DNA of 64,000 nucleotides. Source: an uncultured Candidatus Binatia bacterium. Its GTDB lineage: Bacteria > Desulfobacterota > Binatia > UBA9968 > JAJDTQ01. Below are positions 1-64,000 of the stretch, in pieces. Position numbers and translations under genes: made by a program. The notes beneath the pieces were generated by a model that was not told where the DNA came from, searched no databases, and worked only from the letters and a program-made list of their open reading frames with translations. The DNA lies in contig OY282432.1 of the NCBI GenBank assembly GCA_958295985.1, positions 1,426,001-1,490,000 on the forward strand, written 5' to 3'. Numbering within the stretch: the stretch's first letter is position 1; every line of letters begins with the position of its first letter.

Positions 1-1185
1 CCCCAGGACCGTTTCCGGGTCTGTCACGTCGCGGGGACCAACGGCAAGGGGTCCACTGCCGCCATGATCCATTCGGTGCTGTCGGCGGGGCGTTACCGGG
101 CCGGGCTCTACACCTCGCCGCACCTGGCCGATTTCACCGAGCGGATCCGCATCGGCAAACGGCGTATCACGCGGGCCGCGGTGACCGCCCTGGTCCGGGA
201 GATCGCCGAGCGCACGAGGCAGGCATCCTTGTGCCTGACGTTCTTCGAGTTTGCGACGGTCATGGCCTTCCTGCACTTCGCCCGGGAACGGGTGGAGGTT
301 GCCGTGGTCGAGGTGGGGCTCGGAGGGAGGCTCGACGCCACCAACGTGGTCCACCCGGACGTCTGCGTGATCACGACCATCGCCAGGGACCACGAGCGTT
401 TTCTCGGCGCCCGGATCGGCTCCATCGCGCGGGAAAAAGGCGGCATCATCAAACCCGGGGTCCCCCTGGTCTGCGGCGCCCTGCCCCCCGCGGCCCAACG
501 CGTCGTACAGCGGATCGCACGCTCGCACGGAGTCGGGGTCTACCGGTGGGGCAAGGATTTCTCCGCCACGCCCCATGATGATCGGCGTTTCGACTACCGC
601 GGCCGGGAACGGTCGTGGGACCGTCTGAACCTGAGCCTGCGCGGCGAGTACCAACGACACAACGCCGGGGTCGCCCTGGCGTCCATCGAGACTCTTCACC
701 GCGTTCTGCCGGTCCACGAGAAGGCGGTCCGCTCCGGCCTCCGGTCGGTGGCGTGGCCGGGCCGGCTGGAGGTCCTGCCCGGATCTCCCGCCATCATACT
801 GGACGGAGCGCATAACGACGGCGCGGTGGCGGCGCTCGTCAAGGAGATGCCGGGGTTGTTGGGCGGCAGGAAGGTCCGTTTGTTGTTCGGCAGCATGCGC
901 GACAAGGATTGGTCTTCCATGCTCCCCGCGCTCTGCGGCGTGTCCAGGGAGGTGGTTTTGACCCGGACGCCGACCGAGCGGGGCGCCGACCCGCACGCGC
1001 TGTCATCGGCCTTGCCCCGGGGGCTGCCGGCCACCACGGTGGATGATCCTGTCGCGGCCCTCGCCGGCCTCGCGGCAGACCGACGTCGACGCGACGATCC
1101 GATCCTGGTGGCGGGCTCCCTCTACCTCGTGGGGGCGGTCCGCGCCAAGGCCCTTGAACTGTCCAAACGGTCGCGACGGCATTGA
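1..1185 (+). CDS. folC: Folylpolyglutamate synthase / dihydrofolate synthase (5' end outside window)
   Basis: The open frame enters from base 1 without a start codon, so roughly the first 40-50 residues of a normal 420-450 residue FolC are missing. The visible part begins with the Mur-ligase-type P-loop GTNGKGS (visible residues 12-18), followed by GLYTSPHL, the GGRLDATN loop and the C-terminal ILDGAHN motif, all FolC signatures. The enzyme adds glutamate to dihydropteroate or folates in the cytoplasm using ATP. The stop overlaps the start region of lptD, suggesting co-transcription. The folK and pabA genes elsewhere in the window belong to the same pathway. Confidence 0.95.
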   Translation, partial: PQDRFRVCHVAGTNGKGSTAAMIHSVLSAGRYRAGLYTSPHLADFTERIRIGKRRITRAAVTALVREIAERTRQASLCLTFFEFATVMAFLHFARERVEVAVVEVGLGGRLDATNVVHPDVCVITTIARDHERFLGARIGSIAREKGGIIKPGVPLVCGALPPAAQRVVQRIARSHGVGVYRWGKDFSATPHDDRRFDYRGRERSWDRLNLSLRGEYQRHNAGVALASIETLHRVLPVHEKAVRSGLRSVAWPGRLEVLPGSPAIILDGAHNDGAVAALVKEMPGLLGGRKVRLLFGSMRDKDWSSMLPALCGVSREVVLTRTPTERGADPHALSSALPRGLPATTVDDPVAALAGLAADRRRRDDPILVAGSLYLVGAVRAKALELSKRSRRH

Positions 1186-1187
1186 CC

Positions 1188-3506
1188 ATGTTTCGCTGGC
1201 GTTCGCACATGGTGGCGTGGCTCCTGGCGTCCTGCTGCGGGTTGGCATCCGCGGGCATGGCCCGGGCCCAGTCCGGGGACGGCACGGAGCGGATCGAGGT
1301 GTCGGCGGAGGACTCCATCGAGGTGCGCCGGGGGGGCGACGCCGTCCAGGCCAAGGGCAACGTGGAGGTCCGGCGGGGAAAGACCCTCTTCGGCGCGGAT
1401 TCGGTGGAGCTCGACAGAACCGCGCGGAGGTTACGCGCCAAGGGTTCGGTCTTTCTCCGTGATCCGCTGTACCGGCTCCGGGCGTCCGGGCTCGAAATGG
1501 ACCTGATGGACGAGACCGGCACGATCCTGGACGCCGACGTATTCATCGAGGAGAACAACCTCAGCCTCAGCGGAAGCCGCGTGGAGAAGTTCGTCGGACA
1601 AGCCTATGCGGTCGAAGACGGACTTTTCACCACGTGTCTCTGCGAGGGCGGCGCGCCTCCCTGGCGCATCGGCGCCAGGGAGATCCGGTTGGACCAGGAC
1701 GGGCGGGCCGCGGTGGACGAAGTCACCTTCTACGTCTACGACGTGCCGGTGCTGTACTTGCCCTACGCATCCTTTCCTTCCGTTGCGGAACGCGCCACCG
1801 GTCTGCTCTTTCCTTCGTTCGGCTGGTCCGACCGGGCCGGGCTCCTCTACCGGCAACCCTTCTTCTGGGCCCTCGACAAGAGCAACGACGTGACCATCAA
1901 CCTGGCCGTCGAGTCCAAGGCTCGCGCCGGCTTCACCGGACAATACCGCACCGTCCTCAACGCAAGGACCGAGGGGCGGTTGGATGTCTCCTACTTCAAC
2001 GAACGGATGCGCGGGCTCAGGCCCGCGAAGGACGAGAGGATCGCGGATCGCTCGATCCCGGTGGACCGCTGGCAGGCGCTGCTGACGCACCGGCACCACG
2101 GACCGTCCGGTTGGTCCACCTTCAGCGACGTGGCGCTCTACAGCGACAGTTTCGTGACCCGGGAACTCCTGGACTTCACGGACCTGGGCGCCGGTGAGCG
2201 GCGGCTCGCTCGCGTCAGCCGCTACAGCGCGTCGCGACTCGGGTTCTATCGGCACGAGTCCGCGATGACGCTGGAAGGGGAGCTGGACTATCTGCAGGAT
2301 CGGGTCCAGCCGCAACCGCGGGCGCTCCACCGGATCCCTCACGTTGCCTTCAGCGGCGTTCGCCGTCTCGGCCGACGCCTCGACCTGGGATGGGACGCGA
2401 AAGTGACCCGCTACGTGCGGCAGGAGTTGGCCGACGGCCTGAGGGTGGACATCCGGCCCGAGTTGACCTGGCCCGTCACCGTCGGCCGTCACTTCAGACT
2501 CGCCACCAGCGTCGCCCTGCGTGAGACCCTGTATCGCCTGGACTCCGTCGACGGGAAGTTCGATGCCGCGCGCAACGACTTTACCGGGAAGTTCCGCCGC
2601 AACAGCTCTCGGGAGCTGGTGGAGGTTCGGTCCACGCTGGCCACGTCGTTGAGTCGCACGTATGATTGGAAGTTCGGCGCGTGGAGCCGGGTCCGGCACG
2701 TGCTGGAGCCCGCGGTCCGGTATCGGTTCGTTCCCTCCACGGACCAGCGCGACCTCCCGATCTGGGACAGCATCGACAGGATCCATCGCCGCAACCTGCT
2801 CACGTTGTCGTTGACCAACCGTTTCTGGGGGAGCCGCGGCGCGGAAGGCTTGCCGGTTCCTCATGACGGCAGGGCCGTCGACCGCGGAGGCGGCGGCGAA
2901 GCGGGCGTCGTGTCCAGGTTCGCTCGCGCACGGGTCGCCGCGGGCTTCGACCTCGACCAGGCGCGTACGGGAGGGGACGGCCTGTCCGGCGTGGCGTTCG
3001 GCCTGGGCCTCAACCCGGCGGACAATCTTGACGTCGCCGCCGACCTGATCATCGATCCCGGACCCTGGAACCTTCGTGAGGCCGCGCTGGGGTTCTCGCT
3101 GTTCGATGCCGCGCCCCGGGAGACGGGGGTCACCGACGAGGATTTCCGCCGTCCCGACGGCGTTTCGCTGAGCTACCGCCATATCCGAGCGAATCCGCTT
3201 CTGGCTCTCGCGGACCATGCCAACCTCGACCTCCTCGCGGACTGCCCCGGGGACCCACGGTGTCTTCAACAGGGACCCCTTGACGGCGTGCAGGCCAGCG
3301 GCCTGTTGCGTGTGACGGACCGCCTCCTGTTGCTCTACGACGGCAACTATGACGGCGCCTCGGGCCGTTTGACGCGCAACCGGGTGGGCATGAAGTACCT
3401 CTCGCGGTGCCGCTGCTGGACCGTCGGCGCATCCGTGGACATCCGGACCAACCCGGATCGAACACTCCTCGCCGTCAAGTTCAACCTCCTGGGCCTGGGT
3501 TCCTAG
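1188..3506 (+). CDS. lptD: LPS-assembly protein LptD
   Basis: This outer-membrane beta-barrel inserts lipopolysaccharide into the outer leaflet, working with LptE and the periplasmic LptA bridge. The 772-residue product has a signal peptide, an OstA/LptA-like N-terminal domain (about residues 40-135, including ERIEVSAEDSIEVRRGGD and a KGNVEVRRGKTLFGADSVEL stretch) and a long C-terminal barrel with alternating hydrophobic strands. Cysteine pairs C150/C152 (CLC) and C741/C743 (CRC) resemble the disulfide-forming cysteines of LptD, although the spacing differs from E. coli. The ATG at 1188 is preferred. A TTG at 1182 in the same frame would overlap the folC stop. The 3' end overlaps the convergent secretin gene by 26 bases. 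Confidence 0.93.
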   Translation: MFRWRSHMVAWLLASCCGLASAGMARAQSGDGTERIEVSAEDSIEVRRGGDAVQAKGNVEVRRGKTLFGADSVELDRTARRLRAKGSVFLRDPLYRLRASGLEMDLMDETGTILDADVFIEENNLSLSGSRVEKFVGQAYAVEDGLFTTCLCEGGAPPWRIGAREIRLDQDGRAAVDEVTFYVYDVPVLYLPYASFPSVAERATGLLFPSFGWSDRAGLLYRQPFFWALDKSNDVTINLAVESKARAGFTGQYRTVLNARTEGRLDVSYFNERMRGLRPAKDERIADRSIPVDRWQALLTHRHHGPSGWSTFSDVALYSDSFVTRELLDFTDLGAGERRLARVSRYSASRLGFYRHESAMTLEGELDYLQDRVQPQPRALHRIPHVAFSGVRRLGRRLDLGWDAKVTRYVRQELADGLRVDIRPELTWPVTVGRHFRLATSVALRETLYRLDSVDGKFDAARNDFTGKFRRNSSRELVEVRSTLATSLSRTYDWKFGAWSRVRHVLEPAVRYRFVPSTDQRDLPIWDSIDRIHRRNLLTLSLTNRFWGSRGAEGLPVPHDGRAVDRGGGGEAGVVSRFARARVAAGFDLDQARTGGDGLSGVAFGLGLNPADNLDVAADLIIDPGPWNLREAALGFSLFDAAPRETGVTDEDFRRPDGVSLSYRHIRANPLLALADHANLDLLADCPGDPRCLQQGPLDGVQASGLLRVTDRLLLLYDGNYDGASGRLTRNRVGMKYLSRCRCWTVGASVDIRTNPDRTLLAVKFNLLGLGS

Positions 3507-5646
3507 CGTCCTGTCCCGACCCAGGGAGCGGTCGGGCCGGGACGGCTGAAGTGCGTTCCTGCTCCATGGGGGTTTCGTCCGGCGCCGGCGCACCCGGCGG
3601 GGTCCCGCCGGCCTCCAGCTCCCGTCTGACGGCGCGGACCTTGTCCAGGAACCACTCCGTCGCGTACTCGCCCTGGCGCCGGTTGCGGATCACCCGGGGG
3701 GTGATCAGGATGACGAGCTCGGTCCGGTGGGACCGTTCGAGGTCGGTGCGGAACAGCGGACCCAGAACGGGCAGGTCCATCAGCAGGGGGATACCGATTC
3801 GGGTCCGGCGCAGGTTGTCCGTGATGATGCCGCCGATGACCAGGGTCTGGCCGTCATGCAGGACCGCGGTGGTCTCCGCGTCCCGGACGTTGAAGGCATC
3901 GAAGGACTGCCGCCCGACCATGACCCTTTCCCCCACGTCGCTGACCTCGACCCGGACCTGCAGATTCACCAGGCCTTCGGAGTTGACCCGGGGGATGATG
4001 GTGAGGATCCGGCCGACGTTCTTGAACTGAATGGCCGTGGTCGTCGCCTGGGCCTCTTGCGACACCACCGTCCCGGTGGCCACCGGTTGTTCGCTGCCCA
4101 CGCGGATCCGCGCCGGTCGATTGTCCACGGCCAGGAGGTGGGGCGAGGACAACACCTTGACCCGGGCGTCCTGCATCAGGGCCTTCACGAACACGCGAAA
4201 ATCCCGGCCCGCGTCGATAATGGAAGTAAAGCCTGAATCCAGGGCCTGGAGACCGACGCCCGCGGGGGCATCCTCCTTCCCCTTGGCCTCGGCCCCGGAT
4301 CCACCCGTGGACAGCGCATACTCCACGCCGAACTCGAAATCGTCGGTGAGCGTCACTTCGGCCACCAGCACTTCCATGAGCACCTGTCGCGGGACCGGGT
4401 CCAACCTTCCCAGGACCTCCACGATATCACGGTATTCCCTCGAGGTCGCGAGGATCACCAGCGAGTTCGTATCCGGCTCCGCCACCACGCGCATGCCTTT
4501 TCCGGCGCCTGCCGGCGGAGCGGCCGTTGCTGCCGGCGCGCGGGCCGGAGGCCGCCGGTCCGCGGACTCCCCTCTCCCCGTCGCCGGGACCTCGCTGCCC
4601 CTGGCCGGGATGCCCCCGGAAACGGACGCGCCGTTCCCGCCTCCTCCGGGCCAAAGCCCGCGAAGCCCTCCCCCGAGCAGCCGCGCCCCGGGGCCGGCCC
4701 GAGAGGACCGGCCGGACCCGTAGACCTGATTCAGGACCCGCGCCAGCTCCGTTGCCTTGCGGTTCTCGATGGCCCGGATGAAGACCTTCCGTTCCGGCCC
4801 CTCGCCGGCAACGTCGATCCGCTCGAGCCAATGCTTCACGTAGTTCCAGGCCGCCTCACTGTACGCCACGACGAGGAGCCGGTTGATCCGCGGCAGGGGA
4901 AGGAAACGGGCGGCGAAGGTGTCCCCTTGCGCCGCCGGCACCGGCGAGAAATCCATCGCCGCCGACATCTCCCGTGCGAGATCGTCGGCCGCGGCCGCTC
5001 TGGGCCGGTACAGCTCCATCCGGGTGCCGGCAAACGCCTCGACGTCGATCAAGGCCTTGATCTCCGACAAACGTCGGATATTCGACGGCAGATCGACAAC
5101 CACCAGATAGTTGCCGCGTACATGATCGAGGATCGTCCCGCCCTCGGTCATGAAGGGCGCCAGCAGCCGCTTCATGGCGGCGACGGGAAAGAAGCGTACC
5201 GGCAGGACCTGCATGACCGGGCCGGCCTCCTTCATGCCGCCCGGACGGACCAGCCCCGGCCCCTTCGAGATGGCCGTGATCCGGTAGAGCGTCCCGTGCC
5301 TGACGGCCACGGCGCCATGGATCCTGAGGATCTCGTGGAATATGGGAAGGACATCGTCCCTCCTTACGGGTTGTCCACTGAAGAGGGTGACGGCGCCCTG
5401 AACCTCGGGGTCGATGGCGTAGTTCAGCCGCAGGTGCTGCGCCAATACGTGGATGACCTCCACCAGGTCCACGCCGTCGAAGTTCAAGGTCACCATGTCG
5501 CCGCGGTCCGGGTCCCCGGCGGACGCGGGCGGAGGCGTCGCCGGCACGGGCCGGGGCCGTGTCGTTTCCTGAGTCCGCGCCGGCCCTGCATACAGACAGA
5601 CTCCCAACACCAGCCATGCGACAACCCCTGACAACCGGACGGCCAT
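3481..5646 (-). CDS. Secretin, type II secretion GspD-like (orphan)
   Basis: This predicted outer-membrane secretin channel has 721 residues. The start at 5646 gives a clean signal peptide (MAVRLSGVVAWLVLG then cleavage near AGPA). Mature domains run N0 (VTLNFDGVDLVEVIHVLAQH region), N1 and N2 ring-building repeats, N3 (AIENRKATELARVLNQVYG), a Gly/Ala/Pro-rich linker, then the secretin barrel domain (QVLMEVLVAEVTL, GSEQPVATG, TELVILITPRVI). GspD and PilQ both have this order, and the N1/N2/N3 arrangement favours GspD. No other secretion genes lie in the window, so the partner machinery must be elsewhere. Convergent with lptD and divergent from the ROK regulator. Confidence 0.88.
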   Translation of the reverse strand: MAVRLSGVVAWLVLGVCLYAGPARTQETTRPRPVPATPPPASAGDPDRGDMVTLNFDGVDLVEVIHVLAQHLRLNYAIDPEVQGAVTLFSGQPVRRDDVLPIFHEILRIHGAVAVRHGTLYRITAISKGPGLVRPGGMKEAGPVMQVLPVRFFPVAAMKRLLAPFMTEGGTILDHVRGNYLVVVDLPSNIRRLSEIKALIDVEAFAGTRMELYRPRAAAADDLAREMSAAMDFSPVPAAQGDTFAARFLPLPRINRLLVVAYSEAAWNYVKHWLERIDVAGEGPERKVFIRAIENRKATELARVLNQVYGSGRSSRAGPGARLLGGGLRGLWPGGGGNGASVSGGIPARGSEVPATGRGESADRRPPARAPAATAAPPAGAGKGMRVVAEPDTNSLVILATSREYRDIVEVLGRLDPVPRQVLMEVLVAEVTLTDDFEFGVEYALSTGGSGAEAKGKEDAPAGVGLQALDSGFTSIIDAGRDFRVFVKALMQDARVKVLSSPHLLAVDNRPARIRVGSEQPVATGTVVSQEAQATTTAIQFKNVGRILTIIPRVNSEGLVNLQVRVEVSDVGERVMVGRQSFDAFNVRDAETTAVLHDGQTLVIGGIITDNLRRTRIGIPLLMDLPVLGPLFRTDLERSHRTELVILITPRVIRNRRQGEYATEWFLDKVRAVRRELEAGGTPPGAPAPDETPMEQERTSAVPARPLPGSGQDARNPGPGG

Positions 5647-5812
5647 GGTCTCCGACAGGACGCAAATTCCGGGCCGTGCCGCCCGACATGACAGGATCCG
5701 GGAGATTGACCGCACCCTCGACTCGGACTATTGTTGTCACAGATTGTAATAAACTCATCGAAGAGTTCAGGATGAAGGTTCAGGAGGGTCCAGACGACGG
5801 CACTCCCTTCCC

Positions 5813-7180
5813 TTGATGCCATGCAGGCATCGTAGCCGTCGCGCGCCTCGGATCAGTGTCGGCCGTTGCGGACGCGCTCTTCGTCATTCCCGCCGGCTCC
5901 GGTCCGTCCCGGAAGAACACCGCTACGAAAAGGAAGCGTTGGAAGCTCTCACCCACAGAGGCCTGGGCCACCAGAACCGATCGGCGGTGCTCCAGGAGAT
6001 CGTGCTGAGCGAACCGTTGTCGCGGACCGAGATCGCCGACCGGCTCGGCCTGACCGGGGCGACGGTGTCGCGCATCACACGCCGGTTGCTCGACGAGGGT
6101 GTGGTGAGGGAACTGCCGGAGGAGCGGAACGCTCCCAAGGCGGGCCCCGGCCGCCGCGCCGTGCGCATCGACATCGATCCTCGGGGCGGACACGTGCTCG
6201 GCATCGGCATCGGCCTGACCATACAGACGGTCATCCTGACCGACCTCAAGAACCGGGTCATCGCGGGAACCGAACTGCAACTTCCCGAGGTGGATGACCC
6301 GGAGGTCGTCATCGACCGTATCGCCCGAGAGAGCGTGCGCCTCATCGACAAGCACGTCCCGGATCGTAGCCGCGTGCTCGGCGGCTTCACCATGATCAGC
6401 GGGGCGGTGGATTCGGTACAGGGAAACGTGCTGCACTCATCCTATCTGGGCGGATGGAACAACGTCCCGTTGCAGTCGAAACTCGTCGAGCTGACAGGCA
6501 TCCCCATGAGAGTCGAGTCGCTGTCCAATGCCATCGCGCTCGCTGAGATGCTGTTCGGCTCGGCGCGGGGACGGAAAGACGTGTTGTGCACAACCTGCGC
6601 GCTCGGGTTGGGCACGGGTCTGGTCCTCAACGGACGCCTGGTGGCGGGACACAACTTCAACGCCGGCGTCGTCGGCCTCATGGAGGTGACCACTCCGGCC
6701 GGCGCCGTCACGACGCTGGATCGGGTCGCAGGCGGGCGTGGCGTGCTGCAGCGCCTTTACGGCCACGACGTGGAACTTCCGGGCAAATCGCCGAGAGAGA
6801 CGGCAAGAGATCTCTTCGACGCCATCGAGCGCGACCGGGCGGGAGATCCGGCCATCGCCGCGATCATGACCGAAATGGGCTACGGGCTCGGATTCGTCAC
6901 CACCCAGGGCGTTCGTTTCGTCGCGCCCGAAATATTCGTGATCGCCGGACCCCTCTCCAGGGCGCCAAGCTACGTGGCCGCAGCCCGGGCGGCCCTCACG
7001 CAGGGTCTGGGAAGGTTTGCCATCGACGTCACCGCCAGCAACGTCGTCGGGCCCGTCGGCGATCTGTCGGCGACCTGCGGGTTGGCCGTCTGCGAGTATC
7101 TCTACGAGGGAACGCAGATCCCCTTCGGATCCCCCCCCACGCCGTCGGAGGCGGTCCTGGTCGACGCCAGCCTCGGCTGA
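5813..7180 (+). CDS. ROK-family transcriptional regulator
   Basis: The protein has an N-terminal winged helix-turn-helix (about residues 54-105, NRSAVLQEIVLSEPLSRTEI, with the recognition helix around TGATVSRITRRL) followed by a ROK sugar-kinase-like ATPase fold (LGIGIGLTIQTVILTDLKN and ALGLGTGLVLNGRLVAGHN). This matches NagC/XylR-type repressors that sense sugars. The usual CxCGxxGC zinc motif after the AG-x-GL-E segment is absent, replaced by TTPAGAVTTLDRVAGGRG, so kinase activity is doubtful. The start is uncertain: the first 35-40 residues are Arg-rich and atypical, and an in-frame TTG at 5939 close behind AAGGAAG is an alternative. No sugar gene neighbours it, so the target is unknown. 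Confidence 0.85.
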   Translation: MMPCRHRSRRAPRISVGRCGRALRHSRRLRSVPEEHRYEKEALEALTHRGLGHQNRSAVLQEIVLSEPLSRTEIADRLGLTGATVSRITRRLLDEGVVRELPEERNAPKAGPGRRAVRIDIDPRGGHVLGIGIGLTIQTVILTDLKNRVIAGTELQLPEVDDPEVVIDRIARESVRLIDKHVPDRSRVLGGFTMISGAVDSVQGNVLHSSYLGGWNNVPLQSKLVELTGIPMRVESLSNAIALAEMLFGSARGRKDVLCTTCALGLGTGLVLNGRLVAGHNFNAGVVGLMEVTTPAGAVTTLDRVAGGRGVLQRLYGHDVELPGKSPRETARDLFDAIERDRAGDPAIAAIMTEMGYGLGFVTTQGVRFVAPEIFVIAGPLSRAPSYVAAARAALTQGLGRFAIDVTASNVVGPVGDLSATCGLAVCEYLYEGTQIPFGSPPTPSEAVLVDASLG

Positions 7181-7284
7181 GACGGTACACGCTCCTGATT
7201 GCGGGGCTTCCTTTCGGGGCATTGCAGCTTCCATGAGCCCGGTCGTGTCTGTCCAGATTTTTTTTCTGAATCGCCAAATATCGG

Positions 7285-7313
7285 TTGACATTGCTTTGAT
7301 CTTGGAATAGATT
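7285..7313 (+). promoter_or_regulatory. Putative sigma70-type promoter of the repeat lipoprotein gene
   Basis: TTGACA (7285-7290) is followed after 17 bases by TAGATT (7308-7313), in an AT-rich stretch directly upstream of the lipoprotein gene. The predicted leader of about 100 bases ends at a strong AAAGGAGG ribosome-binding site (7408-7415). No obvious Fur-box palindrome was seen here. Confidence 0.5.
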
Positions 7314-7422
7314 GCCAAAATTCGAGATGGCCATCACTATGGCACAGACTAGAATGATGGGGTCCACGGCACTGAAGCAAAATCTACGGTCCGTGGAAAT
7401 TTACGCTAAAGGAGGCGTTTAC

Positions 7423-10400
7423 ATGAGAGGAGCAGTAGAGAAATTGGTGCTGGCTTGCTTCCTTGGGATCTTAACCGTAGCACTGTATGGCTGTGGTGGT
7501 GGTAGCAGCAAGACGGTGCCCGTGACACCACCACCCCCAATAGCGCTGGGTCTGCCCACCGGCCACGGGCTGACGCCTACTGGCGAGAACCCGATCCAAG
7601 TTCCTGCGGGCGAGACGGTGCGGAGCGGCAACATCGACATTACCTGTCCGGCAGGTGGCGCAGCCTGTGTCGTAGCAGTGACGGGTGAGGGCGCCACCTA
7701 CGAGGCGACGGGCGGCACGCCTTCGGTAGCCGCCGTGCGTGAACTGTTGGATGTGACAGGAGTGGGAAGTAACCATGGGCTGACCGGCACGGAGCCGGAA
7801 ACGATTGAAGCCGGCGCCACGAAGCGGGTCGGCAACGTCGACATTACCTGTCCGGGTGCGACAGGTGACCCAGCCTGTGTCGTAGTGGGCGCTACCTACG
7901 AGGCGACGGGCGCCATGCCTACGGTAGCTGTCGCGCATGATCCGTTGGATGTGACAGGCAACCATGGGTTGACCGGCACGGAGCCGACCACGATTGCTGC
8001 GGGCGCCACGGAGCGGCACGGCAATGTCGACATTACCTGTCCGGCAGGTGGCGAAGCCTGTGTCGTAGTGGGTGCCACCTACGAGGCGACGGGCGCCATG
8101 CCTACGGTAGCTGTCGCGCATGATCCGCTGGATGTGACAGGAGTGGGCAGAAACCATGATCTGGGCACGGAGCAGGAAACAACGATTGCTGCGGGCGAGA
8201 CGGAGCGGGTCGGCAATGTCGACATTACCTGTCCGGGTGCGACAGGCGACCCAGCCTGTGTCGTAGTGGGCGCCACCTACAAGGCGACTGGCGGCATGCC
8301 TACGGTAGCTGCCGTGCATAATCCGCTGGGTGTGACAGGCAACCATGATCTGACCGGTACGGAGCCGATCACGATTGCTGCGGGCGCCACGGAGCGGCAC
8401 GGCAACGTCAACATCACCTGTCCGGCAGGTGGCGAAGCCTGTGTCGTGTTGGGCGCCACCTACGATGCGACTGGCGGCATGCCTACGGTAGCTGCCGTGC
8501 ATGTTCCGTTGGATGTGAGAGGAGTGGGCAGAAACCATGATCTGACCGGTACGGAGCCCATCACGATTGCTGCGGGCGAGACGGAGCGGGTCGGCAACGT
8601 CGACATCACCTGTCCGGCAGGTGGCGAAGCCTGTGTCGTAGTGGGTGCCACCTACGCGAAGACTGGCGGCATGCCTACGGTAGCTGTCGCGCATGTTCCG
8701 CTGGATGTGAGAGGAGTGGGCAGAAACCATGATCTGACCGGTACGGAGCCCATCACGATTGCTGCGGGCGAGACGGAGCGGGTCGGCAACGTCGACATCA
8801 CCTGTCCGGCAGGTGGCGAAGCCTGTGTCGTAGTGGGTGCCACCTACGCGAAGACTGGCGGCATGCCTACGGTAGCTGTCGCGCATGTTCCGCTGGATGT
8901 GACAGGAGTGGGCAGAAACCATGATCTGGGCACGGAGCAGGAAACAACGATTGAAGCGGGCACCACGGAGCAGGTCGGCAACGTCGACATTACCTGTCCG
9001 GGTGCGACAGGCGACCCACCCTGTGTCGTAGTGGGCGCCACCTACAAGGCGACTGGCGGCATGCCTACGGTAGCTGCCGTGCATAATTCGCTGGGTGTGA
9101 CAGGAGTGGGCAGAAACCATGATCTGACCGGTACGGAGCCGATCACGATTGCTGCGGGCGCCACGGAGCGGCACGGCAACGTCAACATCACCTGTCCGGC
9201 AGGTGGCGAAGCCTGTGTCGTGTTGGGCGCCACCTACGATGCGACTGGCGGCATACCTACGGCAGATGGCGCGCATGATCCGCTGGATGTGACAGGAGTG
9301 GGCAGAAACCATGATCTGACCGGTACGGAGCCGATCACGATTGCTGCGGGCGCCACGGAGCGGCACGGCAACGGCAATGTCGACATTACCTGTCCGGGTG
9401 CGACAGGCGACCCAGCCTGTGTCGTGTTGGGCGCCACCTACGATGCGACTGGCGGCATGCCTACGGTAGCTGCCGTGCATAATCCGCTGGGTGTGACAGG
9501 CAACCATGATCTGACCGGTACGGAGCCGATCACGATTGCTGCGGGCGCCACGGAGCGGCACGGCAACGTCAACATCACCTGTCCGGCAGGTGGCGAAGCC
9601 TGTGTCGTGTTGGGCGCCACCTACGATGCGACTCGCGGCATGCCTACGGTAGCTGCCGTGCATAATCCGCTGGGTGTGACAGGCAACCATGATCTGACCG
9701 GTACGGAGCCGATCACGATTGCTGCGGGCGCCACGGAGCGGCACGGCAACGTCAACATCACCTGTCCGGCAGGTGGCGAAGCCTGTGTCGTGTTGGGCGC
9801 CACCTACGATGCGACTGGCGGCATGCCTACGGTAGCTGGCGCGCATGATCCGCTGGATGTGACAGAAGTGGGTCCCAACCATGGGCTGACCGACACGGAG
9901 CAGGAAACAACGATTGAAGCGGGCGCCACGAAGCGGGTCGGCAATGTCGACATTACCTGTCCGGCAGGTGGTGAAGACTGTGTCGTGTTGGGCGCCACCT
10001 ACGATGCGACTGGCGGCACGCCTACGGTAGTAGCTACTGCCGAGCGTGATCCGTTGGTTCTGACAGGAGTGGGCGACAACCATGGGCTGACCGGCACGGA
10101 GCCGATCACGATTGCTGCGGGCGCCACGGAGCGGCACGGCAACGTCGACATTACTTGTCCGGCAGGTGGCGAAGCCTGTGTCGTAGAGGTGACGGCCGAC
10201 GGCCCCACCTACAATCCGGTTGGCGGCACGCCTACGGTAGCTGTCGCTAAGGATCCTTTGGATACTCCTCTGCCAACGGGCCATGGCTATGCTGTGGACA
10301 CCACCATCACGATCGAAGCAGGCAGAGCCAAACACGATACGCGTGGAGTCAACATTACTTGTCCGGCAGGTGGTGAAGACTGTGTCGTAGAAGTGACGGC

Positions 10401-12096
10401 CAACGGCGCCACCTACGAGGCGACGGGCGGCACTCCTGCGGTCCAGACGAACGCAATGATCTTGGCGGCAAGTAGCGGCCCCAGCGGGAATTCCGATGGG
10501 GGTCATAGCACCGGCGTGAACCAGGCAATGATGTTCGCTGTCCAGAGGAATCCTGTCAGGGGGAATGCTGCCGCGACCAACGCTATCTCGCAGAGTTCCG
10601 TTGTGGGTAACGTTGTGAATCCCACCTCGGTGAGTCTGGATATTCTCGCCCCCACCCCGGTCGCGACGGACCCGGTGAGTGTGAGGCTTACGGGCAATGG
10701 GTTCGACTCCCTTACTACAGGAACCCCTATCGTACTCGGAGCCAACTCTGCCGATAGCGCGCCATCCAAACTCACAGAGCCAGCCAGGCCGCCATTCCCC
10801 CTCAAAGATTGGGGCAGGAGCGCCTTCGTCAGTGGGACCATACATGCCGTCACCCATTCGGACGTCAGGCCGGTTCGCAATTTGCGCATCTCTAACCACA
10901 GAGTGTTCAATGCCTTCTGGCAGCAGAGGGGATACACCCCTGGTACCCCTGCTACCCCTAGTACCCCTGCTACCCCTGCTACACTAAGCTTCTACGGCTA
11001 CGTCCCACCCAGCGGCGAGCCCTTCGCTGCAACTATTACGAGTCAAACCCTCACCTTACTCCCCAGAACTGATCGTAATGGAGTCGATACGGGCGGCAGG
11101 GTCAAAATCGGACAAACCAGTGCCACATCAGGTTTGGGTGCAAATAACAACGACTACCCCCTCCGGCTTCTCGAGGCCCGAAATCTGGAGAGCACCCCCT
11201 CCGGCTACAGTATCCCTGTGGAGGTCCAAGTATTCGGGACCTGGGTACCGGGTCGCCTGACCTGCGGTACGACCGGTGGCGTCAGCACGTCGTGTGACGC
11301 AACCCAACGCGTCATCACCCCCGGTGATGCTGCTACCAACAGCGGCCTTAGTACCTTCCCGGCAGTTAGCAAGTGGATCCTAACACTCAACGATGTTTTG
11401 GTACCGGTCCCTGACTGGGACTTTATGACACTCGGAATATGGGCTTCGCTGCCTCAAGACCCTGAGGGTGCGTTCAATATCGGCGCCTTTGCGCAAGGCT
11501 CAGAACCGTTCATCCGCACTACTTCCACTGGCTTCGAGCCCAACTCTCTCGATCGAGTCGGGGGAACCGCGACCTACAGAGGGGTGGCGACCGGCATCTA
11601 TTCGCGGGAAACAAATCTCGGTAGTTTCGATGCGACGGCTTCGTTGAATGCGGCATTTGGCAACGGCCTTGACAGCGACGCCACCATGAACGTACAGGGG
11701 TCCATCAGCGACTTCAGGGAATATGGCAAGTCGCTCGGCGATTGGAGGGTGAACTTGCTTCAGGCCACACCCGGTGGCAACAATGACCTCACCACCACCA
11801 CTTTCGTTGGGCAGACCAGCTTGACCAGCGCCCTAGTGGGGGCAATACCGAATAATGTGGTGTCGAACGCGGGTAGATGGGGCGCTGAGTTCTTCGGCGT
11901 CGAAACACTGGATGCTCAGATCAGCAATACGGGTAGCAGGAGAATGATACCGGACCCGGCGAACCCGACGGGCCCCCAAGTGCAATCGCCACCCACATCC
12001 GTCGCTGGGACGTTCGGCGCCGGTTGGCAGTCTGCTGATGGGAATAGGCATTTGACTATCCTCGGTGCGTTCGGCGCAGAGAGGCCGGCGGACTGA
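7423..12096 (+). CDS. Repeat-rich surface lipoprotein with C-terminal TbpB-like domain (candidate Slam client)
   Basis: The product is 1557 residues. The start at 7423 follows a near-perfect AAAGGAGG and gives a lipoprotein signal with LYGC (Cys24 as lipidation site), then a Gly/Ser linker. Residues about 45-1010 are a tandem array with fifteen ITCP...CVV cores, each holding a cysteine pair as CPAGGEAC or CPGATGDPAC. A Thr/Pro linker (PGTPATPSTPATPAT) separates this from further beta-rich sequence. The last about 220 residues (YRGVATGIYS, ASLNAAFGNG, WGAEFFG, and VAGTFGA near the end) resemble the beta-barrel domain of transferrin-binding protein B-like and factor-H-binding-like lipoproteins. 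A Slam-like gene follows directly, which supports surface display. The ligand is unknown. The region is less GC-rich than its neighbours, consistent with acquisition. Confidence 0.82.
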   Translation: MRGAVEKLVLACFLGILTVALYGCGGGSSKTVPVTPPPPIALGLPTGHGLTPTGENPIQVPAGETVRSGNIDITCPAGGAACVVAVTGEGATYEATGGTPSVAAVRELLDVTGVGSNHGLTGTEPETIEAGATKRVGNVDITCPGATGDPACVVVGATYEATGAMPTVAVAHDPLDVTGNHGLTGTEPTTIAAGATERHGNVDITCPAGGEACVVVGATYEATGAMPTVAVAHDPLDVTGVGRNHDLGTEQETTIAAGETERVGNVDITCPGATGDPACVVVGATYKATGGMPTVAAVHNPLGVTGNHDLTGTEPITIAAGATERHGNVNITCPAGGEACVVLGATYDATGGMPTVAAVHVPLDVRGVGRNHDLTGTEPITIAAGETERVGNVDITCPAGGEACVVVGATYAKTGGMPTVAVAHVPLDVRGVGRNHDLTGTEPITIAAGETERVGNVDITCPAGGEACVVVGATYAKTGGMPTVAVAHVPLDVTGVGRNHDLGTEQETTIEAGTTEQVGNVDITCPGATGDPPCVVVGATYKATGGMPTVAAVHNSLGVTGVGRNHDLTGTEPITIAAGATERHGNVNITCPAGGEACVVLGATYDATGGIPTADGAHDPLDVTGVGRNHDLTGTEPITIAAGATERHGNGNVDITCPGATGDPACVVLGATYDATGGMPTVAAVHNPLGVTGNHDLTGTEPITIAAGATERHGNVNITCPAGGEACVVLGATYDATRGMPTVAAVHNPLGVTGNHDLTGTEPITIAAGATERHGNVNITCPAGGEACVVLGATYDATGGMPTVAGAHDPLDVTEVGPNHGLTDTEQETTIEAGATKRVGNVDITCPAGGEDCVVLGATYDATGGTPTVVATAERDPLVLTGVGDNHGLTGTEPITIAAGATERHGNVDITCPAGGEACVVEVTADGPTYNPVGGTPTVAVAKDPLDTPLPTGHGYAVDTTITIEAGRAKHDTRGVNITCPAGGEDCVVEVTANGATYEATGGTPAVQTNAMILAASSGPSGNSDGGHSTGVNQAMMFAVQRNPVRGNAAATNAISQSSVVGNVVNPTSVSLDILAPTPVATDPVSVRLTGNGFDSLTTGTPIVLGANSADSAPSKLTEPARPPFPLKDWGRSAFVSGTIHAVTHSDVRPVRNLRISNHRVFNAFWQQRGYTPGTPATPSTPATPATLSFYGYVPPSGEPFAATITSQTLTLLPRTDRNGVDTGGRVKIGQTSATSGLGANNNDYPLRLLEARNLESTPSGYSIPVEVQVFGTWVPGRLTCGTTGGVSTSCDATQRVITPGDAATNSGLSTFPAVSKWILTLNDVLVPVPDWDFMTLGIWASLPQDPEGAFNIGAFAQGSEPFIRTTSTGFEPNSLDRVGGTATYRGVATGIYSRETNLGSFDATASLNAAFGNGLDSDATMNVQGSISDFREYGKSLGDWRVNLLQATPGGNNDLTTTTFVGQTSLTSALVGAIPNNVVSNAGRWGAEFFGVETLDAQISNTGSRRMIPDPANPTGPQVQSPPTSVAGTFGAGWQSADGNRHLTILGAFGAERPAD
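7561..10443 (+). repeat. Tandem coding repeat array, 183-198 bp units, 15 cores
   Basis: Fourteen full units and one partial unit of 60-69 codons each contain GNVDITCP, a second Cys, GATY, GGMPTVA, and NHDLTGTEP-like segments. Core type CPAGGEAC (x6 spacing) occurs eleven times including variants. Type CPGATGDPAC (x8 spacing) occurs four times, at units 2, 4, 8 and 10. Neighbouring 192-bp units near 8460-8843 and 183-bp units near 9438-9803 are almost identical at the DNA level, so copy number has changed recently. The array is coding on the plus strand. Confidence 0.95.
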
Positions 12097-12107
12097 CAAC
12101 TAGCCAT

Positions 12108-12147
12108 CCTTTGGTTCCCAAGGGATTCACCCCTTGGGAACCAAAGG
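12108..12147 (+). terminator. Perfect 17-bp inverted repeat between lipoprotein and Slam genes
   Basis: Arms CCTTTGGTTCCCAAGGG (12108-12124) and CCCTTGGGAACCAAAGG (12131-12147) pair perfectly around a 6-base loop, 12 bases after the lipoprotein stop. There is no clear T-tract after it on the plus strand, so it may be a partial terminator, an attenuator or a 3'-end RNA stabiliser that lets the lipoprotein be made in excess over the translocator. Confidence 0.6.
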
Positions 12148-12218
12148 TCAACCTTGCATTCTTCAGCCTTTCCCCCTTCTTCTTACCAGTCTACCGATAC
12201 CGAAAGTTCTGACTCACG

Positions 12219-13613
12219 ATGAGAGTGATGTTCCTATGCCTTGCGCTCGTGCTTGCTGCCCTCCTCCTTTCCGTTGCGCCGCTAGCCGCAGCCGAATTTC
12301 CGGTTGAAGTCCGACCGCCACTTCCACAGGTCGATGCCCTTATCGGGGAAGCCAGGATGTTGATGGCGAACGGACGCCCCGAGGAGGCGCTCGCCATCCT
12401 GAGAGGGCTGCCGCGGGACGGAGGGCGCGGCACCAGCGTTCTGTTCCAGACGGGCGTGGCAGCCATCGCCGCGGCCGGAAGGAAGAACCTGCCGGAGGAC
12501 GAGCGCGAGGCGCTGCTCGACGAGGCAATCGCGGCTCTGCGGACCATCCTGATAGACCGTCCGGATCTGGTGCGGGTGCGCCTGGAACTGGCCCGAGCGT
12601 TTTTCCTGAAGCACGAGGACAGTCTCTCCCGCCGGCATTTCGAACAGGTGCTGGCCGGCGAGCCTCCGCCGGTCGTAGTTGCGAATGTCCGGCACTTCCT
12701 CGCAGTCATGCGCGCGCGCCGCCGCTGGTCCGCCTATTTCGGCCTCGCCATCGCTCCGGACACCAACATCAACGCGGCTTCGGACGCCAGGACCATCGAT
12801 ATCGACACCGTGTTCGGCACCTTCCCGTTCACACGGGACTCGAGGTCGCGCGCGCAATCGGGCGTGGGGCTTTCGATCTGGGGCGGCGGCGAATACCAGT
12901 TCCCGCTGGGCGAGCGGTTGCGGCTGCGCGCCGGTACCGACCTCACACGGCAAGAGTACGAGGGCAGCGCGTTCGACAAAACCTACATCGCGGGCCATCT
13001 GGGGCCACGATGGCTGGTGGGCTCGGCCACCGAGTTCAGTCTGCTAGCCGACCTCCAGCGCCAGTGGAGAGCGGGACGGCCCGATAACGATGCCTTCGGC
13101 GCCCGGATCGAAGCCGAGCATCGGTTGAACCGACGGCTTCGCGTCCGCGGGAACGCGGCATGGCGGCGGCGTGACTACCGGCGGGGTGAGAGGCAGGACG
13201 GCCCGGCTGCGGACTTCTCGCTCAGCGCCATTTGGGTGGCGACGTCGACCCTGCAGACACGCGCGACCCTCGGTTACGCGCGCGCGCGCCCGAATGCGGA
13301 ATCCTTGCGCAACCACAGCCGCTGGGGCCGGCTGGGCGCTTCGCTATCCCTGCCGCGGGGTTTCACCCTGGGCGCGGGCGGCGAGTTCCGCTGGAACGAC
13401 TACAGGGGCCGGGGGCGCGATCATCTGACCTCGGACGGCGCCCGCCGCGCGGACCTCACGCGGACCTTGCGCCTCTCGGTCCTCAACCGCGGTCTCACCC
13501 TGCTCGGTTTCAGCCCCCAACTCGTGCTGGTCAACGAAGTCCGCGAGACCAACGCCCAAGCCCTGGACTACAAGCGAACTCGCGTCGAACTCCACTTCCG
13601 CAGGCAGTTCTGA
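12219..13613 (+). CDS. Slam-like surface lipoprotein assembly modifier (DUF560 family)
   Basis: This 464-residue product has a signal peptide ending near PLAAAEF, an N-terminal TPR-like helical region (about residues 35-165, with ANGRPEEALAILRGLP and LVRVRLELARAFFLK), and a C-terminal outer-membrane beta-barrel of alternating aromatic strands starting at WSAYFGLAIAPDTNIN. It ends in the Slam-type terminal strand YKRTRVELHFRRQF with C-terminal Phe. Known Slams translocate TbpB, LbpB, HpuA or fHbp-type lipoproteins to the cell surface, and clients are often encoded next to them, as here. No strong Shine-Dalgarno is seen, and translation may depend on the upstream transcript. Confidence in the family is good, but specificity for the neighbouring lipoprotein is inferred. 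Confidence 0.85.
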   Translation: MRVMFLCLALVLAALLLSVAPLAAAEFPVEVRPPLPQVDALIGEARMLMANGRPEEALAILRGLPRDGGRGTSVLFQTGVAAIAAAGRKNLPEDEREALLDEAIAALRTILIDRPDLVRVRLELARAFFLKHEDSLSRRHFEQVLAGEPPPVVVANVRHFLAVMRARRRWSAYFGLAIAPDTNINAASDARTIDIDTVFGTFPFTRDSRSRAQSGVGLSIWGGGEYQFPLGERLRLRAGTDLTRQEYEGSAFDKTYIAGHLGPRWLVGSATEFSLLADLQRQWRAGRPDNDAFGARIEAEHRLNRRLRVRGNAAWRRRDYRRGERQDGPAADFSLSAIWVATSTLQTRATLGYARARPNAESLRNHSRWGRLGASLSLPRGFTLGAGGEFRWNDYRGRGRDHLTSDGARRADLTRTLRLSVLNRGLTLLGFSPQLVLVNEVRETNAQALDYKRTRVELHFRRQF

Positions 13614-13639
13614 AATTATCGAGCCTTGTCCACGGCAGG

Positions 13640-14974
13640 TCAGGGCGGTTCATCGCGTTTCTTCAACGCATCCCAGGACTTCAGCCGCTCCCGGACGATC
13701 CTTTCATACCCTTCGTCGCCCGGCTCGTAATAACGGCGCCCCTTGAGCTCCGGCGGCAGGTGCTCCTGTTCCGTGACGTGGCCGGGTGCGTCGTGCGGGT
13801 AGCGGTAGTCCGCGCCATAGCCCAGGGACTTCATCAGGCGGGTGGGCGCGTTTCGGAGGTGGAGGGGGGTGGGCAGGGCGCCCCGTTCGCGCACGTCCCG
13901 GGTGGCCTCCAGCAAGGCCCGATAGGCGGAATTGGACTTGGGCGCCGTTGCCAGGTAGACGGCCGCCTGGGTCATGGGGATCCGCCCTTCCGGCAGCCCC
14001 ACGAAGTGAAACGCGTCCTTGGCGGCAACGGCCACCTGCAGGGCCCGCGGGTCCGCGTTGCCGACGTCCTCGGCCGCGAAGATGACCATCCGGCGGGCGA
14101 TGAAAAGCGGGTCTTCTCCGGCCTCGATCATGCGGACGAGCCAGTACACCGCGGCGTCCGGGTCGCTGCCCCTGAGGCTCTTGATGAAAGCGGAGGTCAG
14201 GTTGTAGTGTTCTTCGCCGGACTTGTCGTAGTTCAGCGGCCGAAGCTGCAAAGCCTGTTCAACGTGCGTCAACTCGATGCGCCCGGTCCCGGAGTCGTTA
14301 CGCGCCAGCGTGACCGCTCCCTCCAGGCCGTTGAGCGCCACCCGGGCGTCCCCCTGCGCCCGCTGGACCAGCATGGTCCGCGCTGCCGCGGCAATGCCCA
14401 GGTCGCCGTCCCAGAGTCCCCGCCCCCGTTCCGCCATGGCCCGGTCGACGACCTGTCCGAGGGCCTCCTCGGTCAGCGGATGCATCACGCATACGCGGCA
14501 GCGGGAGAGCAACGGCGAGATCAGCTCGAAGGACGGGTTCTCGGTGGTGGCGCCGATGAGGGTCAGGAGCCCGGCCTCCACGTGCGGCAGGAAGGTGTCC
14601 TGCTGGGACTTGTTGAAGTGGTGGATTTCGTCCACCAGGAGCACCACCGGGACGGCGCTCCGTTGCAGCCGTCTGGCGTCCGGGAGGATCTTCTTGAGGT
14701 CGCGGGCGCCCGAGCTTACCGCGGAGAACTGGATGCAGTGCGCGTGGCAGGCGTCGGCGAGAAGCCTGGCGAGGGTGGTCTTGCCGCATCCCGGCGGACC
14801 CCAGAGGATGATCGACTGGAGACGGCCGGCGTTGGCCATGCCGCGTAACAGCTTGCCCGGGCCGAGCAGGTGCTCCTGTCCGAGCACTTCGTCCAGGCCG
14901 GTGGGCCGCATGCGCTCGGCCAGGGGCGCGTTCTTCGTGTCGCTGCGAGAAGTCGTGGAGTCGAACAGTTCCAC
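13640..14974 (-). CDS. rarA: Replication-associated recombination protein A (MgsA/RarA AAA+ ATPase)
   Basis: This AAA+ ATPase acts at stalled replication forks and is related to clamp loaders. It has 444 residues, typical for the family. Visible features are Walker A GPPGCGKT (residues 59-66), Walker B LLVDEIHHF, sensor GATTENPSFE, arginine-finger region SRCRVCVMHPL, and the C-terminal MgsA domain (LTSAFIKSLRGSDPDAAVYW, RRMVIFAAEDVGNADP). It lies downstream of rplS, separated by a copy of the GTAGGGGCGGG repeat, so it may be either the last gene of the ffh-rplS operon or independently transcribed. Confidence 0.96.
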   Translation of the reverse strand: MELFDSTTSRSDTKNAPLAERMRPTGLDEVLGQEHLLGPGKLLRGMANAGRLQSIILWGPPGCGKTTLARLLADACHAHCIQFSAVSSGARDLKKILPDARRLQRSAVPVVLLVDEIHHFNKSQQDTFLPHVEAGLLTLIGATTENPSFELISPLLSRCRVCVMHPLTEEALGQVVDRAMAERGRGLWDGDLGIAAAARTMLVQRAQGDARVALNGLEGAVTLARNDSGTGRIELTHVEQALQLRPLNYDKSGEEHYNLTSAFIKSLRGSDPDAAVYWLVRMIEAGEDPLFIARRMVIFAAEDVGNADPRALQVAVAAKDAFHFVGLPEGRIPMTQAAVYLATAPKSNSAYRALLEATRDVRERGALPTPLHLRNAPTRLMKSLGYGADYRYPHDAPGHVTEQEHLPPELKGRRYYEPGDEGYERIVRERLKSWDALKKRDEPP

Positions 14975-14982
14975 GTCGTCAT

Positions 14983-15010
14983 GTAGGGGCGGGGTTCAAA
15001 TCCGCCCGTG
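14983..15010 (+). repeat. Dispersed repeat, GTAGGGGCGGG family, copy 1
   Basis: Sequence GTAGGGGCGGGG then TTCAAA then a partly complementary CCGCCC arm. It lies between rplS and rarA. The same core recurs at 16711-16740 (inverted), 19263-19295 and 26719-26750. Confidence 0.75.
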
Positions 15011-15026
15011 CTCGCCCCCGGCGCCG

Positions 15027-15383
15027 TCAGCGCGACGCCCGCGGTCTGCGATCTTCTTCCAAACGGGCTCGTTTACCCGAGAGTTTTCTCAGGTAGTACA
15101 ACTTGGCTCTGCGGACCCTGCCCTGAGTGACGACCTCGACCTTTTCGATACGCGGGGAGTGGAGCGGAAAGATGCGTTCCACTCCCACGCCGTACGACGT
15201 CTTGCGCACCACGAACGTTTCGCGACTGCCGCTCCCGGAGATGCCGATCACCACGCCTTCGAAGACCTGGATGCGTTCCTTCTCGCCTTCCACGATGCGG
15301 ACGTGGACGCGCACCCGTTGCCCGGGCTTGAGTGCCGGCGTTTCCCGCGTTTGTGCCTGTTCGATTCGGTCAATGACGTTCAT
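15027..15383 (-). CDS. rplS: 50S ribosomal protein L19
   Basis: This 118-residue large-subunit protein sits at the 30S-50S interface. It shows the L19 signatures [55 protein letters not shown] and [20 protein letters not shown], with a basic tail. The start at 15383 overlaps the trmD stop as ATGA and has AAGGGAG about seven bases upstream. Last ribosomal gene of the ffh-rpsP-khpA-rimM-trmD-rplS operon. Confidence 0.98.
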
Positions 15384-16660
15384 TTGAGGCTCCCTTCCAT
15401 CAACCGTCCCAGTATACGATCCAGCATGATGGCGGACGCAGCTCGTACGGAAAGATGATTGTAACCGTCCTTGCCCGCGATGGGTTCCAGCACCAAGTCC
15501 GAACGGGCGAAGACGGCATCGGCCAGGCCCCAGCCCGTACCCAGCAGGATCATGCAGGGGACATCGTCTCTTATTAGCATTTCCCGCATTTTTCCAAAAG
15601 TTATCCGATCGGTTCCGGGGTCGGTCCGGGCGGAAGTCGCCACCAGCCGGGGGGCGGTTCCGCATTCGCCTTGCACGTCCGCTACCGCGGCGTCCAGGGT
15701 GTCAAGGACCCGGACGAGGGAAAGGGCTTCCCGGCGCGTGCTGTTGTAGGAGCTGCCGTAGCCCCGTTCCCAGTGGTCGATGATCCTGGCCGCCAGCTTC
15801 TGGAGGGCCTTCACCGGATTGACGACATAGAAACCCGCAACCCCGTACGTGCGGCAGGTGCGGGCAATATCGTGGATGTCGAGGTTGGTGATGGACGAGG
15901 TGACGGTGTCGCCGCGCCGGTCGGAAACCGGGTAGTGCAGCAGCGCCACGTAGACGTTTCCCCGCGGCCTGGCGGCCTCGGCCGGCGCCTTCGCCAGCAG
16001 GTCCGGCCGCAACCGGGCCGTCAACTCGACGCTCATCCTGCGACGCCACCGGCGGATCTCCTCGTGGTCGCCCGAGAGCAGGACCTCGGGAACCTTCATG
16101 CCCCTGTATTCCGGCGGCCGGGTGTACTGCGGATATTCCAGCAGTCCATCCACGAAAGAGTCCTCGCGGGCCGACTGCTCGTTGCCGAGGACGCCGGGCA
16201 CCAGCCGAGTGACGGTGTCGATGACGGCAAGGGCCGGAATCTCGCCGCCGCTCAACGTATAATCCCCGATGGACAGAACGTCGTCCGCAAAGGCCATCAC
16301 CCGCTCGTCGAACCCTTCGTAGCGGCCGCAGACCAGGATGACCTCCTCGTGGCGCAAGGTCGCCGCGGCGACGTCCTGGTCGAAGACCCGGCCGCGCGGC
16401 GAGAGCAGCACGGTCCGCGGGTTCCAGAGGCGGCGCCGGCAGTCCTCGATGGCCTCGATGAGCGGTTCCGGTTTCAGCACCATGCCCTGACCGCCGCCGT
16501 AGGGGTAGTCGTCGGCGGTGCGGTGCCGGTCCCGGGCATAGCGCCGCAGGTCCACCAGATCGATGGAGACGAGCTTCTTCTCCCGGGCGCGCTTGAGGAT
16601 GCTGTGAGCCAGGGGAGAGTCGAAGATCTCCGGGAACAGCGTGATGACCGAGAAATGCAT
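15380..16660 (-). CDS. trmD: tRNA (guanine-N1)-methyltransferase TrmD fused to a second SPOUT methyltransferase domain
   Basis: The 426-residue protein is much longer than normal TrmD (about 240-250). Residues 1-235 are TrmD ([17 protein letters not shown], the [12 protein letters not shown] loop, [22 protein letters not shown]), which makes m1G37 in tRNA from S-adenosylmethionine. Residues about 245-426 match the TM1570-like SPOUT family ([41 protein letters not shown], and the knot segment [19 protein letters not shown]). Such fusions are known in some deltaproteobacteria. The substrate of the second domain is not established. The start at 16660 has GAGGA seven bases upstream. Confidence 0.95.
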
Positions 16661-16710
16661 GGCGGGTCCTCGTCGCCGCCGGCTGCGTTGCACTGCTTCG
16701 CGCGGCGCCG

Positions 16711-16740
16711 GCCACGGGCGGGTTTGCAACCTGCCCCTAC
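16711..16740 (-). repeat. Dispersed repeat, GTAGGGGCGGG family, copy 2 (inverted)
   Basis: Read on the minus strand this is GTAGGGGCAGGTTGCAAACC then CGCCCGTGGC. Its first TAG is the stop codon of rimM (16737-16739), so the repeat abuts and ends that gene. Confidence 0.75.
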
Positions 16741-17249
16741 AGCTCCAGCAGTCCCTCGGGCGCGTCGATGGTGATGGTCCTCTTCACCATGTCGATCTGC
16801 CGGATGAATTCCCTGACCGCCGGGATCAGGTGCTCTTTCCCGGGCCCGGCTACCACCAGCAGGTCGCCGCCTTGCCTGGGCCATATCCGGGTGACCGTGC
16901 CGAGGGGCTTTCCTTCGGCGTCCACGACCTCGAAACCTACCACCTCGTCGTGGTAGTACTCGGACGAACTCAACGGCGCGAGCGTGTCCTGCCGCACCGA
17001 CAACCGGCAGCCCACCAGCTCCCGGGCCGCGTCCATGTCATCGATGCCCCGGAGCTTCAGGAGAGCGATCCCGTGGTGGGGTTTGGCCTGGTCGACCCGA
17101 AACGTGAGCCGGGTTTCACCACGTGCCAGCTCGGCCTCCGTGCTCGAATAGAGCGTGCGGCCTTGCGGATTGAACAACCTGAGCCGGAGCCAGCCGGCTA
17201 CGCCGTGCGTGGCCACGATGTCGCCCAGGGCGATCTGGTGGGTGGACAA
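16737..17249 (-). CDS. rimM: Ribosome maturation factor RimM
   Basis: This is a 170-residue 16S rRNA processing factor that helps assemble the 30S head around S19. The N-terminal RimM beta-barrel (IALGDIVATHGVAGWLRLRL) is followed by a PRC-barrel domain (YYHDEVVGFEVVDAEGKPLG, EHLIPAVREFIRQIDMVKR). It sits in the conserved order between khpA and trmD. The stop codon lies inside a dispersed repeat, so the extreme C-terminus (APEGLLEL) may have been trimmed or set by that element. Confidence 0.97.
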   Translation of the reverse strand: MSTHQIALGDIVATHGVAGWLRLRLFNPQGRTLYSSTEAELARGETRLTFRVDQAKPHHGIALLKLRGIDDMDAARELVGCRLSVRQDTLAPLSSSEYYHDEVVGFEVVDAEGKPLGTVTRIWPRQGGDLLVVAGPGKEHLIPAVREFIRQIDMVKRTITIDAPEGLLEL

Positions 17250-17265
17250 TGAAAGAGGGCGGCGG

Positions 17266-17502
17266 TTACTGTTCGTCGATGATCTCGAGAACGATCTTCC
17301 GGTCGTGTCTCGCGGCGGCAGCGTTCAGTATCGTTCGCAGAGATTTGGCGGTGCGTCCCTGCTTGCCGATGATCCGGCCGAGATCTTCCTGGGCGACCTT
17401 GAGCTCCACGACGGAGGCGTTGTCTTCCTGCGTTTCCGTGACCTCGACGGCGTCGGGCCGGTCCACGATGGATTGCGCAAGATACTGGATCAGTTCCTTC
17501 AA
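17266..17502 (-). CDS. khpA: KH-domain RNA-binding protein KhpA
   Basis: A 78-residue single KH domain protein of the KhpA/YlqC family, an RNA-binding partner of KhpB in many bacteria. The GRIIGKQG motif is the GxxG loop that contacts RNA. The TTG at 17502 is preferred because it gives the family-typical beginning KELIQYLAQSIVDRPD and has GGAG nine bases upstream. A GTG at 17532 would add ten residues. It lies between rpsP and rimM as in many genomes. Confidence 0.93.
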   Translation of the reverse strand: MKELIQYLAQSIVDRPDAVEVTETQEDNASVVELKVAQEDLGRIIGKQGRTAKSLRTILNAAAARHDRKIVLEIIDEQ

Positions 17503-17551
17503 GAAACGTGTCTCCTGCGCATCTTGGCACACGTATTTGCGGGACAGGACA

Positions 17552-17818
17552 CTAGCTCTCCGACGCGGCCGCGCTTGCTTCCTTTGCCGCTCTCTTCATG
17601 AGATTGCGCACGGTCTGTGTCGGCTGCGCCCCCTGCTTCAGCCATCCATCGACCTTGGCCTGGTCGAGCCTCAACGTGGCGTCGGGAGTCCGGGGGTCGT
17701 AGGTGCCTACCTGCTCGATGAACCTTCCGTCACGGGGAGTCCGGGCGTCCGCCACCACGATACGGTAGTACGGCCGCTTCTTGGCGCCGTGCCGGCTCAG
17801 TCTGATCTTTACGCTCAT
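17552..17818 (-). CDS. rpsP: 30S ribosomal protein S16
   Basis: Compact 88-residue small-subunit protein with the S16 signature [20 protein letters not shown] and [11 protein letters not shown], followed by a helical Ala/Lys-rich tail. It lies 39 bases downstream of ffh and is followed by khpA. Confidence 0.98.
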
Positions 17819-17857
17819 ATGGGATAGCTTCTTTCTCCGGTTTTCTACCGTTTTAGT

Positions 17858-19204
17858 TCATTGGAACGGCGTTGACAAACGGCTCAACATGCCGCGCCGC
17901 TTGGCTCCCGGCTTCTTCATCCGCTGCATCATCTTCTTCATCTCCATGAACTGTTTCATGAGACGGTTGACGTCGGTGACCGTGGTGCCGCTCCCCTGGG
18001 CGATGCGCCGGCGCCGGCTGCCGTTCAGCAGTACGGGGTTCCGGCGTTCCTTGAGTGTCATGGAGTTGATGATCGCCTCGATGCGCTTGAGCTCCTTCTC
18101 CGCGTGGGACATGTCCACCTGCTGGCCCAGCTTCCTCCCCCCGGGCACCATGTCCAGCAGGTTGCCGATGGAGCCCATCTTCTTGATCGCCTGCATCTGC
18201 GTCTGGAAGTCTTCCAGGGAGAACTCCCCCTTGCGCATCCGCTGTTCGAGCTTCGGTGCGGTCTTCTTGTCAACGGCCTGCTCCGCCTTCTCGATCAGCG
18301 ACAGCACGTCGCCCATGCCGAGGATGCGCGACGCCATGCGATCCGGAAAGAACGGCTCCAGCGCGTCCGCCTTTTCCCCGACGCCGACGTAGAGCACCGG
18401 CTTGCCCACCACCGCCCTGACGGAAAGCGCCGCTCCGCCCCGGGCATCGCCGTCCATCTTGGTCAGGATCACCCCGGTCAGGTCCAGCGCCTCGTTGAAG
18501 CCCTGCGCCTGGTTGACGGCGTCCTGCCCGATCATGGCGTCGAGGGTCAGGAGGACGTTGCGGGGGTCCAGGGCCGAGCGAATCGCCACGAGCTCCTGCA
18601 TCAACTCCTCGTCGATGTGCAGCCGGCCGGCGGTGTCCACGATCAGTACGTCGCAGAGCCTCTGGTTAGCCTTGTCGAAGGCGTTGCGGCAGATCTCCAC
18701 CGGCGCCGAGCTGTCGCCGGAGTCGTACACCGGCAGCCCGTGCTCGTCGCACAACGTGCGCAGTTGCTCCCGGGCCGCGGGCCGGTACACGTCCGCGGAC
18801 ACGAGATAGGGCGTCCGTTTCTGCTGCTTCTTCAGGTGCAGCGCCAGCTTGACCGCTGAGGTGGTCTTGCCCGATCCCTGAAGGCCCACCAGCATCAGCA
18901 CCACCGGTTGCCGTCCCTTGAGGTCCGGGCCGATGGCCTCCCCGCCAAGGATCTTGACCAACTCTTCCTTGACGATCTTGACGAGCTGCTGGTCCGGCGT
19001 CAGGCTCTGCAGCACGTCCCGACCCATGGACTGGGCCTGGACCGAATCGATGAAGCTCTTGACCACCTTGAAGTTGACGTCCGCCTCCAGCAGTGCCAGC
19101 CGCACCTCCCGCAACGACTCCGCCACGTTGGACTCGGTGATCCTGCCGTGGCCCCGCAGCCGCTTGAAGGTCTGCTCCAGCTTGTCGGTGAGGTTTTCGA
19201 ACAT
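17858..19204 (-). CDS. ffh: Signal recognition particle GTPase Ffh
   Basis: This SRP54 homologue binds 4.5S RNA and signal sequences and delivers nascent membrane proteins to FtsY. It has 448 residues: N-domain helices, G-domain with GLQGSGKTTSAVKLA (P-loop), DTAGRLHIDEEL, TKMDGDARGGAAL and GVGEKADALEPF, then the methionine-rich M-domain (MRKGEFSLEDFQTQMQAIKK, GSRRRRIAQGSGTTVTDVN). It is first gene of the operon running to rplS. The SRP RNA gene was not seen in the window. Confidence 0.98.
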   Translation of the reverse strand: MFENLTDKLEQTFKRLRGHGRITESNVAESLREVRLALLEADVNFKVVKSFIDSVQAQSMGRDVLQSLTPDQQLVKIVKEELVKILGGEAIGPDLKGRQPVVLMLVGLQGSGKTTSAVKLALHLKKQQKRTPYLVSADVYRPAAREQLRTLCDEHGLPVYDSGDSSAPVEICRNAFDKANQRLCDVLIVDTAGRLHIDEELMQELVAIRSALDPRNVLLTLDAMIGQDAVNQAQGFNEALDLTGVILTKMDGDARGGAALSVRAVVGKPVLYVGVGEKADALEPFFPDRMASRILGMGDVLSLIEKAEQAVDKKTAPKLEQRMRKGEFSLEDFQTQMQAIKKMGSIGNLLDMVPGGRKLGQQVDMSHAEKELKRIEAIINSMTLKERRNPVLLNGSRRRRIAQGSGTTVTDVNRLMKQFMEMKKMMQRMKKPGAKRRGMLSRLSTPFQ

Positions 19205-19262
19205 GGGGTCGAAGGTCGATACCGAACCCGTCTATGAGCCTGCGCCGCAGGGAGACGAGCGT

Positions 19263-19295
19263 GTAGGGGCGGGTTTCAAACGCCTGCGCCCGCAC
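19263..19295 (+). repeat. Dispersed repeat, GTAGGGGCGGG family, copy 3
   Basis: GTAGGGGCGGGTTTCAAA followed by a GC-rich complementary region, about 60 bases upstream of the ffh start, in the gap between ffh and groEL. Confidence 0.75.
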
Positions 19296-19378
19296 CGCGT
19301 TGCCGGCCGATATAGGCTCCCGGAATGAGAAACCATACAATCCAGGATGATAATATAGTTCGCCTGTCCCAACAACGC

Positions 19379-19421
19379 AAAAAGGGCCTGGAACGTCTCC
19401 TCGAAGACGCCCCAGGCCCTT
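19379..19421 (-). terminator. Intrinsic terminator of groES-groEL
   Basis: On the minus strand, AAGGGCCTGG (19421-19412) pairs with CCAGGCCCTT (19391-19382), with a smaller hairpin CGTCT/AGACG nested in the loop. The 3' arm runs into a short T-tract (five T). It begins about 20 bases after the groEL stop, a canonical position. Confidence 0.9.
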
Positions 19422-19440
19422 GATTTGCCGGAACGGCAGG

Positions 19441-21135
<1,695 letters not shown>

Positions 21136-21426
21136 TTATTTCTCGACGATGCCGAGGATGTCATCCTCTCGCATGATGATGTGCTCTTCGCCGTCCAGGG
21201 TGATCTCGCTGCCAGCGTACTTGCCGAACAGCACCCGGTCCTTGACTTTGACGTCCAGCGGAGTGATCTTGCCGTCGTCGTTGGCCTTGCCCTTGCCCAC
21301 CGCAACGACCTCACCCTCCTGGGGTTTCTCCTTGGCAGTATCCGGGATGATGATCCCGCCCGCGGTGGTTTCCTCTTCCTCGATCCGCTTGACGATGACC
21401 CGGTCCTGTAAGGGTCTGATGCTCAT
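21136..21426 (-). CDS. groS: Co-chaperonin GroES
   Basis: A 96-residue Cpn10 lid of the chaperonin. It starts [19 protein letters not shown], carries the mobile loop [20 protein letters not shown], and ends with the typical [18 protein letters not shown] stands six bases upstream of the ATG. A single promoter upstream appears to drive both chaperonin genes. Confidence 0.99.
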
Positions 21427-21502
21427 GTTGTCTCCTCCTTTTCAGTTCGTCGTAACGTATTTCCGATAGATTGATAGACGTACACAATGAGGTGTGGCGG
21501 TA

Positions 21503-21530
21503 AATTTAAGCACGGTCTCGGCCCTGTCAA
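21503..21530 (-). promoter_or_regulatory. Putative promoter of groES-groEL
   Basis: On the minus strand TTGACA (21530-21525) is followed after 16 bases by TAAATT (21508-21503). I saw neither a CIRCE inverted repeat nor a clear sigma32 consensus, so the heat-shock control mechanism is not apparent from sequence. Confidence 0.5.
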
Positions 21531-21661
21531 GGGGGTGTGCAACTTTTGTCGGAAATCTGCCGTGCGCGGACTCGGGGGACGGGACGGTCCTCAGCGCTGA
21601 GTTTGCCGTGGGGCGAAAATCCTGACAAAATCGCATAGTTCCACCACAACTTGAAGACGTG

Positions 21662-22588
21662 ATGAACCTCCTCAAACCGCCGCCTTTGAGGCCCGGAGAC
21701 ACCATCGGGGTGGTGGCTCCGGCCGGAGCGGTCTACCGGGACCGTCTGGACAAGGGCGTCCGCGCCCTCCAGGCCCGCGGGTTCCGGGTCGAACTGGCCG
21801 AAGGCATTCTCGCGCGCAAGGGCTATCTGGCGGGGAGCGAGCAGCAACGCGCCAGGACCCTCGAACGCTTCTTCGTGCGGGACGACATCGCCGCGGTGTT
21901 CTGTGCCCGCGGCGGGTTCGGTTCGATACAGCTCCTGCCCGGTCTCGACCCCGAACTCATTCGAGCCCATCCCAAGATCTTCGTGGGGTTCAGCGACGTC
22001 ACCGCGTTGCTGAACTGGATGTCGCAAAGCTGCGGCGTGGTGGCCTTCCACGGTCCCATGGTGGCGGTCGAGTTCGCCGGGGAGCTCGGCGGCGGCGTAG
22101 GCAGCGGTTTCTGGGACGCGCTGACCGGGAAACGGCAGCTTTGGGGGATCAAGGGCACCGGCACCCTTCGGAACGGGAACGCCCCCGCGCGGGGACTATT
22201 GGCCGGGGGGTGTCTCTCGGTGCTGGTGACGACCCTCGGGACCCCTTACGAGATCGATACCACGGGGAAGATCGTCTTTCTCGAGGACGTGGCCGAGCGC
22301 CCCTACCGGCTCGAGCGGATGCTGACCCACCTGCGCATGGCCGGCAAGCTGGACGATGTCGCCGGAGTGGTGACAGGTGCATTCAACGAATGCGAGACGG
22401 GCGCCGAAAGGGACGTCGAGGATGTCCTGGCGGAGGTGTTCGGCAACGTCCCCTACCCGGTGGTGACCGGTCTGCCCTGCGGCCACGCCACCGCCAACAC
22501 CCTGCTCCCCATCGGGCTCGAGGCCGAGCTGGACGGCTGCAAGGGCCTGCTGAGGCTCTTGGAGCCGGCGACGCGGACCGCGGAATGA
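21662..22588 (+). CDS. ldcA: Muramoyltetrapeptide LD-carboxypeptidase (S66 family)
   Basis: A 308-residue cytoplasmic serine peptidase that removes the terminal D-Ala from recycled muropeptides. Family motifs are LRPGDTIGVVAPAGAVYRDR, the strand AVFCARGGFGS, the nucleophile segment VGFSDVTALLNW, and the C-terminal His in LPCGHATANTLLPIG. The ATG at 21662 is used (a GTG lies one codon upstream). Its stop overlaps the next start as ATGA, and it heads a three-gene operon with a serine hydrolase and mpl. Confidence 0.94.
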   Translation: MNLLKPPPLRPGDTIGVVAPAGAVYRDRLDKGVRALQARGFRVELAEGILARKGYLAGSEQQRARTLERFFVRDDIAAVFCARGGFGSIQLLPGLDPELIRAHPKIFVGFSDVTALLNWMSQSCGVVAFHGPMVAVEFAGELGGGVGSGFWDALTGKRQLWGIKGTGTLRNGNAPARGLLAGGCLSVLVTTLGTPYEIDTTGKIVFLEDVAERPYRLERMLTHLRMAGKLDDVAGVVTGAFNECETGAERDVEDVLAEVFGNVPYPVVTGLPCGHATANTLLPIGLEAELDGCKGLLRLLEPATRTAE

Positions 22589-23787
22589 TGCGGCTGGACG
22601 CCCTCGATGCGGCGTGCCGCGGCGGCGTGTCCGCGGGAGCCTTCCCGGGCGCCGTGGTGCTGGTGGGCAACGGCCGGGAGATCCTCGGCCATCGCGCCTA
22701 TGGCTATCGGGCGCTGGCGCCCGAGCGGCTTCCGATGATGCCCGATACCGTGTTCGACCTCAGTTCTCTCACCAAGCCCATGGCCACCACCACCGCCATG
22801 ATGCTGCTGGTGCGGGACGGGCGCGTGCGATTGGACGACCCGGCGTGCACGGTGATCCCCGAGTTCGGCCGCGGCGCCAGGGCCGCGGTGACGTTCCGCC
22901 AGCTTCTGAACCACACCTCGGGCCTTCCGGCCTGGAAGCCCTACTACGAATCCGTCATTCCCCATGACGAGTCCGTCATTCCCGCGAACGCGGGAATCCA
23001 GGGGCGGAGGGGGGCGACGGCCGTACTTCCCGAGGAAATGGCCGGGGCCCGCGCCGGTGCGCGCGCGGTGACCGGCAAGAGCGGCTGTCTCGAACGCATC
23101 CATGACGAAGAGCTGGTGGCGCGGCCGGGCGAGCAGATCCTCTACAGCGACCTCGGCTTCATCCTGCTGGGGGAGGCCGTGGAGAGACTGGGCGGGAGGC
23201 CGCTGGACCGGTTTTGTCGAGACGAGATCTTCACCCCGATGGGGTTGTCTTCGACGTTCTTCGTGGACCTGGGCCGGCGGTCCCGAGAGCCTCGGCCGTG
23301 CGCCGGTCGAACCATTGCCGCCACCGAGGACTGCGGTCGGCGCCGCAAGATACTCTGCGGCGAAGTCCACGACGGCAACGCCTTCGCCATGGGCGGCGTC
23401 GCCGGACATGCCGGCGTGTTCTCGTCGGCGCCGGACGTTCATCGGTTTCTCCGTTTCCTGGGGCGCTGCTACGAGGATGCGGAGCCGGACTTCCTGCCCG
23501 GCGCGGTGGTGCGCGAGTTCCTCGAGGCGGAACGGGCCCTGCCGGGACAGACCCATGTGCTGGGCTGGGATACCCCCTCGCCCGAGGGGTCCTCCAGCGG
23601 CCGTCACTTCTCCGCCCGCACCGTCGGCCACCTGGGCTTCACCGGCACCTCCATCTGGTGGGACCTCGAGCGGGACGTTCACGTCGTGTTCCTGACCAAC
23701 CGGGTTCACCCGTCGCCGGACAACGCGGCGATACGGGAATACCGCCCCCTGGTGCACGACGCGATCATGGAAGGGTTGCGTCCATGA
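22585..23787 (+). CDS. Serine hydrolase, beta-lactamase / class C penicillin-binding-protein family
   Basis: The 400-residue protein has the SxxK active-site motif as S61-L-T-K64 (LSSLTKP), a Tyr-containing second motif YSDLG near residue 187, and the family HTSGLPAW segment. No signal peptide is evident, so it may be cytoplasmic. ATGA overlaps on both sides tie it to ldcA and mpl, so a role in muropeptide or amide hydrolysis during peptidoglycan recycling is inferred. Residues 124-139 (VIPHDESVIPANAGIQ) are encoded by a palindromic repeat inserted in frame between catalytic segments. Whether the enzyme tolerates this loop is unknown. Confidence 0.87.
   Translation: MMRLDALDAACRGGVSAGAFPGAVVLVGNGREILGHRAYGYRALAPERLPMMPDTVFDLSSLTKPMATTTAMMLLVRDGRVRLDDPACTVIPEFGRGARAAVTFRQLLNHTSGLPAWKPYYESVIPHDESVIPANAGIQGRRGATAVLPEEMAGARAGARAVTGKSGCLERIHDEELVARPGEQILYSDLGFILLGEAVERLGGRPLDRFCRDEIFTPMGLSSTFFVDLGRRSREPRPCAGRTIAATEDCGRRRKILCGEVHDGNAFAMGGVAGHAGVFSSAPDVHRFLRFLGRCYEDAEPDFLPGAVVREFLEAERALPGQTHVLGWDTPSPEGSSSGRHFSARTVGHLGFTGTSIWWDLERDVHVVFLTNRVHPSPDNAAIREYRPLVHDAIMEGLRP
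22954..23001 (+). repeat. REP-like palindromic element inside a coding gene
   Basis: A short GTCATTCCCCATGAC is followed by a full copy at 22975-23001 with arms ATTCCCGCG (22978-22986) and CGCGGGAAT (22989-22997). The 27-base unit GTCATTCCCGCG...GGGAATCCAG recurs inverted at 63770-63796. It keeps the reading frame and encodes VIPANAGIQ. Confidence 0.85.
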
Positions 23788-25214
23788 GTCCGGACCTGAG
23801 CCCCGGGGCACACGTTCATTTCATTGCCATTTGCGGCGTCGGCACCGGTTCGCTGGCCGGTCTGCTGCGGCAGCGGGGTTATCGGGTCACCGGCTCGGAC
23901 GAGAACGTCTACCCGCCCATGAGCACCTTCCTGGAGCGCATCGGCATCGACATACTGCCCGGTTTCAGCGAAGCTCACCTCGGCAACGGCCCGGACCTGG
24001 TGGTCGTCGGCAACGCCGTGTCCCGGGGGAACCCCGAGGCGGAAGCGGTGCTGCGCCGCGGCATCCCGTATGTGTCGCTGCCCCAGGCCCTGGGCCGGTT
24101 CCTCATCGACGGGAAACGCTCCCTGGTGGTGGCCGGAACCCACGGCAAGACCACCACCACCTCGTTGATGTCGTGGGTGCTGGTGGCCGCGGAACTGGAC
24201 CCGAGCTTCTTCATCGGCGGCATCCCGGTGAACTTCGGCAATGGCTTCCGCTTTGGGGAGGGCTCCTGGGTGGTCATGGAGGGAGATGAATACGATAGCG
24301 CCTTCTTCGACAAGGGTCCCAAGTTTCTCCACTACCAACCGGAACGGGTCATCCTCACCAGCCTGGAGTTCGACCACGCGGACATTTATCGGGACCTGGA
24401 GCACGTGAAAGGGGCCTTCCGGCGCTTGGTGGAGATGGTTCCGCCCGGCGGCGGCCTCCTGGTGTGCGACGAGGCCGCCCATGCCCTGGACCTCCTGGAC
24501 CGGGCGTCCTGTCCGGTCCAGTCCTACGGTCTGGGCGAGTCAGCCAACTGGCAGGCTCGCGACATCCGCGCCGGGGGAGGCCGGACCGGCTTCACTCCCT
24601 GCCACGAGGGCGTGGCCGAAGGCCCGGTGGAGGTGCCGTTGATCGGCCGCCACAACGCCAGGAACGCACTGGCGGTCTATGCCACGGCCAGGGAGATCGG
24701 GTTGAGCCCGTCCGTGATCCGCTCGGCCATGGCCACCTTCCGCGGGGTGCGGCGGAGGCAGGAGATCGCTGGCGAAGCCGCGGGCGTCCTGGTCATCGAC
24801 GACTTCGCCCACCATCCCACCGCGGTGGCGGACACCATCGCCGCGGTGCGGGACGCCTGGCCCGGGCGGCGGCTCTGGGCCGTTTTCGAGCCCCGCAGCC
24901 AGACCAGCCGGAGACGCGTCTTCCTCACGGAGTTCGCCCGGGCGCTGGCCCGGGCCGACCGGGTCGTCCTCCCCGACCTCTACCACCCGGAAAAGATTCC
25001 CGAGGAAGAGCGCCTTTCCCCCGCGGAGCTGGTCGATTGCATCAACCGGCATCGAGGGGACCGGATCGCGTCCTATCTCGCCGGGGTCGACGAAATCGTC
25101 CGGGTAGTGGTCCGGGACGCCGCGGCGCGGGATGTCGTGCTGGTGATGTCCAACGGCAGCTTCGGCGACTTGCCGGAGAAGATCGTGGCCGGGCTCCGGC
25201 AGCGGGAATCTTGA
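23784..25214 (+). CDS. mpl: UDP-N-acetylmuramate:L-alanyl-gamma-D-glutamyl-meso-diaminopimelate ligase
   Basis: This Mur-ligase attaches recycled L-Ala-gamma-D-Glu-meso-DAP tripeptide to UDP-MurNAc. The 476-residue protein begins with the Mur N-terminal Rossmann segment FIAICGVGTGSLAGLLRQRG and has the P-loop VVAGTHGKTTTTSL, the Mpl-typical EGDEYDSAFFDKGPKF, central HNARNALA, and C-terminal IDDFAHHPTAVADTI and FEPRSQTSRR. Compared with MurC these last motifs are Mpl-like. The start overlaps the serine hydrolase stop (ATGA). With ldcA upstream this is a recycling operon. Confidence 0.95.
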   Translation: MSPDLSPGAHVHFIAICGVGTGSLAGLLRQRGYRVTGSDENVYPPMSTFLERIGIDILPGFSEAHLGNGPDLVVVGNAVSRGNPEAEAVLRRGIPYVSLPQALGRFLIDGKRSLVVAGTHGKTTTTSLMSWVLVAAELDPSFFIGGIPVNFGNGFRFGEGSWVVMEGDEYDSAFFDKGPKFLHYQPERVILTSLEFDHADIYRDLEHVKGAFRRLVEMVPPGGGLLVCDEAAHALDLLDRASCPVQSYGLGESANWQARDIRAGGGRTGFTPCHEGVAEGPVEVPLIGRHNARNALAVYATAREIGLSPSVIRSAMATFRGVRRRQEIAGEAAGVLVIDDFAHHPTAVADTIAAVRDAWPGRRLWAVFEPRSQTSRRRVFLTEFARALARADRVVLPDLYHPEKIPEEERLSPAELVDCINRHRGDRIASYLAGVDEIVRVVVRDAAARDVVLVMSNGSFGDLPEKIVAGLRQRES

Positions 25215-25246
25215 CTTGCCCGGAACCGTGGACTAGACTCGAACCC

Positions 25247-25588
25247 GTGGACAGTCTCGATCACAGCCTTCGCTTGACCGACGCGGCGGTAGCCCACGTC
25301 AAGAAGATCCGCCAGCGGGAGAACCTCGCCGGCCGCGGACTGCGGGTCTCCGTGACCCCCGGAGGATGTTCCGGTTTCTCCTACAAGCTGGACTTCGATG
25401 ACGGTCCCAAACCGGAGGACGTGGTGCTGGAGCTGGATGGCCTGCAGGTCTACGTGGAGACTTCCATCCTGCAGCAGCTCGGAGGGACGGTCATCGACTA
25501 CGTGAGCGAGCTTCAGGGCGCCAGCTTCCGTTTCTCCAACCCCAATGCCACGGGCACCTGCGGGTGCGGCACTTCATTTTCCGCGTAA
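25247..25588 (+). CDS. Iron-sulfur cluster insertion protein, IscA/ErpA (HesB) family
   Basis: A 113-residue A-type Fe-S carrier. The three conserved cysteines are present in VTPGGCSGFSY and near the C-terminus in TGTCGCGTSF, and the LTDAAVAHVKKI start is typical. The GTG at 25247 gives the usual family length. A TTG at 25211, overlapping the mpl stop, would add twelve residues. The spacing suggests co-transcription with mpl. It cannot be assigned to ErpA or IscA specifically from sequence alone. Confidence 0.9.
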   Translation: MDSLDHSLRLTDAAVAHVKKIRQRENLAGRGLRVSVTPGGCSGFSYKLDFDDGPKPEDVVLELDGLQVYVETSILQQLGGTVIDYVSELQGASFRFSNPNATGTCGCGTSFSA

Positions 25589-25684
25589 CCCTCCGCCGAG
25601 CGGAGAGCCGTCAGCAGTCCGACCGACACCGTTGAAGCTTCCTGTTGCACGCCGCCAAACGTTATTTCCGCTGAGGTCACTGCC

Positions 25685-26722
25685 TTGAAAGCCGTCAGGA
25701 TCCACGAGCACGGCGGAGCTGACAAGCTCCGCTATGAAGAAGCTGAAGACCCGGTCTTGCGGTCGCCGCGCGACGTGATCGTGCGCCTGCGGGCGGCCTC
25801 CCTGAACCACATCGACCTGTGGAATCGCAAGGGTCTCACCGGGATGAAGGTGGAGTTCCCGCACATCCTCGGCGCCGACGGCGCGGGCGTGGTGGAGGAG
25901 GTGGGAAACGAGGTGACCCACTGCAAGAAGGGCGATGCGGTTTGCCTGTATCCCCCGGTGGGGTGCGGCGGCTGCGAGTTCTGCCGCACCGGCCGGGACT
26001 ACATGTGCGTCCGCCTGCGCGTCCTCGGCGAGGGCATGAAAGGGTCTTACGCCGAATACGTGGTGATTCCCGGCGCCAACTGCTTCCCTGTCCCCGAGGG
26101 CTACGGCTTCGAGGAGGCGGCGGCGTTCCCGCTGGTTTTCATCACCGTCTGGCGCATGCTGGTGACCAACGCCAGGCTCGCGCCCGGTGAGAAGGTGCTC
26201 ATCCTGGGCATCGGCGGCGGTGTGGCCATGGCGGCGCTGCAGATCGCCAAGGCCATGAATGCCTGGGTGGCCGTGACCTCGAGCAGCGACGAAAAGCTCG
26301 AAAGCGCCCGGCGCATGGGAGCCGACTACGGCTTGAACTACCGGAAGCGCGACTTCACCCGGGACATCCGTGACGTCACCGGCAAGCGCGGGGTGGACGT
26401 GGTGGTGGACTGCGTGGGCGGCGAAAGCTGGGCCAAGAGTCTCGCGGCGCTGGTCAAGGGAGGGCGCCTGGTTACCTGCGGCGCCACCACCGGCGCCACG
26501 CCGCCGACGGACATTCGCCGCATCTTCTGGAATCATCTGAGCATTTTCGGGTCTACCCTGGGCAGTCGCGAAGAGTTCGAGCAGGTGTTACGGTTCGTCG
26601 AGGCCTCCGGCGTCAAGCCCGTGATCGACCGGACCTACCCGTTGGCCGAGGCGGCCGCGGCGCAGACGAGGCTGGAAACCGGACAACAGTTCGGCAAGAT
26701 CATCCTGATTCCGGGGTCGTAG
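25685..26722 (+). CDS. Zinc-type medium-chain dehydrogenase / quinone oxidoreductase
   Basis: 345-residue MDR-superfamily NAD(P)-dependent oxidoreductase. It carries the GroES-like domain (HILGADGAGVVEEVGNEV), a structural zinc lobe CGGCEFCRTGRDYMC, and the Rossmann fold VLILGIGGGVAMAALQIAKA. The catalytic zinc Cys is replaced in the early segment (AASLNHIDLWNRKG), as in many quinone reductase-like members. TTG start with GAGG upstream. The TAG stop is supplied by a dispersed repeat that begins at 26719. Substrate unknown. Confidence 0.88.
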   Translation: MKAVRIHEHGGADKLRYEEAEDPVLRSPRDVIVRLRAASLNHIDLWNRKGLTGMKVEFPHILGADGAGVVEEVGNEVTHCKKGDAVCLYPPVGCGGCEFCRTGRDYMCVRLRVLGEGMKGSYAEYVVIPGANCFPVPEGYGFEEAAAFPLVFITVWRMLVTNARLAPGEKVLILGIGGGVAMAALQIAKAMNAWVAVTSSSDEKLESARRMGADYGLNYRKRDFTRDIRDVTGKRGVDVVVDCVGGESWAKSLAALVKGGRLVTCGATTGATPPTDIRRIFWNHLSIFGSTLGSREEFEQVLRFVEASGVKPVIDRTYPLAEAAAAQTRLETGQQFGKIILIPGS

Positions 26723-26750
26723 GGGCGGGTCTCGAAATCCACCCGCGTCC
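26719..26750 (+). repeat. Dispersed repeat, GTAGGGGCGGG family, copy 4
   Basis: GTAGGGGCGGGTCTCGAAA followed by TCCACCCGCG. The TAG at 26720-26722 is the stop of the upstream oxidoreductase gene, the second case in the window of this repeat providing a stop codon. Confidence 0.75.
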
Positions 26751-26793
26751 ATGCCACGCGAGAAGGGTAGACGCCGCCGGCAGCAATCGGCCC

Positions 26794-27357
26794 ATGCGCA
26801 TCATCGGAGGTATAGCGCGGGGGAGAAGACTCAAGGCGCCCAAGGGGAGCACCATCCGTCCCACCGCCGACCGGGTCAGGGAAGCGCTGTTCAACATCCT
26901 GCCTCGGGATCTCTCGGGGCAGCGGGTGCTGGACCTCTTCGCCGGCAGCGGGAGCCTTTCGCTGGAGGCCTTGAGCCGGGGGGCGGCCTCGGCGTTGCTG
27001 GTGGACGAATCGGAGGAGGCGGCGGGATTGATGCGCCGTAACCTCGAAGCCCTCGGCTTCACGGGCCAGGCGCGGATCTGGTCGAAACCCGTGGGCAAGG
27101 CCTTGAGTCGTTTGGCCGCCGAGGGGACCAGGTACGACGCCATCTTTCTGGACCCCCCGTACGATCACGGCTGGGTGAACAAGGCCCTGGCCATGGTCGC
27201 CCGGGGGCGGGTGCTTCAGGCGGGGGGCATCGCCGTGGCGGAGCATAGCGTGAGGGAACGGGTCGAAGAACGGCACGGTGAACTGGTGCGCCGCGACCGG
27301 CGGCGGTACGGCGACACGATGCTCTCCTTCTTCGGGCTCGATAACCAGTGTTCGTGA
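26794..27357 (+). CDS. rsmD: 16S rRNA (guanine(966)-N(2))-methyltransferase RsmD
   Basis: 187-residue class I methyltransferase that modifies G966 of 16S rRNA using S-adenosylmethionine. It has the RsmD opening MRIIGGIARGRRLKAPKG, TRPTADRVREALFNIL (here IRPTADRVREALFNIL), the SAM motif VLDLFAGSGSLSLEALSRGA, and the catalytic LDPPYDHGW. It precedes coaD, a gene pair conserved in many bacteria. Confidence 0.96.
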   Translation: MRIIGGIARGRRLKAPKGSTIRPTADRVREALFNILPRDLSGQRVLDLFAGSGSLSLEALSRGAASALLVDESEEAAGLMRRNLEALGFTGQARIWSKPVGKALSRLAAEGTRYDAIFLDPPYDHGWVNKALAMVARGRVLQAGGIAVAEHSVRERVEERHGELVRRDRRRYGDTMLSFFGLDNQCS

Positions 27358-27388
27358 GGCACGACACCAGGCAAGGTCAGGTTTTCAC

Positions 27389-27883
27389 ATGGCGGAAATC
27401 AGCGTGGCGGTCTATCCCGGGTCCTTCGACCCCATCACCAACGGTCACATCGACCTGGTGACGCGAACACTTCGAATCTTCGATCAGGTGGTCATCGCCA
27501 TCGCGCGCAACCAGGACAAGGGGGGCGCGCTCTTTTCCGTGGAGGAGCGCATGGCCACGGTGCGGAAGGTCTTCGAAGGGGAGGAGCGCGTGCGCGTGGA
27601 CAGCTTCGAGGGCCTGCTGGTGGACTATGCGGAGGCGCAGGCGGCCAAGGTGGTGATCCGCGGGCTGCGGGCGGTGTCGGACTTCGAGTACGAGTTCCAG
27701 ATGGCGACCATGAATCGCCGGCTCAAGCCGAATCTGGAGACCTTCTTCATGATGACCGGCGAGTCGTCCTTCTATATCAGCTCGCGACTGGTCAAGGAGG
27801 TCGCCGGGCTGGGCGGCGACGTTGCCGCGTTCGTTCCGGACGTCGTGCTCGATCAGCTTCGGAAAAAGTTCCCCCGGTCGTAG
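27389..27883 (+). CDS. coaD: Phosphopantetheine adenylyltransferase
   Basis: 164-residue nucleotidyltransferase that makes dephospho-CoA from 4'-phosphopantetheine and ATP. The TNGH form of the (T/H)xGH motif is in VYPGSFDPITNGHIDLVTRT. The ISSS-type motif appears as YISSRLVKEVAGLGGDV, and RGLRAVSDFEYEFQMA is characteristic. The start at 27389 gives full family length and lies 31 bases after rsmD. Confidence 0.97.
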   Translation: MAEISVAVYPGSFDPITNGHIDLVTRTLRIFDQVVIAIARNQDKGGALFSVEERMATVRKVFEGEERVRVDSFEGLLVDYAEAQAAKVVIRGLRAVSDFEYEFQMATMNRRLKPNLETFFMMTGESSFYISSRLVKEVAGLGGDVAAFVPDVVLDQLRKKFPRS

Positions 27884-27939
27884 AAGCGTGTGGGTCCGGT
27901 CCCGGTTGACACTGCCATACCGACAGGCTACAACCATCC

Positions 27940-28016
27940 TGCGGGGTGGAGCAGCCCGGTAGCTCGCAAGGCTCATAACCTTGAGGTCGGTGGTTCAAAT
28001 CCACCCCCCGCAACCA
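27940..28016 (+). tRNA. tRNA-Met (CAT), initiator type
   Basis: A complete 77-base cloverleaf with encoded CCA (28014-28016). The acceptor has T1:A72 then six pairs GCGGGG/CCCCGC. The D-stem GAGC/GCTC carries the A11:U24 pair of initiators. The anticodon loop CTCATAA (27972-27978) reads CAT. The anticodon stem CAAGG/CCTTG has A29:U41, G30:C40, G31:C39. The T-stem is GGTGG/CCACC with loop TTCAAAT. The D-stem and loop are initiator-like, but position 1 and pair 29:41 deviate from the standard bacterial initiator. Confidence 0.96.
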
Positions 28017-28079
28017 CCTCAAGCCCCTTGGGCCGGGTCGCCGTCTCCCGTCACCCACTTCAATGACTCACTTCATGCC

Positions 28080-28832
28080 ATGAAAGTACACGAACGGGTT
28101 CTCACTCCTGAAAGAGACGGCATCTACGGCTATCTGGCTGCTCCGGAACGCGACAAGCCGGGTCCGGCCCTGCTCATGACGCATCAGAACACCGGACTGA
28201 CCGATTATCAGAAGATCGAGGCGCTGAAGTTCGCCCATCTCGGATACACCGTGGTGGCGCCGGACTTGTACTCGTTGCTCGGCTACCCCGATGTGACCCA
28301 TATCCACACCGGCCGGCAGATTCAGGCCCGCACGAAGGACGCGGATTTCGTCCGGGTCATTCGGCAGGGTTGGGACTACCTCACTTCCCGGAGCGACGTG
28401 GACGCCACCCGCGTGGCCGTGTCCGGATACTGCATGGGCGGGCGGATCGCCATCCACTTCGTTGCGGCCACGCCCGAGGTCCGGGCCTTCGTCGGCTACT
28501 ACCCCACGGTTCGGGACGAACCCACCACCGAGATCAGGCCGGTCCACCCGTGCGACGCCGCCCGCAACATCAAGTGCCCCTCGATCATCCTCTACGGCGT
28601 CGACGACCGGATATCCACCGTGCCCATCCAGCAACGGGTGTGGGAGAGCTTCCTCGCCAACGGTAAACCGCTGGAGTGGCATTTTTTCCCCTTCGGCGGC
28701 CACGGGTTCGTCGATCCCGGCACCGAGGGCTACCATCCCCACGCCGCCAAGCTGTCCTGGCCGCTGGTGGTGGACTTCATGGCGCGGGAGCTCGACCACG
28801 AGGCCCACGGCCTGACGTTTTCGGAAAACTGA
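28080..28832 (+). CDS. Dienelactone hydrolase family protein
   Basis: A 250-residue alpha/beta hydrolase. The nucleophile Cys118 sits in SGYCMGG, with Asp in YGVDDR and His in FGGHGF completing the DLH-type triad. Family members cleave dienelactones in aromatic degradation, but many have unknown substrates. The gene follows the tRNA by 63 bases with no close partner, so function remains at family level. Confidence 0.85.
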   Translation: MKVHERVLTPERDGIYGYLAAPERDKPGPALLMTHQNTGLTDYQKIEALKFAHLGYTVVAPDLYSLLGYPDVTHIHTGRQIQARTKDADFVRVIRQGWDYLTSRSDVDATRVAVSGYCMGGRIAIHFVAATPEVRAFVGYYPTVRDEPTTEIRPVHPCDAARNIKCPSIILYGVDDRISTVPIQQRVWESFLANGKPLEWHFFPFGGHGFVDPGTEGYHPHAAKLSWPLVVDFMARELDHEAHGLTFSEN

Positions 28833-29090
28833 CCGCCGCACATCCACGGGAAGGTATGGACGAACTCTGAGCCAGCGTTCAGGTTCCGGATGTACTTCCC
28901 GGATTCTCTCAATCGCGAGGTCGCCTTGCGCGCACCCTGTTCGCAACGGCTGCCAAGTCCGTATTCGAACGCGACGGATGTCGTTATCGGAAGGTCGGGA
29001 GGCGCGAACGGTAGTTTCTTGAAGGTGTCGGGCGCGGGCGATGGTTCCAAGGGCGGTTCACCATCGGCGTTCCATTAGCCTGATTCCTCG

Positions 29091-29606
29091 TCAGAGCTTG
29101 GCGAGGCGTTCGCGGCGCACCCGCTCGGCCTTGGAAAGCCGCCGGGGATTGCCCTTCTTGCGCCCGTCCAGGCTTCGTGGCGGGCTCTCCAGGTCGTCGG
29201 TCTCCTCCATGGAGCCGGGCGCCGCCGGGTCCGCGCACATCTTGGCAAGGAATTCTCCGACGTACACGGCCACCGCGCCGCTGCTCTCCACGCTACGGCG
29301 CAGGTCCCGGTCGGAGGTCACCACGACGCACTTGGACCCCAGTTCCCAGGCCAGCCGTTCAATGACCGCGTCGGCCTTCTCGCCAAAGCGAGAGAACACC
29401 ACCGTGATCTCACCCACCTGCTGGCGCGTCTCGGCGAGCCGTCCGGCGCGCCATCCGTCGAAGACCGTTGTCAGCACATGGCCTGTACGCGCCTGATAGC
29501 GCGCTACTTTCTCGATGAGTTCGGCCCGCTTCTGCTCCAGGTCGCCGCGCAGTCCCTGCTCACTGCCGATGACGTTGTAGCCGTCGACCACGATATGGAA
29601 CGGCAT
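29091..29606 (-). CDS. NYN-domain ribonuclease, YacP family
   Basis: 171-residue protein with a PIN-like NYN fold: VDGYNVIGSEQGLRG (first Asp), TTVFDGWRAG, FSRFGEKADAVIERLAWELG and VVTSDRDLRRSV supply the expected acidic metal-binding residues. Homologues such as YacP/Rae1 cut mRNA on the ribosome. The tail is basic (RKKGNPRRLSKAERVRRERL), suited to RNA or ribosome binding. It is divergent from dapL. Confidence 0.88.
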   Translation of the reverse strand: MPFHIVVDGYNVIGSEQGLRGDLEQKRAELIEKVARYQARTGHVLTTVFDGWRAGRLAETRQQVGEITVVFSRFGEKADAVIERLAWELGSKCVVVTSDRDLRRSVESSGAVAVYVGEFLAKMCADPAAPGSMEETDDLESPPRSLDGRKKGNPRRLSKAERVRRERLAKL

Positions 29607-29789
29607 GGATGGCTTGTCCCCCCTGTTGTGGGACCGTAGCCGATAACCTTTGTAAAGCCAAGGGTTTCACTAGTCCGAGAGAAATGGTGTAAGCTCGTTC
29701 TGATCCGGAGACCTGCCGGAAAGGGCCTCGACGCGCATGAGCCGGGGGCGAGGCCGATAAAATCCAACCGACGAAAGCGAGTCCGAGTG

Positions 29790-30953
29790 ATGTTCGACAA
29801 GGCCAAACGCATCCAGGAGCTGCCGCCGTATCTGTTCGCAGAGATCGACCGCAAGAAGCGGGCCGCACTGGCCAAGGGGGTGGACCTGATCGACCTGGGG
29901 ATCGGGGACCCCGACGTCCCCACGCCCGGGAGAATCATCCAGAGGCTTTCGGAGAGCGCGACGAAACCCGCCAACCACCGCTATCCCAGCAGCGCGGGCA
30001 TGATGGCGTTTCGCCAGGCGGTCGCCGATTGGTACGGGCGGCGGTTCGGCGTGACGCTGGACCCGGCCACCGAGGTGTGTTCGCTCATCGGATCCAAGGA
30101 GGGCGTGGCCAACATGGCGGTGGCCTACGTGGATCCCGGGGACGTGGTGCTGGTACCCACCCCCGCGTATCCCGTGTACGCGATCGGTACGAAGTTCAAC
30201 GGCGGCGAGGTCCACTTTCTGCCGTTGCGGCGCGAGAACGGGTTCCTGCCCGATCTGTCCGGTATCCCCGCGGAGGTGCTGGAGCGGGCAAAGATGCTGT
30301 GGCTCAACTATCCCAACAATCCCACCGGCGCGGTGGCGGACGAGAGCTTCCTCAAGGAGGCGGTGGAATTCGCCCGCCGGCACCGGATCGTCCTGTGCCA
30401 CGACGCTGCGTACACGGAGCTCGGCTTCGACGGGTATCGCGCGCCGAGCATCCTGCAGGTGGAGGGGGCGAAGGAAGTGGCCATCGAGTTCCATTCGCTG
30501 TCGAAGACCTTCAACATGACCGGTTGGCGCATCGGCATGGCGGTGGGCTGCCCGGAACTGGTGGCGACCCTGGGACAGGTGAAGTCCAACGTGGACTCGG
30601 GAGTCTTCCAGCCGGTGCAGGAAGCGGCCATCCTCGCCCTGGAGCACGCGGAGGAGCTCCTGACGCCCATTCGGGAAGTGTACCAGGAACGGCGCGACAC
30701 GGTGGTCGACGGCCTCCGCGGCGCGGGTTTCGAGCTTCCGGCGCCCCAGGCGACCTTCTACGTCTGGTTGCCCGTGCCCGGGGACTGGAACTCCGCGGAC
30801 TTCACCGCCCGGCTCCTGGACGAGGCCGGCATCGTCACCACTCCCGGCAACGGTTTCGGCGAGTCCGGCGAGGGTTTCATCCGGATGACGCTGTGCTCCC
30901 CCGCGGAACGTCTCCAGGAGGCAGTGCAGCGACTTCAGCAGCTCAGCCTGTAA
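29790..30953 (+). CDS. dapL: LL-diaminopimelate aminotransferase
   Basis: 387-residue class I/II PLP aminotransferase making LL-DAP directly from tetrahydrodipicolinate, a shortcut in lysine and peptidoglycan synthesis. Its opening FDKAKRIQELPPYLFAEIDR and DLGIGDPDVPTP are DapL-like. The YPNNPTGA motif, the catalytic Lys in FHSLSKTFNMTGWRIG and the C-terminal FIRMTLC arginine are present. ATG 29790 is used, with GTG 29787 the alternative. The gene is followed eight bases later by folK. Assignment to DapL rather than another aminotransferase is likely but not proven. Confidence 0.85.
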   Translation: MFDKAKRIQELPPYLFAEIDRKKRAALAKGVDLIDLGIGDPDVPTPGRIIQRLSESATKPANHRYPSSAGMMAFRQAVADWYGRRFGVTLDPATEVCSLIGSKEGVANMAVAYVDPGDVVLVPTPAYPVYAIGTKFNGGEVHFLPLRRENGFLPDLSGIPAEVLERAKMLWLNYPNNPTGAVADESFLKEAVEFARRHRIVLCHDAAYTELGFDGYRAPSILQVEGAKEVAIEFHSLSKTFNMTGWRIGMAVGCPELVATLGQVKSNVDSGVFQPVQEAAILALEHAEELLTPIREVYQERRDTVVDGLRGAGFELPAPQATFYVWLPVPGDWNSADFTARLLDEAGIVTTPGNGFGESGEGFIRMTLCSPAERLQEAVQRLQQLSL

Positions 30954-30961
30954 CCACAACC

Positions 30962-31468
30962 GTGGAGCATCGCGCCTACATCGGGGTGGGCTCGAACCAG
31001 GGGCGGAAGGAGGAAAACTGCCGCCGTGCGGTCCGGGAGATCGGGCGGATGCCCCAAACCCGTCTGCGGGAGGTCTCGACCTGGTTCGTGACCGAGCCGT
31101 GGGGCGCGGCGAGCACGGAATGGTACGTCAACGGAGTCGTGGCGGTTGACACGGGCCTGCAACCGGCGACCTTGCTGCAACGCTGTCAGGCCCTCGAAAA
31201 GGAGATGGGCCGGCGGCCCGGCCCCCGGCGCTGGGCAGATCGGGTCATTGATCTGGACATCCTCTTTTTCAATGATATGGTTTTGGAAGGACCCGAGTTG
31301 ACCATCCCGCACCCGGAGCTTCACCGTCGGCGATTCGTGCTGGTTCCGCTGTGCGAGATCGCGCCGGACCTGAAGCACGCGCGCCTGGGCAGTGACATCC
31401 GGGAGCTCCTGGCTCGGGTGGAGGATAACCTGCGGGTCCATGAGGTAGCCGCACCGCAAGGTGCGTGA
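30962..31468 (+). CDS. folK: 2-amino-4-hydroxy-6-hydroxymethyldihydropteridine pyrophosphokinase
   Basis: 168-residue HPPK of folate synthesis. It shows YIGVGSNQG, ENCRRAVREI, YVNGVVAVDT and the signature GPRRWADRVIDLDILFF, followed by LTIPHPELHRRRFVLVPL. The likely start is GTG 30962, with no clear Shine-Dalgarno, probably coupled to dapL. It belongs with folC and pabA to folate biosynthesis. Confidence 0.95.
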   Translation: MEHRAYIGVGSNQGRKEENCRRAVREIGRMPQTRLREVSTWFVTEPWGAASTEWYVNGVVAVDTGLQPATLLQRCQALEKEMGRRPGPRRWADRVIDLDILFFNDMVLEGPELTIPHPELHRRRFVLVPLCEIAPDLKHARLGSDIRELLARVEDNLRVHEVAAPQGA

Positions 31469-31498
31469 GCCACGACGATCATCGACGGCGCCACTGCC

Positions 31499-31726
31499 AT
31501 GATCTTCAGGTTTCTGATACTGGGCTTGCTGGCCTATCTGGTGCTGATGCTGATCTACTCCAGCATCAGACGCAAAGGCAGGAGCACGGATCCGTCCCAG
31601 GGCGAATCCATGGTGCTCGATCCCCACTGCAAGAGCTACGTCCCCAAGAACGAGGCCTACCCATCACACGGGCACTACTTCTGTAGTGAGGAATGCGCCC
31701 GCGCGTACGGGTCCGAGCAGGTGTGA
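31499..31726 (+). CDS. Small membrane-anchored zinc-ribbon protein (PP0621-like)
   Basis: 75 residues with one N-terminal membrane helix (IFRFLILGLLAYLVLMLIY) and a cytoplasmic or periplasmic tail with cysteines in DPHCKSYVP and YFCSEECARAYG, a pattern like PP0621 and TRASH-type metal-binding proteins. It follows folK by 30 bases. Role unknown. Confidence 0.75.
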   Translation: MIFRFLILGLLAYLVLMLIYSSIRRKGRSTDPSQGESMVLDPHCKSYVPKNEAYPSHGHYFCSEECARAYGSEQV

Positions 31727-31756
31727 GACCGTTCGCGTTGCCGGCCGCCCGCGGTC

Positions 31757-32326
<570 letters not shown>

Positions 32327-32369
32327 GTTAGCGTCCTGTCCTCCAGATACGTTCACGGATGATCGCCAT

Positions 32370-33860
32370 TTATCGCTCTTTTCTCCAGGATTCCGCCAGC
32401 TCGATGGCCTTGAGCATGCCCCGGGCCTTGTTGAGGGTCTCGTCGTACTCCGCGGAGGGATCGGAGTCCGCCACGATGCCGGCTCCCGCCTGAATGACCG
32501 CGGTGCCGTCGTGAACCGTGATGGTGCGAATGGCGATGCAGGTGTCCAGGTTGTTGTTGAAACTCAGGTAGCCCACGGCGCCGGCGTAGAGTCCGCGCCT
32601 TTGCGGCTCCAGCTCGCTGATGATCTGCATGGCCCTTATCTTGGGCGCCCCGGAGACCGTTCCCGCGGGAAAGCAGGAGCCGAACAGGTCCAGAGGCGTC
32701 TTTCCCCGGGCCAGCTCCGCCTTGATGTTGGAGACGATGTGCATGACGTGGGAATAGCGCTCGATGGTCATGAGTTGGTCCACCTCCACCGAGCCCACCT
32801 CGGCCACCCGCCCCACGTCGTTGCGCCCGAGATCCACCAGCATGATGTGTTCGGCCCGCTCTTTGGGGTCGGCCAGGAGACTCTCTTCCAGGTCCTGTTC
32901 TTCCTGCGGGTTCCGGCCCCGGGGCCGGGTGCCGGCGATGGGCCGCAAGGCGATGTTCCGGCCGGTGAGCCGGACGAGGATCTCCGGGGAGGAGCCGATG
33001 ATCTTGAGGCCGTCCAGCTCCAGAAAGAACATGTAAGGAGACGGATTGGTGAATCGCAGGGCGCGGTAGATCTCGAACGGCTCCGCCCGCGTCCGGGCCT
33101 CCAGCCGCTGGGACAGCACCACCTGGATGACGTCGCCCGCCGCGATGTACTCCTTCCCCTTCCGCACCATGGCGTGGAACTTTCGCGGCGTGACGTTGGA
33201 GCGGTAGTTGATGCTCGATCCGGAACCGGTCAGACTCCTGGCCTCCAGGGTGTTGGGCGATTTTCGCAGGGAAGACAGCAGCTTCTCGATGCGGGAGACG
33301 GCGTTCTCGTAGAGGACACGATGGCGCGCGCCCTTTTCGATGGGGACGTTGTCGATGATCGTGATGGTGTGTTTGAGGTTGTCGAAGCTCACCAGCGTGC
33401 GCACCAGCAGGAAGTAGACGTCTGGAAAGCGGCCGGCTCGTTCCGCGGTGTTGGAAACCCCGTGCAGCATCTCCACCGCGTCGTAGGCCACGTACCCCAG
33501 AGCGCCGCCGGTGAAGGGAAGATCCGGCAAGCCGGTTGCCGGCCGGTATCCGTCGAGGATCTCCGCCAGCGCCTGCAACGGGTCGTCGCAGGTCCACGAT
33601 GTCGTTTTCCGGCCTCGGGTAACTTCCACCACGCGGCCCCAGGCCTTGAAGACCAGCTCGGGCGCGGTGCCGAGGAACGAGTAGCGAGCCCAACGCTCGC
33701 TGCCTTCCACGCTTTCCAGCAGGAACGAGTGGCGGCTCTTCCGGAGACGGTTGTAGAAAGACACCGGGGTTTCGAGATCCATGAGGATCTCTTTGTACAC
33801 CGGGACCACGGTTCCCTGCTTGGCGAGCGCCGCGAACTCGCGGTACGAAGGTTGGATCAT
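32370..33860 (-). CDS. trpE: Anthranilate synthase component I
   Basis: The 496-residue chorismate-using enzyme converts chorismate to anthranilate with the adjacent amidotransferase. The N-terminal feedback domain contains LLESVEGSERWARYSF, and the catalytic half has PIAGTRPRGRNPQEEQDLEE, LVDLGRNDVGRVA, PAGTVSGAPKIRAMQII and IQAGAGIVADSDP. The start at 33860 gives the usual IQPSYREF beginning, with ATG 33878 the alternative. No leader peptide or attenuator was visible in the short gap to the divergent DUF192 gene. Confidence 0.96.
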   Translation of the reverse strand: MIQPSYREFAALAKQGTVVPVYKEILMDLETPVSFYNRLRKSRHSFLLESVEGSERWARYSFLGTAPELVFKAWGRVVEVTRGRKTTSWTCDDPLQALAEILDGYRPATGLPDLPFTGGALGYVAYDAVEMLHGVSNTAERAGRFPDVYFLLVRTLVSFDNLKHTITIIDNVPIEKGARHRVLYENAVSRIEKLLSSLRKSPNTLEARSLTGSGSSINYRSNVTPRKFHAMVRKGKEYIAAGDVIQVVLSQRLEARTRAEPFEIYRALRFTNPSPYMFFLELDGLKIIGSSPEILVRLTGRNIALRPIAGTRPRGRNPQEEQDLEESLLADPKERAEHIMLVDLGRNDVGRVAEVGSVEVDQLMTIERYSHVMHIVSNIKAELARGKTPLDLFGSCFPAGTVSGAPKIRAMQIISELEPQRRGLYAGAVGYLSFNNNLDTCIAIRTITVHDGTAVIQAGAGIVADSDPSAEYDETLNKARGMLKAIELAESWRKER

Positions 33861-33891
33861 GGAACTGTTGCGTAGCATGATCAGGGGGTCG

Positions 33892-34347
33892 ATGGAACGC
33901 CGGTTCGGGCGGATGAGCGCCCGCGCGCTGGTTTGCGCGCTCCTGCTCGCGGCTCACGCCGGCTGCAACCACGCCCCGTCGGTGGTCTTCGAGGGTCCCG
34001 AGGGAATCAGGGCCACGTTCCGGGTGGAGGTGGCGGATACCGTTCAGGAGCGGCGCCGGGGGCTGATGTATCGGCGCGAGTTGAGGACGGACGAGGGGAT
34101 GCTGTTCGTGTTTCCCGGCGAGGAGGATCAGTCGTTCTGGATGAAGAATACCCCCGTGTCCCTGGACATCATCTTCATGGACCGGCGCCGGCGAGTGGTG
34201 GGGATCATCCACGATACCGTGCCGTTCTCCACCCGATCCGTCGGCGTGGGGGTTCCCAGCCAATACGTGCTGGAGGTTCGAGCCGGCCTGGCGCGCCGAA
34301 ACGGCATCGTGGCGGGCGACGTGGCCCGCTTCAACCGCGTTCCATAG
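33892..34347 (+). CDS. DUF192 family lipoprotein
   Basis: The 151-residue protein has a lipoprotein signal (LLLAAHAGC, Cys25) and a compact DUF192 beta domain with RRRGLMYRRELRTDEGMLFV, FWMKNTPVSLDIIFMD and the C-terminal LARRNGIVAGD. Family function is unknown. ATG 33892 is chosen, but 33877 and 33913 are also in frame. Divergent from trpE with almost no intergenic space, so its promoter must lie within trpE coding sequence or be shared. Confidence 0.82.
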   Translation: MERRFGRMSARALVCALLLAAHAGCNHAPSVVFEGPEGIRATFRVEVADTVQERRRGLMYRRELRTDEGMLFVFPGEEDQSFWMKNTPVSLDIIFMDRRRRVVGIIHDTVPFSTRSVGVGVPSQYVLEVRAGLARRNGIVAGDVARFNRVP

Positions 34348-34359
34348 AAGGGTTGCCGG

Positions 34360-35427
34360 TCAGATTTCCCTGAAGAAGTAGGGCCGGATGGGCTGCAGGC
34401 GCTCCTCGTAGGTATCCGGGTTCAGCAGCCAGAGGGTGGCGGCGATGCTGCTCAGGAGCGAGTTCCCGTCCTGTGAGGTGAAGCACATGCCCACCACCTC
34501 GCGGTCCCCTCGCAACGCCAGGCTCTGGGTGACGATGGCGGTGTGGTTCAGTATCCGTCCGAACAGCCCGTGGTCCCGGCCGAAGGAGAACACCGACGCC
34601 GACGATTTCTTGTTGGTGACGGCGATGCGGCGGTTCGACCGGATCCGCTGCATGAGCTGCTCCATGTCGATGGCGCGCTTGAGGATCAGGTTGAAGTGGA
34701 TCGTGTGCATGTACTGGGTGTTGATCTTGAGAGCGGACGAGTAGATGTCGAGGTCGAACCCCAGGGACTTGAACAGATAATAGGCGTCTCTCCCCTGGTG
34801 GGTGCCGAACCTGGCGTCGTCATGCTGTCCCACCTCGGGCGCGGGAATGAAGTCCCCCTCCTGGCTGATGTCGTTGGCCCGCCGCATGCAGACGAACCGT
34901 CCGGCCTCGAGGTTGTCTTCCTTTTCCGGCCCCAGGACGAGGGTGTCGATGAGCACTGCGAGGTTGTGGGTGTTGCAGCTCACCACCTGGATGAAACGGT
35001 CTTCCTCTCTTTGGAGGGCGGCGTCGTTGATGCCCCGGGCGTACATCTTGCCGAACCCGAACTCGCTGCCCTGGGCGATGAAACCCTTGCCGTTCCGGCC
35101 CGCATGCTGCTGGTAGTGCTTCTCCTTGTTCTGGTTTCCCACCGGGGTGCAGTCGATGACCACGGAGGCCCGCTCGATGGCGGCATCGGAGTCGAAGGAC
35201 GGGTTCATGCCCAGCTTGGCGAACTCATCCCAACGGTCCTTATCGGCGCTCAGCTTGGCGCCTTTGCTCTGAAGCGCCGTGACCTTCGAGCGGTCGGTGA
35301 TTCGCGGCGTCTGTTTGTTGAACGTCACCTCATCGATGCCGAAGGCCTCCCGGAAGCTCACCAGGATGCCGATGAGCGGCTCACCTATGGTCCCCGTACC
35401 GACAACGTGAACGATCTTCCGGTCCAT
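34360..35427 (-). CDS. Type II (archaeal-type) glyceraldehyde-3-phosphate dehydrogenase-like protein
   Basis: 355 residues with a Rossmann start VHVVGTGTIGEPLIG, the segment VVIDCTPVGNQNKEKHYQQH, AQGSEFGFG, the presumed catalytic cysteine in VVSCNTHNLA, MRRANDISQEGDFIPAPEVG and a late SFGRDHGLFGRI. These align in order with archaeal type II GAPDH (CTPEGIG, VVSCNTTGL, RRGADP, PSHHGPDV), except that the residues after the Cys differ. The usual bacterial type I GAPDH does not look like this. It may be a divergent paralogue with another substrate. Faces the DUF192 gene tail to tail. Confidence 0.65.
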   Translation of the reverse strand: MDRKIVHVVGTGTIGEPLIGILVSFREAFGIDEVTFNKQTPRITDRSKVTALQSKGAKLSADKDRWDEFAKLGMNPSFDSDAAIERASVVIDCTPVGNQNKEKHYQQHAGRNGKGFIAQGSEFGFGKMYARGINDAALQREEDRFIQVVSCNTHNLAVLIDTLVLGPEKEDNLEAGRFVCMRRANDISQEGDFIPAPEVGQHDDARFGTHQGRDAYYLFKSLGFDLDIYSSALKINTQYMHTIHFNLILKRAIDMEQLMQRIRSNRRIAVTNKKSSASVFSFGRDHGLFGRILNHTAIVTQSLALRGDREVVGMCFTSQDGNSLLSSIAATLWLLNPDTYEERLQPIRPYFFREI

Positions 35428-35665
35428 CGGTCAACTCCTCGAATCCGCCGCCTCGTGCGCGCCGCGTCCTTCCACGTTCCGCGATATACCTGATACATCG
35501 AGCGGGTTCACAGCGGGGCGGTCTTGCAACCGACTTCTCTCATAGCATACAAGTCCGGCGCAGAAAAAGGGAAGTATGAGCGAGCGGTCGCCGGCCGCGG
35601 CGGAGGACCCCCGGATTTCTTCCACCGCCCTTTCCTGAACCCGTCACAAGGTGTAAGCTCCGAAC

Positions 35666-36052
35666 ATGAACGTGCATGCCATCGACACGCACAAGGCAGT
35701 GACCGATCTCGAAACCGCAGGCATGTCCCGCCAGACCGCGGAGGCCGTCGTCGGAATCTTTGACACCGTCACCAACGCAGCCACCGCGGACTTGGCCACC
35801 AAGGGCGAGTTGGCGAACTTGGCCACCAAGGCCGAGTTGGCGGATTTGGCCACCAAGGTGGAGAACCTGAGCGGCAGGGTGGAGAACCTGAGCAGCAAGG
35901 TGGAGAACCTGAGCAGCAGGATGGAGAACGTGGAGAATAACATGGTGACCAAGGCCGATCTCGCCGAGGTCAAGGTAGACATCATCAAATGGAATATCGG
36001 CCTGGTACTCGCCGTCGCCGCCTTGATGATCGCAACGGTCAAGTTGATCTGA
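35666..36052 (+). CDS. Coiled-coil membrane protein, DUF1640/CCDC90-like
   Basis: 128 residues: an N-terminal helix (HKAVTDLETAGMSRQTAEAV), a central coiled coil built of internal repeats (LATKAELADLATK, then VENLSSKVENLSSRMENVEN), and one C-terminal membrane helix (WNIGLVLAVAALMIATVKLI). The DNA repeats match the peptide repeats, so the length of the coil may vary between strains. Function in bacteria is unknown. It stands alone upstream of tldD. Confidence 0.8.
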   Translation: MNVHAIDTHKAVTDLETAGMSRQTAEAVVGIFDTVTNAATADLATKGELANLATKAELADLATKVENLSGRVENLSSKVENLSSRMENVENNMVTKADLAEVKVDIIKWNIGLVLAVAALMIATVKLI

Positions 36053-36156
36053 CGCGGACACCGCTTCTCGTCTGCGGAATCCATGGTACGGCGCCGATCA
36101 AGCGCGCCGCTCCCCATATTCTTCTATCTGAACGAACCCGGAAAAGGGAGCGCAAC

Positions 36157-37644
36157 GTGGATAAAGTCCCTTCGAGCCGGCGCAAGACGTCGCCGGCGGC
36201 GTTCTTCGATGAGCAGTTTGGCCTCACCGCACAGGATCTGGATCAGGTCCTGGGCCGGGCGATGGCCCGGAAGGCGGACTACGCGGACCTCTTTTTCGAG
36301 TACCGGACCAACGACCAGGTCCATCTCGAGGAGGGTCTGGTCAAGCATGCGGCGGTATCCACTGCCAACGGCGTGGGCGCGCGGGTGCTGGCCGAGGACA
36401 AGACCGGATACGCGTTCACCGACGACGTAACCATCAAGAACCTGGATTCTGCGGTGAGGACGGCCAACGTCATCGCCAACGACCGGGGTTCGGATCTGCC
36501 GGTGCGCCTTCCCGCCCCCGCGGCCCCGCGACACGACCTCTATCCGGCGCCCCAGTCCTTTTCCGATGTTCCCCTGGAGCGCAAGATCGGTCTGTTGCAG
36601 GACCTGGACCGGTTTGCCAGAAACGCAGACCCCCGGGTGAAGGGGGTTTTCGCTTCCCTCTTGCTGGAGAGCAAGGTGGTCCTCATCGCCTCGTCACAGG
36701 GCTGGGTGCTGGGGGACTTTCAGCCCCTGGTGCGGTGCAACATCCGCTGCATCGTCGAAGCCGGGGGCAAGCGTCAGGCCGGATACTTCGGATGGGGCGG
36801 GCGTCTGTCGCTGGACGACTGTACCGCTGCGGAGCAGTGCGAAGCCCATGCCCGGGAGGCGGTGCGCCGGGCGCTGGTAAACCTCGAGGCGGAGGCCGCG
36901 TCCGCCGGTCCCATGGACGTGGTCCTCGGGCCGGGCTGGCCCGGCATCCTGCTTCACGAGGCCATCGGTCACGGGCTGGAGGCCGACTTCAACCGACGCC
37001 GGACCTCGGCCTTCTCCGGGCGCATCGGCGAGCGGGTGGCCACCGAGCTTTGCACGGTCGTGGACGACGGCACCATCCCGTGGCGGCGCGGCTCTCTCAA
37101 CGTGGACGACGAGGGCACCCCGACCCGGCGCACGGTGCTGATCGAAAACGGCATTCTGCGGGGTTACATGCATGACCGGTTGAACGCCTCCCTCCTGGGC
37201 ATGGACCTCACCGGCAACGGTCGCCGTGAGAGCTACGCCCACGTGCCCATGCCGCGTATGACCAATACCTTCATGCTGGCCGGAGAAGAGGACCCGCAAG
37301 ACATCATCCGCTCGGTGAAGGACGGCCTCTACGCGGTCTCCTTCGGCGGCGGGCAGGTAGACATTACCAGCGGCAAGTTCGTCTTCTCCGCCAACGAGGC
37401 ATACCGGATCGAGGACGGCCGGGTGACCCATCCCGTGCGGGATGCCACCCTCATCGGCAACGGGCCCGACGTGCTCACACGCGTCAGCCGGGTGGGGTCG
37501 GACCTGTCGCTGGACGACGGGATCGGCACCTGCGGCAAGGACGGCCAGGGTGTTCCCGTGGGCGTCGGACTGCCCACGATCCGATTGGACCAGGTGGTGG
37601 TGGGCGGCACCGCGGTGCGCGGTTCCGGCTCCTTCCAGGGTTGA
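36157..37644 (+). CDS. tldD: Metalloprotease TldD
   Basis: The 495-residue protein forms the TldD/TldE protease that trims unfolded peptides, including microcin and antitoxin substrates in E. coli. The zinc motif is HEAIGHGLEADF. Other TldD signatures are RTSAFSGRIGERVA, VDDGTIPWRRGSLNVDDEG and SGKFVFSANEAYRIEDG. The GTG at 36157 has AAAAGGGAG six bases upstream. The partner tldE follows after seven bases. Confidence 0.95.
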   Translation: MDKVPSSRRKTSPAAFFDEQFGLTAQDLDQVLGRAMARKADYADLFFEYRTNDQVHLEEGLVKHAAVSTANGVGARVLAEDKTGYAFTDDVTIKNLDSAVRTANVIANDRGSDLPVRLPAPAAPRHDLYPAPQSFSDVPLERKIGLLQDLDRFARNADPRVKGVFASLLLESKVVLIASSQGWVLGDFQPLVRCNIRCIVEAGGKRQAGYFGWGGRLSLDDCTAAEQCEAHAREAVRRALVNLEAEAASAGPMDVVLGPGWPGILLHEAIGHGLEADFNRRRTSAFSGRIGERVATELCTVVDDGTIPWRRGSLNVDDEGTPTRRTVLIENGILRGYMHDRLNASLLGMDLTGNGRRESYAHVPMPRMTNTFMLAGEEDPQDIIRSVKDGLYAVSFGGGQVDITSGKFVFSANEAYRIEDGRVTHPVRDATLIGNGPDVLTRVSRVGSDLSLDDGIGTCGKDGQGVPVGVGLPTIRLDQVVVGGTAVRGSGSFQG

Positions 37645-37651
37645 GGCGGCG

Positions 37652-39007
37652 ATGGAGCGTTTGCCGGTGGATCGGGAACTGGCGGCGGACTTGCTGGCCC
37701 GGGCGAAGGAGAAGGGCGCCTCGCAGGGCGACGTGACGGTAGCGGAACACGAGGGCATCAAGGTGAAGGTGCGGCTCGGGAAGGTGGAAACCGTGAGCCA
37801 GGCCCACGAGACCCGCCTTGGGCTGCGGCTTTTCTTCGGCCGGAGCTCCGCCGCCACTTCCACCTCCGACCTGTCACGGGCCTCCCTGGATCAATTACTG
37901 GACCAGACCTGCGCCATGGCCCGGGCCACGGCCAAGGACGAGTTCGGCGGCCTGCCGGAACCCGGCGAGCTGGCCGCCGAGGTGCCCGAGCTGGACCTGC
38001 TGGACGAGCAGGCGCGGGGCATGTCCGTCGAGCAGGGCATCGACGCCGCCCGTCTGGCGGAAGATCATGCGCTGCAATACGACCCGCGCATTACTAACTC
38101 CGAGGGTGCCGAGTTCGGCAACTCGTTCAACCGGGTCATCCATGCCAATTCGGAGGGCTTCGCCGGCGAGTACGCCACCTCCGCCTTCCACCTTTCGGTG
38201 GCGCCGGTGGCCGCATCCAACGGTTCGATGGAGCGGGATCACTGGTTCTCCGCGGCGCGCCGGCACGACGCGCTGGATTCTCCGGAAGCGGTGGGCCGCG
38301 AGGCCGGCCGTCGCGTGATCCGGCGGCTGGGCGCCCGCAAGGTGCGGACCCGCGAGGTGCCGGTGGTCTTCGACGCGGCCGTCGCGGGCACCCTGGTGCG
38401 GCACGTGGGTCAGGCCGTTTCCGGTTACGCCCTCTACCAGCGCGCGTCTTTCCTGTGCGACAGGCTCGGGCAGCGCGTGGCTTCCGCGCCCGTCCGTATC
38501 GTCGACGACGGCACGATTCCCTCGGCCCTGGGGTCGCGGCCGTTCGATGCCGAGGGCGTCGGCGTCCGGCGCAAGGACGTGGTCGAGACGGGCGTTCTGA
38601 GGAGCTATCTGCTGGACGCCTACAGCGCGCGGAAGCTCGGCGGCAAGTCCACCGGCAACGCCGCCCGGGGCGTGGGTCAAGCCTCGGGGGTTTCGCCCAT
38701 GAACCTGTACCTGATCCCGGGCGAGCACAGCCCCGGCGATATCATCGGTTCGGTGGAGGACGGTTTCTACGTCACCGAGTTGATGGGCTTCGGCGTCAAC
38801 CTCGTGACCGGCGACTATTCGAGGGGCGCGGCCGGGCTCTGGATAGAGAAGGGCGAGCTGGCCTACCCCGTGGCCGAGATGACCATCGCGGGAAACCTCA
38901 ACGACATGTTGAGCCAGGTCGAAATGGTCGGCAACGACCTCCGCCCGCAAAGCCCGGTAGCTTCCCCCACCCTCAAGATCTCGCGCATGACCGTGGCCGG
39001 GGATTAG
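37652..39007 (+). CDS. pmbA: Metalloprotease partner TldE/PmbA
   Basis: 451-residue subunit of the TldD/E heterodimer, lacking the zinc motif as expected. It contains VKVRLGKVETVSQAHETRLG, ITNSEGAEFGNSFNRVIHAN, VVFDAAVAGTLVRHVGQAVS and the conserved end NDMLSQVEMVGNDLR. Start ATG 37652 with GAGG five bases upstream. A 16-base perfect palindrome (39013-39028) just after the stop could help end transcription. Confidence 0.95.
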   Translation: MERLPVDRELAADLLARAKEKGASQGDVTVAEHEGIKVKVRLGKVETVSQAHETRLGLRLFFGRSSAATSTSDLSRASLDQLLDQTCAMARATAKDEFGGLPEPGELAAEVPELDLLDEQARGMSVEQGIDAARLAEDHALQYDPRITNSEGAEFGNSFNRVIHANSEGFAGEYATSAFHLSVAPVAASNGSMERDHWFSAARRHDALDSPEAVGREAGRRVIRRLGARKVRTREVPVVFDAAVAGTLVRHVGQAVSGYALYQRASFLCDRLGQRVASAPVRIVDDGTIPSALGSRPFDAEGVGVRRKDVVETGVLRSYLLDAYSARKLGGKSTGNAARGVGQASGVSPMNLYLIPGEHSPGDIIGSVEDGFYVTELMGFGVNLVTGDYSRGAAGLWIEKGELAYPVAEMTIAGNLNDMLSQVEMVGNDLRPQSPVASPTLKISRMTVAGD

Positions 39008-39012
39008 GTTCT

Positions 39013-39028
39013 GAAGCCGGCCGGCTTC
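39013..39028. other. Perfect 16-bp palindrome after tldE
   Basis: GAAGCCGG/CCGGCTTC begins six bases after the tldE stop and overlaps a second possible pairing with GGCCGG at 39032-39039. No T-tract follows, so a terminator role is weak. Confidence 0.4.
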
Positions 39029-39155
39029 TCATGGCCGGTTTCCCTCCAGCCCAGTCTCACCACGCCATCCAGAGCCCGACGGGAGCGCTTGTCAAACAGA
39101 AATTGACATTTTGGGTTTCTAACATGAAAAAAGGCTGCATTTTTTGACTTGCCAA

Positions 39156-39185
39156 CTGAAATTTTCCAGTAAATTGGTCTATAAT
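39156..39185 (+). promoter_or_regulatory. Putative promoter of the DUF4143 ATPase gene
   Basis: A perfect TATAAT (39180-39185) lies 18 bases after CTGAAA (39156-39161) in a markedly AT-rich stretch of about 100 bases, unlike the surrounding GC-rich DNA. Confidence 0.55.
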
Positions 39186-39208
39186 GTCACAAACGCGCCG
39201 GAAGTGAA

Positions 39209-40366
39209 TTGCTGGTGTTTGAGCGACTGATCAAGAAACCCCTGGAATCACGCAAGAGTTTTTTTCTGTTTGGCCCGAGGGGGACGGGAAAGACCACTTG
39301 GTTGAAGCGCCATCTCCCCCAGGCCCTCTTTGTCAACCTGCTGCAATCAGAGTTCTACAATAGCTTGTCTGCAAATCCTGGATCCCTCAGGGAGCTCATT
39401 CCTCCGGGCCATACGGGCTGGATCATCATCGATGAGGTGCAACGCATCCCTGCGTTGCTGAACGAGGTCCATGACCTGATCGAAGCCCGCCGGCTGGACT
39501 TTGTCCTGACAGGGTCCAGCGCCAGGACATTGAGACGAAGAGGGGTCAATCTGCTGGCCGGCCGCGCCCTGACCTACCGCATGCACCCCCTGACGGCGGC
39601 GGAGCAGCAGGACGCCTTCAACCTGCGCGATTCCATGCAGTTGGGCCATTTGCCTGCCCGATTCAGTGAAAGCGATCCGGGAAGATACCTCAAGGACTAT
39701 GTGCAGACATACCTGCGGGAAGAGGTCATGCAGGAGAGCCTGACGCGCAACATCGGCCATTTCTCTCGTTTCCTGGAAGTGGCGAGCTTTTCCCAGGGAG
39801 CGACCATCAATATCAGCGGCGTTGCCCGCGAGGCGCATATCGAGCGGTCGGTGGCAGAGAACTATTTCTCCATTCTGGAGGACCTGCTGATTGCCGTGCG
39901 TCTGCCGGTGTTTTCCCGCAAGGCCAAGCGCAAGCTCATCTCGCAAAAGAAGTTCTATTTCTTCGACACGGGCGTGTTCCGGGCGATCCGGCCGGTGGGG
40001 CCTCTGGATTCCCATGCCGAGATGGACGGCCCCGCCTTGGAAACACTGGTGCTTCAGGAGCTGAGGGCGATAAACGACTGCTACGAATACGGCTACCAGA
40101 TCTTCTTCTGGCGCACCCGAAACAACCTGGAGGTCGATTTCGTCCTGTACGGGCCGCGTGGCCTGCTGGCCATCGAAATCAAGCGCTCGACTCAGATCCA
40201 ACCCAGGGACACGAGGGCGCTCCGGGAATTCAGGGAAGACTATCCTCCAGCCAAATGCTACGTGTTCTTCGGCGGGTCCACGCCTCTTTACATGGGTGAC
40301 GTCGTCGCCCTGCCGGTCGAACGCGCGTTGAGAAACCTTCATCGGATATTGAGTAATGATGACTGA
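39209..40366 (+). CDS. AAA ATPase with C-terminal DUF4143 nuclease-like domain
   Basis: 385 residues. The N-terminal ATPase has Walker A FGPRGTGKTTW and Walker B GWIIIDEVQRIP with the sensor VLTGSSARTLRR. After a winged-helix-like linker (INISGVAREAHIERSVAENY), the C-terminal DUF4143 domain contains FWRTRNNLEVDFVLYG and AIEIKRS, a PD-(D/E)xK-like core. Family members are widespread, often horizontally moved, and of uncertain role. TTG 39209 is used and an in-frame GTG 39215 is possible. The AT-rich upstream DNA supports recent arrival. Confidence 0.88.
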   Translation: MLVFERLIKKPLESRKSFFLFGPRGTGKTTWLKRHLPQALFVNLLQSEFYNSLSANPGSLRELIPPGHTGWIIIDEVQRIPALLNEVHDLIEARRLDFVLTGSSARTLRRRGVNLLAGRALTYRMHPLTAAEQQDAFNLRDSMQLGHLPARFSESDPGRYLKDYVQTYLREEVMQESLTRNIGHFSRFLEVASFSQGATINISGVAREAHIERSVAENYFSILEDLLIAVRLPVFSRKAKRKLISQKKFYFFDTGVFRAIRPVGPLDSHAEMDGPALETLVLQELRAINDCYEYGYQIFFWRTRNNLEVDFVLYGPRGLLAIEIKRSTQIQPRDTRALREFREDYPPAKCYVFFGGSTPLYMGDVVALPVERALRNLHRILSNDD

Positions 40367-40415
40367 ATGACTGACAGCCGGTTCGGCGACGCCGGCCCAG
40401 GAGCCCAACGACCCC

Positions 40416-40604
40416 ATGACCCCGACAACCCGGAAAGTGCTGAAAATCCTCGCTCACGTCGCCGCCCTCGTCGGCCTCTATCTCGTGATTGCGACCGCCA
40501 TGTTCCTGGGACTCCAGGTCGGTCCCCTTTACGGCAACATCGGCCTCGTGGTCGCCGTAGCCCTGGTCGCACTCTACGTCTACGTCGGCTTTGTCAGGAA
40601 ATAG
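40416..40604 (+). CDS. Small two-helix membrane protein, hypothetical
   Basis: 62 residues with two predicted membrane helices (KILAHVAALVGLYLVIATAM and IGLVVAVALVALYVYVGFV). An AGGAG lies about eleven bases upstream. It is convergent with the potassium channel gene. I do not recognise a family. Confidence 0.6.
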   Translation: MTPTTRKVLKILAHVAALVGLYLVIATAMFLGLQVGPLYGNIGLVVAVALVALYVYVGFVRK

Positions 40605-40647
40605 CCCTGTGCCCTGCCGGCGCCGGGAAGCGAATGCTGACAGGACA

Positions 40648-41094
40648 CTAGTCGTCCAGATAGTCGTCCAGAACCCGTCTCATCAGGGCCAACAGGTAGG
40701 CCGCGCTCACCGCGAACAGGATCAGACCTCCCATAGCTTCGAAGGTGCTCAAGAGCCGCCACCGCTCGCTGAGCACCATGTCGCCGTAGCCCAGCGTGGT
40801 GGACGTGACCACCGAGAAGTACAACGCCTCTTCCATGGTCTCGAACTCGCCGAGTGTCAGGTAGACGAAACCCCAGCACCAGGCTTCGATGGTGTGTATG
40901 GCCAGGACGGCCAACGCCCCCACGGCGACAAGCCACCACGGGGCACGAGGTCCCCGGCCCTGCCGACGCCGGGCGAGACGTTTGAGTAACCGCGAGAGGA
41001 ACGCCAGGCCCATTACGTGGAAGATGACCATCGCGACGACGATGGCGGTGCCAGCCGATAACAGCCCGATCATGCCTTGTCCCTGGATTGCCAA
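40648..41094 (-). CDS. Two-TM potassium channel family protein
   Basis: 148 residues with several hydrophobic segments and the K+ selectivity filter TSTTLGYGDM (GYGD at residues 102-105), preceded by the pore helix MEEALYFSVV. The last helix is LILFAVSAAYLLALM. No cytoplasmic RCK domain is fused. It probably forms a tetrameric ion channel of the Ion_trans_2 class. Confidence 0.88.
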   Translation of the reverse strand: MAIQGQGMIGLLSAGTAIVVAMVIFHVMGLAFLSRLLKRLARRRQGRGPRAPWWLVAVGALAVLAIHTIEAWCWGFVYLTLGEFETMEEALYFSVVTSTTLGYGDMVLSERWRLLSTFEAMGGLILFAVSAAYLLALMRRVLDDYLDD

Positions 41095-41215
41095 ACGAAG
41101 ACCAATCTGCCTTACTGCCTATACCACAGACGCCGCGGGCCGCGGAATCAGGCTGTCCGTACCGGGCGGCAGGCTCCCAGGTACGGGACGCGGCCGGCGC
41201 TGTGAGGGGGAATGC

Positions 41216-42316
41216 ATGCCGACCGCGGATTGTTCGCCTGCGCCGCCCACGCCCCTGAGCCGGCGCGGGTGGGATCATGTATCGACGCTGTTCCTGGCCG
41301 TCGCGTTCCTGTCCGTCGTCGGCTGTTCCGACGAGCCGGAGGCGCCGCCCGAGGCTCCGGTGCGGCCGGCCAAGCTCATGGTGGTCGCGCCATCGGAGAA
41401 CACCAGGACCATCAGTCTGCCGGCGGTCATCGACGCCTCGGCCACCGCGGATCTTGCCTTTCAGGTGTCGGGGTTGCTGAAGTCCGTTGCGGTGCGCGAA
41501 GGGGAAACCGTCGCCAAGGGCGCAGAGATCGCACGGCTGGATCAGCGTGACCTTCGCAACGAGCTGGTGACGGCGCAGGCCAACTACGGCGCCGCCAAGA
41601 CCGACTTTCAGCGCGCCGAGCGCCTGATCGTCGAAGATGCGATTTCGCGCGCCGTCTACGACCAGCGCAAGACACGGCGTGACGTGACTCGGGCGGCGCT
41701 CGACGCTGCCCGCAAGAAGCTTGATGACAGTGTCCTGCACTCGCCGTTCGCCGGCGTGGTTGCGGACCTCCACGTCGAGGCGCACCAGAACGTGGCGCCG
41801 CAACAGGTGGTGGCGACGTTGCAGACCACCGGCGCCGCGGAAGCCGTGGTCCAGGTGCCGGCAACGCTGGTGGCGAACTCCGGGCGCGTGGAGCCCTTGC
41901 AGACGGTGGTGGTGATCGACGCGGTGCCGGACCGGCCCATTCCGGCCACGTTCCACTCCTCCGCGACCCGGGCGGACCCTTCGGCGCGGACCTTCGAGGT
42001 ACGCTTTGCCTTCACGCCGCCGCCGGGACTGGTGATCCTGCCGGGCATGACCGGCTCCGTGCGCTCGACGGTGGCCATCGCCGGCGCGGCGCCGGTCACG
42101 GCGCCCATCGAAGCCATCCTGAGCGAGGCCGACGCCCGCTACGTATGGGTGGTGGACACGGACTCGATGACGGTGTCCAGGCGAGCCGTGACGCTGGGCG
42201 CCGGCGTGGGCGACATGCTGCCCGTGCGCGCCGGCCTCGCGGCCGGCGAAACCATCGTCTCCGCCGGCGTCTCCCAGTTGCACGAGGGCATGCGGATCCG
42301 CCGTTATGAACCGTAG
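41216..42316 (+). CDS. RND efflux periplasmic adaptor (membrane fusion protein), lipoprotein
   Basis: 366 residues. The lipobox SVVGC puts the lipidated Cys at 37. It has biotinyl-lipoyl halves (LLKSVAVREGETVAKGAEIARL and DSVLHSPFAGVVADLHVEAH), a short alpha-hairpin between them, and a beta-barrel and membrane-proximal domain (LVILPGMTGSVRSTVAI). GAGGGGG six bases before ATG 41216 fixes the start. It is first gene of an adaptor-pump-channel operon. Its TAG stop stands in GTAGGGGC, possibly a degenerate member of the dispersed repeat. Confidence 0.93.
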   Translation: MPTADCSPAPPTPLSRRGWDHVSTLFLAVAFLSVVGCSDEPEAPPEAPVRPAKLMVVAPSENTRTISLPAVIDASATADLAFQVSGLLKSVAVREGETVAKGAEIARLDQRDLRNELVTAQANYGAAKTDFQRAERLIVEDAISRAVYDQRKTRRDVTRAALDAARKKLDDSVLHSPFAGVVADLHVEAHQNVAPQQVVATLQTTGAAEAVVQVPATLVANSGRVEPLQTVVVIDAVPDRPIPATFHSSATRADPSARTFEVRFAFTPPPGLVILPGMTGSVRSTVAIAGAAPVTAPIEAILSEADARYVWVVDTDSMTVSRRAVTLGAGVGDMLPVRAGLAAGETIVSAGVSQLHEGMRIRRYEP

Positions 42317-42328
42317 GGGCTGCCGCTC

Positions 42329-45300
42329 TTGAACCCCGCCGAGCTCGCCATTCGCAACCGGCTGTTGTGCGCCATCGTCATCTTCGGGGTGCTTGGCGGC
42401 GGCTGGCACGCCTATCGGAACATGGCGCGCTTCGAGGACCCGGAGTTCACCATCCGCACCGCGGTCGTCGTCACCCGATACCCCGGCGCCACCGCGGAGG
42501 AGGTGGCCAACGAGGTCACCGAGGCGCTGGAGACGGCGATCCAGGAAATGGAGGAAGTGGACGAGGTCACATCCACTTCCTCCATCGGCCTTTCTTCCAT
42601 CAACGTCGACGTCAAGTACGAGTTCGCGCGCAGCCGCGAGGCCCTCGACGTGGTGTGGACCAAGCTCCGCAACCGCGTCCGCGACGCCCGCGGTCGCTTG
42701 CCGCCCGGGGCGCAGGAACCGGTGGTCAACGACGGGTTCGGCGACGTCTACGGTCTCTACTACCTCATCACCGGCGAGGGCTTCTCGCCGCGGGAGCTCA
42801 TGGACTACGCCAGGTCCTTGCGCACGGAGCTGCTGACCGTGGAAGATGTGGGCAAGGTGGCCCTCCTCGGCGAGCAGACCGAGGTCATCACGGTGGAGGT
42901 GTCCCGGCACCGCGCCGCCGCCCTCGGCGTTTCCCTGGATCGCGTTTACGACGACCTGGCGCAGCAGAACTCCGTCACTTCGGCCGGCGACGTGCGCGTC
43001 GGCGATCGCCGGGTCGCCATCCTGCCGTCCGGAGAGATCGACTCCGTGGCCGCCATCGAGGACGTCATCGTGTCCACCGCGTCTCCCGACGCGCTGGTGC
43101 GCCTCGGAGACATCGCCACGGTGCGGCGGGATTACGTGGAGCCGCAGCGCAGGCTCATCCGCTACCAGGGCCGGCCGGCGGTGGCCCTCGGCGTGGCCAA
43201 CGTCACCGGAGCGAACGTGGCGAAGATGGGCGCCGGTATCGACGCGAGACTCGCGGCGACGCTGGCTAACCGCCCCATCGGCATCGAGGTTCACGAGTTC
43301 TACCATCAGGGCAAGGTGGTGGACGCCGCGGTCCGGAACTTCGTCCTCAACGTCATCGCAGCACTGGCCATCGTTCTGCTGACGCTGCTGTTGTTCATGG
43401 GGCTGCGATCCGCGGTGGTCATCGGCGCGGTGCTGCTGATCACCATCGCTGCGACGCTGGTGACCATGTATGTGGCGGACATCCCCATGCACCGGATCTC
43501 CCTGGGCGCGCTCATCATCGCCCTCGGTATGCTGGTGGACAACGCCATCGTGGTCACCGAAGGCATCCTGGTGGGCACTCGGCAGGGCCGCGCCAAGCTC
43601 ACCGTCGCCCGGGAGACCGTCGGGCGCACCCGGTGGCCGCTGCTGGGCGGCACGGTGGTCGGCGTCCTCGCCTTCGCGCCCATCGGCCTGGCCCCCGGCA
43701 GCACCGCGGAGTACACCTCCCATCTGTTCTGGGTGGTGTTGATCTCGCTGCTGTTCAGTTGGGTGTTCGCGGTCACCGCGGCGCCGCTGTTCGCGGACCT
43801 GCTGTTGCCGCAGGGCGAGGCCGCGTCCGCCCGCGGCGAGGGCGCGTTCCAACGCCGCTACAAGGCGTTCATGGGGCTTGCCCTGCGGGGGCGCTGGACC
43901 GTCCTCGCCGTGGCCGCGGGTTTGTTTGCGGCCTCGGTGGCGGGTTTCTCCCAGGTCAAGAGCGGCTTCTTTCCCGCCTCCACCACGCCGCAGATCGTGG
44001 TTGATTACTGGCTGCCCGAGGGCACGGACATCGCGCGCACCCGGGACGACATGATCGACCTGGAGAGCCGCGTGGCGGCCCTCGACGGCGTGGACTCGGT
44101 GCAGACGCTCATCGGCGCCGGCGGCTTGCGCTACATGCTCGTGTACGGTCCTCAGTCCGCCAATTCGGCCTATGGACAGTTGCTGGTGAAGGTGGACGGC
44201 TACGAACGCATTGCCGGCCTGTTGCCGCGGCTGCAAGCCATGATCGACGCCAACTATCCCGATGCCCGGGCCAAGGTGTGGCAGTTCCGTCTGGGTCCGG
44301 GCGGCGGCTCGAAGATCGAGGCGGAGTTCTCGGGGCCGGATCCCGCGGTGCTGCGGCGCCTCGCCAACGAGGCCAAGGCGATCATGGCCGCGGACGGCGG
44401 CGCCGTTTCCATCCAGGACGACTGGCGCGCGCCCGTCCCGGTCATCCAACCCCTGTACTCGGAGGCCCGCGGACGGCGACTGGGTATCTCCCGCGCGGAT
44501 CTCGCGGCCGCGCTCAGCGCCAACTTCTCCGGCCGCAACGTCGGCGTGTTTCGGGAGGACGACAGGCTGATTCCCATCGTCGCCCGGGCTCCGGAGAGCG
44601 AACGCCGGGACGCCGCGGGCATGGCGGGCATTCAGATCCCGAATCGCGCTTCCGGCGGAGTGACGCCGCTCATCGAGGTGGTGGACGGCTTCGAGACCGT
44701 CTGGCGCGACGGACGGCTGAAGCGCGTGGACCGGGTCTGGACCATCAATGCGCAATGCGATCCGCGGCCGGGCGAACTGGCGTCCGAGACCCTGACGCGC
44801 CTGCGACCGGGCATCGAGGCCATCGAGCTGCCGGCGGGCTACCGTCTGAAGTGGGGCGGCGAGGCCGGCGACAGCGCCGAGGCCAACGCGAACCTGGCGA
44901 GCGCCCTGCCCCTGGGGTTTCTTGCCATGGTGCTGGCGGTGGTGGTGCTGTTCAATGCGCTGCGGCAGCCGCTGGTGATCTGGCTGGTGGTGCCGCTGGC
45001 GCTCATCGGCGTGGTGCCCGGCCTTCTGGTCACGGATACGGCGTTGGAGTTCATGGCGGTGCTCGGCCTGTTGTCCCTTTCCGGCCTGCTCATCAAGAAC
45101 GCCATCGTCATGGTCGATCAGATGGATTTCGAGATCAGCGCCGGCAAACCGCGTTACGACGCGGTCATCGATGCCGCGGCGAGCCGGGTGCGACCGGTGG
45201 CCATGGGCACCCTGACCACGGTGCTCGGCGTCATCCCGCTGTTTGGCGACGCCTTCTTCCGCTCCATGGCGGTGGTGCTGGTCTTCGGCCTCAGCTTTGC

Positions 45301-45382
45301 GACGTTGCTGACCCTGGTGGTGTTGCCGGCGCTGTACACGGTCTTCTTCAACATCGGGCATGCCGAACGAAAGGCGGCGTAA
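42329..45382 (+). CDS. RND-family efflux permease (AcrB/MexF-like)
   Basis: The 1017-residue inner-membrane antiporter has twelve membrane segments in the classic two-half arrangement. Features include PEFTIRTAVVVTRYPGATAE in the first periplasmic loop, ALGMLVDNAIVVTEGILVG with the essential acidic residues of TM4, and the second-half equivalent LSGLLIKNAIVMVDQMDFE. It exports drugs, dyes or lipids with the adjacent adaptor and outer-membrane channel. The likely start is TTG 42329, twelve bases after the adaptor stop. Substrate unknown. Confidence 0.96.
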   Translation: MNPAELAIRNRLLCAIVIFGVLGGGWHAYRNMARFEDPEFTIRTAVVVTRYPGATAEEVANEVTEALETAIQEMEEVDEVTSTSSIGLSSINVDVKYEFARSREALDVVWTKLRNRVRDARGRLPPGAQEPVVNDGFGDVYGLYYLITGEGFSPRELMDYARSLRTELLTVEDVGKVALLGEQTEVITVEVSRHRAAALGVSLDRVYDDLAQQNSVTSAGDVRVGDRRVAILPSGEIDSVAAIEDVIVSTASPDALVRLGDIATVRRDYVEPQRRLIRYQGRPAVALGVANVTGANVAKMGAGIDARLAATLANRPIGIEVHEFYHQGKVVDAAVRNFVLNVIAALAIVLLTLLLFMGLRSAVVIGAVLLITIAATLVTMYVADIPMHRISLGALIIALGMLVDNAIVVTEGILVGTRQGRAKLTVARETVGRTRWPLLGGTVVGVLAFAPIGLAPGSTAEYTSHLFWVVLISLLFSWVFAVTAAPLFADLLLPQGEAASARGEGAFQRRYKAFMGLALRGRWTVLAVAAGLFAASVAGFSQVKSGFFPASTTPQIVVDYWLPEGTDIARTRDDMIDLESRVAALDGVDSVQTLIGAGGLRYMLVYGPQSANSAYGQLLVKVDGYERIAGLLPRLQAMIDANYPDARAKVWQFRLGPGGGSKIEAEFSGPDPAVLRRLANEAKAIMAADGGAVSIQDDWRAPVPVIQPLYSEARGRRLGISRADLAAALSANFSGRNVGVFREDDRLIPIVARAPESERRDAAGMAGIQIPNRASGGVTPLIEVVDGFETVWRDGRLKRVDRVWTINAQCDPRPGELASETLTRLRPGIEAIELPAGYRLKWGGEAGDSAEANANLASALPLGFLAMVLAVVVLFNALRQPLVIWLVVPLALIGVVPGLLVTDTALEFMAVLGLLSLSGLLIKNAIVMVDQMDFEISAGKPRYDAVIDAAASRVRPVAMGTLTTVLGVIPLFGDAFFRSMAVVLVFGLSFATLLTLVVLPALYTVFFNIGHAERKAA

Positions 45383-45399
45383 AGCGAGCGGGAGTCGCC

Positions 45400-46821
45400 A
45401 TGCACCATCAACGCCTCTCTCTTCCCCTTCCTGTTCCTCTTTGCCTGGTCTGCCTGGTGTGCCTTCTGCCCGCCATGATCGTCGGTTGCGGCGCGCCCCG
45501 CAAGACCGAACCCCTTGCGCCGGAAGTCACGGTCCCCGCGGAATGGCGGACGGAGGGTGGGGCGTCGGGCGAGGTGACCATCGGTTGGCTCGACGTCCTG
45601 GATGATCCGGCATTGACCGGGCTGGTTGCCGAGGCCATGGACCGGAACCGCGACCTGCGCGCTGCCGCGGCCGGAGTGGACGAGGCCTGGGCCCTGGCCA
45701 GAAAGGCCGGTGCGGCGCTGGCGCCGGGTCTCAACGCGGTTGCCGGGGCTTCCCGGGCCGGTACCCGGAAGGGCTCCCGATCGACCTTGAACGTGAACTT
45801 GCAGGCGAGTTGGGAAGTGGATCTGTGGGGCCGCATACGCACCGGCCGGGACGCGGCCACGGCGTCCGCGCAGGCCGTGACCGCGGACTATCGCCACGCC
45901 CGGCATTCCATGGCCGCGGCGGTGGCGCGCAGTTACTTTCTCAGCGTCGAGGCGCGCTTGCAGCAGGCCGCGGCCGCGGACATGGTCACGGCGCTGAGGA
46001 AGACCGTCGACATCGTCGTCGCGCGCCATGGAGCCGGATTGGCGTCGGGCCAGGACCTGACGCTGGCGCGTTCCGATCTGGCGGCGGCGCGGGAACGTCT
46101 CGCCGCCGCGCAAGGGGGCCGCCGGGACGCCATCCGGGCGCTGGAGCTGCTCATCGGCCGCTATCCCGGCGCCGCTCTCGAAGTGCGCGATTCCCTGCCG
46201 GCGCCGCCGCCCCCACCACCCGTCGGCCTCCCCGCGGAGATTCTGGAGCGGCGGCCGGACCTCGTGGCCGCGGAACGCCGCATCGCTGCCGCCGCAGGTT
46301 CGCTGCATCAGGCGCGAGTGGCGCGCCTGCCCTCCATCACCCTGACGGCGAGCGGTGGCGGTGCCTCCAACGCCCTCTCGAACCTGCTCGATCCTGCCAA
46401 TCTGGCATGGCAGACGGCCGCCAATCTCCTGACGCCGCTGTTCGACGGCGGCGCCCGCCAGGCCCAGGTGGAGGCCGCGGCGGCGGTGCTGGAGCGGGCT
46501 ACGGCAGCCTACGCCAAAACGGCGTTGGATGCTTTCTCCGAAGTGGAGGCCGCGCTCGACCACAGCGCTGTGCTTGCGGTGCGCGCCGCCACTCTCGCGG
46601 AAGCCCTGCGCGAGGCCGAAGAGTCGTTGCGGTTGGCCGAGCTCCGTTTCCGGGAGGGCGAGATCGACCTGCTCGACGTGCTGACGGTTCGGCAACGGGT
46701 CATCGGCGCGCGTACCCGCCTGATCGCCGTGGAACGGGAAAGGCTCACGCAATACGTCAACCTGAACCTCGCCCTCGGCGGTCATTGGCAGTTGCCCGCG
46801 CCCGCGCCGGCCAACTCTTGA
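45400..46821 (+). CDS. Outer-membrane efflux channel lipoprotein (NodT/OprM family)
   Basis: 473 residues with lipoprotein signal MIVGCGAP (Cys30), two repeated OEP domains (WEVDLWGRIRTGRDAATASA; AEILERRPDLVAAERRIAAA is the signature of the second), and the terminal barrel and coil segments LRLAELRFREGEIDLLDVL. It closes the tripartite RND operon. GGGAG precedes ATG 45400. Confidence 0.94.
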   Translation: MHHQRLSLPLPVPLCLVCLVCLLPAMIVGCGAPRKTEPLAPEVTVPAEWRTEGGASGEVTIGWLDVLDDPALTGLVAEAMDRNRDLRAAAAGVDEAWALARKAGAALAPGLNAVAGASRAGTRKGSRSTLNVNLQASWEVDLWGRIRTGRDAATASAQAVTADYRHARHSMAAAVARSYFLSVEARLQQAAAADMVTALRKTVDIVVARHGAGLASGQDLTLARSDLAAARERLAAAQGGRRDAIRALELLIGRYPGAALEVRDSLPAPPPPPPVGLPAEILERRPDLVAAERRIAAAAGSLHQARVARLPSITLTASGGGASNALSNLLDPANLAWQTAANLLTPLFDGGARQAQVEAAAAVLERATAAYAKTALDAFSEVEAALDHSAVLAVRAATLAEALREAEESLRLAELRFREGEIDLLDVLTVRQRVIGARTRLIAVERERLTQYVNLNLALGGHWQLPAPAPANS

Positions 46822-46865
46822 GACCAACCACCGTGTAACCACTGCAATACAAGGAGGTATTCCCG

Positions 46866-48449
46866 ATGGATCGTTGTACCCGCCTGGTCAGCGCCCTGCT
46901 GTGTGCGGTCGCGTTGGCTGCGACGCCGGTCCAGGCCGCCACCCCGAAGGACACCTTCGTGATGGCCAAGGACATCGCCGACATGGTTACCCTGGACCCG
47001 GCCGAAGCCTTCGAGTTCACCACCGGCGAGATCATTGCCAATCTCTACGACCGGATCCTGATGTTCGAGCCGGAGGATCCGGACGCGCTCGTGGGCGGCG
47101 TGGCCGAGAGCCACGCGGTGAGCGACGACGGCAAGACGATCACCTTCAGGATCCGCCAGGGTCTCAGGTTCCACTCCGGCCACCCGGTGCGTCCGGAGGA
47201 CGTGGAGTTCTCCCTGGAGCGGGTGGTGAAGCTCGACAAGACGCCGGCCTTCATCCTTACTCAACTCGGCTGGAACGCGGACAACGTCGAAGAGCGGGTC
47301 GAGGTGGTGGACGAACGGCACGTCCGCGTCACCATCGTCGAGGAGTTCTCCCCGGGTCTCGTGATGAACGTGCTCTCGGCCGGCGTCGCCTCGGTGGTCG
47401 ACAAGCGGCTCGTGCTCGCCCACGAGAAGGACGGCGACCTCGGCCACGAGTGGCTCAAGTCCAACAGCGCGGGCTCCGGTCCCTTCAGGCTCGAGAGCTG
47501 GAGGGCCGACGAGTCCGTGGTCCTCGAAGCCAATCCCGATTACCGCCGCGGCCCGCCCGGGATGAGGCGTGTGGTCCTGCGTCACGTGCCCGAGCCGTCC
47601 GCGCAAAGGCTGATGCTGGAGAAGGGCGACATCGACCTGGCGCGTAACCTCACGCCCGAGCAGGTCAAGGCTGTCGAGGGCGTGGCCATCGACGGCCATC
47701 CCACTGCCACGGTGGTCTACATGGCGGCCAACGCATCGCACCCGATCCTCGGCAAGGCCGAGGTCGTGCAGGCGCTGCGACACGCGGTGGACTACCAGGG
47801 CATGGTGGAGTCCTTCCTCGCCGGTCAGTTCGTGGTGCACCAGGCGTTCTGGCCCAGAGGGCTGTGGGCGGCCTATACCGAGACGCCGTACCGGCTCGAC
47901 ACCCGGAAGGCCAAGTCGTTGCTGGCCGAGGCGGGCCACGGCGACGGGTTCGAGGTGCGCATCGACACACTCACCACGCCGCCGTTTCCGGAGATCGCGC
48001 GGTCGATTCAGACAACCCTCGCACGGACCGGCATCAAGTCCAGGGTCGTGACCCAGACGGGCAAGGTCCTCTGGCCGAGGTATCGCGCGCGCCAGCACGA
48101 ACTGATCCTCGCTCACTGGTCGCCGGACTACGTCGATCCGCACTCCAATGCCGACGCCTTCGCGCGCAACCCGGACAACCGCTCCGAGGCCCGGCTCACC
48201 GGCGTGCTCGCCTGGCGCAATGCATGGGCGCGGGACGACCTCAACGCCATGGTGATCCAGGCGCGTGACGAGCCGGACCCGACCCGGCGCAGGCAGCTCT
48301 ACCTGCAACTCCAGAAGCGTCTCCAGACCGACGGCCCCTACGTGATCCTGTTCCAGCAGAAGGAGCAGGTGGCGCGGCGCCGGAACGTTCGGGGTTTCGT
48401 GTCCGGCTCGAACTTCGATCAGGTCTACTACCGCAACGTGACGAAGTAG
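46866..48449 (+). CDS. ABC transporter substrate-binding protein, peptide/opine family 5
   Basis: 527 residues with a Sec signal (LCAVALAATPVQA), the family-5 lobe starts MVTLDPAEAFEFTTGEIIAN and AESHAVSDDGKTITFRIRQG, and LRHAVDYQGMVESFLAGQF. AAGGAGG lies eight bases before the ATG. It follows the efflux operon by 44 bases but is probably a separate unit. The ligand could be a di- or oligopeptide or another solute. A second such protein with permeases occurs at 50926-54643. Confidence 0.92.
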   Translation: MDRCTRLVSALLCAVALAATPVQAATPKDTFVMAKDIADMVTLDPAEAFEFTTGEIIANLYDRILMFEPEDPDALVGGVAESHAVSDDGKTITFRIRQGLRFHSGHPVRPEDVEFSLERVVKLDKTPAFILTQLGWNADNVEERVEVVDERHVRVTIVEEFSPGLVMNVLSAGVASVVDKRLVLAHEKDGDLGHEWLKSNSAGSGPFRLESWRADESVVLEANPDYRRGPPGMRRVVLRHVPEPSAQRLMLEKGDIDLARNLTPEQVKAVEGVAIDGHPTATVVYMAANASHPILGKAEVVQALRHAVDYQGMVESFLAGQFVVHQAFWPRGLWAAYTETPYRLDTRKAKSLLAEAGHGDGFEVRIDTLTTPPFPEIARSIQTTLARTGIKSRVVTQTGKVLWPRYRARQHELILAHWSPDYVDPHSNADAFARNPDNRSEARLTGVLAWRNAWARDDLNAMVIQARDEPDPTRRRQLYLQLQKRLQTDGPYVILFQQKEQVARRRNVRGFVSGSNFDQVYYRNVTK

Positions 48450-48599
48450 CCGTGGACGTGAGGCTGATGGGTGGATAACCGACCTTTCGGCGGGCCGGAG
48501 GCCGCAGCATCCCGATCAGAACATCGTACCGGGTATACCGAGGCCGGTGACAGGCCATGGAGCATGGCCCTGGGAGCATCGCTTTTCGGAAACTCTCTG

Positions 48600-48809
48600 T
48601 CAGAGGACCTTGTAGCCGTTCGACAGGACGATGCGTATCAGCCCGTCCACAGTCGTGACCTCCGGATCGAACTCGACGACGGCAACCTTTCTTTCCAGCG
48701 AAAAATCGACTTCCGTGACACCCGCGGTGGCGCGAAATGCTTCCGACAACTCGGCCATTGCGCGGCCGGTCAGGTCTTCGATGGAAAGGATCGCTGTCTT
48801 GGTCTTCAT
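48600..48809 (-). CDS. HMA-like fold protein lacking CxxC
   Basis: 69 residues with the ferredoxin-like alternation of heavy-metal-associated domains (ILSIEDLTGRAMAELSEAFR, then VTEVDFSLERKVAVVEFDP and VDGLIRIVLSNGYKVL). The metal-binding CxxC expected after the first strand is absent, replaced by IEDLTGRA. It may have lost metal transfer and kept a protein-binding role. It lies 36 bases downstream of the hemerythrin-like gene. Confidence 0.75.
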   Translation of the reverse strand: MKTKTAILSIEDLTGRAMAELSEAFRATAGVTEVDFSLERKVAVVEFDPEVTTVDGLIRIVLSNGYKVL

Positions 48810-48845
48810 GCGGCAGGAAACGCGGTTTGGTCTGAAGCGTGGCGA

Positions 48846-49325
48846 TCAGGACGTGGAACGGCTTCGCTCCAGGATTCGTTTGATTTCGTGGCCGGCCCGC
48901 TCGGCGTCCGCCGCGGGCACGAGAGCCTCGAAGGCGGAAAAAAGTCCGCGCTCTTCACTTCGGATGTGTTGTTCCAGGAGGTCTCCGAAGTCGAAGAGAA
49001 ACTTCCGCAACCCTCCGTCGCCGGCCGGTCGCGCCAGCCGTCTGCGAAACTCCTGGTGCTCGCTTTCGAGCCTGGCGACGAGCGCCCGGCTCCCCTCGTA
49101 TACCGCCATGAGCGGGAAGAGGACGGTCTCCTCGGCCTCGAAGTGGGGCTTCAGGCTCTCGTTGAAGAACCTGGACACTTCCGACGCGCATGCTTCCATG
49201 GATGCGGCATCACCGGGGTTGAGTTGCCCGAGGGCATGCTTGCGGCAACGCAAAGCCAGCGCCAATCCGTGGTGATGATCGTGTGAGAGCGGTATCAGGC
49301 TCGCATGTCGCTTGGCCATGACCAT
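48846..49325 (-). CDS. Hemerythrin HHE-domain protein
   Basis: 159 residues forming a four-helix bundle with metal ligands in LSHDHHHGLALA, KPHFEAEETVLFP, LESEHQEFRRRL and EQHIRSEERGLFS. These di-iron proteins bind oxygen or protect against NO and oxidants. Start ATG 49325 is chosen (49319 possible). It is divergent from the OsmC gene and followed by the HMA-like gene, together forming a stress cluster. Confidence 0.88.
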   Translation of the reverse strand: MVMAKRHASLIPLSHDHHHGLALALRCRKHALGQLNPGDAASMEACASEVSRFFNESLKPHFEAEETVLFPLMAVYEGSRALVARLESEHQEFRRRLARPAGDGGLRKFLFDFGDLLEQHIRSEERGLFSAFEALVPAADAERAGHEIKRILERSRSTS

Positions 49326-49414
49326 GCTTTTGTGAAGCTCCGTTAATTGACGCTGCCCGGTCCTTTGGTTAACCTTTGGTAGCACAAGGCTTTGAAGGTT
49401 GAAACGGGGGATCT

Positions 49415-49900
49415 ATGGCAGAAGACGTAACCATCAAGCGGGAAGTCGTCATCGAGGCTGACACGGAGGCGTTGGAGCGGCAGAAGAAGCGCGGCGAGGC
49501 TCGGGGGTTCACCGTTCTGTGCGACGAGGCGGAGCGGACCGGCGGCGACAACACCGCGCCGCCTCCGCTGGCGTACTTCGGGCTTTCCCTGGGGTTCTGA
49601 CTGCTCACCCAGATTTCCCGGTACGGGGAAATGATGAAGGTGAGGATCACGAAGGCCCGGGTCCACGTAACCGGGCGTTTCAAGAGCCAGGGATCGGTGC
49701 TGCGGGAGACCGTGGAGGCCCAGGGAGTCGGGTTCGAGACCAGGCTCGACGTGGAGTCCGACGAGCCCGCGGCGCGGGTTGCCGCGGTGGTCCGCAACGC
49801 CGAGAACGGGTGCTACGTCATGCAGACGATTCTCAAGCCGACCCCGGTGGAGCGCCGGTTCACCCTCAACGGGTCGGCCTTCGACCCGCATGAGAAGTAG
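49415..49900 (+). CDS. osmC: OsmC/Ohr-family peroxiredoxin-like protein with in-frame UGA (probable selenocysteine)
   Basis: The reading frame runs 49415-49900 with a single interruption, TGA at 49598-49600 (codon 62). Both sides are clearly OsmC: upstream ARGFTVLCDEAERTGGDNTAP then PPLAYFGLSLGF, downstream LLTQISRYGEMMKVRITKA and the second conserved cysteine in NAENGCYVMQTILKP (Cys133). The UGA falls exactly where the family has its peroxidatic cysteine (G-C-L-L/T). A hairpin suited to a bacterial SECIS follows at 49613-49632. Read-through gives 161 residues, the normal OsmC length. OsmC proteins reduce organic hydroperoxides. A Sec/Cys pair would be a redox-active variant. The cnoX-like gene follows. 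A nonsense mutation is the alternative but is less likely given the precise position. Confidence 0.85.
49613..49632 (+). promoter_or_regulatory. Bacterial SECIS-like hairpin after the OsmC UGA
   Basis: ATTTCCC (49613-49619) and GGGAAAT (49626-49632) form a perfect 7-bp stem around the loop GGTACG. The stem starts 12 bases after UGA and the loop G-G-U sits 20-22 bases after it, matching the bacterial SECIS rule of a G/GU-bearing apical loop within about 16-37 bases. The E. coli fdhF loop AGGUCU carries the same GGU. Confidence 0.75.
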
Positions 49901-49945
49901 CAGGACGCGCGCTCGCCCGTCCTCGCTGTACGGAAAGGCCTGGGA

Positions 49946-50797
49946 ATGGAATCGTTGGTTTTCGACGTCGGTGACGCGGAGTTCGAGGCGGAGGTGGTGG
50001 AGCGTTCCGGGGAAACCCCGGTAGCGGTGGATTTCTGGGCGCCGTGGTGCGGCCCGTGCCGGGTCCTGGGTCCTGTGCTGGAGCGGGTAGTGGAGGAATA
50101 TCAGGGCAAACTTCTTCTCGCCAAGGTCAACGTGGACGAGAACCCCGAGCTCGCGTCCAGCTTCGGCATACAGGGGATCCCCGCGGTCAAGGTCTTCAAG
50201 GACGGCGCCATCGCAACGGAGTTCACCGGCGCGCTTCCCGAAGCCGGCGTCCGCGAGGTCCTCGGCTCGGTGGTGCCCTCGCGCCAGGATGAGCTGGTCA
50301 TTGAGGCGGCTCGAACGTCGTCCCGGGGCGACACCGAAGAGGCGCTTGGGATCTACCGGCAGGTGCTGGAAGAGTCGCCGCACCATGCCGGCGCGCTTCT
50401 CGGTCTGGGGCGCGCGCTGCTCGATACGGACGCGGAGCGCGGCTTGGCGCTGCTGGAGAGGGTGCCCCTTGGCTCGCCCGAGCGCAAGGAGGCCGACCGG
50501 CTGATGGCCCGGCGGATGCTGAGTCAGGGAGACGGCGCGGACCTCGACTCCTTGAGGCAGCAGTTGTCCTCGGCACCGGACAGCATTGAGGTACGTTTTC
50601 GGCTGGCTCAGGCCCTGGCCGCGGAAGAGAGCTACGACGCCGCCCTCGAAGAGTTCCTGGCGGTGCTGAGAAAGGACCGCGCTTTCGAGGATGACGGCGC
50701 TCGCAAGGCGATGGTTCAGATCTTCGAGGTCCTGGGACCGGGGAGTGAGCTGGCCGACCGGTATCGGTCGGAGATGGCCAAGGTGCTGTTCAGCTAA
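49946..50797 (+). CDS. Thioredoxin-fold co-chaperone with TPR tail (CnoX/YbbN-like)
   Basis: 283 residues: thioredoxin domain with FWAPWCGPCRVL (CGPC, Cys35/Cys38) and IQGIPAVKVFKDG, then TPR-like repeats from about 125 (GDTEEALGIYRQVLEESP, GALLGLGRALLD, FRLAQALAAEESYDAALEEF). CnoX proteins protect substrates from oxidation and pass them to GroEL or DnaK. Unlike E. coli CnoX, the CxxC is intact, so it may be an active reductase. It follows osmC by 45 bases and could supply electrons to it. Confidence 0.9.
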   Translation: MESLVFDVGDAEFEAEVVERSGETPVAVDFWAPWCGPCRVLGPVLERVVEEYQGKLLLAKVNVDENPELASSFGIQGIPAVKVFKDGAIATEFTGALPEAGVREVLGSVVPSRQDELVIEAARTSSRGDTEEALGIYRQVLEESPHHAGALLGLGRALLDTDAERGLALLERVPLGSPERKEADRLMARRMLSQGDGADLDSLRQQLSSAPDSIEVRFRLAQALAAEESYDAALEEFLAVLRKDRAFEDDGARKAMVQIFEVLGPGSELADRYRSEMAKVLFS

Positions 50798-50925
50798 CCC
50801 GCCTTCCCTCTCCCGTGGGCACAGGCGTCCCGGCGACGCCGTGTGGAGACACCCCATGACGGACTGCAAGGGAACGCGTGTCGAACCGTCTCTTCAGCAT
50901 GAGTTACGGTAAGGAGTTGCTTGTG

Positions 50926-52641
50926 ATGTCGAAACTGCGAATGTTCATCGTCACCGCGGCAGTCCTGGCGGCGTTCGCGTCCCCGGCCGGCGCCGGTCGC
51001 GGCACGGACGGCGAGTTGAAGATGCTCTACTGGCAGGCGCCGTCGATCCTGAACCCGTTCCTGTCGGGCGGCACCAAGGACATCCACGCGGCCGCTCTGG
51101 TGCTCGAGCCGCTGGCGCGCTACGACGAGAACGGCAGCATGACGCCGGCCCTGGCGTCGGAGATCCCCACCGTCGACAACGGCGGAGTCGCCGCGGACCT
51201 CAAGTCCATCACCTGGAAGCTCAAGGAGGGCGTGGTGTGGTCGGACGGTGCGCCGTTCACCGCGGCCGACGTGGCGTTCACGGCAGCCTACTGCATGCAT
51301 CCCGAAGGCGGCTGCAACGCGGCCAACCGGTTTCAGGACGTCACCTCCGTGGAGGCGGTGGACGGCCACACGGTACGGATCTCCTTCGCCGTACCGATGC
51401 CGTTTCCCTACGCTCCCTTCGTCGGTTCCATCTGTCCGGTCATCCAGAAGAGGCAGTTCGAGAACTGCATGGGCGCCAAGGCGCCGGAGTGTACGAAGCA
51501 GAACTTCGCTCCCGTCGGCACCGGCCCCTTCAAGGTGAAGGAGTTTCGGCCCAACGACGTGGTCCGCTACGACCTCAACCACCGATACCGCGACTCCGAC
51601 CGACCGGCCTTCTCCTCGGTTCTGTTGAAGGGCGGCGGGGACGCGGTATCCGCGGCTCGCGCCGTGCTCGAAACCGGCGAGTTTGACTACGGCTGGAACC
51701 TCCAGGTGGAGCCCGAGATCCTCGCGGCCATGGCCAAGGCGGGCAAGGGCGCGGTGGTGTCCGCCTTCGGCACCCTGGTGGAGCGCCTGGTGGTGCAGCT
51801 TACCGATCCCGACCCGGCCCTGGGCGCCAGACGGTCCACCTACCAGGGCGGCAGGAACCCCCACCCCTTCCTCTCGGATCCGGCGGTGCGGCGCGCGCTG
51901 TCCATGGCCATCGACCGGGAGATCCTGGTGGACGCCGGTTATGGTCCCGCGGGTCGGGTGACCTGCAACGTCCTTCCGGCCCCGCCGGTCTATGCCTCCA
52001 CCGCCAACGACTGGTGCAAGACCCGGGACGTTGCCGGCGCCAACAGGCTGCTCGACGAAGCTGGTTGGGTGCGCGGTCCGGATGGCGTTCGCGCCAGGGA
52101 CGGAGTCCGGCTTTCGATCCTCTACCAGACCTCTACCAATTCCGTCCGTCAGGGCACCCAGGCCCTGATCAAGCAGATGTGGCGGGAGATCGGCGTCGAG
52201 GCCGAGTTGAAGAACATCAGCGGGTCGGTTTTCTTCGGCAGCGATCCGTCGAGCCCGGACACCTACCAGAAGTTCTACGCGGACATCCAGATGTACACCA
52301 ACAACTTCGACGGCACCGATCCCCAGGCCTACATGCAGGGTTGGATCTGCGAGGAGATCCCGGGTCCCGAGAATCAATGGATCGGCCGCAACATTTCACG
52401 CTATTGCAACCCGGAGTACGATGAGCTCGCGGCTTTGCTTGCCAAGACCCCGGGAATCCGGAAACGCGCGGCCATCGCCAAACGCATGAACGACATGCTG
52501 GTCGGTTACGGAGCCGTCATTCCGCTGGTCCACCGCGGCGAGATAGCCGCCCGGGCGCTGTCTCTCGGAGGGGTGCGCCACAACGCCTGGGACGCAACCC
52601 TGTGGAACATCCAGGAGTGGCGCCGCCGGAAGCAGCGCTGA
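50926..52641 (+). CDS. ABC transporter substrate-binding protein, peptide family 5
   Basis: 571 residues, signal peptide ending about ASPAGA, with family-5 features (KMLYWQAPSILNPFLSGGTK, SITWKLKEGVVWSDGAPFTA, RRALSMAIDREILVDAGYGP). It is first gene of a binding protein - permease - permease operon. AAGGAG lies ten bases before ATG 50926, and GTG 50923 is an alternative. It contains several cysteines (CMHPEGGC, NCMGAKAPEC) that may form disulfides in the periplasm. Confidence 0.93.
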   Translation: MSKLRMFIVTAAVLAAFASPAGAGRGTDGELKMLYWQAPSILNPFLSGGTKDIHAAALVLEPLARYDENGSMTPALASEIPTVDNGGVAADLKSITWKLKEGVVWSDGAPFTAADVAFTAAYCMHPEGGCNAANRFQDVTSVEAVDGHTVRISFAVPMPFPYAPFVGSICPVIQKRQFENCMGAKAPECTKQNFAPVGTGPFKVKEFRPNDVVRYDLNHRYRDSDRPAFSSVLLKGGGDAVSAARAVLETGEFDYGWNLQVEPEILAAMAKAGKGAVVSAFGTLVERLVVQLTDPDPALGARRSTYQGGRNPHPFLSDPAVRRALSMAIDREILVDAGYGPAGRVTCNVLPAPPVYASTANDWCKTRDVAGANRLLDEAGWVRGPDGVRARDGVRLSILYQTSTNSVRQGTQALIKQMWREIGVEAELKNISGSVFFGSDPSSPDTYQKFYADIQMYTNNFDGTDPQAYMQGWICEEIPGPENQWIGRNISRYCNPEYDELAALLAKTPGIRKRAAIAKRMNDMLVGYGAVIPLVHRGEIAARALSLGGVRHNAWDATLWNIQEWRRRKQR

Positions 52642-52710
52642 TTACGGAACCGGCCGCAGCAGCCCCCGCCCGCGCGCTTTCGCCATCCGTCGCGCGCACG
52701 AGTCCCGTCC

Positions 52711-53724
52711 ATGGCGACGTATGTGACCAGACGCCTGCTCTTCGCGGTCCCCACGCTGCTCGCCATCAGCTTCGTCATCTTCGCGCTGCTCGACCTCGCG
52801 CCCAACGACCCGACGGCTCAGCTTCCGCTGACGATCCCTCCTGAGACGCGGGAAGCCATCAGGGAGAGCCTGGGACTCGGACAGCCGTTCCACGTCCGCT
52901 ATCTCAAGTGGCTCGGGCAGTTCATGGTCAACGAGCCGCTCAACCTCGTCGAGCGGCTGTGGGGCATCGAGATCGGCGACTCCGCCGGGCGCCTGCGCGT
53001 GCGTTCCTGGTCGACCCGCGCGCCGGTGGTGGACCTGATCGCAGCCCGGCTGCCGCAGACCCTGACCGTGGTGGGCATCTCCTACATCGTGGCGGTCCTC
53101 ATAGCGGTGCCGGTGGGTGTCTTCTCCGCCTACAGGCAGTATTCGGTCTTCGATCAGGTGGGCACCTTCGTCACCATGGTGGGTTTCTCGGTGCCGACCT
53201 TCTTTACGGGAACGGTCCTCATCGTGGTCTTCAGCGTCGGCCTCGACTGGCTGCCGTCCATCTATGACACCACCCACCGGGTGACCGACCTCGACAGCTT
53301 CGGCTACCAGGTCAGGCAGATGATCATGCCGGTGATGGTGCTCGGTCTGTTCAACGCCGCGCAACTGAGCCGGTTCACGCGTTCCGCGGTCCTCGAGAAC
53401 CTCAACCAGGACTACGTGCGCACCGCCCGCGCCAAGGGAGTGGCCGAGCCGGTGGTGGTCCTGGCGCACGTGCTGCGCAACAGCATGATCCCGGTGGTCA
53501 CCGTGGTCGCCCTCGGACTGCCGTCAACCTTCGCAGGGGCCATCATCACCGAGCAGATATTCCGCATCAACGGAGTCGGCCAATTGCTGATCGGCGCCAT
53601 CGAGAGCGCCGACATCCCCACCGTCCAGACGGTGACCTTCATCTTCGCGGTTCTGATCGTGGGGTTCAACCTGGTGGCAGACGTCCTCTACGGCGTGCTG
53701 GACCCGAGGATTCGTTATGACTGA
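52711..53724 (+). CDS. ABC transporter permease, DppB/OppB type
   Basis: 337-residue inner-membrane permease with six predicted helices, opening MATYVTRRLLFAVPTLLAIS and containing the EAA loop YVRTARAKGVAEPVVVLAH and NSMIPVVTVVALGLPSTFAG. It overlaps the next permease gene by eight bases, typical of translational coupling. Confidence 0.94.
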   Translation: MATYVTRRLLFAVPTLLAISFVIFALLDLAPNDPTAQLPLTIPPETREAIRESLGLGQPFHVRYLKWLGQFMVNEPLNLVERLWGIEIGDSAGRLRVRSWSTRAPVVDLIAARLPQTLTVVGISYIVAVLIAVPVGVFSAYRQYSVFDQVGTFVTMVGFSVPTFFTGTVLIVVFSVGLDWLPSIYDTTHRVTDLDSFGYQVRQMIMPVMVLGLFNAAQLSRFTRSAVLENLNQDYVRTARAKGVAEPVVVLAHVLRNSMIPVVTVVALGLPSTFAGAIITEQIFRINGVGQLLIGAIESADIPTVQTVTFIFAVLIVGFNLVADVLYGVLDPRIRYD

Positions 53725-54643
53725 CGGCCTCCTGGTGTCCGCCGGGGAACCGGCCGCGGGACCGGCACGCCGCTCGCAGGCCCGGGAGGTGTGGCGCCGG
53801 TTCCAGCGCCACAAGGGCGCCCTGGCCGGCGCCGCGGTGTTCTCCCTGATGGCGTTGGCGGTGCTGTTCGGGTCCGTCATCCACGGTGTCGATCCGCAGT
53901 ATCTGGACTATGCCGCCAGGAACCGTGGCATGTCGCTGGCTTACCCCCTGGGCACGGACAACCTCGGCCGCGACATGTTGGCCCGGGTGCTGGTCGGCGG
54001 GCGGAGCTCGCTCGCGGTGGGAGTCGCCGCCATGGTCCTGTCGCTGACGCTCGGGACCTTTGCCGGCGTCATGGCCGGCTTCTTTCGGCGACTCGACGGT
54101 CCGCTGATGCGGCTGACCGACCTGTTCCTCGCCCTGCCGGTGCTGCCGCTGCTGTTGGTGGGCATCATGCTGTTCCGTGACCCGTTGCGAGCCGCCCTGG
54201 GACCGGAGCTCGGCATCTTCATCCTGGTGGTGGTCGTCATCGGCATGACGAGCTGGATGCAGACGGCGCGCATCGTTCGCGGAGAGGTGCTCGCGGTCAA
54301 GCAGCGCGAGTTCGTGCTTGCCGCCCACGGCATCGGCGCGCGCCCGCACCGCATCATCCTGACGCACGTCCTCCCCAACGCGCTGAACCCCATCACGGTT
54401 GCGGCCACCCTCGGCATCGCGCACGCCATCATCACGGAGAGCGCGCTCAGCTTCCTCGGCCTCGGGTTCCCGTCCGATTTCCCGACCTGGGGCCGGTTGC
54501 TCTACGACGGCGTGCCTTTCCTCGGCATCACTCCCGCGCGGGTGATCTGGCCGGGTCTGGCCATCTCCCTCACCGTGCTGAGCGTGAACTACATGGGCGA
54601 CGGCCTGCGCGACGCCCTGGACCCGCACATGCGGCAGCAGTGA
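53717..54643 (+). CDS. ABC transporter permease, DppC/OppC type
   Basis: 308-residue permease with an N-terminal OppC extension (REVWRRFQRHKGALAGAAVF), the YPLGTDNLGRDMLARVLVGG motif and the EAA loop FVLAAHGIGARPHRIILTHV, ending near LDPHMRQQ. The ATP-binding subunits needed for a dipeptide transporter are not encoded in the window. The next gene is on the other strand. Confidence 0.94.
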   Translation: MTDGLLVSAGEPAAGPARRSQAREVWRRFQRHKGALAGAAVFSLMALAVLFGSVIHGVDPQYLDYAARNRGMSLAYPLGTDNLGRDMLARVLVGGRSSLAVGVAAMVLSLTLGTFAGVMAGFFRRLDGPLMRLTDLFLALPVLPLLLVGIMLFRDPLRAALGPELGIFILVVVVIGMTSWMQTARIVRGEVLAVKQREFVLAAHGIGARPHRIILTHVLPNALNPITVAATLGIAHAIITESALSFLGLGFPSDFPTWGRLLYDGVPFLGITPARVIWPGLAISLTVLSVNYMGDGLRDALDPHMRQQ

Positions 54644-54756
54644 GGTTCGGGCGACGGATGCCTTGGGATGCTCACGGCAATGCCCTCCACCAGCATGCGA
54701 TGGAAGGCCCGACAGGCGCTTCCGGCTTCATTCCGGTAGACGCGCCGCCTCCATGG

Positions 54757-55881
54757 TTACCGCGGGCCGGGGCTGTGGACGCCGGTGGAATCAAGAGTGG
54801 CGCCGGCCGTGGCGTCCAACCGCGCCCGCAGTTGCGGGTAGAACCGCAGCGGGTTCTCGAAGAAGATCTTGTGCTTCAAGGCATCGCTCACGTCGTCGCG
54901 TCCCAGAAGATGCGGGATGTCGTTGCTAAAATCCCGCTGATCCCGTTCGTGAGGATAGTCCGAGGCCCAGAGGATGGAATGATCCGGTATGATCCGGGCG
55001 GTCTGCGGCAGCAACGCCTCCTCCACCTCCGCAGCAAAGAATATGTTGCCCTCCCTGAAGTACTCGCTCGGCTTGCGTTTGCAGAGGGGGGAGTAATGTC
55101 CCTTGCGTTCGTATTCCTCATCCATGCGGTCCATCATGTAGGGCACCCAGCCCACACCACACTCCAGCACGCCGATTCGCAACCGGGGAAAGAGCTCGAA
55201 CACGCCTTCGGAGATCATGCTGACCAGTTGGCGAAACTGAGCAAAAGGATGTTCCAGGCAGTGAGCCACCATGAAGTTCTTGGTGCCGTCGATGCCCAGG
55301 TCGGGAAAGCTGAGACCCCCATGAGGCGAGACCGGGACGTCCAACCTTTGCGCCTCCTCCCAGAGCGGGTAGAAGTCGGGTCCGCTGAACAGCTTCCCGC
55401 CAGGAGTGGCCGAGGGCAGGACCGCCCCCACCATGTCCAGATCGGTGACGCAACGGCGGAGTTCCTTGACGGCCTCGTCGATGTCCTGGATGGGCAGGAG
55501 GGCCACACCGACCAGGCGTGGGCTTACGCGCATGAAACGATCGTGCAGCCAATCGTTGTAGGCGCGTGCGATGGTGATGGCCCAGTCGTGGTCTCTGATG
55601 GCCGCATGGGTCAATCCCTGGGTCGGGTAGAGGACGGTCAGCTCGACCCCGTTCTTGTCGAGGAAATCGAGCCAATGCCGGGCGTTGGGTCCGGTGCCGC
55701 CGCCGACCCAGCCGCCGGGTTGCCTCAGCGAGCGCAGGTAGCCGTCCATGGTGAGCCCCGGCCAGAAACTGTAGGACCGATGCCATTCCAGGTCCTTGAA
55801 TGGATGACCGATGTAGTCCCGAAGCTCCTCGTCCAATTCCATGACGTGCCCATCGGCGTCGATGATGCGTTGTGCAGACAT
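54757..55881 (-). CDS. Amidohydrolase-2 family metal-dependent hydrolase/decarboxylase
   Basis: 374 residues in the TIM-barrel family that includes aminocarboxymuconate-semialdehyde decarboxylase. It starts IIDADGHVMELDEELRDYI, with DxDGH in place of the common HxH, and has GVALLPIQDIDEAVKEL, VSPHGGLSF and a late ILWASDYPHERDQRDF with the conserved Asp. Substrate is unknown. It stands alone between an ABC operon and an apparent defence module. Confidence 0.88.
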   Translation of the reverse strand: MSAQRIIDADGHVMELDEELRDYIGHPFKDLEWHRSYSFWPGLTMDGYLRSLRQPGGWVGGGTGPNARHWLDFLDKNGVELTVLYPTQGLTHAAIRDHDWAITIARAYNDWLHDRFMRVSPRLVGVALLPIQDIDEAVKELRRCVTDLDMVGAVLPSATPGGKLFSGPDFYPLWEEAQRLDVPVSPHGGLSFPDLGIDGTKNFMVAHCLEHPFAQFRQLVSMISEGVFELFPRLRIGVLECGVGWVPYMMDRMDEEYERKGHYSPLCKRKPSEYFREGNIFFAAEVEEALLPQTARIIPDHSILWASDYPHERDQRDFSNDIPHLLGRDDVSDALKHKIFFENPLRFYPQLRARLDATAGATLDSTGVHSPGPR

Positions 55882-56022
55882 GTCGTCTTCCTCTCGTTGA
55901 ACGGTTTTGGCTGCGATGCAGCCTAACCTGATGAGACCGCACGGGCAAGCGTGCCGTGCGGACCGTTGGGTCTCCGTTCGCCTCGCCCGTAGCGGCTTTG
56001 AGCGGGAGCGCGACGACCGTCG

Positions 56023-57876
56023 TCACAACACCACCGGGCCGGAGGACAGGGATTCGGTCTCGTCAGCCGTAGTCATGAACAACGGTTTTCGCGAGGAGTC
56101 GCCATTTATCAACGCGCGAATCTCAGCCAAGTCCGCAATAAAGGTATCCGTACTTACGCAATAGTAACGCCAGCAACTGAACTCCGAGGCTCCCTGCATG
56201 GATGTCACGGCCTGTTGCGCTCTTTCGACGTACCGGATACCCGCTACTTCGTCGCCGGCGGCCCAAGTGGCTATCGCCATGCACTGGAGGTAGTTCGGTG
56301 TCTCTTCCGAGTTCGGCTGATCCAGTTCAACTACTCTTCTGAATGGCTGAGGCTGGATGGTTCCACTTGCACCCCACACTGCCATGCCGTAATTGAAGGC
56401 ATCCTCGATATTCAACTCGTCGATGTCTTGTCCGTCGTGCAGGAGCAGGTTTGCGGCATCCGAGAACCTTCCTGTTGCGATACATGACCGCGCCAGTTCA
56501 CTCTCTGCCGACCCCCGCTTGGTTGCGGGGAAGTCGTCGAGCTGTATGAGACGCTGCCAAATGAGCGCCGTGATCCTCGCTTCATCCCGAGAGCGATTGA
56601 GGGTACGTGCCAGCCACATCTGTTCATCTGGATCCAGTGATGTCACTGCAGCCGACCCAGCGATTGTTTCAGGTACGCACGAGCGTATCCGCGAGATGGA
56701 TTCCCTCACCATTGGTGGAGGAACCTGATTCGCCTCCAGCACCCGCAGGGCATACTGCTCCGCCCCGGCCAAGTCGTTGTTGCGTGCGAGAATCCGTGCG
56801 TGTTTCAGGTACGCGTCGGGTCCATTGTACCCCGCGTCTATCGCCCGTGAGACCAACGAGGCGGCCCATTCCGGTTGACCGTCATACTCCCTGAGTTCTC
56901 CAAGACGGAACAGGACCTCGCCATCCTTCGGATGAGCGGTCTCGATCCTCTGGAGCATGTTCTCTATGGTCTGTATCGACTCATCCCGTATCCGGCGCCC
57001 GCGCCTGCCCACACGAAGGATATAGTCCAGCGCGCCGTCGCGGTCGGCCCAGTTGCGTCCGGAGACTTCACGGACGAGTTCCCCGTATTCCCGAGCTAAC
57101 CGGCTTCGCGGACGATCCTTCGTAAAGACGACCTGGTTCAGCAGCGAAAGACTGTCATACCGATGCACGATCATGGGCTCGCGCCGAAAGCCGAGCTGTT
57201 CCTGAAATGCCTTGATCTTGTCGTCGAGAATCCTGTCTTCGTCGTCCAGGTCTGGCACGTTGGACATGACGAAGTGGAGTTCAATGGTCTTGTTGCGCGG
57301 TTTGTCGGCTTCGGCTCGGATATCTCGGACGACCCGTCTCAACCCGCGCAGGTTCTGTTCGTTCGGAAAGAACAACACCACCACTGCGTCGGGAAGCTGC
57401 CGGGTGCAAATGCCACCGGTGTCGGTGTGCCCCGTGCGTGAATCTACCAGGACGTAGTCGGGCGTCACGACACGGTTCCATTGCTCCTTGAGATCTTCGA
57501 ACAACAGGTAGCCGTCGTGCTCGTCGTACAGCGCTCCCCAGTCGATCTGCTGGAAATTCGCAGCATAGGTCTCGGGGCTCCCTGACGGCATTATCCATAG
57601 TCCGCCGTCCCGTTCACCGATGTGGGAGGTTTCACTGATGAATCGAGAGACGTCCGGTGCTTGTCCCGAAGTCAGATACTCGCCGACGAAGTCGATGATC
57701 CCGGGGACTTGTTCCCGGGTTTGCATGACGTCGAAGGTATCGAGCCCGGGCGCCTCCAGGTCGAAATCCACAGCAAGTACGCGACGGCCCCTTTGGGCGA
57801 GTTCGACGGCCGCATTGACCAGAGCCATGGTGCGACCGACGCCGCCCTTGAATGAGTAGAAGGTCGTGACGTACAT
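56023..57876 (-). CDS. KGGVGR-motif ParA/MinD-like ATPase with TPR-like C-terminal region
   Basis: 617 residues. The N-terminal P-loop is YSFKGGVGRTMALVNAAVEL (K10 to T16), where Arg replaces the last Lys of the MinD/ParA KGGVGKT. Then come LAVDFDLEAPGLDTFD, VLVDSRTGHTDTGG and FFPNEQNLRGLRRV. From about residue 300 helical TPR/SEL-like repeats follow (GEVLFRLGELREYDGQPEWA, YLKHARILARNNDLAGAEQY). It starts at 57876, only four bases after the antitoxin stop, so it belongs to that operon. Similar ATPases sit in several predicted immune or signalling loci. Role here unknown. Confidence 0.85.
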   Translation of the reverse strand: MYVTTFYSFKGGVGRTMALVNAAVELAQRGRRVLAVDFDLEAPGLDTFDVMQTREQVPGIIDFVGEYLTSGQAPDVSRFISETSHIGERDGGLWIMPSGSPETYAANFQQIDWGALYDEHDGYLLFEDLKEQWNRVVTPDYVLVDSRTGHTDTGGICTRQLPDAVVVLFFPNEQNLRGLRRVVRDIRAEADKPRNKTIELHFVMSNVPDLDDEDRILDDKIKAFQEQLGFRREPMIVHRYDSLSLLNQVVFTKDRPRSRLAREYGELVREVSGRNWADRDGALDYILRVGRRGRRIRDESIQTIENMLQRIETAHPKDGEVLFRLGELREYDGQPEWAASLVSRAIDAGYNGPDAYLKHARILARNNDLAGAEQYALRVLEANQVPPPMVRESISRIRSCVPETIAGSAAVTSLDPDEQMWLARTLNRSRDEARITALIWQRLIQLDDFPATKRGSAESELARSCIATGRFSDAANLLLHDGQDIDELNIEDAFNYGMAVWGASGTIQPQPFRRVVELDQPNSEETPNYLQCMAIATWAAGDEVAGIRYVERAQQAVTSMQGASEFSCWRYYCVSTDTFIADLAEIRALINGDSSRKPLFMTTADETESLSSGPVVL

Positions 57877-57880
57877 GGCG

Positions 57881-58441
57881 TCAAGCAGCCGAACGCAATT
57901 GGAAGTTCTGCTGTGCCCTGCGCACGTCCTCGGTGACTTCCAGCGTCTGAAATCGCTTCTCACCAACATTCGAGAGAGGTCGCAGGGACGCCCCCCCAGT
58001 GCCCGATTTCTCGATAAGCTGCATGATACCCGGGAGAGCGAGCAGCCGAAGGTACTTGTCGTATGCCTGCGTTTGGATCGTGAGACCGTTCTCCCAGCGG
58101 TTCAACGACGCTTCGCCGAGCCCGGTGACTTCAGCGAACCTCGCGCGCGTCATCCGGTGACCCTCTCGGATGCGTCGAATCTCGCCGGGCGGCAGCACAC
58201 CGAAGTGTTGGCAAATCGCCTCGTGTTCCGCGTCTTCAGCCACTTCATCGAGATAATCGAAGTTGCAGGGCTCGCAGCGGCGCACCGGCACGTCCACTGT
58301 CAACTCGACCGCGGATTCGCCGGACCCATAGCTGAATGTGTGGCGGTGCATGGAGGTCGTGACTCTATGGCCACCACACAGGGGACACTCGTGCTTCTTC
58401 TGTGCGGCCTGAATCCGTGTGGTCGAGCGTTGCGATCCCAT
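57881..58441 (-). CDS. MqsA/YgiT-type zinc-finger HTH antitoxin
   Basis: 186 residues. An N-terminal zinc finger has Cys19/Cys22 (ECPLCGGHRV) and Cys56/Cys59 (RRCEPCNFDYLD). An HTH_XRE domain follows (LPPGEIRRIREGHRMTRARF, VTGLGEASLNRWENGLTIQT). This is the MqsA architecture, which binds the toxin and its own promoter. ATG 58441 with AAGGAACTGAAG upstream is preferred, and a TTG at 58456 overlapping the upstream stop is possible. Downstream C-terminal extension of about 50 residues is unlike short MqsA. Confidence 0.88.
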   Translation of the reverse strand: MGSQRSTTRIQAAQKKHECPLCGGHRVTTSMHRHTFSYGSGESAVELTVDVPVRRCEPCNFDYLDEVAEDAEHEAICQHFGVLPPGEIRRIREGHRMTRARFAEVTGLGEASLNRWENGLTIQTQAYDKYLRLLALPGIMQLIEKSGTGGASLRPLSNVGEKRFQTLEVTEDVRRAQQNFQLRSAA

Positions 58442-58452
58442 CTTCAGTTCCT

Positions 58453-58809
58453 TCAATCTTTCCGTTCGGAGTAGTGAAAGCTGCGGCCGATGATTTTCCC
58501 CGACCCCAGTTGGAGCTTCACGTAGAGTTGGGGCTGTCCCGGCTCGAGGTCGATCCTCATGACGTAGCCTGTCGCCCCTGGCGGCTTGTCCAATCGGATT
58601 GTCCTCAAAGCGTGGCCATCTTCAATCCTGGACGCGATCAGCTCCCAGGCGGCCGCGTTTGTGAAGTGGGTATCCAGTAGTCCAGCCGGGTTTCGGACCT
58701 GCTTGGGTCGCCAGTCGGTCGGGCGATCTCTACTAAAGTCGAGGCGACGGGCGTCCTTTCTCCGTGCAAGAACAACCAACTGGTGTCTCGTCAACTCGTC
58801 TACGTCCAA
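58453..58809 (-). CDS. Putative toxin partner, MqsR-like C-terminus
   Basis: 118 residues, preceding the MqsA-like gene as mqsR does. The segment QPQLYVKLQLG then KIIGRSFHYSE resembles the end of MqsR (GQVYLKI then VLIVSF), while the N-terminal half (RLDFSRDRPTDWRPKQVRNP) is unlike it. The TTG start at 58809 has GGAG about eight bases upstream. Toxicity is inferred from position. The family is not certain. Confidence 0.65.
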   Translation of the reverse strand: MDVDELTRHQLVVLARRKDARRLDFSRDRPTDWRPKQVRNPAGLLDTHFTNAAAWELIASRIEDGHALRTIRLDKPPGATGYVMRIDLEPGQPQLYVKLQLGSGKIIGRSFHYSERKD

Positions 58810-58848
58810 TAGTGGCTCCAGTATAAGCGCAGTTGGCCATCAATTTCA

Positions 58849-58878
58849 ATCATATGACTGTGTATAGAGCAATGTCAA
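58849..58878 (-). promoter_or_regulatory. Promoter of the toxin-antitoxin-ATPase operon
   Basis: On the minus strand TTGACA (58878-58873) is followed after 18 bases by TATGAT (58854-58849), a near-consensus promoter in AT-rich DNA. A palindrome TCATATGA overlaps the -10 region and could be part of an operator for the HTH antitoxin. Confidence 0.65.
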
Positions 58879-58919
58879 GATCTCCTTGCCCTCATTTGAG
58901 TTGGTGTGTTTGCTGGATG

Positions 58920-59810
58920 TTAATCAAGTGTAACCTTGCGAGGAGACAGCGACTCCCGGCTCTGAGCGCGAAGGCCGGGTTCATCCTGCACGGCATACCA
59001 GAACCGTTCGCCGTTCAAGGCGAGGCACGCCGGACGGAAAGGCACGGGGAGACGCTCCACCACCAGTTCGCGCACCGGGTCGTAGCAGAGAAACGAATAA
59101 CCCGCCTGGCTCTCGTCGCTCCAGTCTCCCAGGGGCCCGGGGTCGCATTCGACCGACCAAAGCTCTCCCTCGTGCGCAACGGGGCTGAGAACCTGGTGTT
59201 CCATACGGATGGTCCACAAGGTACGGCCGCTCTGCGGATCCATGCAGAACAGCTTGCGGTTGCGCCGGTGACTCAGCCACAGCTTGCCGTTCAGGACCGT
59301 GGCGCCGGAGGCGGCGCCGTCAGGACAGTCGAAGCGTCGAACCGCCCGGTTGGTTTCGAGGGACCAGAGGAGCAGTTGTTGCCCCAGCCGGCCGCCGGTG
59401 GTGACGAGCCAGACGCCTTCGCTCGACGGACAGACGTGCCGGACGTCCGGAAACGAAAGGATCTCGTCGCACGATTCGCTGACGGGGTCGTAGGCGGCGA
59501 CTATGGACTCGGCGGCGGACGCGAGCCACAGCCGGCCCGCGTGCCAGTGCATCCCCGTGACGGGAAGTGACCGGACGTCGATCATGAGGCCGTCAACGGC
59601 CTGGGCCGTCTCTTGCAGCCAACGGCGCGAAGGTCGTGTCTCCCAGGGCTTTCGCGGCAAACAGGACGCAGGCCAAAAATCTTCTTGGGCGATGCCGCCA
59701 TACTCCGCGGTGATCTTTTCAACGGTCTCGCCATGCCGGTACTGCCGGGTCCTGCTTATCACGCCTTCCTGTGCTGGTCGAGCCGGCGGAGGGACGGTGC
59801 CGGTCATCAT
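58920..59810 (-). CDS. Six-bladed beta-propeller-like protein, hypothetical
   Basis: 296 residues from ATG 59810. Repeated segments such as GMHWHAGRLWLASAAESIVA, HVCPSSEGVWLVTTGGRLGQ, VLNGKLWLSHRRNRKLFCMD and LWSVECDPGP look like propeller blades of SMP-30 or Vgb type. No signal peptide is seen. It is divergent from the molybdenum hydroxylase genes. Precise function not recognised. A longer frame opening at 59918 would overlap the start of the next gene and is less likely. Confidence 0.65.
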   Translation of the reverse strand: MMTGTVPPPARPAQEGVISRTRQYRHGETVEKITAEYGGIAQEDFWPASCLPRKPWETRPSRRWLQETAQAVDGLMIDVRSLPVTGMHWHAGRLWLASAAESIVAAYDPVSESCDEILSFPDVRHVCPSSEGVWLVTTGGRLGQQLLLWSLETNRAVRRFDCPDGAASGATVLNGKLWLSHRRNRKLFCMDPQSGRTLWTIRMEHQVLSPVAHEGELWSVECDPGPLGDWSDESQAGYSFLCYDPVRELVVERLPVPFRPACLALNGERFWYAVQDEPGLRAQSRESLSPRKVTLD

Positions 59811-59916
59811 GTTCGCAATGTAAGGCGTCTCGCTCCGTGACCTGGGCGCGTTGGATTTGACTCGCGGGTAGCCCTGGGCTATCAACGTTGCGTCTCTCAC
59901 GTCAGGTCCCCGTACC

Positions 59917-60819
59917 ATGTATCCGGCTGCCTTCGACTATACCGTCGCCGATTCCGTAGACCATGCCATCGATCTTCTCCAGCGTTCGGGAGAAGGGGCC
60001 AAGCTCTTGTCCGGCGGACAGAGCCTCGTGCCGCTCATGAAGCTGCGGTTGGTCCAGCCGACCCGGGTCATCGACATCGGGCGGGTTTCCGGGCTGTCGC
60101 ACGTGGGGGAGGACGGAGCGGCGGGTCTTTTGCGCATCGGCGCCCTGGCCACGCACGCACAGCTCGAGACATCCCCCGTCGTTCGGGAGAAGCTGGGCTT
60201 GATGGCGGAAGCCGCGGGAGTCATCGGCGACGCCCAGGTGAGGGGTTGGGGGACCATCGGCGGGGCATTGGCCGAAGCGGACCCGGCAGGAGATTGGGGA
60301 CCCGTCGTGCAGGCCCTGGAGGGGCGGGTGGAGTGTGCCGGACCGCGCGGCAGTCGGGTGGTGGACGCGGCCTCCTTCTTCATCGACGCCTACACCACGG
60401 TGCTGGCCGATGACGAGTTGATTACGGAAATCCAGGTGCCCGTGCCGCAGGCCGGCAGCGCGGGCGCCTACCTCAAGCTGGAGCGCCGGGCGGGGGATTT
60501 CGCGGTGGCCAGCGTCGCGGTCCAGTTGGAGCTGGATGACGCCGGGCGCTGCCGGAACGCCGGCGTCGCTCTGGGCGCGGCCGGCCTCACGCCCATCAAG
60601 GTCGCCATGGCCGAGGAGACCCTTGGCGGTCAGAGCGTCGAGCCGGAGGTGGTGGACGCCGCGGCCCGGTGCGTCCGCGACGCGGCGAGCCCGCTGGCCG
60701 ATGTCCGCGGTTCGAGCGACTACAAGCGGGCGGTATGCGGGGCATTGTTCGAGAAGGCCGTGGACGTCGCCCTGCGGCGCCATCGGGGTGAAACCGTGAA
60801 GGGGGGTCATGTCCGCTAG
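59917..60819 (+). CDS. FAD-binding medium subunit of a molybdenum hydroxylase (CoxM/XdhB type)
   Basis: 300 residues with the FAD-binding motif segments AKLLSGGQSLVPLMKLRL and VRGWGTIGGALAEADPAGDW, plus the CO_deh_flav_C region. It passes electrons from the Fe-S subunit to an acceptor. It overlaps the small subunit gene by eleven bases and begins a three-gene cluster in the order FAD - FeS - Mo. Confidence 0.93.
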   Translation: MYPAAFDYTVADSVDHAIDLLQRSGEGAKLLSGGQSLVPLMKLRLVQPTRVIDIGRVSGLSHVGEDGAAGLLRIGALATHAQLETSPVVREKLGLMAEAAGVIGDAQVRGWGTIGGALAEADPAGDWGPVVQALEGRVECAGPRGSRVVDAASFFIDAYTTVLADDELITEIQVPVPQAGSAGAYLKLERRAGDFAVASVAVQLELDDAGRCRNAGVALGAAGLTPIKVAMAEETLGGQSVEPEVVDAAARCVRDAASPLADVRGSSDYKRAVCGALFEKAVDVALRRHRGETVKGGHVR

Positions 60820-61300
60820 GCAGAAGATCAGCGTCACGGTCAACGGGGCGCTCCACGAGGGCGCGGCCGAGCCGCGCATGCTGCTGGTAGACTATATCCG
60901 GGACGTCATCGGTCTGAAGGGCACCCGTTACGGGTGCGATACCAGCAATTGCGGCGCGTGCACGGTGGTGATGGACGGCCGGAGCGCCAAGTCCTGCACC
61001 TTTCTGGCGGTGCAGGCGGATGGGCGAGAGATCACCACCATCGAGGGTGTTGCCGCGGAAGGCCGCCTTCATCCCTTGCAGGCCGCCTTCCAGGAGGCCC
61101 ACGCGCTCCAGTGCGGCTTCTGCACCTCCGGCATGGTCATGTCCGCCTATGCGCTGCTGGCGCAGAACCCCGACCCGTCGCGCGACGACATACGCCAGGG
61201 AATCATCGGGAACCTGTGCCGTTGCACGGGATACCTGCCGGTGATCGAAGCGGTGGAGTCCGCGGCCCGCGGGTTGAAGGCCGGGGGAGGGACCCCATGA
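60809..61300 (+). CDS. (2Fe-2S) small subunit of a molybdenum hydroxylase (CoxS/XdhC type)
   Basis: 163 residues with a plant-type ferredoxin cluster (YGCDTSNCGACTVVMDG) and an all-helical second cluster (LQCGFCTSGMVMSA with NLCRCTGYLPVIEAV). The stop overlaps the large-subunit start as ATGA. Confidence 0.96.
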   Translation: MSARQKISVTVNGALHEGAAEPRMLLVDYIRDVIGLKGTRYGCDTSNCGACTVVMDGRSAKSCTFLAVQADGREITTIEGVAAEGRLHPLQAAFQEAHALQCGFCTSGMVMSAYALLAQNPDPSRDDIRQGIIGNLCRCTGYLPVIEAVESAARGLKAGGGTP

Positions 61301-63714
61301 GCTCCGCGGAGCGACGCACCCTGGTGGGCAGTCCCGTCGTGCGCAAGGAGGACCCGGATATCCTCCTGGGTCAGGCCCGTTACACCTTCGACGTGGAGCT
61401 GCCGGAGATGCTCCACGTGGCGGTGTACCGGAGTCCGGCCGCCCACGCGAGGATCCGGCGGGTGGACCTTTCCAGGGCGTTGGAGTTGCCCGGCGTGGTG
61501 GCCGGGTTGACCGGCGAGCAGGTGCGGCAACTCGGCTACGTCAACCCGCTGTCGCCGTTCCCGTTCCAGAGCCGGGATCCGTTCCGGCGCGGCAACCCCA
61601 CCATCAAGTTCTTCGATCACTACTGTCTGGCTTGGGACAAGGTGCGGTTCGTGGGCGAGCCCGTGGCCGCGGTGGTGGCGGTGGACCGTTACGTGGCGGA
61701 GGACGCCCTGGACCTCGTGGAGGTGGACTTCGAGCCGCTGCCGCCGGTGGTGGATTCCGCAGCGGCCCTGGAGCCCCAGGCCGCGCGTCTGTACGAGGAT
61801 TGGGACGACAACGTCATGCTGACGTTTCGCGTGTCCGGCGGGGACGTGGAGGCCGCCTTTCGCGAGGCTGACGTCATCGTCGAGGAAGAGATCCACAGCG
61901 GCCGCTTCACCGGCACCCCCATCGAGACCCGGGCGGTGGTGGCCGACTACGACGCCAGCGGCAAGACGCTGAGCGTGTGGACCACCACCCAGATCGGGCA
62001 CGCCATCGGTACGCTGATCGAGAACACCATCGCGCTCCCGGACCTGAAGGTCCACGTGATGTTCCGGCGCATCGGCGGCGGTTACGGGCAGAAGTGGGCC
62101 TTCTACCCTGAGGAGATCCTGACGCCGCTGCTGTCCATCCTCACGCGCCGTCCCGTCAAGTGGGTGGAGACCCGGCGCGAGCACATGACCGGCACCATTC
62201 ACGCCCGCGAGCAGACCCACCACATCGAGGCGGCGGTGCGCCGTGACGGCACCATCCTCGGCGTGAAGGACAAGATCGTGGCCAACATCGGCGCGGCCTA
62301 TCCTACCGGCGGCCTGGCGTCCATCGTCACCACCGGAATGTTCGTGCCCGGCGCATACCGGATCGCGAACTATGAAGGGCAGGTCCAGGGGGTGGTGACC
62401 AACAAGACGCCCTACGGCGCGCACCGGGGCTTCGGGAAGTCGGAAGCCTGCTTCGTCATCGAGCGGATGGTGGACCGGATCGCGGCGCGGCTGGAGTTGA
62501 ACCCGGTGGACGTGCGGCGGCGCAACTTCATCCCCCCGGACGCCTTTCCCTACCGGTCGGTCACCGGTCCGCGCTACGACAGCGGCCGCTACGGGGAGGC
62601 GTTGGACAAGGCGCTGGAGCTGCTGGACTACGACCACTGGCGGAAGGTGCAGAAAGAGCTCGCGGCCGAGGGACGCTACCTGGGTATCGGCACGTGTCTG
62701 GTCATCGAGCCGTCGAGCTCCACCCGCATGGGCTCCTACAACGCCGGCTACTACAGCGTCCGCATGCGCATGGACCCCAACGGCAGGGTCTACGTGTTCC
62801 CGAGCGGCAGCGACGAAGGCCAGGGTCACGCCACGTCCATCTCGCAGCTCGTGGGGGACGAGCTGCGGGTCTCCTTCGACGACGTCATGGTAGTGGAAGG
62901 AGACAGCCTTGCCTGTCCCTACGGCTCCGGCTCGTACTCCAGCCGCTTCTCCGTGGTGGGCACCACCGCGGTGACCCTGGCCGCGCGGACGCTGAGGGAG
63001 AAGATCACCCAGATCGCTTCCGTCATGCTGCGGCATCCTCCCGGCGGCCTGGAGTTCTCCGATGGCGCGGTGCGCGTCGAAGGCCGCCCGGACCAGGCCG
63101 TGTCCCTCTCGGAGGTCGCCCGCACCGCCTATTTCTACCCGTTCCAGTTGCCCGAAGGCATGGACCCGGGGCTGGAGGTGCTGTACCACTTTCGCGATCC
63201 CAACATCGAGTTCGAAGCCGACGAGCGCGGGCGCGTGGCCATGTTCAGCAGCTTTCCCTACGACGCCGAGGCCGCGGTGGTGGAGGTGGAGCCGGACACC
63301 GGTCTGTTGAAGATACGGAAGTTCGTCTCCGTGCACGACTGCGGCAACATGCTGAACCCCCTCATCGTGAGGGGCCAGCACGTGGGCGCCCTGGCCCACG
63401 GTTTCGGCGGGGCTCTCTACGAGGAGTTGCCCTACACGGAAGATGGCCAGCCCATGGCGGCCAGCTTCAAGGACTATTTCCTGCCCACGGCCATGGAAAT
63501 GCCGGAAATGGTGCTGGAGCACATCGAGACCCCCAACCCGTTCACGCCCGGGGGCTTCAAGGGCGCCGGCGAGACCGGCACCGTGGGTCCGCCCGCGGTG
63601 CTGGCCAACGCGGTGGAGGATGCGCTCAAGCCCCTCGGCATCGCCATCCGCCGGTTGCCGCTCACGCCGCAATATCTGTGGTCGCTCATCCGGGAGGCCA
63701 GGGGCAACCGGTAG
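61297..63714 (+). CDS. Molybdopterin large subunit of xanthine dehydrogenase/aldehyde oxidase family
   Basis: 805 residues. It has the N-terminal Ald_Xan_dh_C domain (DILLGQARYTFDVELPEMLH), the Mo-pterin contact segments GGGYGQKWAFYPEEI and TPYGAHRGFGKSEACFVIER, and near the C-terminus the presumed catalytic glutamate in FKGAGETGTVGPPAVLANA. The CO dehydrogenase VAYRCSFR active-site loop is not present, so CO oxidation is unlikely. The enzyme probably hydroxylates an aldehyde or N-heterocycle. Confidence 0.93.
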   Translation: MSSAERRTLVGSPVVRKEDPDILLGQARYTFDVELPEMLHVAVYRSPAAHARIRRVDLSRALELPGVVAGLTGEQVRQLGYVNPLSPFPFQSRDPFRRGNPTIKFFDHYCLAWDKVRFVGEPVAAVVAVDRYVAEDALDLVEVDFEPLPPVVDSAAALEPQAARLYEDWDDNVMLTFRVSGGDVEAAFREADVIVEEEIHSGRFTGTPIETRAVVADYDASGKTLSVWTTTQIGHAIGTLIENTIALPDLKVHVMFRRIGGGYGQKWAFYPEEILTPLLSILTRRPVKWVETRREHMTGTIHAREQTHHIEAAVRRDGTILGVKDKIVANIGAAYPTGGLASIVTTGMFVPGAYRIANYEGQVQGVVTNKTPYGAHRGFGKSEACFVIERMVDRIAARLELNPVDVRRRNFIPPDAFPYRSVTGPRYDSGRYGEALDKALELLDYDHWRKVQKELAAEGRYLGIGTCLVIEPSSSTRMGSYNAGYYSVRMRMDPNGRVYVFPSGSDEGQGHATSISQLVGDELRVSFDDVMVVEGDSLACPYGSGSYSSRFSVVGTTAVTLAARTLREKITQIASVMLRHPPGGLEFSDGAVRVEGRPDQAVSLSEVARTAYFYPFQLPEGMDPGLEVLYHFRDPNIEFEADERGRVAMFSSFPYDAEAAVVEVEPDTGLLKIRKFVSVHDCGNMLNPLIVRGQHVGALAHGFGGALYEELPYTEDGQPMAASFKDYFLPTAMEMPEMVLEHIETPNPFTPGGFKGAGETGTVGPPAVLANAVEDALKPLGIAIRRLPLTPQYLWSLIREARGNR

Positions 63715-63769
63715 GAGACGCCGGAGGCGTGGGGTGGGCGTGGCAGGAGAAGGACCCACCCCGCCGCGC

Positions 63770-63796
63770 CTGGATTCCCGCTTTCGCGGGAATGAC
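63770..63796 (-). repeat. REP-like palindromic element, second copy
   Basis: ATTCCCGC (63774-63781) and GCGGGAAT (63786-63793) form a hairpin. Read on the minus strand the 27-base unit matches the element at 22975-23001 except in the loop. It fills much of the gap between the molybdenum hydroxylase and the enoyl-CoA hydratase gene. Confidence 0.85.
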
Positions 63797-63855
63797 GGTT
63801 TCGGGGCGTCGCGGGCTATTGCGGAACGGGCGCCGCGAGGAAAGGAAGAGGCCGA

Positions 63856-64000
63856 ATGTCCGACAAGGTGCTTCTCGATAAAGCGGGCGAGGTCGCGAGC
63901 CTCACGCTGAACCGTCCGGAGAAAGGGAATGCCGTCGACTCCGAGTTGATGACTTCGCTGATCGAGAGCCTGACGGAGGCCGCCGCGGACAAGGCCCTTC
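63856..64000 (+). CDS. Enoyl-CoA hydratase/isomerase family protein (3' end outside window)
   Basis: Only the first 48 codons are inside the window. The opening MSDKVLLDKAGEVASLTLNR and the segment PEKGNAVDSELMTSL are typical of the crotonase superfamily. GGAAGAGG precedes the ATG. Substrate cannot be judged. Confidence 0.8.
   Translation, partial: MSDKVLLDKAGEVASLTLNRPEKGNAVDSELMTSLIESLTEAAADKAL

Follow-up and report, generated by a model that had tools for sequence, protein, structure and literature searches.

A conserved in-frame UGA in an OsmC-like gene of a Binatia bacterium very probably encodes selenocysteine

Does the TGA codon that divides an OsmC-like gene in this Binatia bacterium end the protein, or is it read as selenocysteine (Sec)? 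The gene lies in the window, by which we mean the whole 64 kb stretch of DNA that was analysed, on contig C1 of its genome. Its frame opens with ATG at 49415, runs for 61 codons to a TGA at codon 62, continues for 99 more codons and closes with TAG at 49898-49900, and this TGA, at 49598-49600, is the sole interruption of the frame between 49415 and 49900. Read through, the frame yields a product of 161 residues in which Cys133 is present. The product is matched by the Pfam OsmC model PF02566 over residues 44-146 (48.7 bits, cut-off 27.5) and by the NCBIfam model NF041052 over residues 13-153 (176.9 bits, cut-off 95), and it carries a UxxT motif as U62-L-L-T65. An earlier note on this DNA had described two halves of an OsmC protein in a single frame, split by TGA and with Cys133 intact, and its coordinates and residue numbers are correct. 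The features of the gene are as follows.

49415..49900, + strand: predicted OsmC-like selenoprotein gene, 161 residues with Sec62 (PF02566, NF041052)
49598..49600, + strand: in-frame UGA, predicted Sec codon for residue 62 in the ULLT motif; this position of the TGA is shared by all 59 examined TGA-bearing rows
49811..49813, + strand: Cys133 codon, the other invariant position (all 39 aligned rows)

Every TGA of the window was scanned on both strands, the requirement on each side being a stop-free run of 30 or more codons and a set score for codon usage. By this codon-usage scan, coding-like sequence flanks a TGA on both sides at two sites only, the OsmC gene and 31466, and the OsmC TGA is therefore more than a chance occurrence. 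The second site (31466-31468) was considered as a further candidate and rejected: an HPPK (PF01288) gene stops there, the stretch behind it is without a Pfam match, and the TGA looks like an ordinary gene end. Behind that TGA lies a short frame with a hydrophobic segment.

The read-through protein was searched against 97 genomes, its own included, and matched 88 rows in 41 of them, of which 75 were available at the DNA level and the other 13 were weak or short. Sixty rows were marked as TGA-bearing and 59 of these were examined, the one left out being in G089 (E 1.5e-5). All 59, from genomes of the same order, have TGA at the equivalent of OsmC codon 62, and five further motif-bearing rows have TGC or TGT at that codon, which brings the motif-typed rows to 64. 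Among 39 aligned proteins, all of them matched by NF041052 (E <= 0.001), column 62 is Sec in 27 and Cys in 12 according to their DNA, with Cys standing at the Sec position in the more distant paralogues. No column of this alignment other than 62 and 133 is invariant, and neither the 64 motif-typed rows nor the 39 aligned proteins have a residue other than Sec or Cys at column 62.

The TGA-type gene of the main group is found in 30 genomes of the order. At two loci, L061 (G024:C205) and L064 (G026:C581), OsmC-like genes from different groups lie in tandem, and both members of each pair have a UGA and a hairpin of their own; in the first gene of L064 the 5′ part is disturbed. In a tree of the 39 proteins, for which residue 62 was entered as C in every row, six Cys rows (L086, L087, L088, L089, L090 and L095) form a group that is nested, with joint support of 98/98, in a group with three Sec rows. 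The Sec/Cys label requires at least two changes on this tree, in which the branches are long and the direction of change is thus not fixed. This Cys group among Sec paralogues appears to represent a natural Sec/Cys switch. A search of plasmids found four records with distant OsmC proteins, which are 28-32% identical.

Measured against the window gene in 30 relatives, the median dN/dS is 0.18 upstream of the TGA (26 relatives with usable dS) and 0.21 downstream of it (30 relatives). The downstream half is thus constrained about like the upstream half, and the sequence behind the TGA is most likely translated.

Directly behind the UGA lies a hairpin, for which two registers are relevant.

49613..49632, + strand: putative bacterial SECIS-type hairpin with a 7 bp stem and a 6 nt loop starting with GG, 19 nt after the UGA
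49614-49620 paired with 49624-49630, + strand: hairpin register shared by the paralogues, with a 3 nt loop

A published model of bacterial SECIS elements (PMC13188914) specifies a loop of 3-9 nt, a stem of 4-16 bp, a G in the first two loop positions, a distance of 16-37 nt from the UGA and a minimum free energy of -7.5 kcal/mol or lower. The window element, with 7 bp, the loop GGUACG, 19 nt and -8.4 kcal/mol, falls within these ranges, and the 48 nt fold behind the UGA reaches -19.1 kcal/mol (z -3.19), a value as low as which occurs in 2 of 200 shuffles. Among 3300 ordinary codons in the window, 430 also have a hairpin within these constraints, as strong as this one at 256, and therefore the hairpin alone proves little. 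Under a strict contiguous-stem rule with -7.5 kcal/mol, 42 of the 59 Sec rows pass and 17 fail, as compared to two of the five Cys-group rows tested (L086, L087, L088, L089 and L090), with hairpin spacings of 21 and 36 nt in the two that pass.

The case for a SECIS element at this putative site is carried by conservation. Codons +6 to +9 read TCC CGG TAC GGG in every main-group sequence that retains the respective residue (33 to 35 of 35), so that their synonymous homozygosity is 1.00 across the 35 sequences, as compared to an expectation of 0.21-0.54 from the genes' own codon usage. The flanking codons +5 and +10 reach 0.91 and 0.89. Most other codons vary, with exceptions that include +16 (1.00), +29 (0.81) and -20 (0.80). 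Pairing was also assessed over the 59 Sec rows, 51 of them distinct. The register 16-22/29-35, preferred by the single-sequence fold, was set aside because it pairs just 65.0% of cells across the paralogues, a poor fit. In the shared register, 17-23/27-33, 95.5% of cells are paired (74.8 in shuffles), two-sided changes are found in 56 cells (20.4 in shuffles) and the covariation score is 0.459 (0.151 in shuffles), and on each of these three measures none of 500 shuffles is as high, for a register that was picked after it had been seen as the best slide and for rows that are related. Slid registers reach at most 59.9% paired and a covariation of 0.205. Two of the five pair measures, those said to be least misled by relatedness, give no excess: pairs showing a two-sided change number 4 against 3.5 in shuffles (237 of 500 as high), and further pair types 8 against 7.3 (196 of 500 as high).

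The genome of the window spans 4 contigs totalling 4.29 Mb, with an estimated completeness of 99.95% and contamination of 6.58%, and it encodes selA, selB, selD and tRNA-Sec (selC). The tRNA-Sec scores 73.1 bits against a gathering score of 47 and has the anticodon TCA, selA scores 580 bits (cut-off 267.9), selB 376 bits (cut-off 242.25) and selD 376.7 bits (cut-off 125). All are located on C1, the contig of the window, with selA, selB and selD in a row at C1:762822-767101. Among 14 named control genomes, selB is over the cut-off in two, selA in one, selD in two and tRNA-Sec in five. The selD gene (C1:766175-767101; L018:1501-2427), directly behind selB, has an in-frame TGA of its own near the N-terminus (AAGUAAK) and is probably a second selenoprotein gene of this genome.

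Across the order the picture is less tidy. A selB gene (E <= 1e-60) is found in 24 of the 30 genomes with a main-group TGA gene. Four that lack it have other parts of the system, namely selA and tRNA-Sec in G009 and G031, tRNA-Sec in G020 and selA in G024, and in G029, which has no selB match, selD is cut by a contig end. In G010, a genome of 240 contigs with a listed completeness of 100%, no selA, selB, selD or tRNA-Sec was over the cut-off, the tRNA-Sec search having scored 150 of 473 candidates at E <= 1e-9. We take this to be an assembly or binning gap; real loss is possible. The same genome keeps a UGA-bearing OsmC gene with a hairpin (L040). A selB gene is also present in the order's five genomes that gave no TGA-type OsmC match (G015, G017, G018, G025 and G034). 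Therefore, selB does not track the gene, and their co-occurrence adds nothing to the argument.

Taken as a selenoprotein gene, the locus has to be set against three other accounts of its TGA. A pseudogene, with the OsmC gene decayed and truly cut in two by a stop at the TGA, would agree with the frame as divided under translation table 11 and with the look of some relatives' copies, five of which (L041, L050, L063, L064 and L065, mostly in fragmented genomes) are broken by a further TAG or TAA or by a disrupted frame. Yet decay would hardly leave a TGA at one and the same codon in every examined row, a median dN/dS of about 0.2 behind it, four codons without synonymous change in 35 sequences and a Cys133 kept in all 39 proteins, and we consider this account very improbable. 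One wrong base would suffice to turn a true TGC or TGT into the TGA by a sequencing or assembly error, but the same codon recurs in many separate assemblies, the 59 rows coming from the order's genomes and nine of them belonging to named MAG records whose prefixes differ (Candidatus Binatia, 'Deltaproteobacteria'); the relatives that share the TGA refute such an error. That UGA has been reassigned in this genome to an amino acid other than Sec has in its favour only that the frame is open once the TGA is read through. Against it stand the complete Sec system of the genome, the relatives with Cys at residue 62, and the fact that just two TGA codons in 64 kb have coding-like flanks, one of them a gene end, and its probability is negligible.

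The gene is therefore almost certainly an OsmC-like (NF041052, UxxT) selenoprotein gene in which UGA62 is read as Sec, as far as sequence comparison can tell. The earlier note had proposed Sec at residue 62, and the Sec machinery, the conserved TGA, the frozen SECIS codons and purifying selection support it. It had also named what should be looked for, and these points were borne out: selA, selB, selC and selD are all present above curated cut-offs on the window's contig; Cys stands in for UGA in homologues (5 of 64 motif rows, 12 of 39 proteins), with no third residue; and, given the conserved TGA, the dN/dS of about 0.2 on either side and the frozen codons, the gene does not look decayed. 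Annotation under translation table 11 would split or truncate a whole, conserved selenoprotein gene of this kind. The parts for Sec insertion are present and conserved, and from them we infer the insertion itself: when the ribosome meets the UGA at codon 62, SelB with Sec-tRNA-Sec would bind the in-gene hairpin 19 nt downstream and insert selenocysteine instead of a stop.

What the protein does is a separate matter. A structure model built from 10 sequences is weak (mean pLDDT 66.8) and agrees with an OsmC fold; its helices 51-73 and 119-134 hold residues 62 and 133, which would place Sec62 in the first and Cys133 in the second central helix of that fold, in a model too weak for a Sec62-Cys133 distance. 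Among solved structures the best matches are OsmC/Ohr proteins by sequence as well as by fold; by fold, 3cje (E 3.7e-6) is followed by 1vla, 3eer and 1lql, at TM-scores of about 0.5. An OsmC-like protein from Jannaschia sp. CCS1, 3cje is also the only PDB sequence matched by the single protein at E <= 0.001 (48.1 bits), and its two Cys residues align with residues 62 and 133, so that 3cje has Cys where the window protein would have Sec.

The hydroperoxide reductases of the Ohr/OsmC type, such as Xylella Ohr and E. coli OsmC, have the fold and the two Cys positions in common with the window protein, in which Sec would occupy the place of the peroxidatic Cys of Ohr. The catalytic triad of Xylella Ohr consists of Arg19, Glu51 and Cys61 (PMC5962072), and whereas Ohr thus has its catalytic Glu ten residues before Cys61, the place ten residues before Sec62 holds L in 33, M in 4 and V in 2 of the 39 proteins, an ungapped equivalence being assumed. 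In these sequences the missing Glu speaks against an Ohr-type peroxidase mechanism; such a peroxidase is not a safe default, and 'redox-active' fits residue 62 better than 'peroxidatic'. The earlier note had put Sec at the 'peroxidatic' cysteine, and of this the Sec at 62 stands, with TGA in 59 of 59 rows and the sel genes, while the word peroxidatic is not supported, with L, M or V in place of the Ohr Glu.

We accordingly see an even chance that the selenoprotein is no peroxidase at all, and is instead a thiol oxidoreductase of the YhfA/COG1765 type or a sulfur- or selenium-handling protein, which is compatible with Sec at residue 62 and would alter the substrate only. In addition to the Ohr triad Glu position, which lacks Glu in 39 of 39 proteins, it is favoured by a 2022 review that, where it treats OsmC-like selenoproteins, puts them under COG1765 (YhfA) (PMC9312934), and by the NCBIfam models for Ohr and OsmC peroxiredoxins, none of which matches the window protein at E <= 1. 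Indeed, its only NCBIfam matches at that threshold are NF041052 and TIGR03549 (11.7 bits, cut-off 900), and a few of the 39 relatives weakly match the Ohr/OsmC peroxiredoxin models. Both catalytic Cys positions are nevertheless kept, and 3cje, the nearest match among solved structures, bears the title of an OsmC-like hydroperoxide resistance protein, which is a title and not an assay result.

Two genes flank the OsmC-like gene.

49946..50797, + strand: thioredoxin (WCGPC) and TPR protein (PF00085, PF14561, PF14559)
48846..49385, - strand: hemerythrin-like gene, divergent, upstream of the OsmC gene (PF01814)

The thioredoxin-TPR protein is one that we take to resemble the CnoX/YbbN co-chaperones. 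Of 36 main-group loci, 24 have its gene downstream on the same strand, 19 to 1057 nt behind the OsmC gene. The other 12 comprise five with less than 500 nt of DNA left to inspect and seven in which 1.2-2.0 kb gave no thioredoxin-TPR match. The hemerythrin-like neighbour is present in 10 of the 36 loci, namely that of G009 and those of the genus, whose nine genomes all have it. The OsmC and thioredoxin-TPR genes are probably co-transcribed, and the thioredoxin-TPR protein may be a partner of the OsmC selenoprotein, which itself is most likely a thiol/selenol oxidoreductase. In such an enzyme Sec62 would react with an oxidised substrate, either a peroxide or a disulfide, a selenylsulfide would form between Sec62 and Cys133, the probable redox partner that the earlier note had likewise proposed, and a dithiol donor, perhaps the adjoining thioredoxin, would re-reduce Sec62. 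A broader proposal can be offered only tentatively, and it may well not hold in full: that the Binatia order harbours several old groups of OsmC-like Sec paralogues, the main group being a two-gene unit in which a dedicated thioredoxin-chaperone reduces or presents a selenol oxidoreductase whose mechanism, with the catalytic Glu missing, is not that of Ohr. If this is true, the Sec/Cys switch within one group makes the chemical reason for selenium directly testable.

OsmC-like selenoproteins as such are not new. Three UxxT sequences with predicted SECIS elements were described from Sargasso Sea data in 2005 (PMC1088965) and five sequences from GOS data in 2008 (PMC2398784), in keeping with the earlier note's mention of such proteins in marine metagenomes. 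Reviews of 2022 (PMC9312934) and 2026 (PMC13188914) include them, and the curated NCBIfam model NF041052, OsmC_like_Se, is named 'OsmC-related (seleno)protein'. The window gene is thus a very well supported addition to a selenoprotein family that has been in print since 2005. A search of openly accessible literature under the name Binatota found no earlier report of selenoproteins or selenocysteine there. The spread in Binatia, the Sec paralogue groups, the Sec/Cys switch within one group and the thioredoxin neighbour, which we did not find in that literature, are modest additions.

The known family (PMC1088965, NF041052) and the window gene share the same domain, a U where the first Cys would stand, a UxxT motif, here ULLT, and a SECIS hairpin directly downstream. 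The family was described from the marine metagenome and the host of the window belongs with the Binatia, and there is no difference in kind. What goes beyond the family description is the thioredoxin-TPR neighbour and the presence of several Sec paralogous groups in a single order. An orphan family of first three and then five marine sequences is now placed in one order of the Binatia, in 30 of its genomes, and the thioredoxin neighbour, present at most of these loci, provides a first handle on its function.
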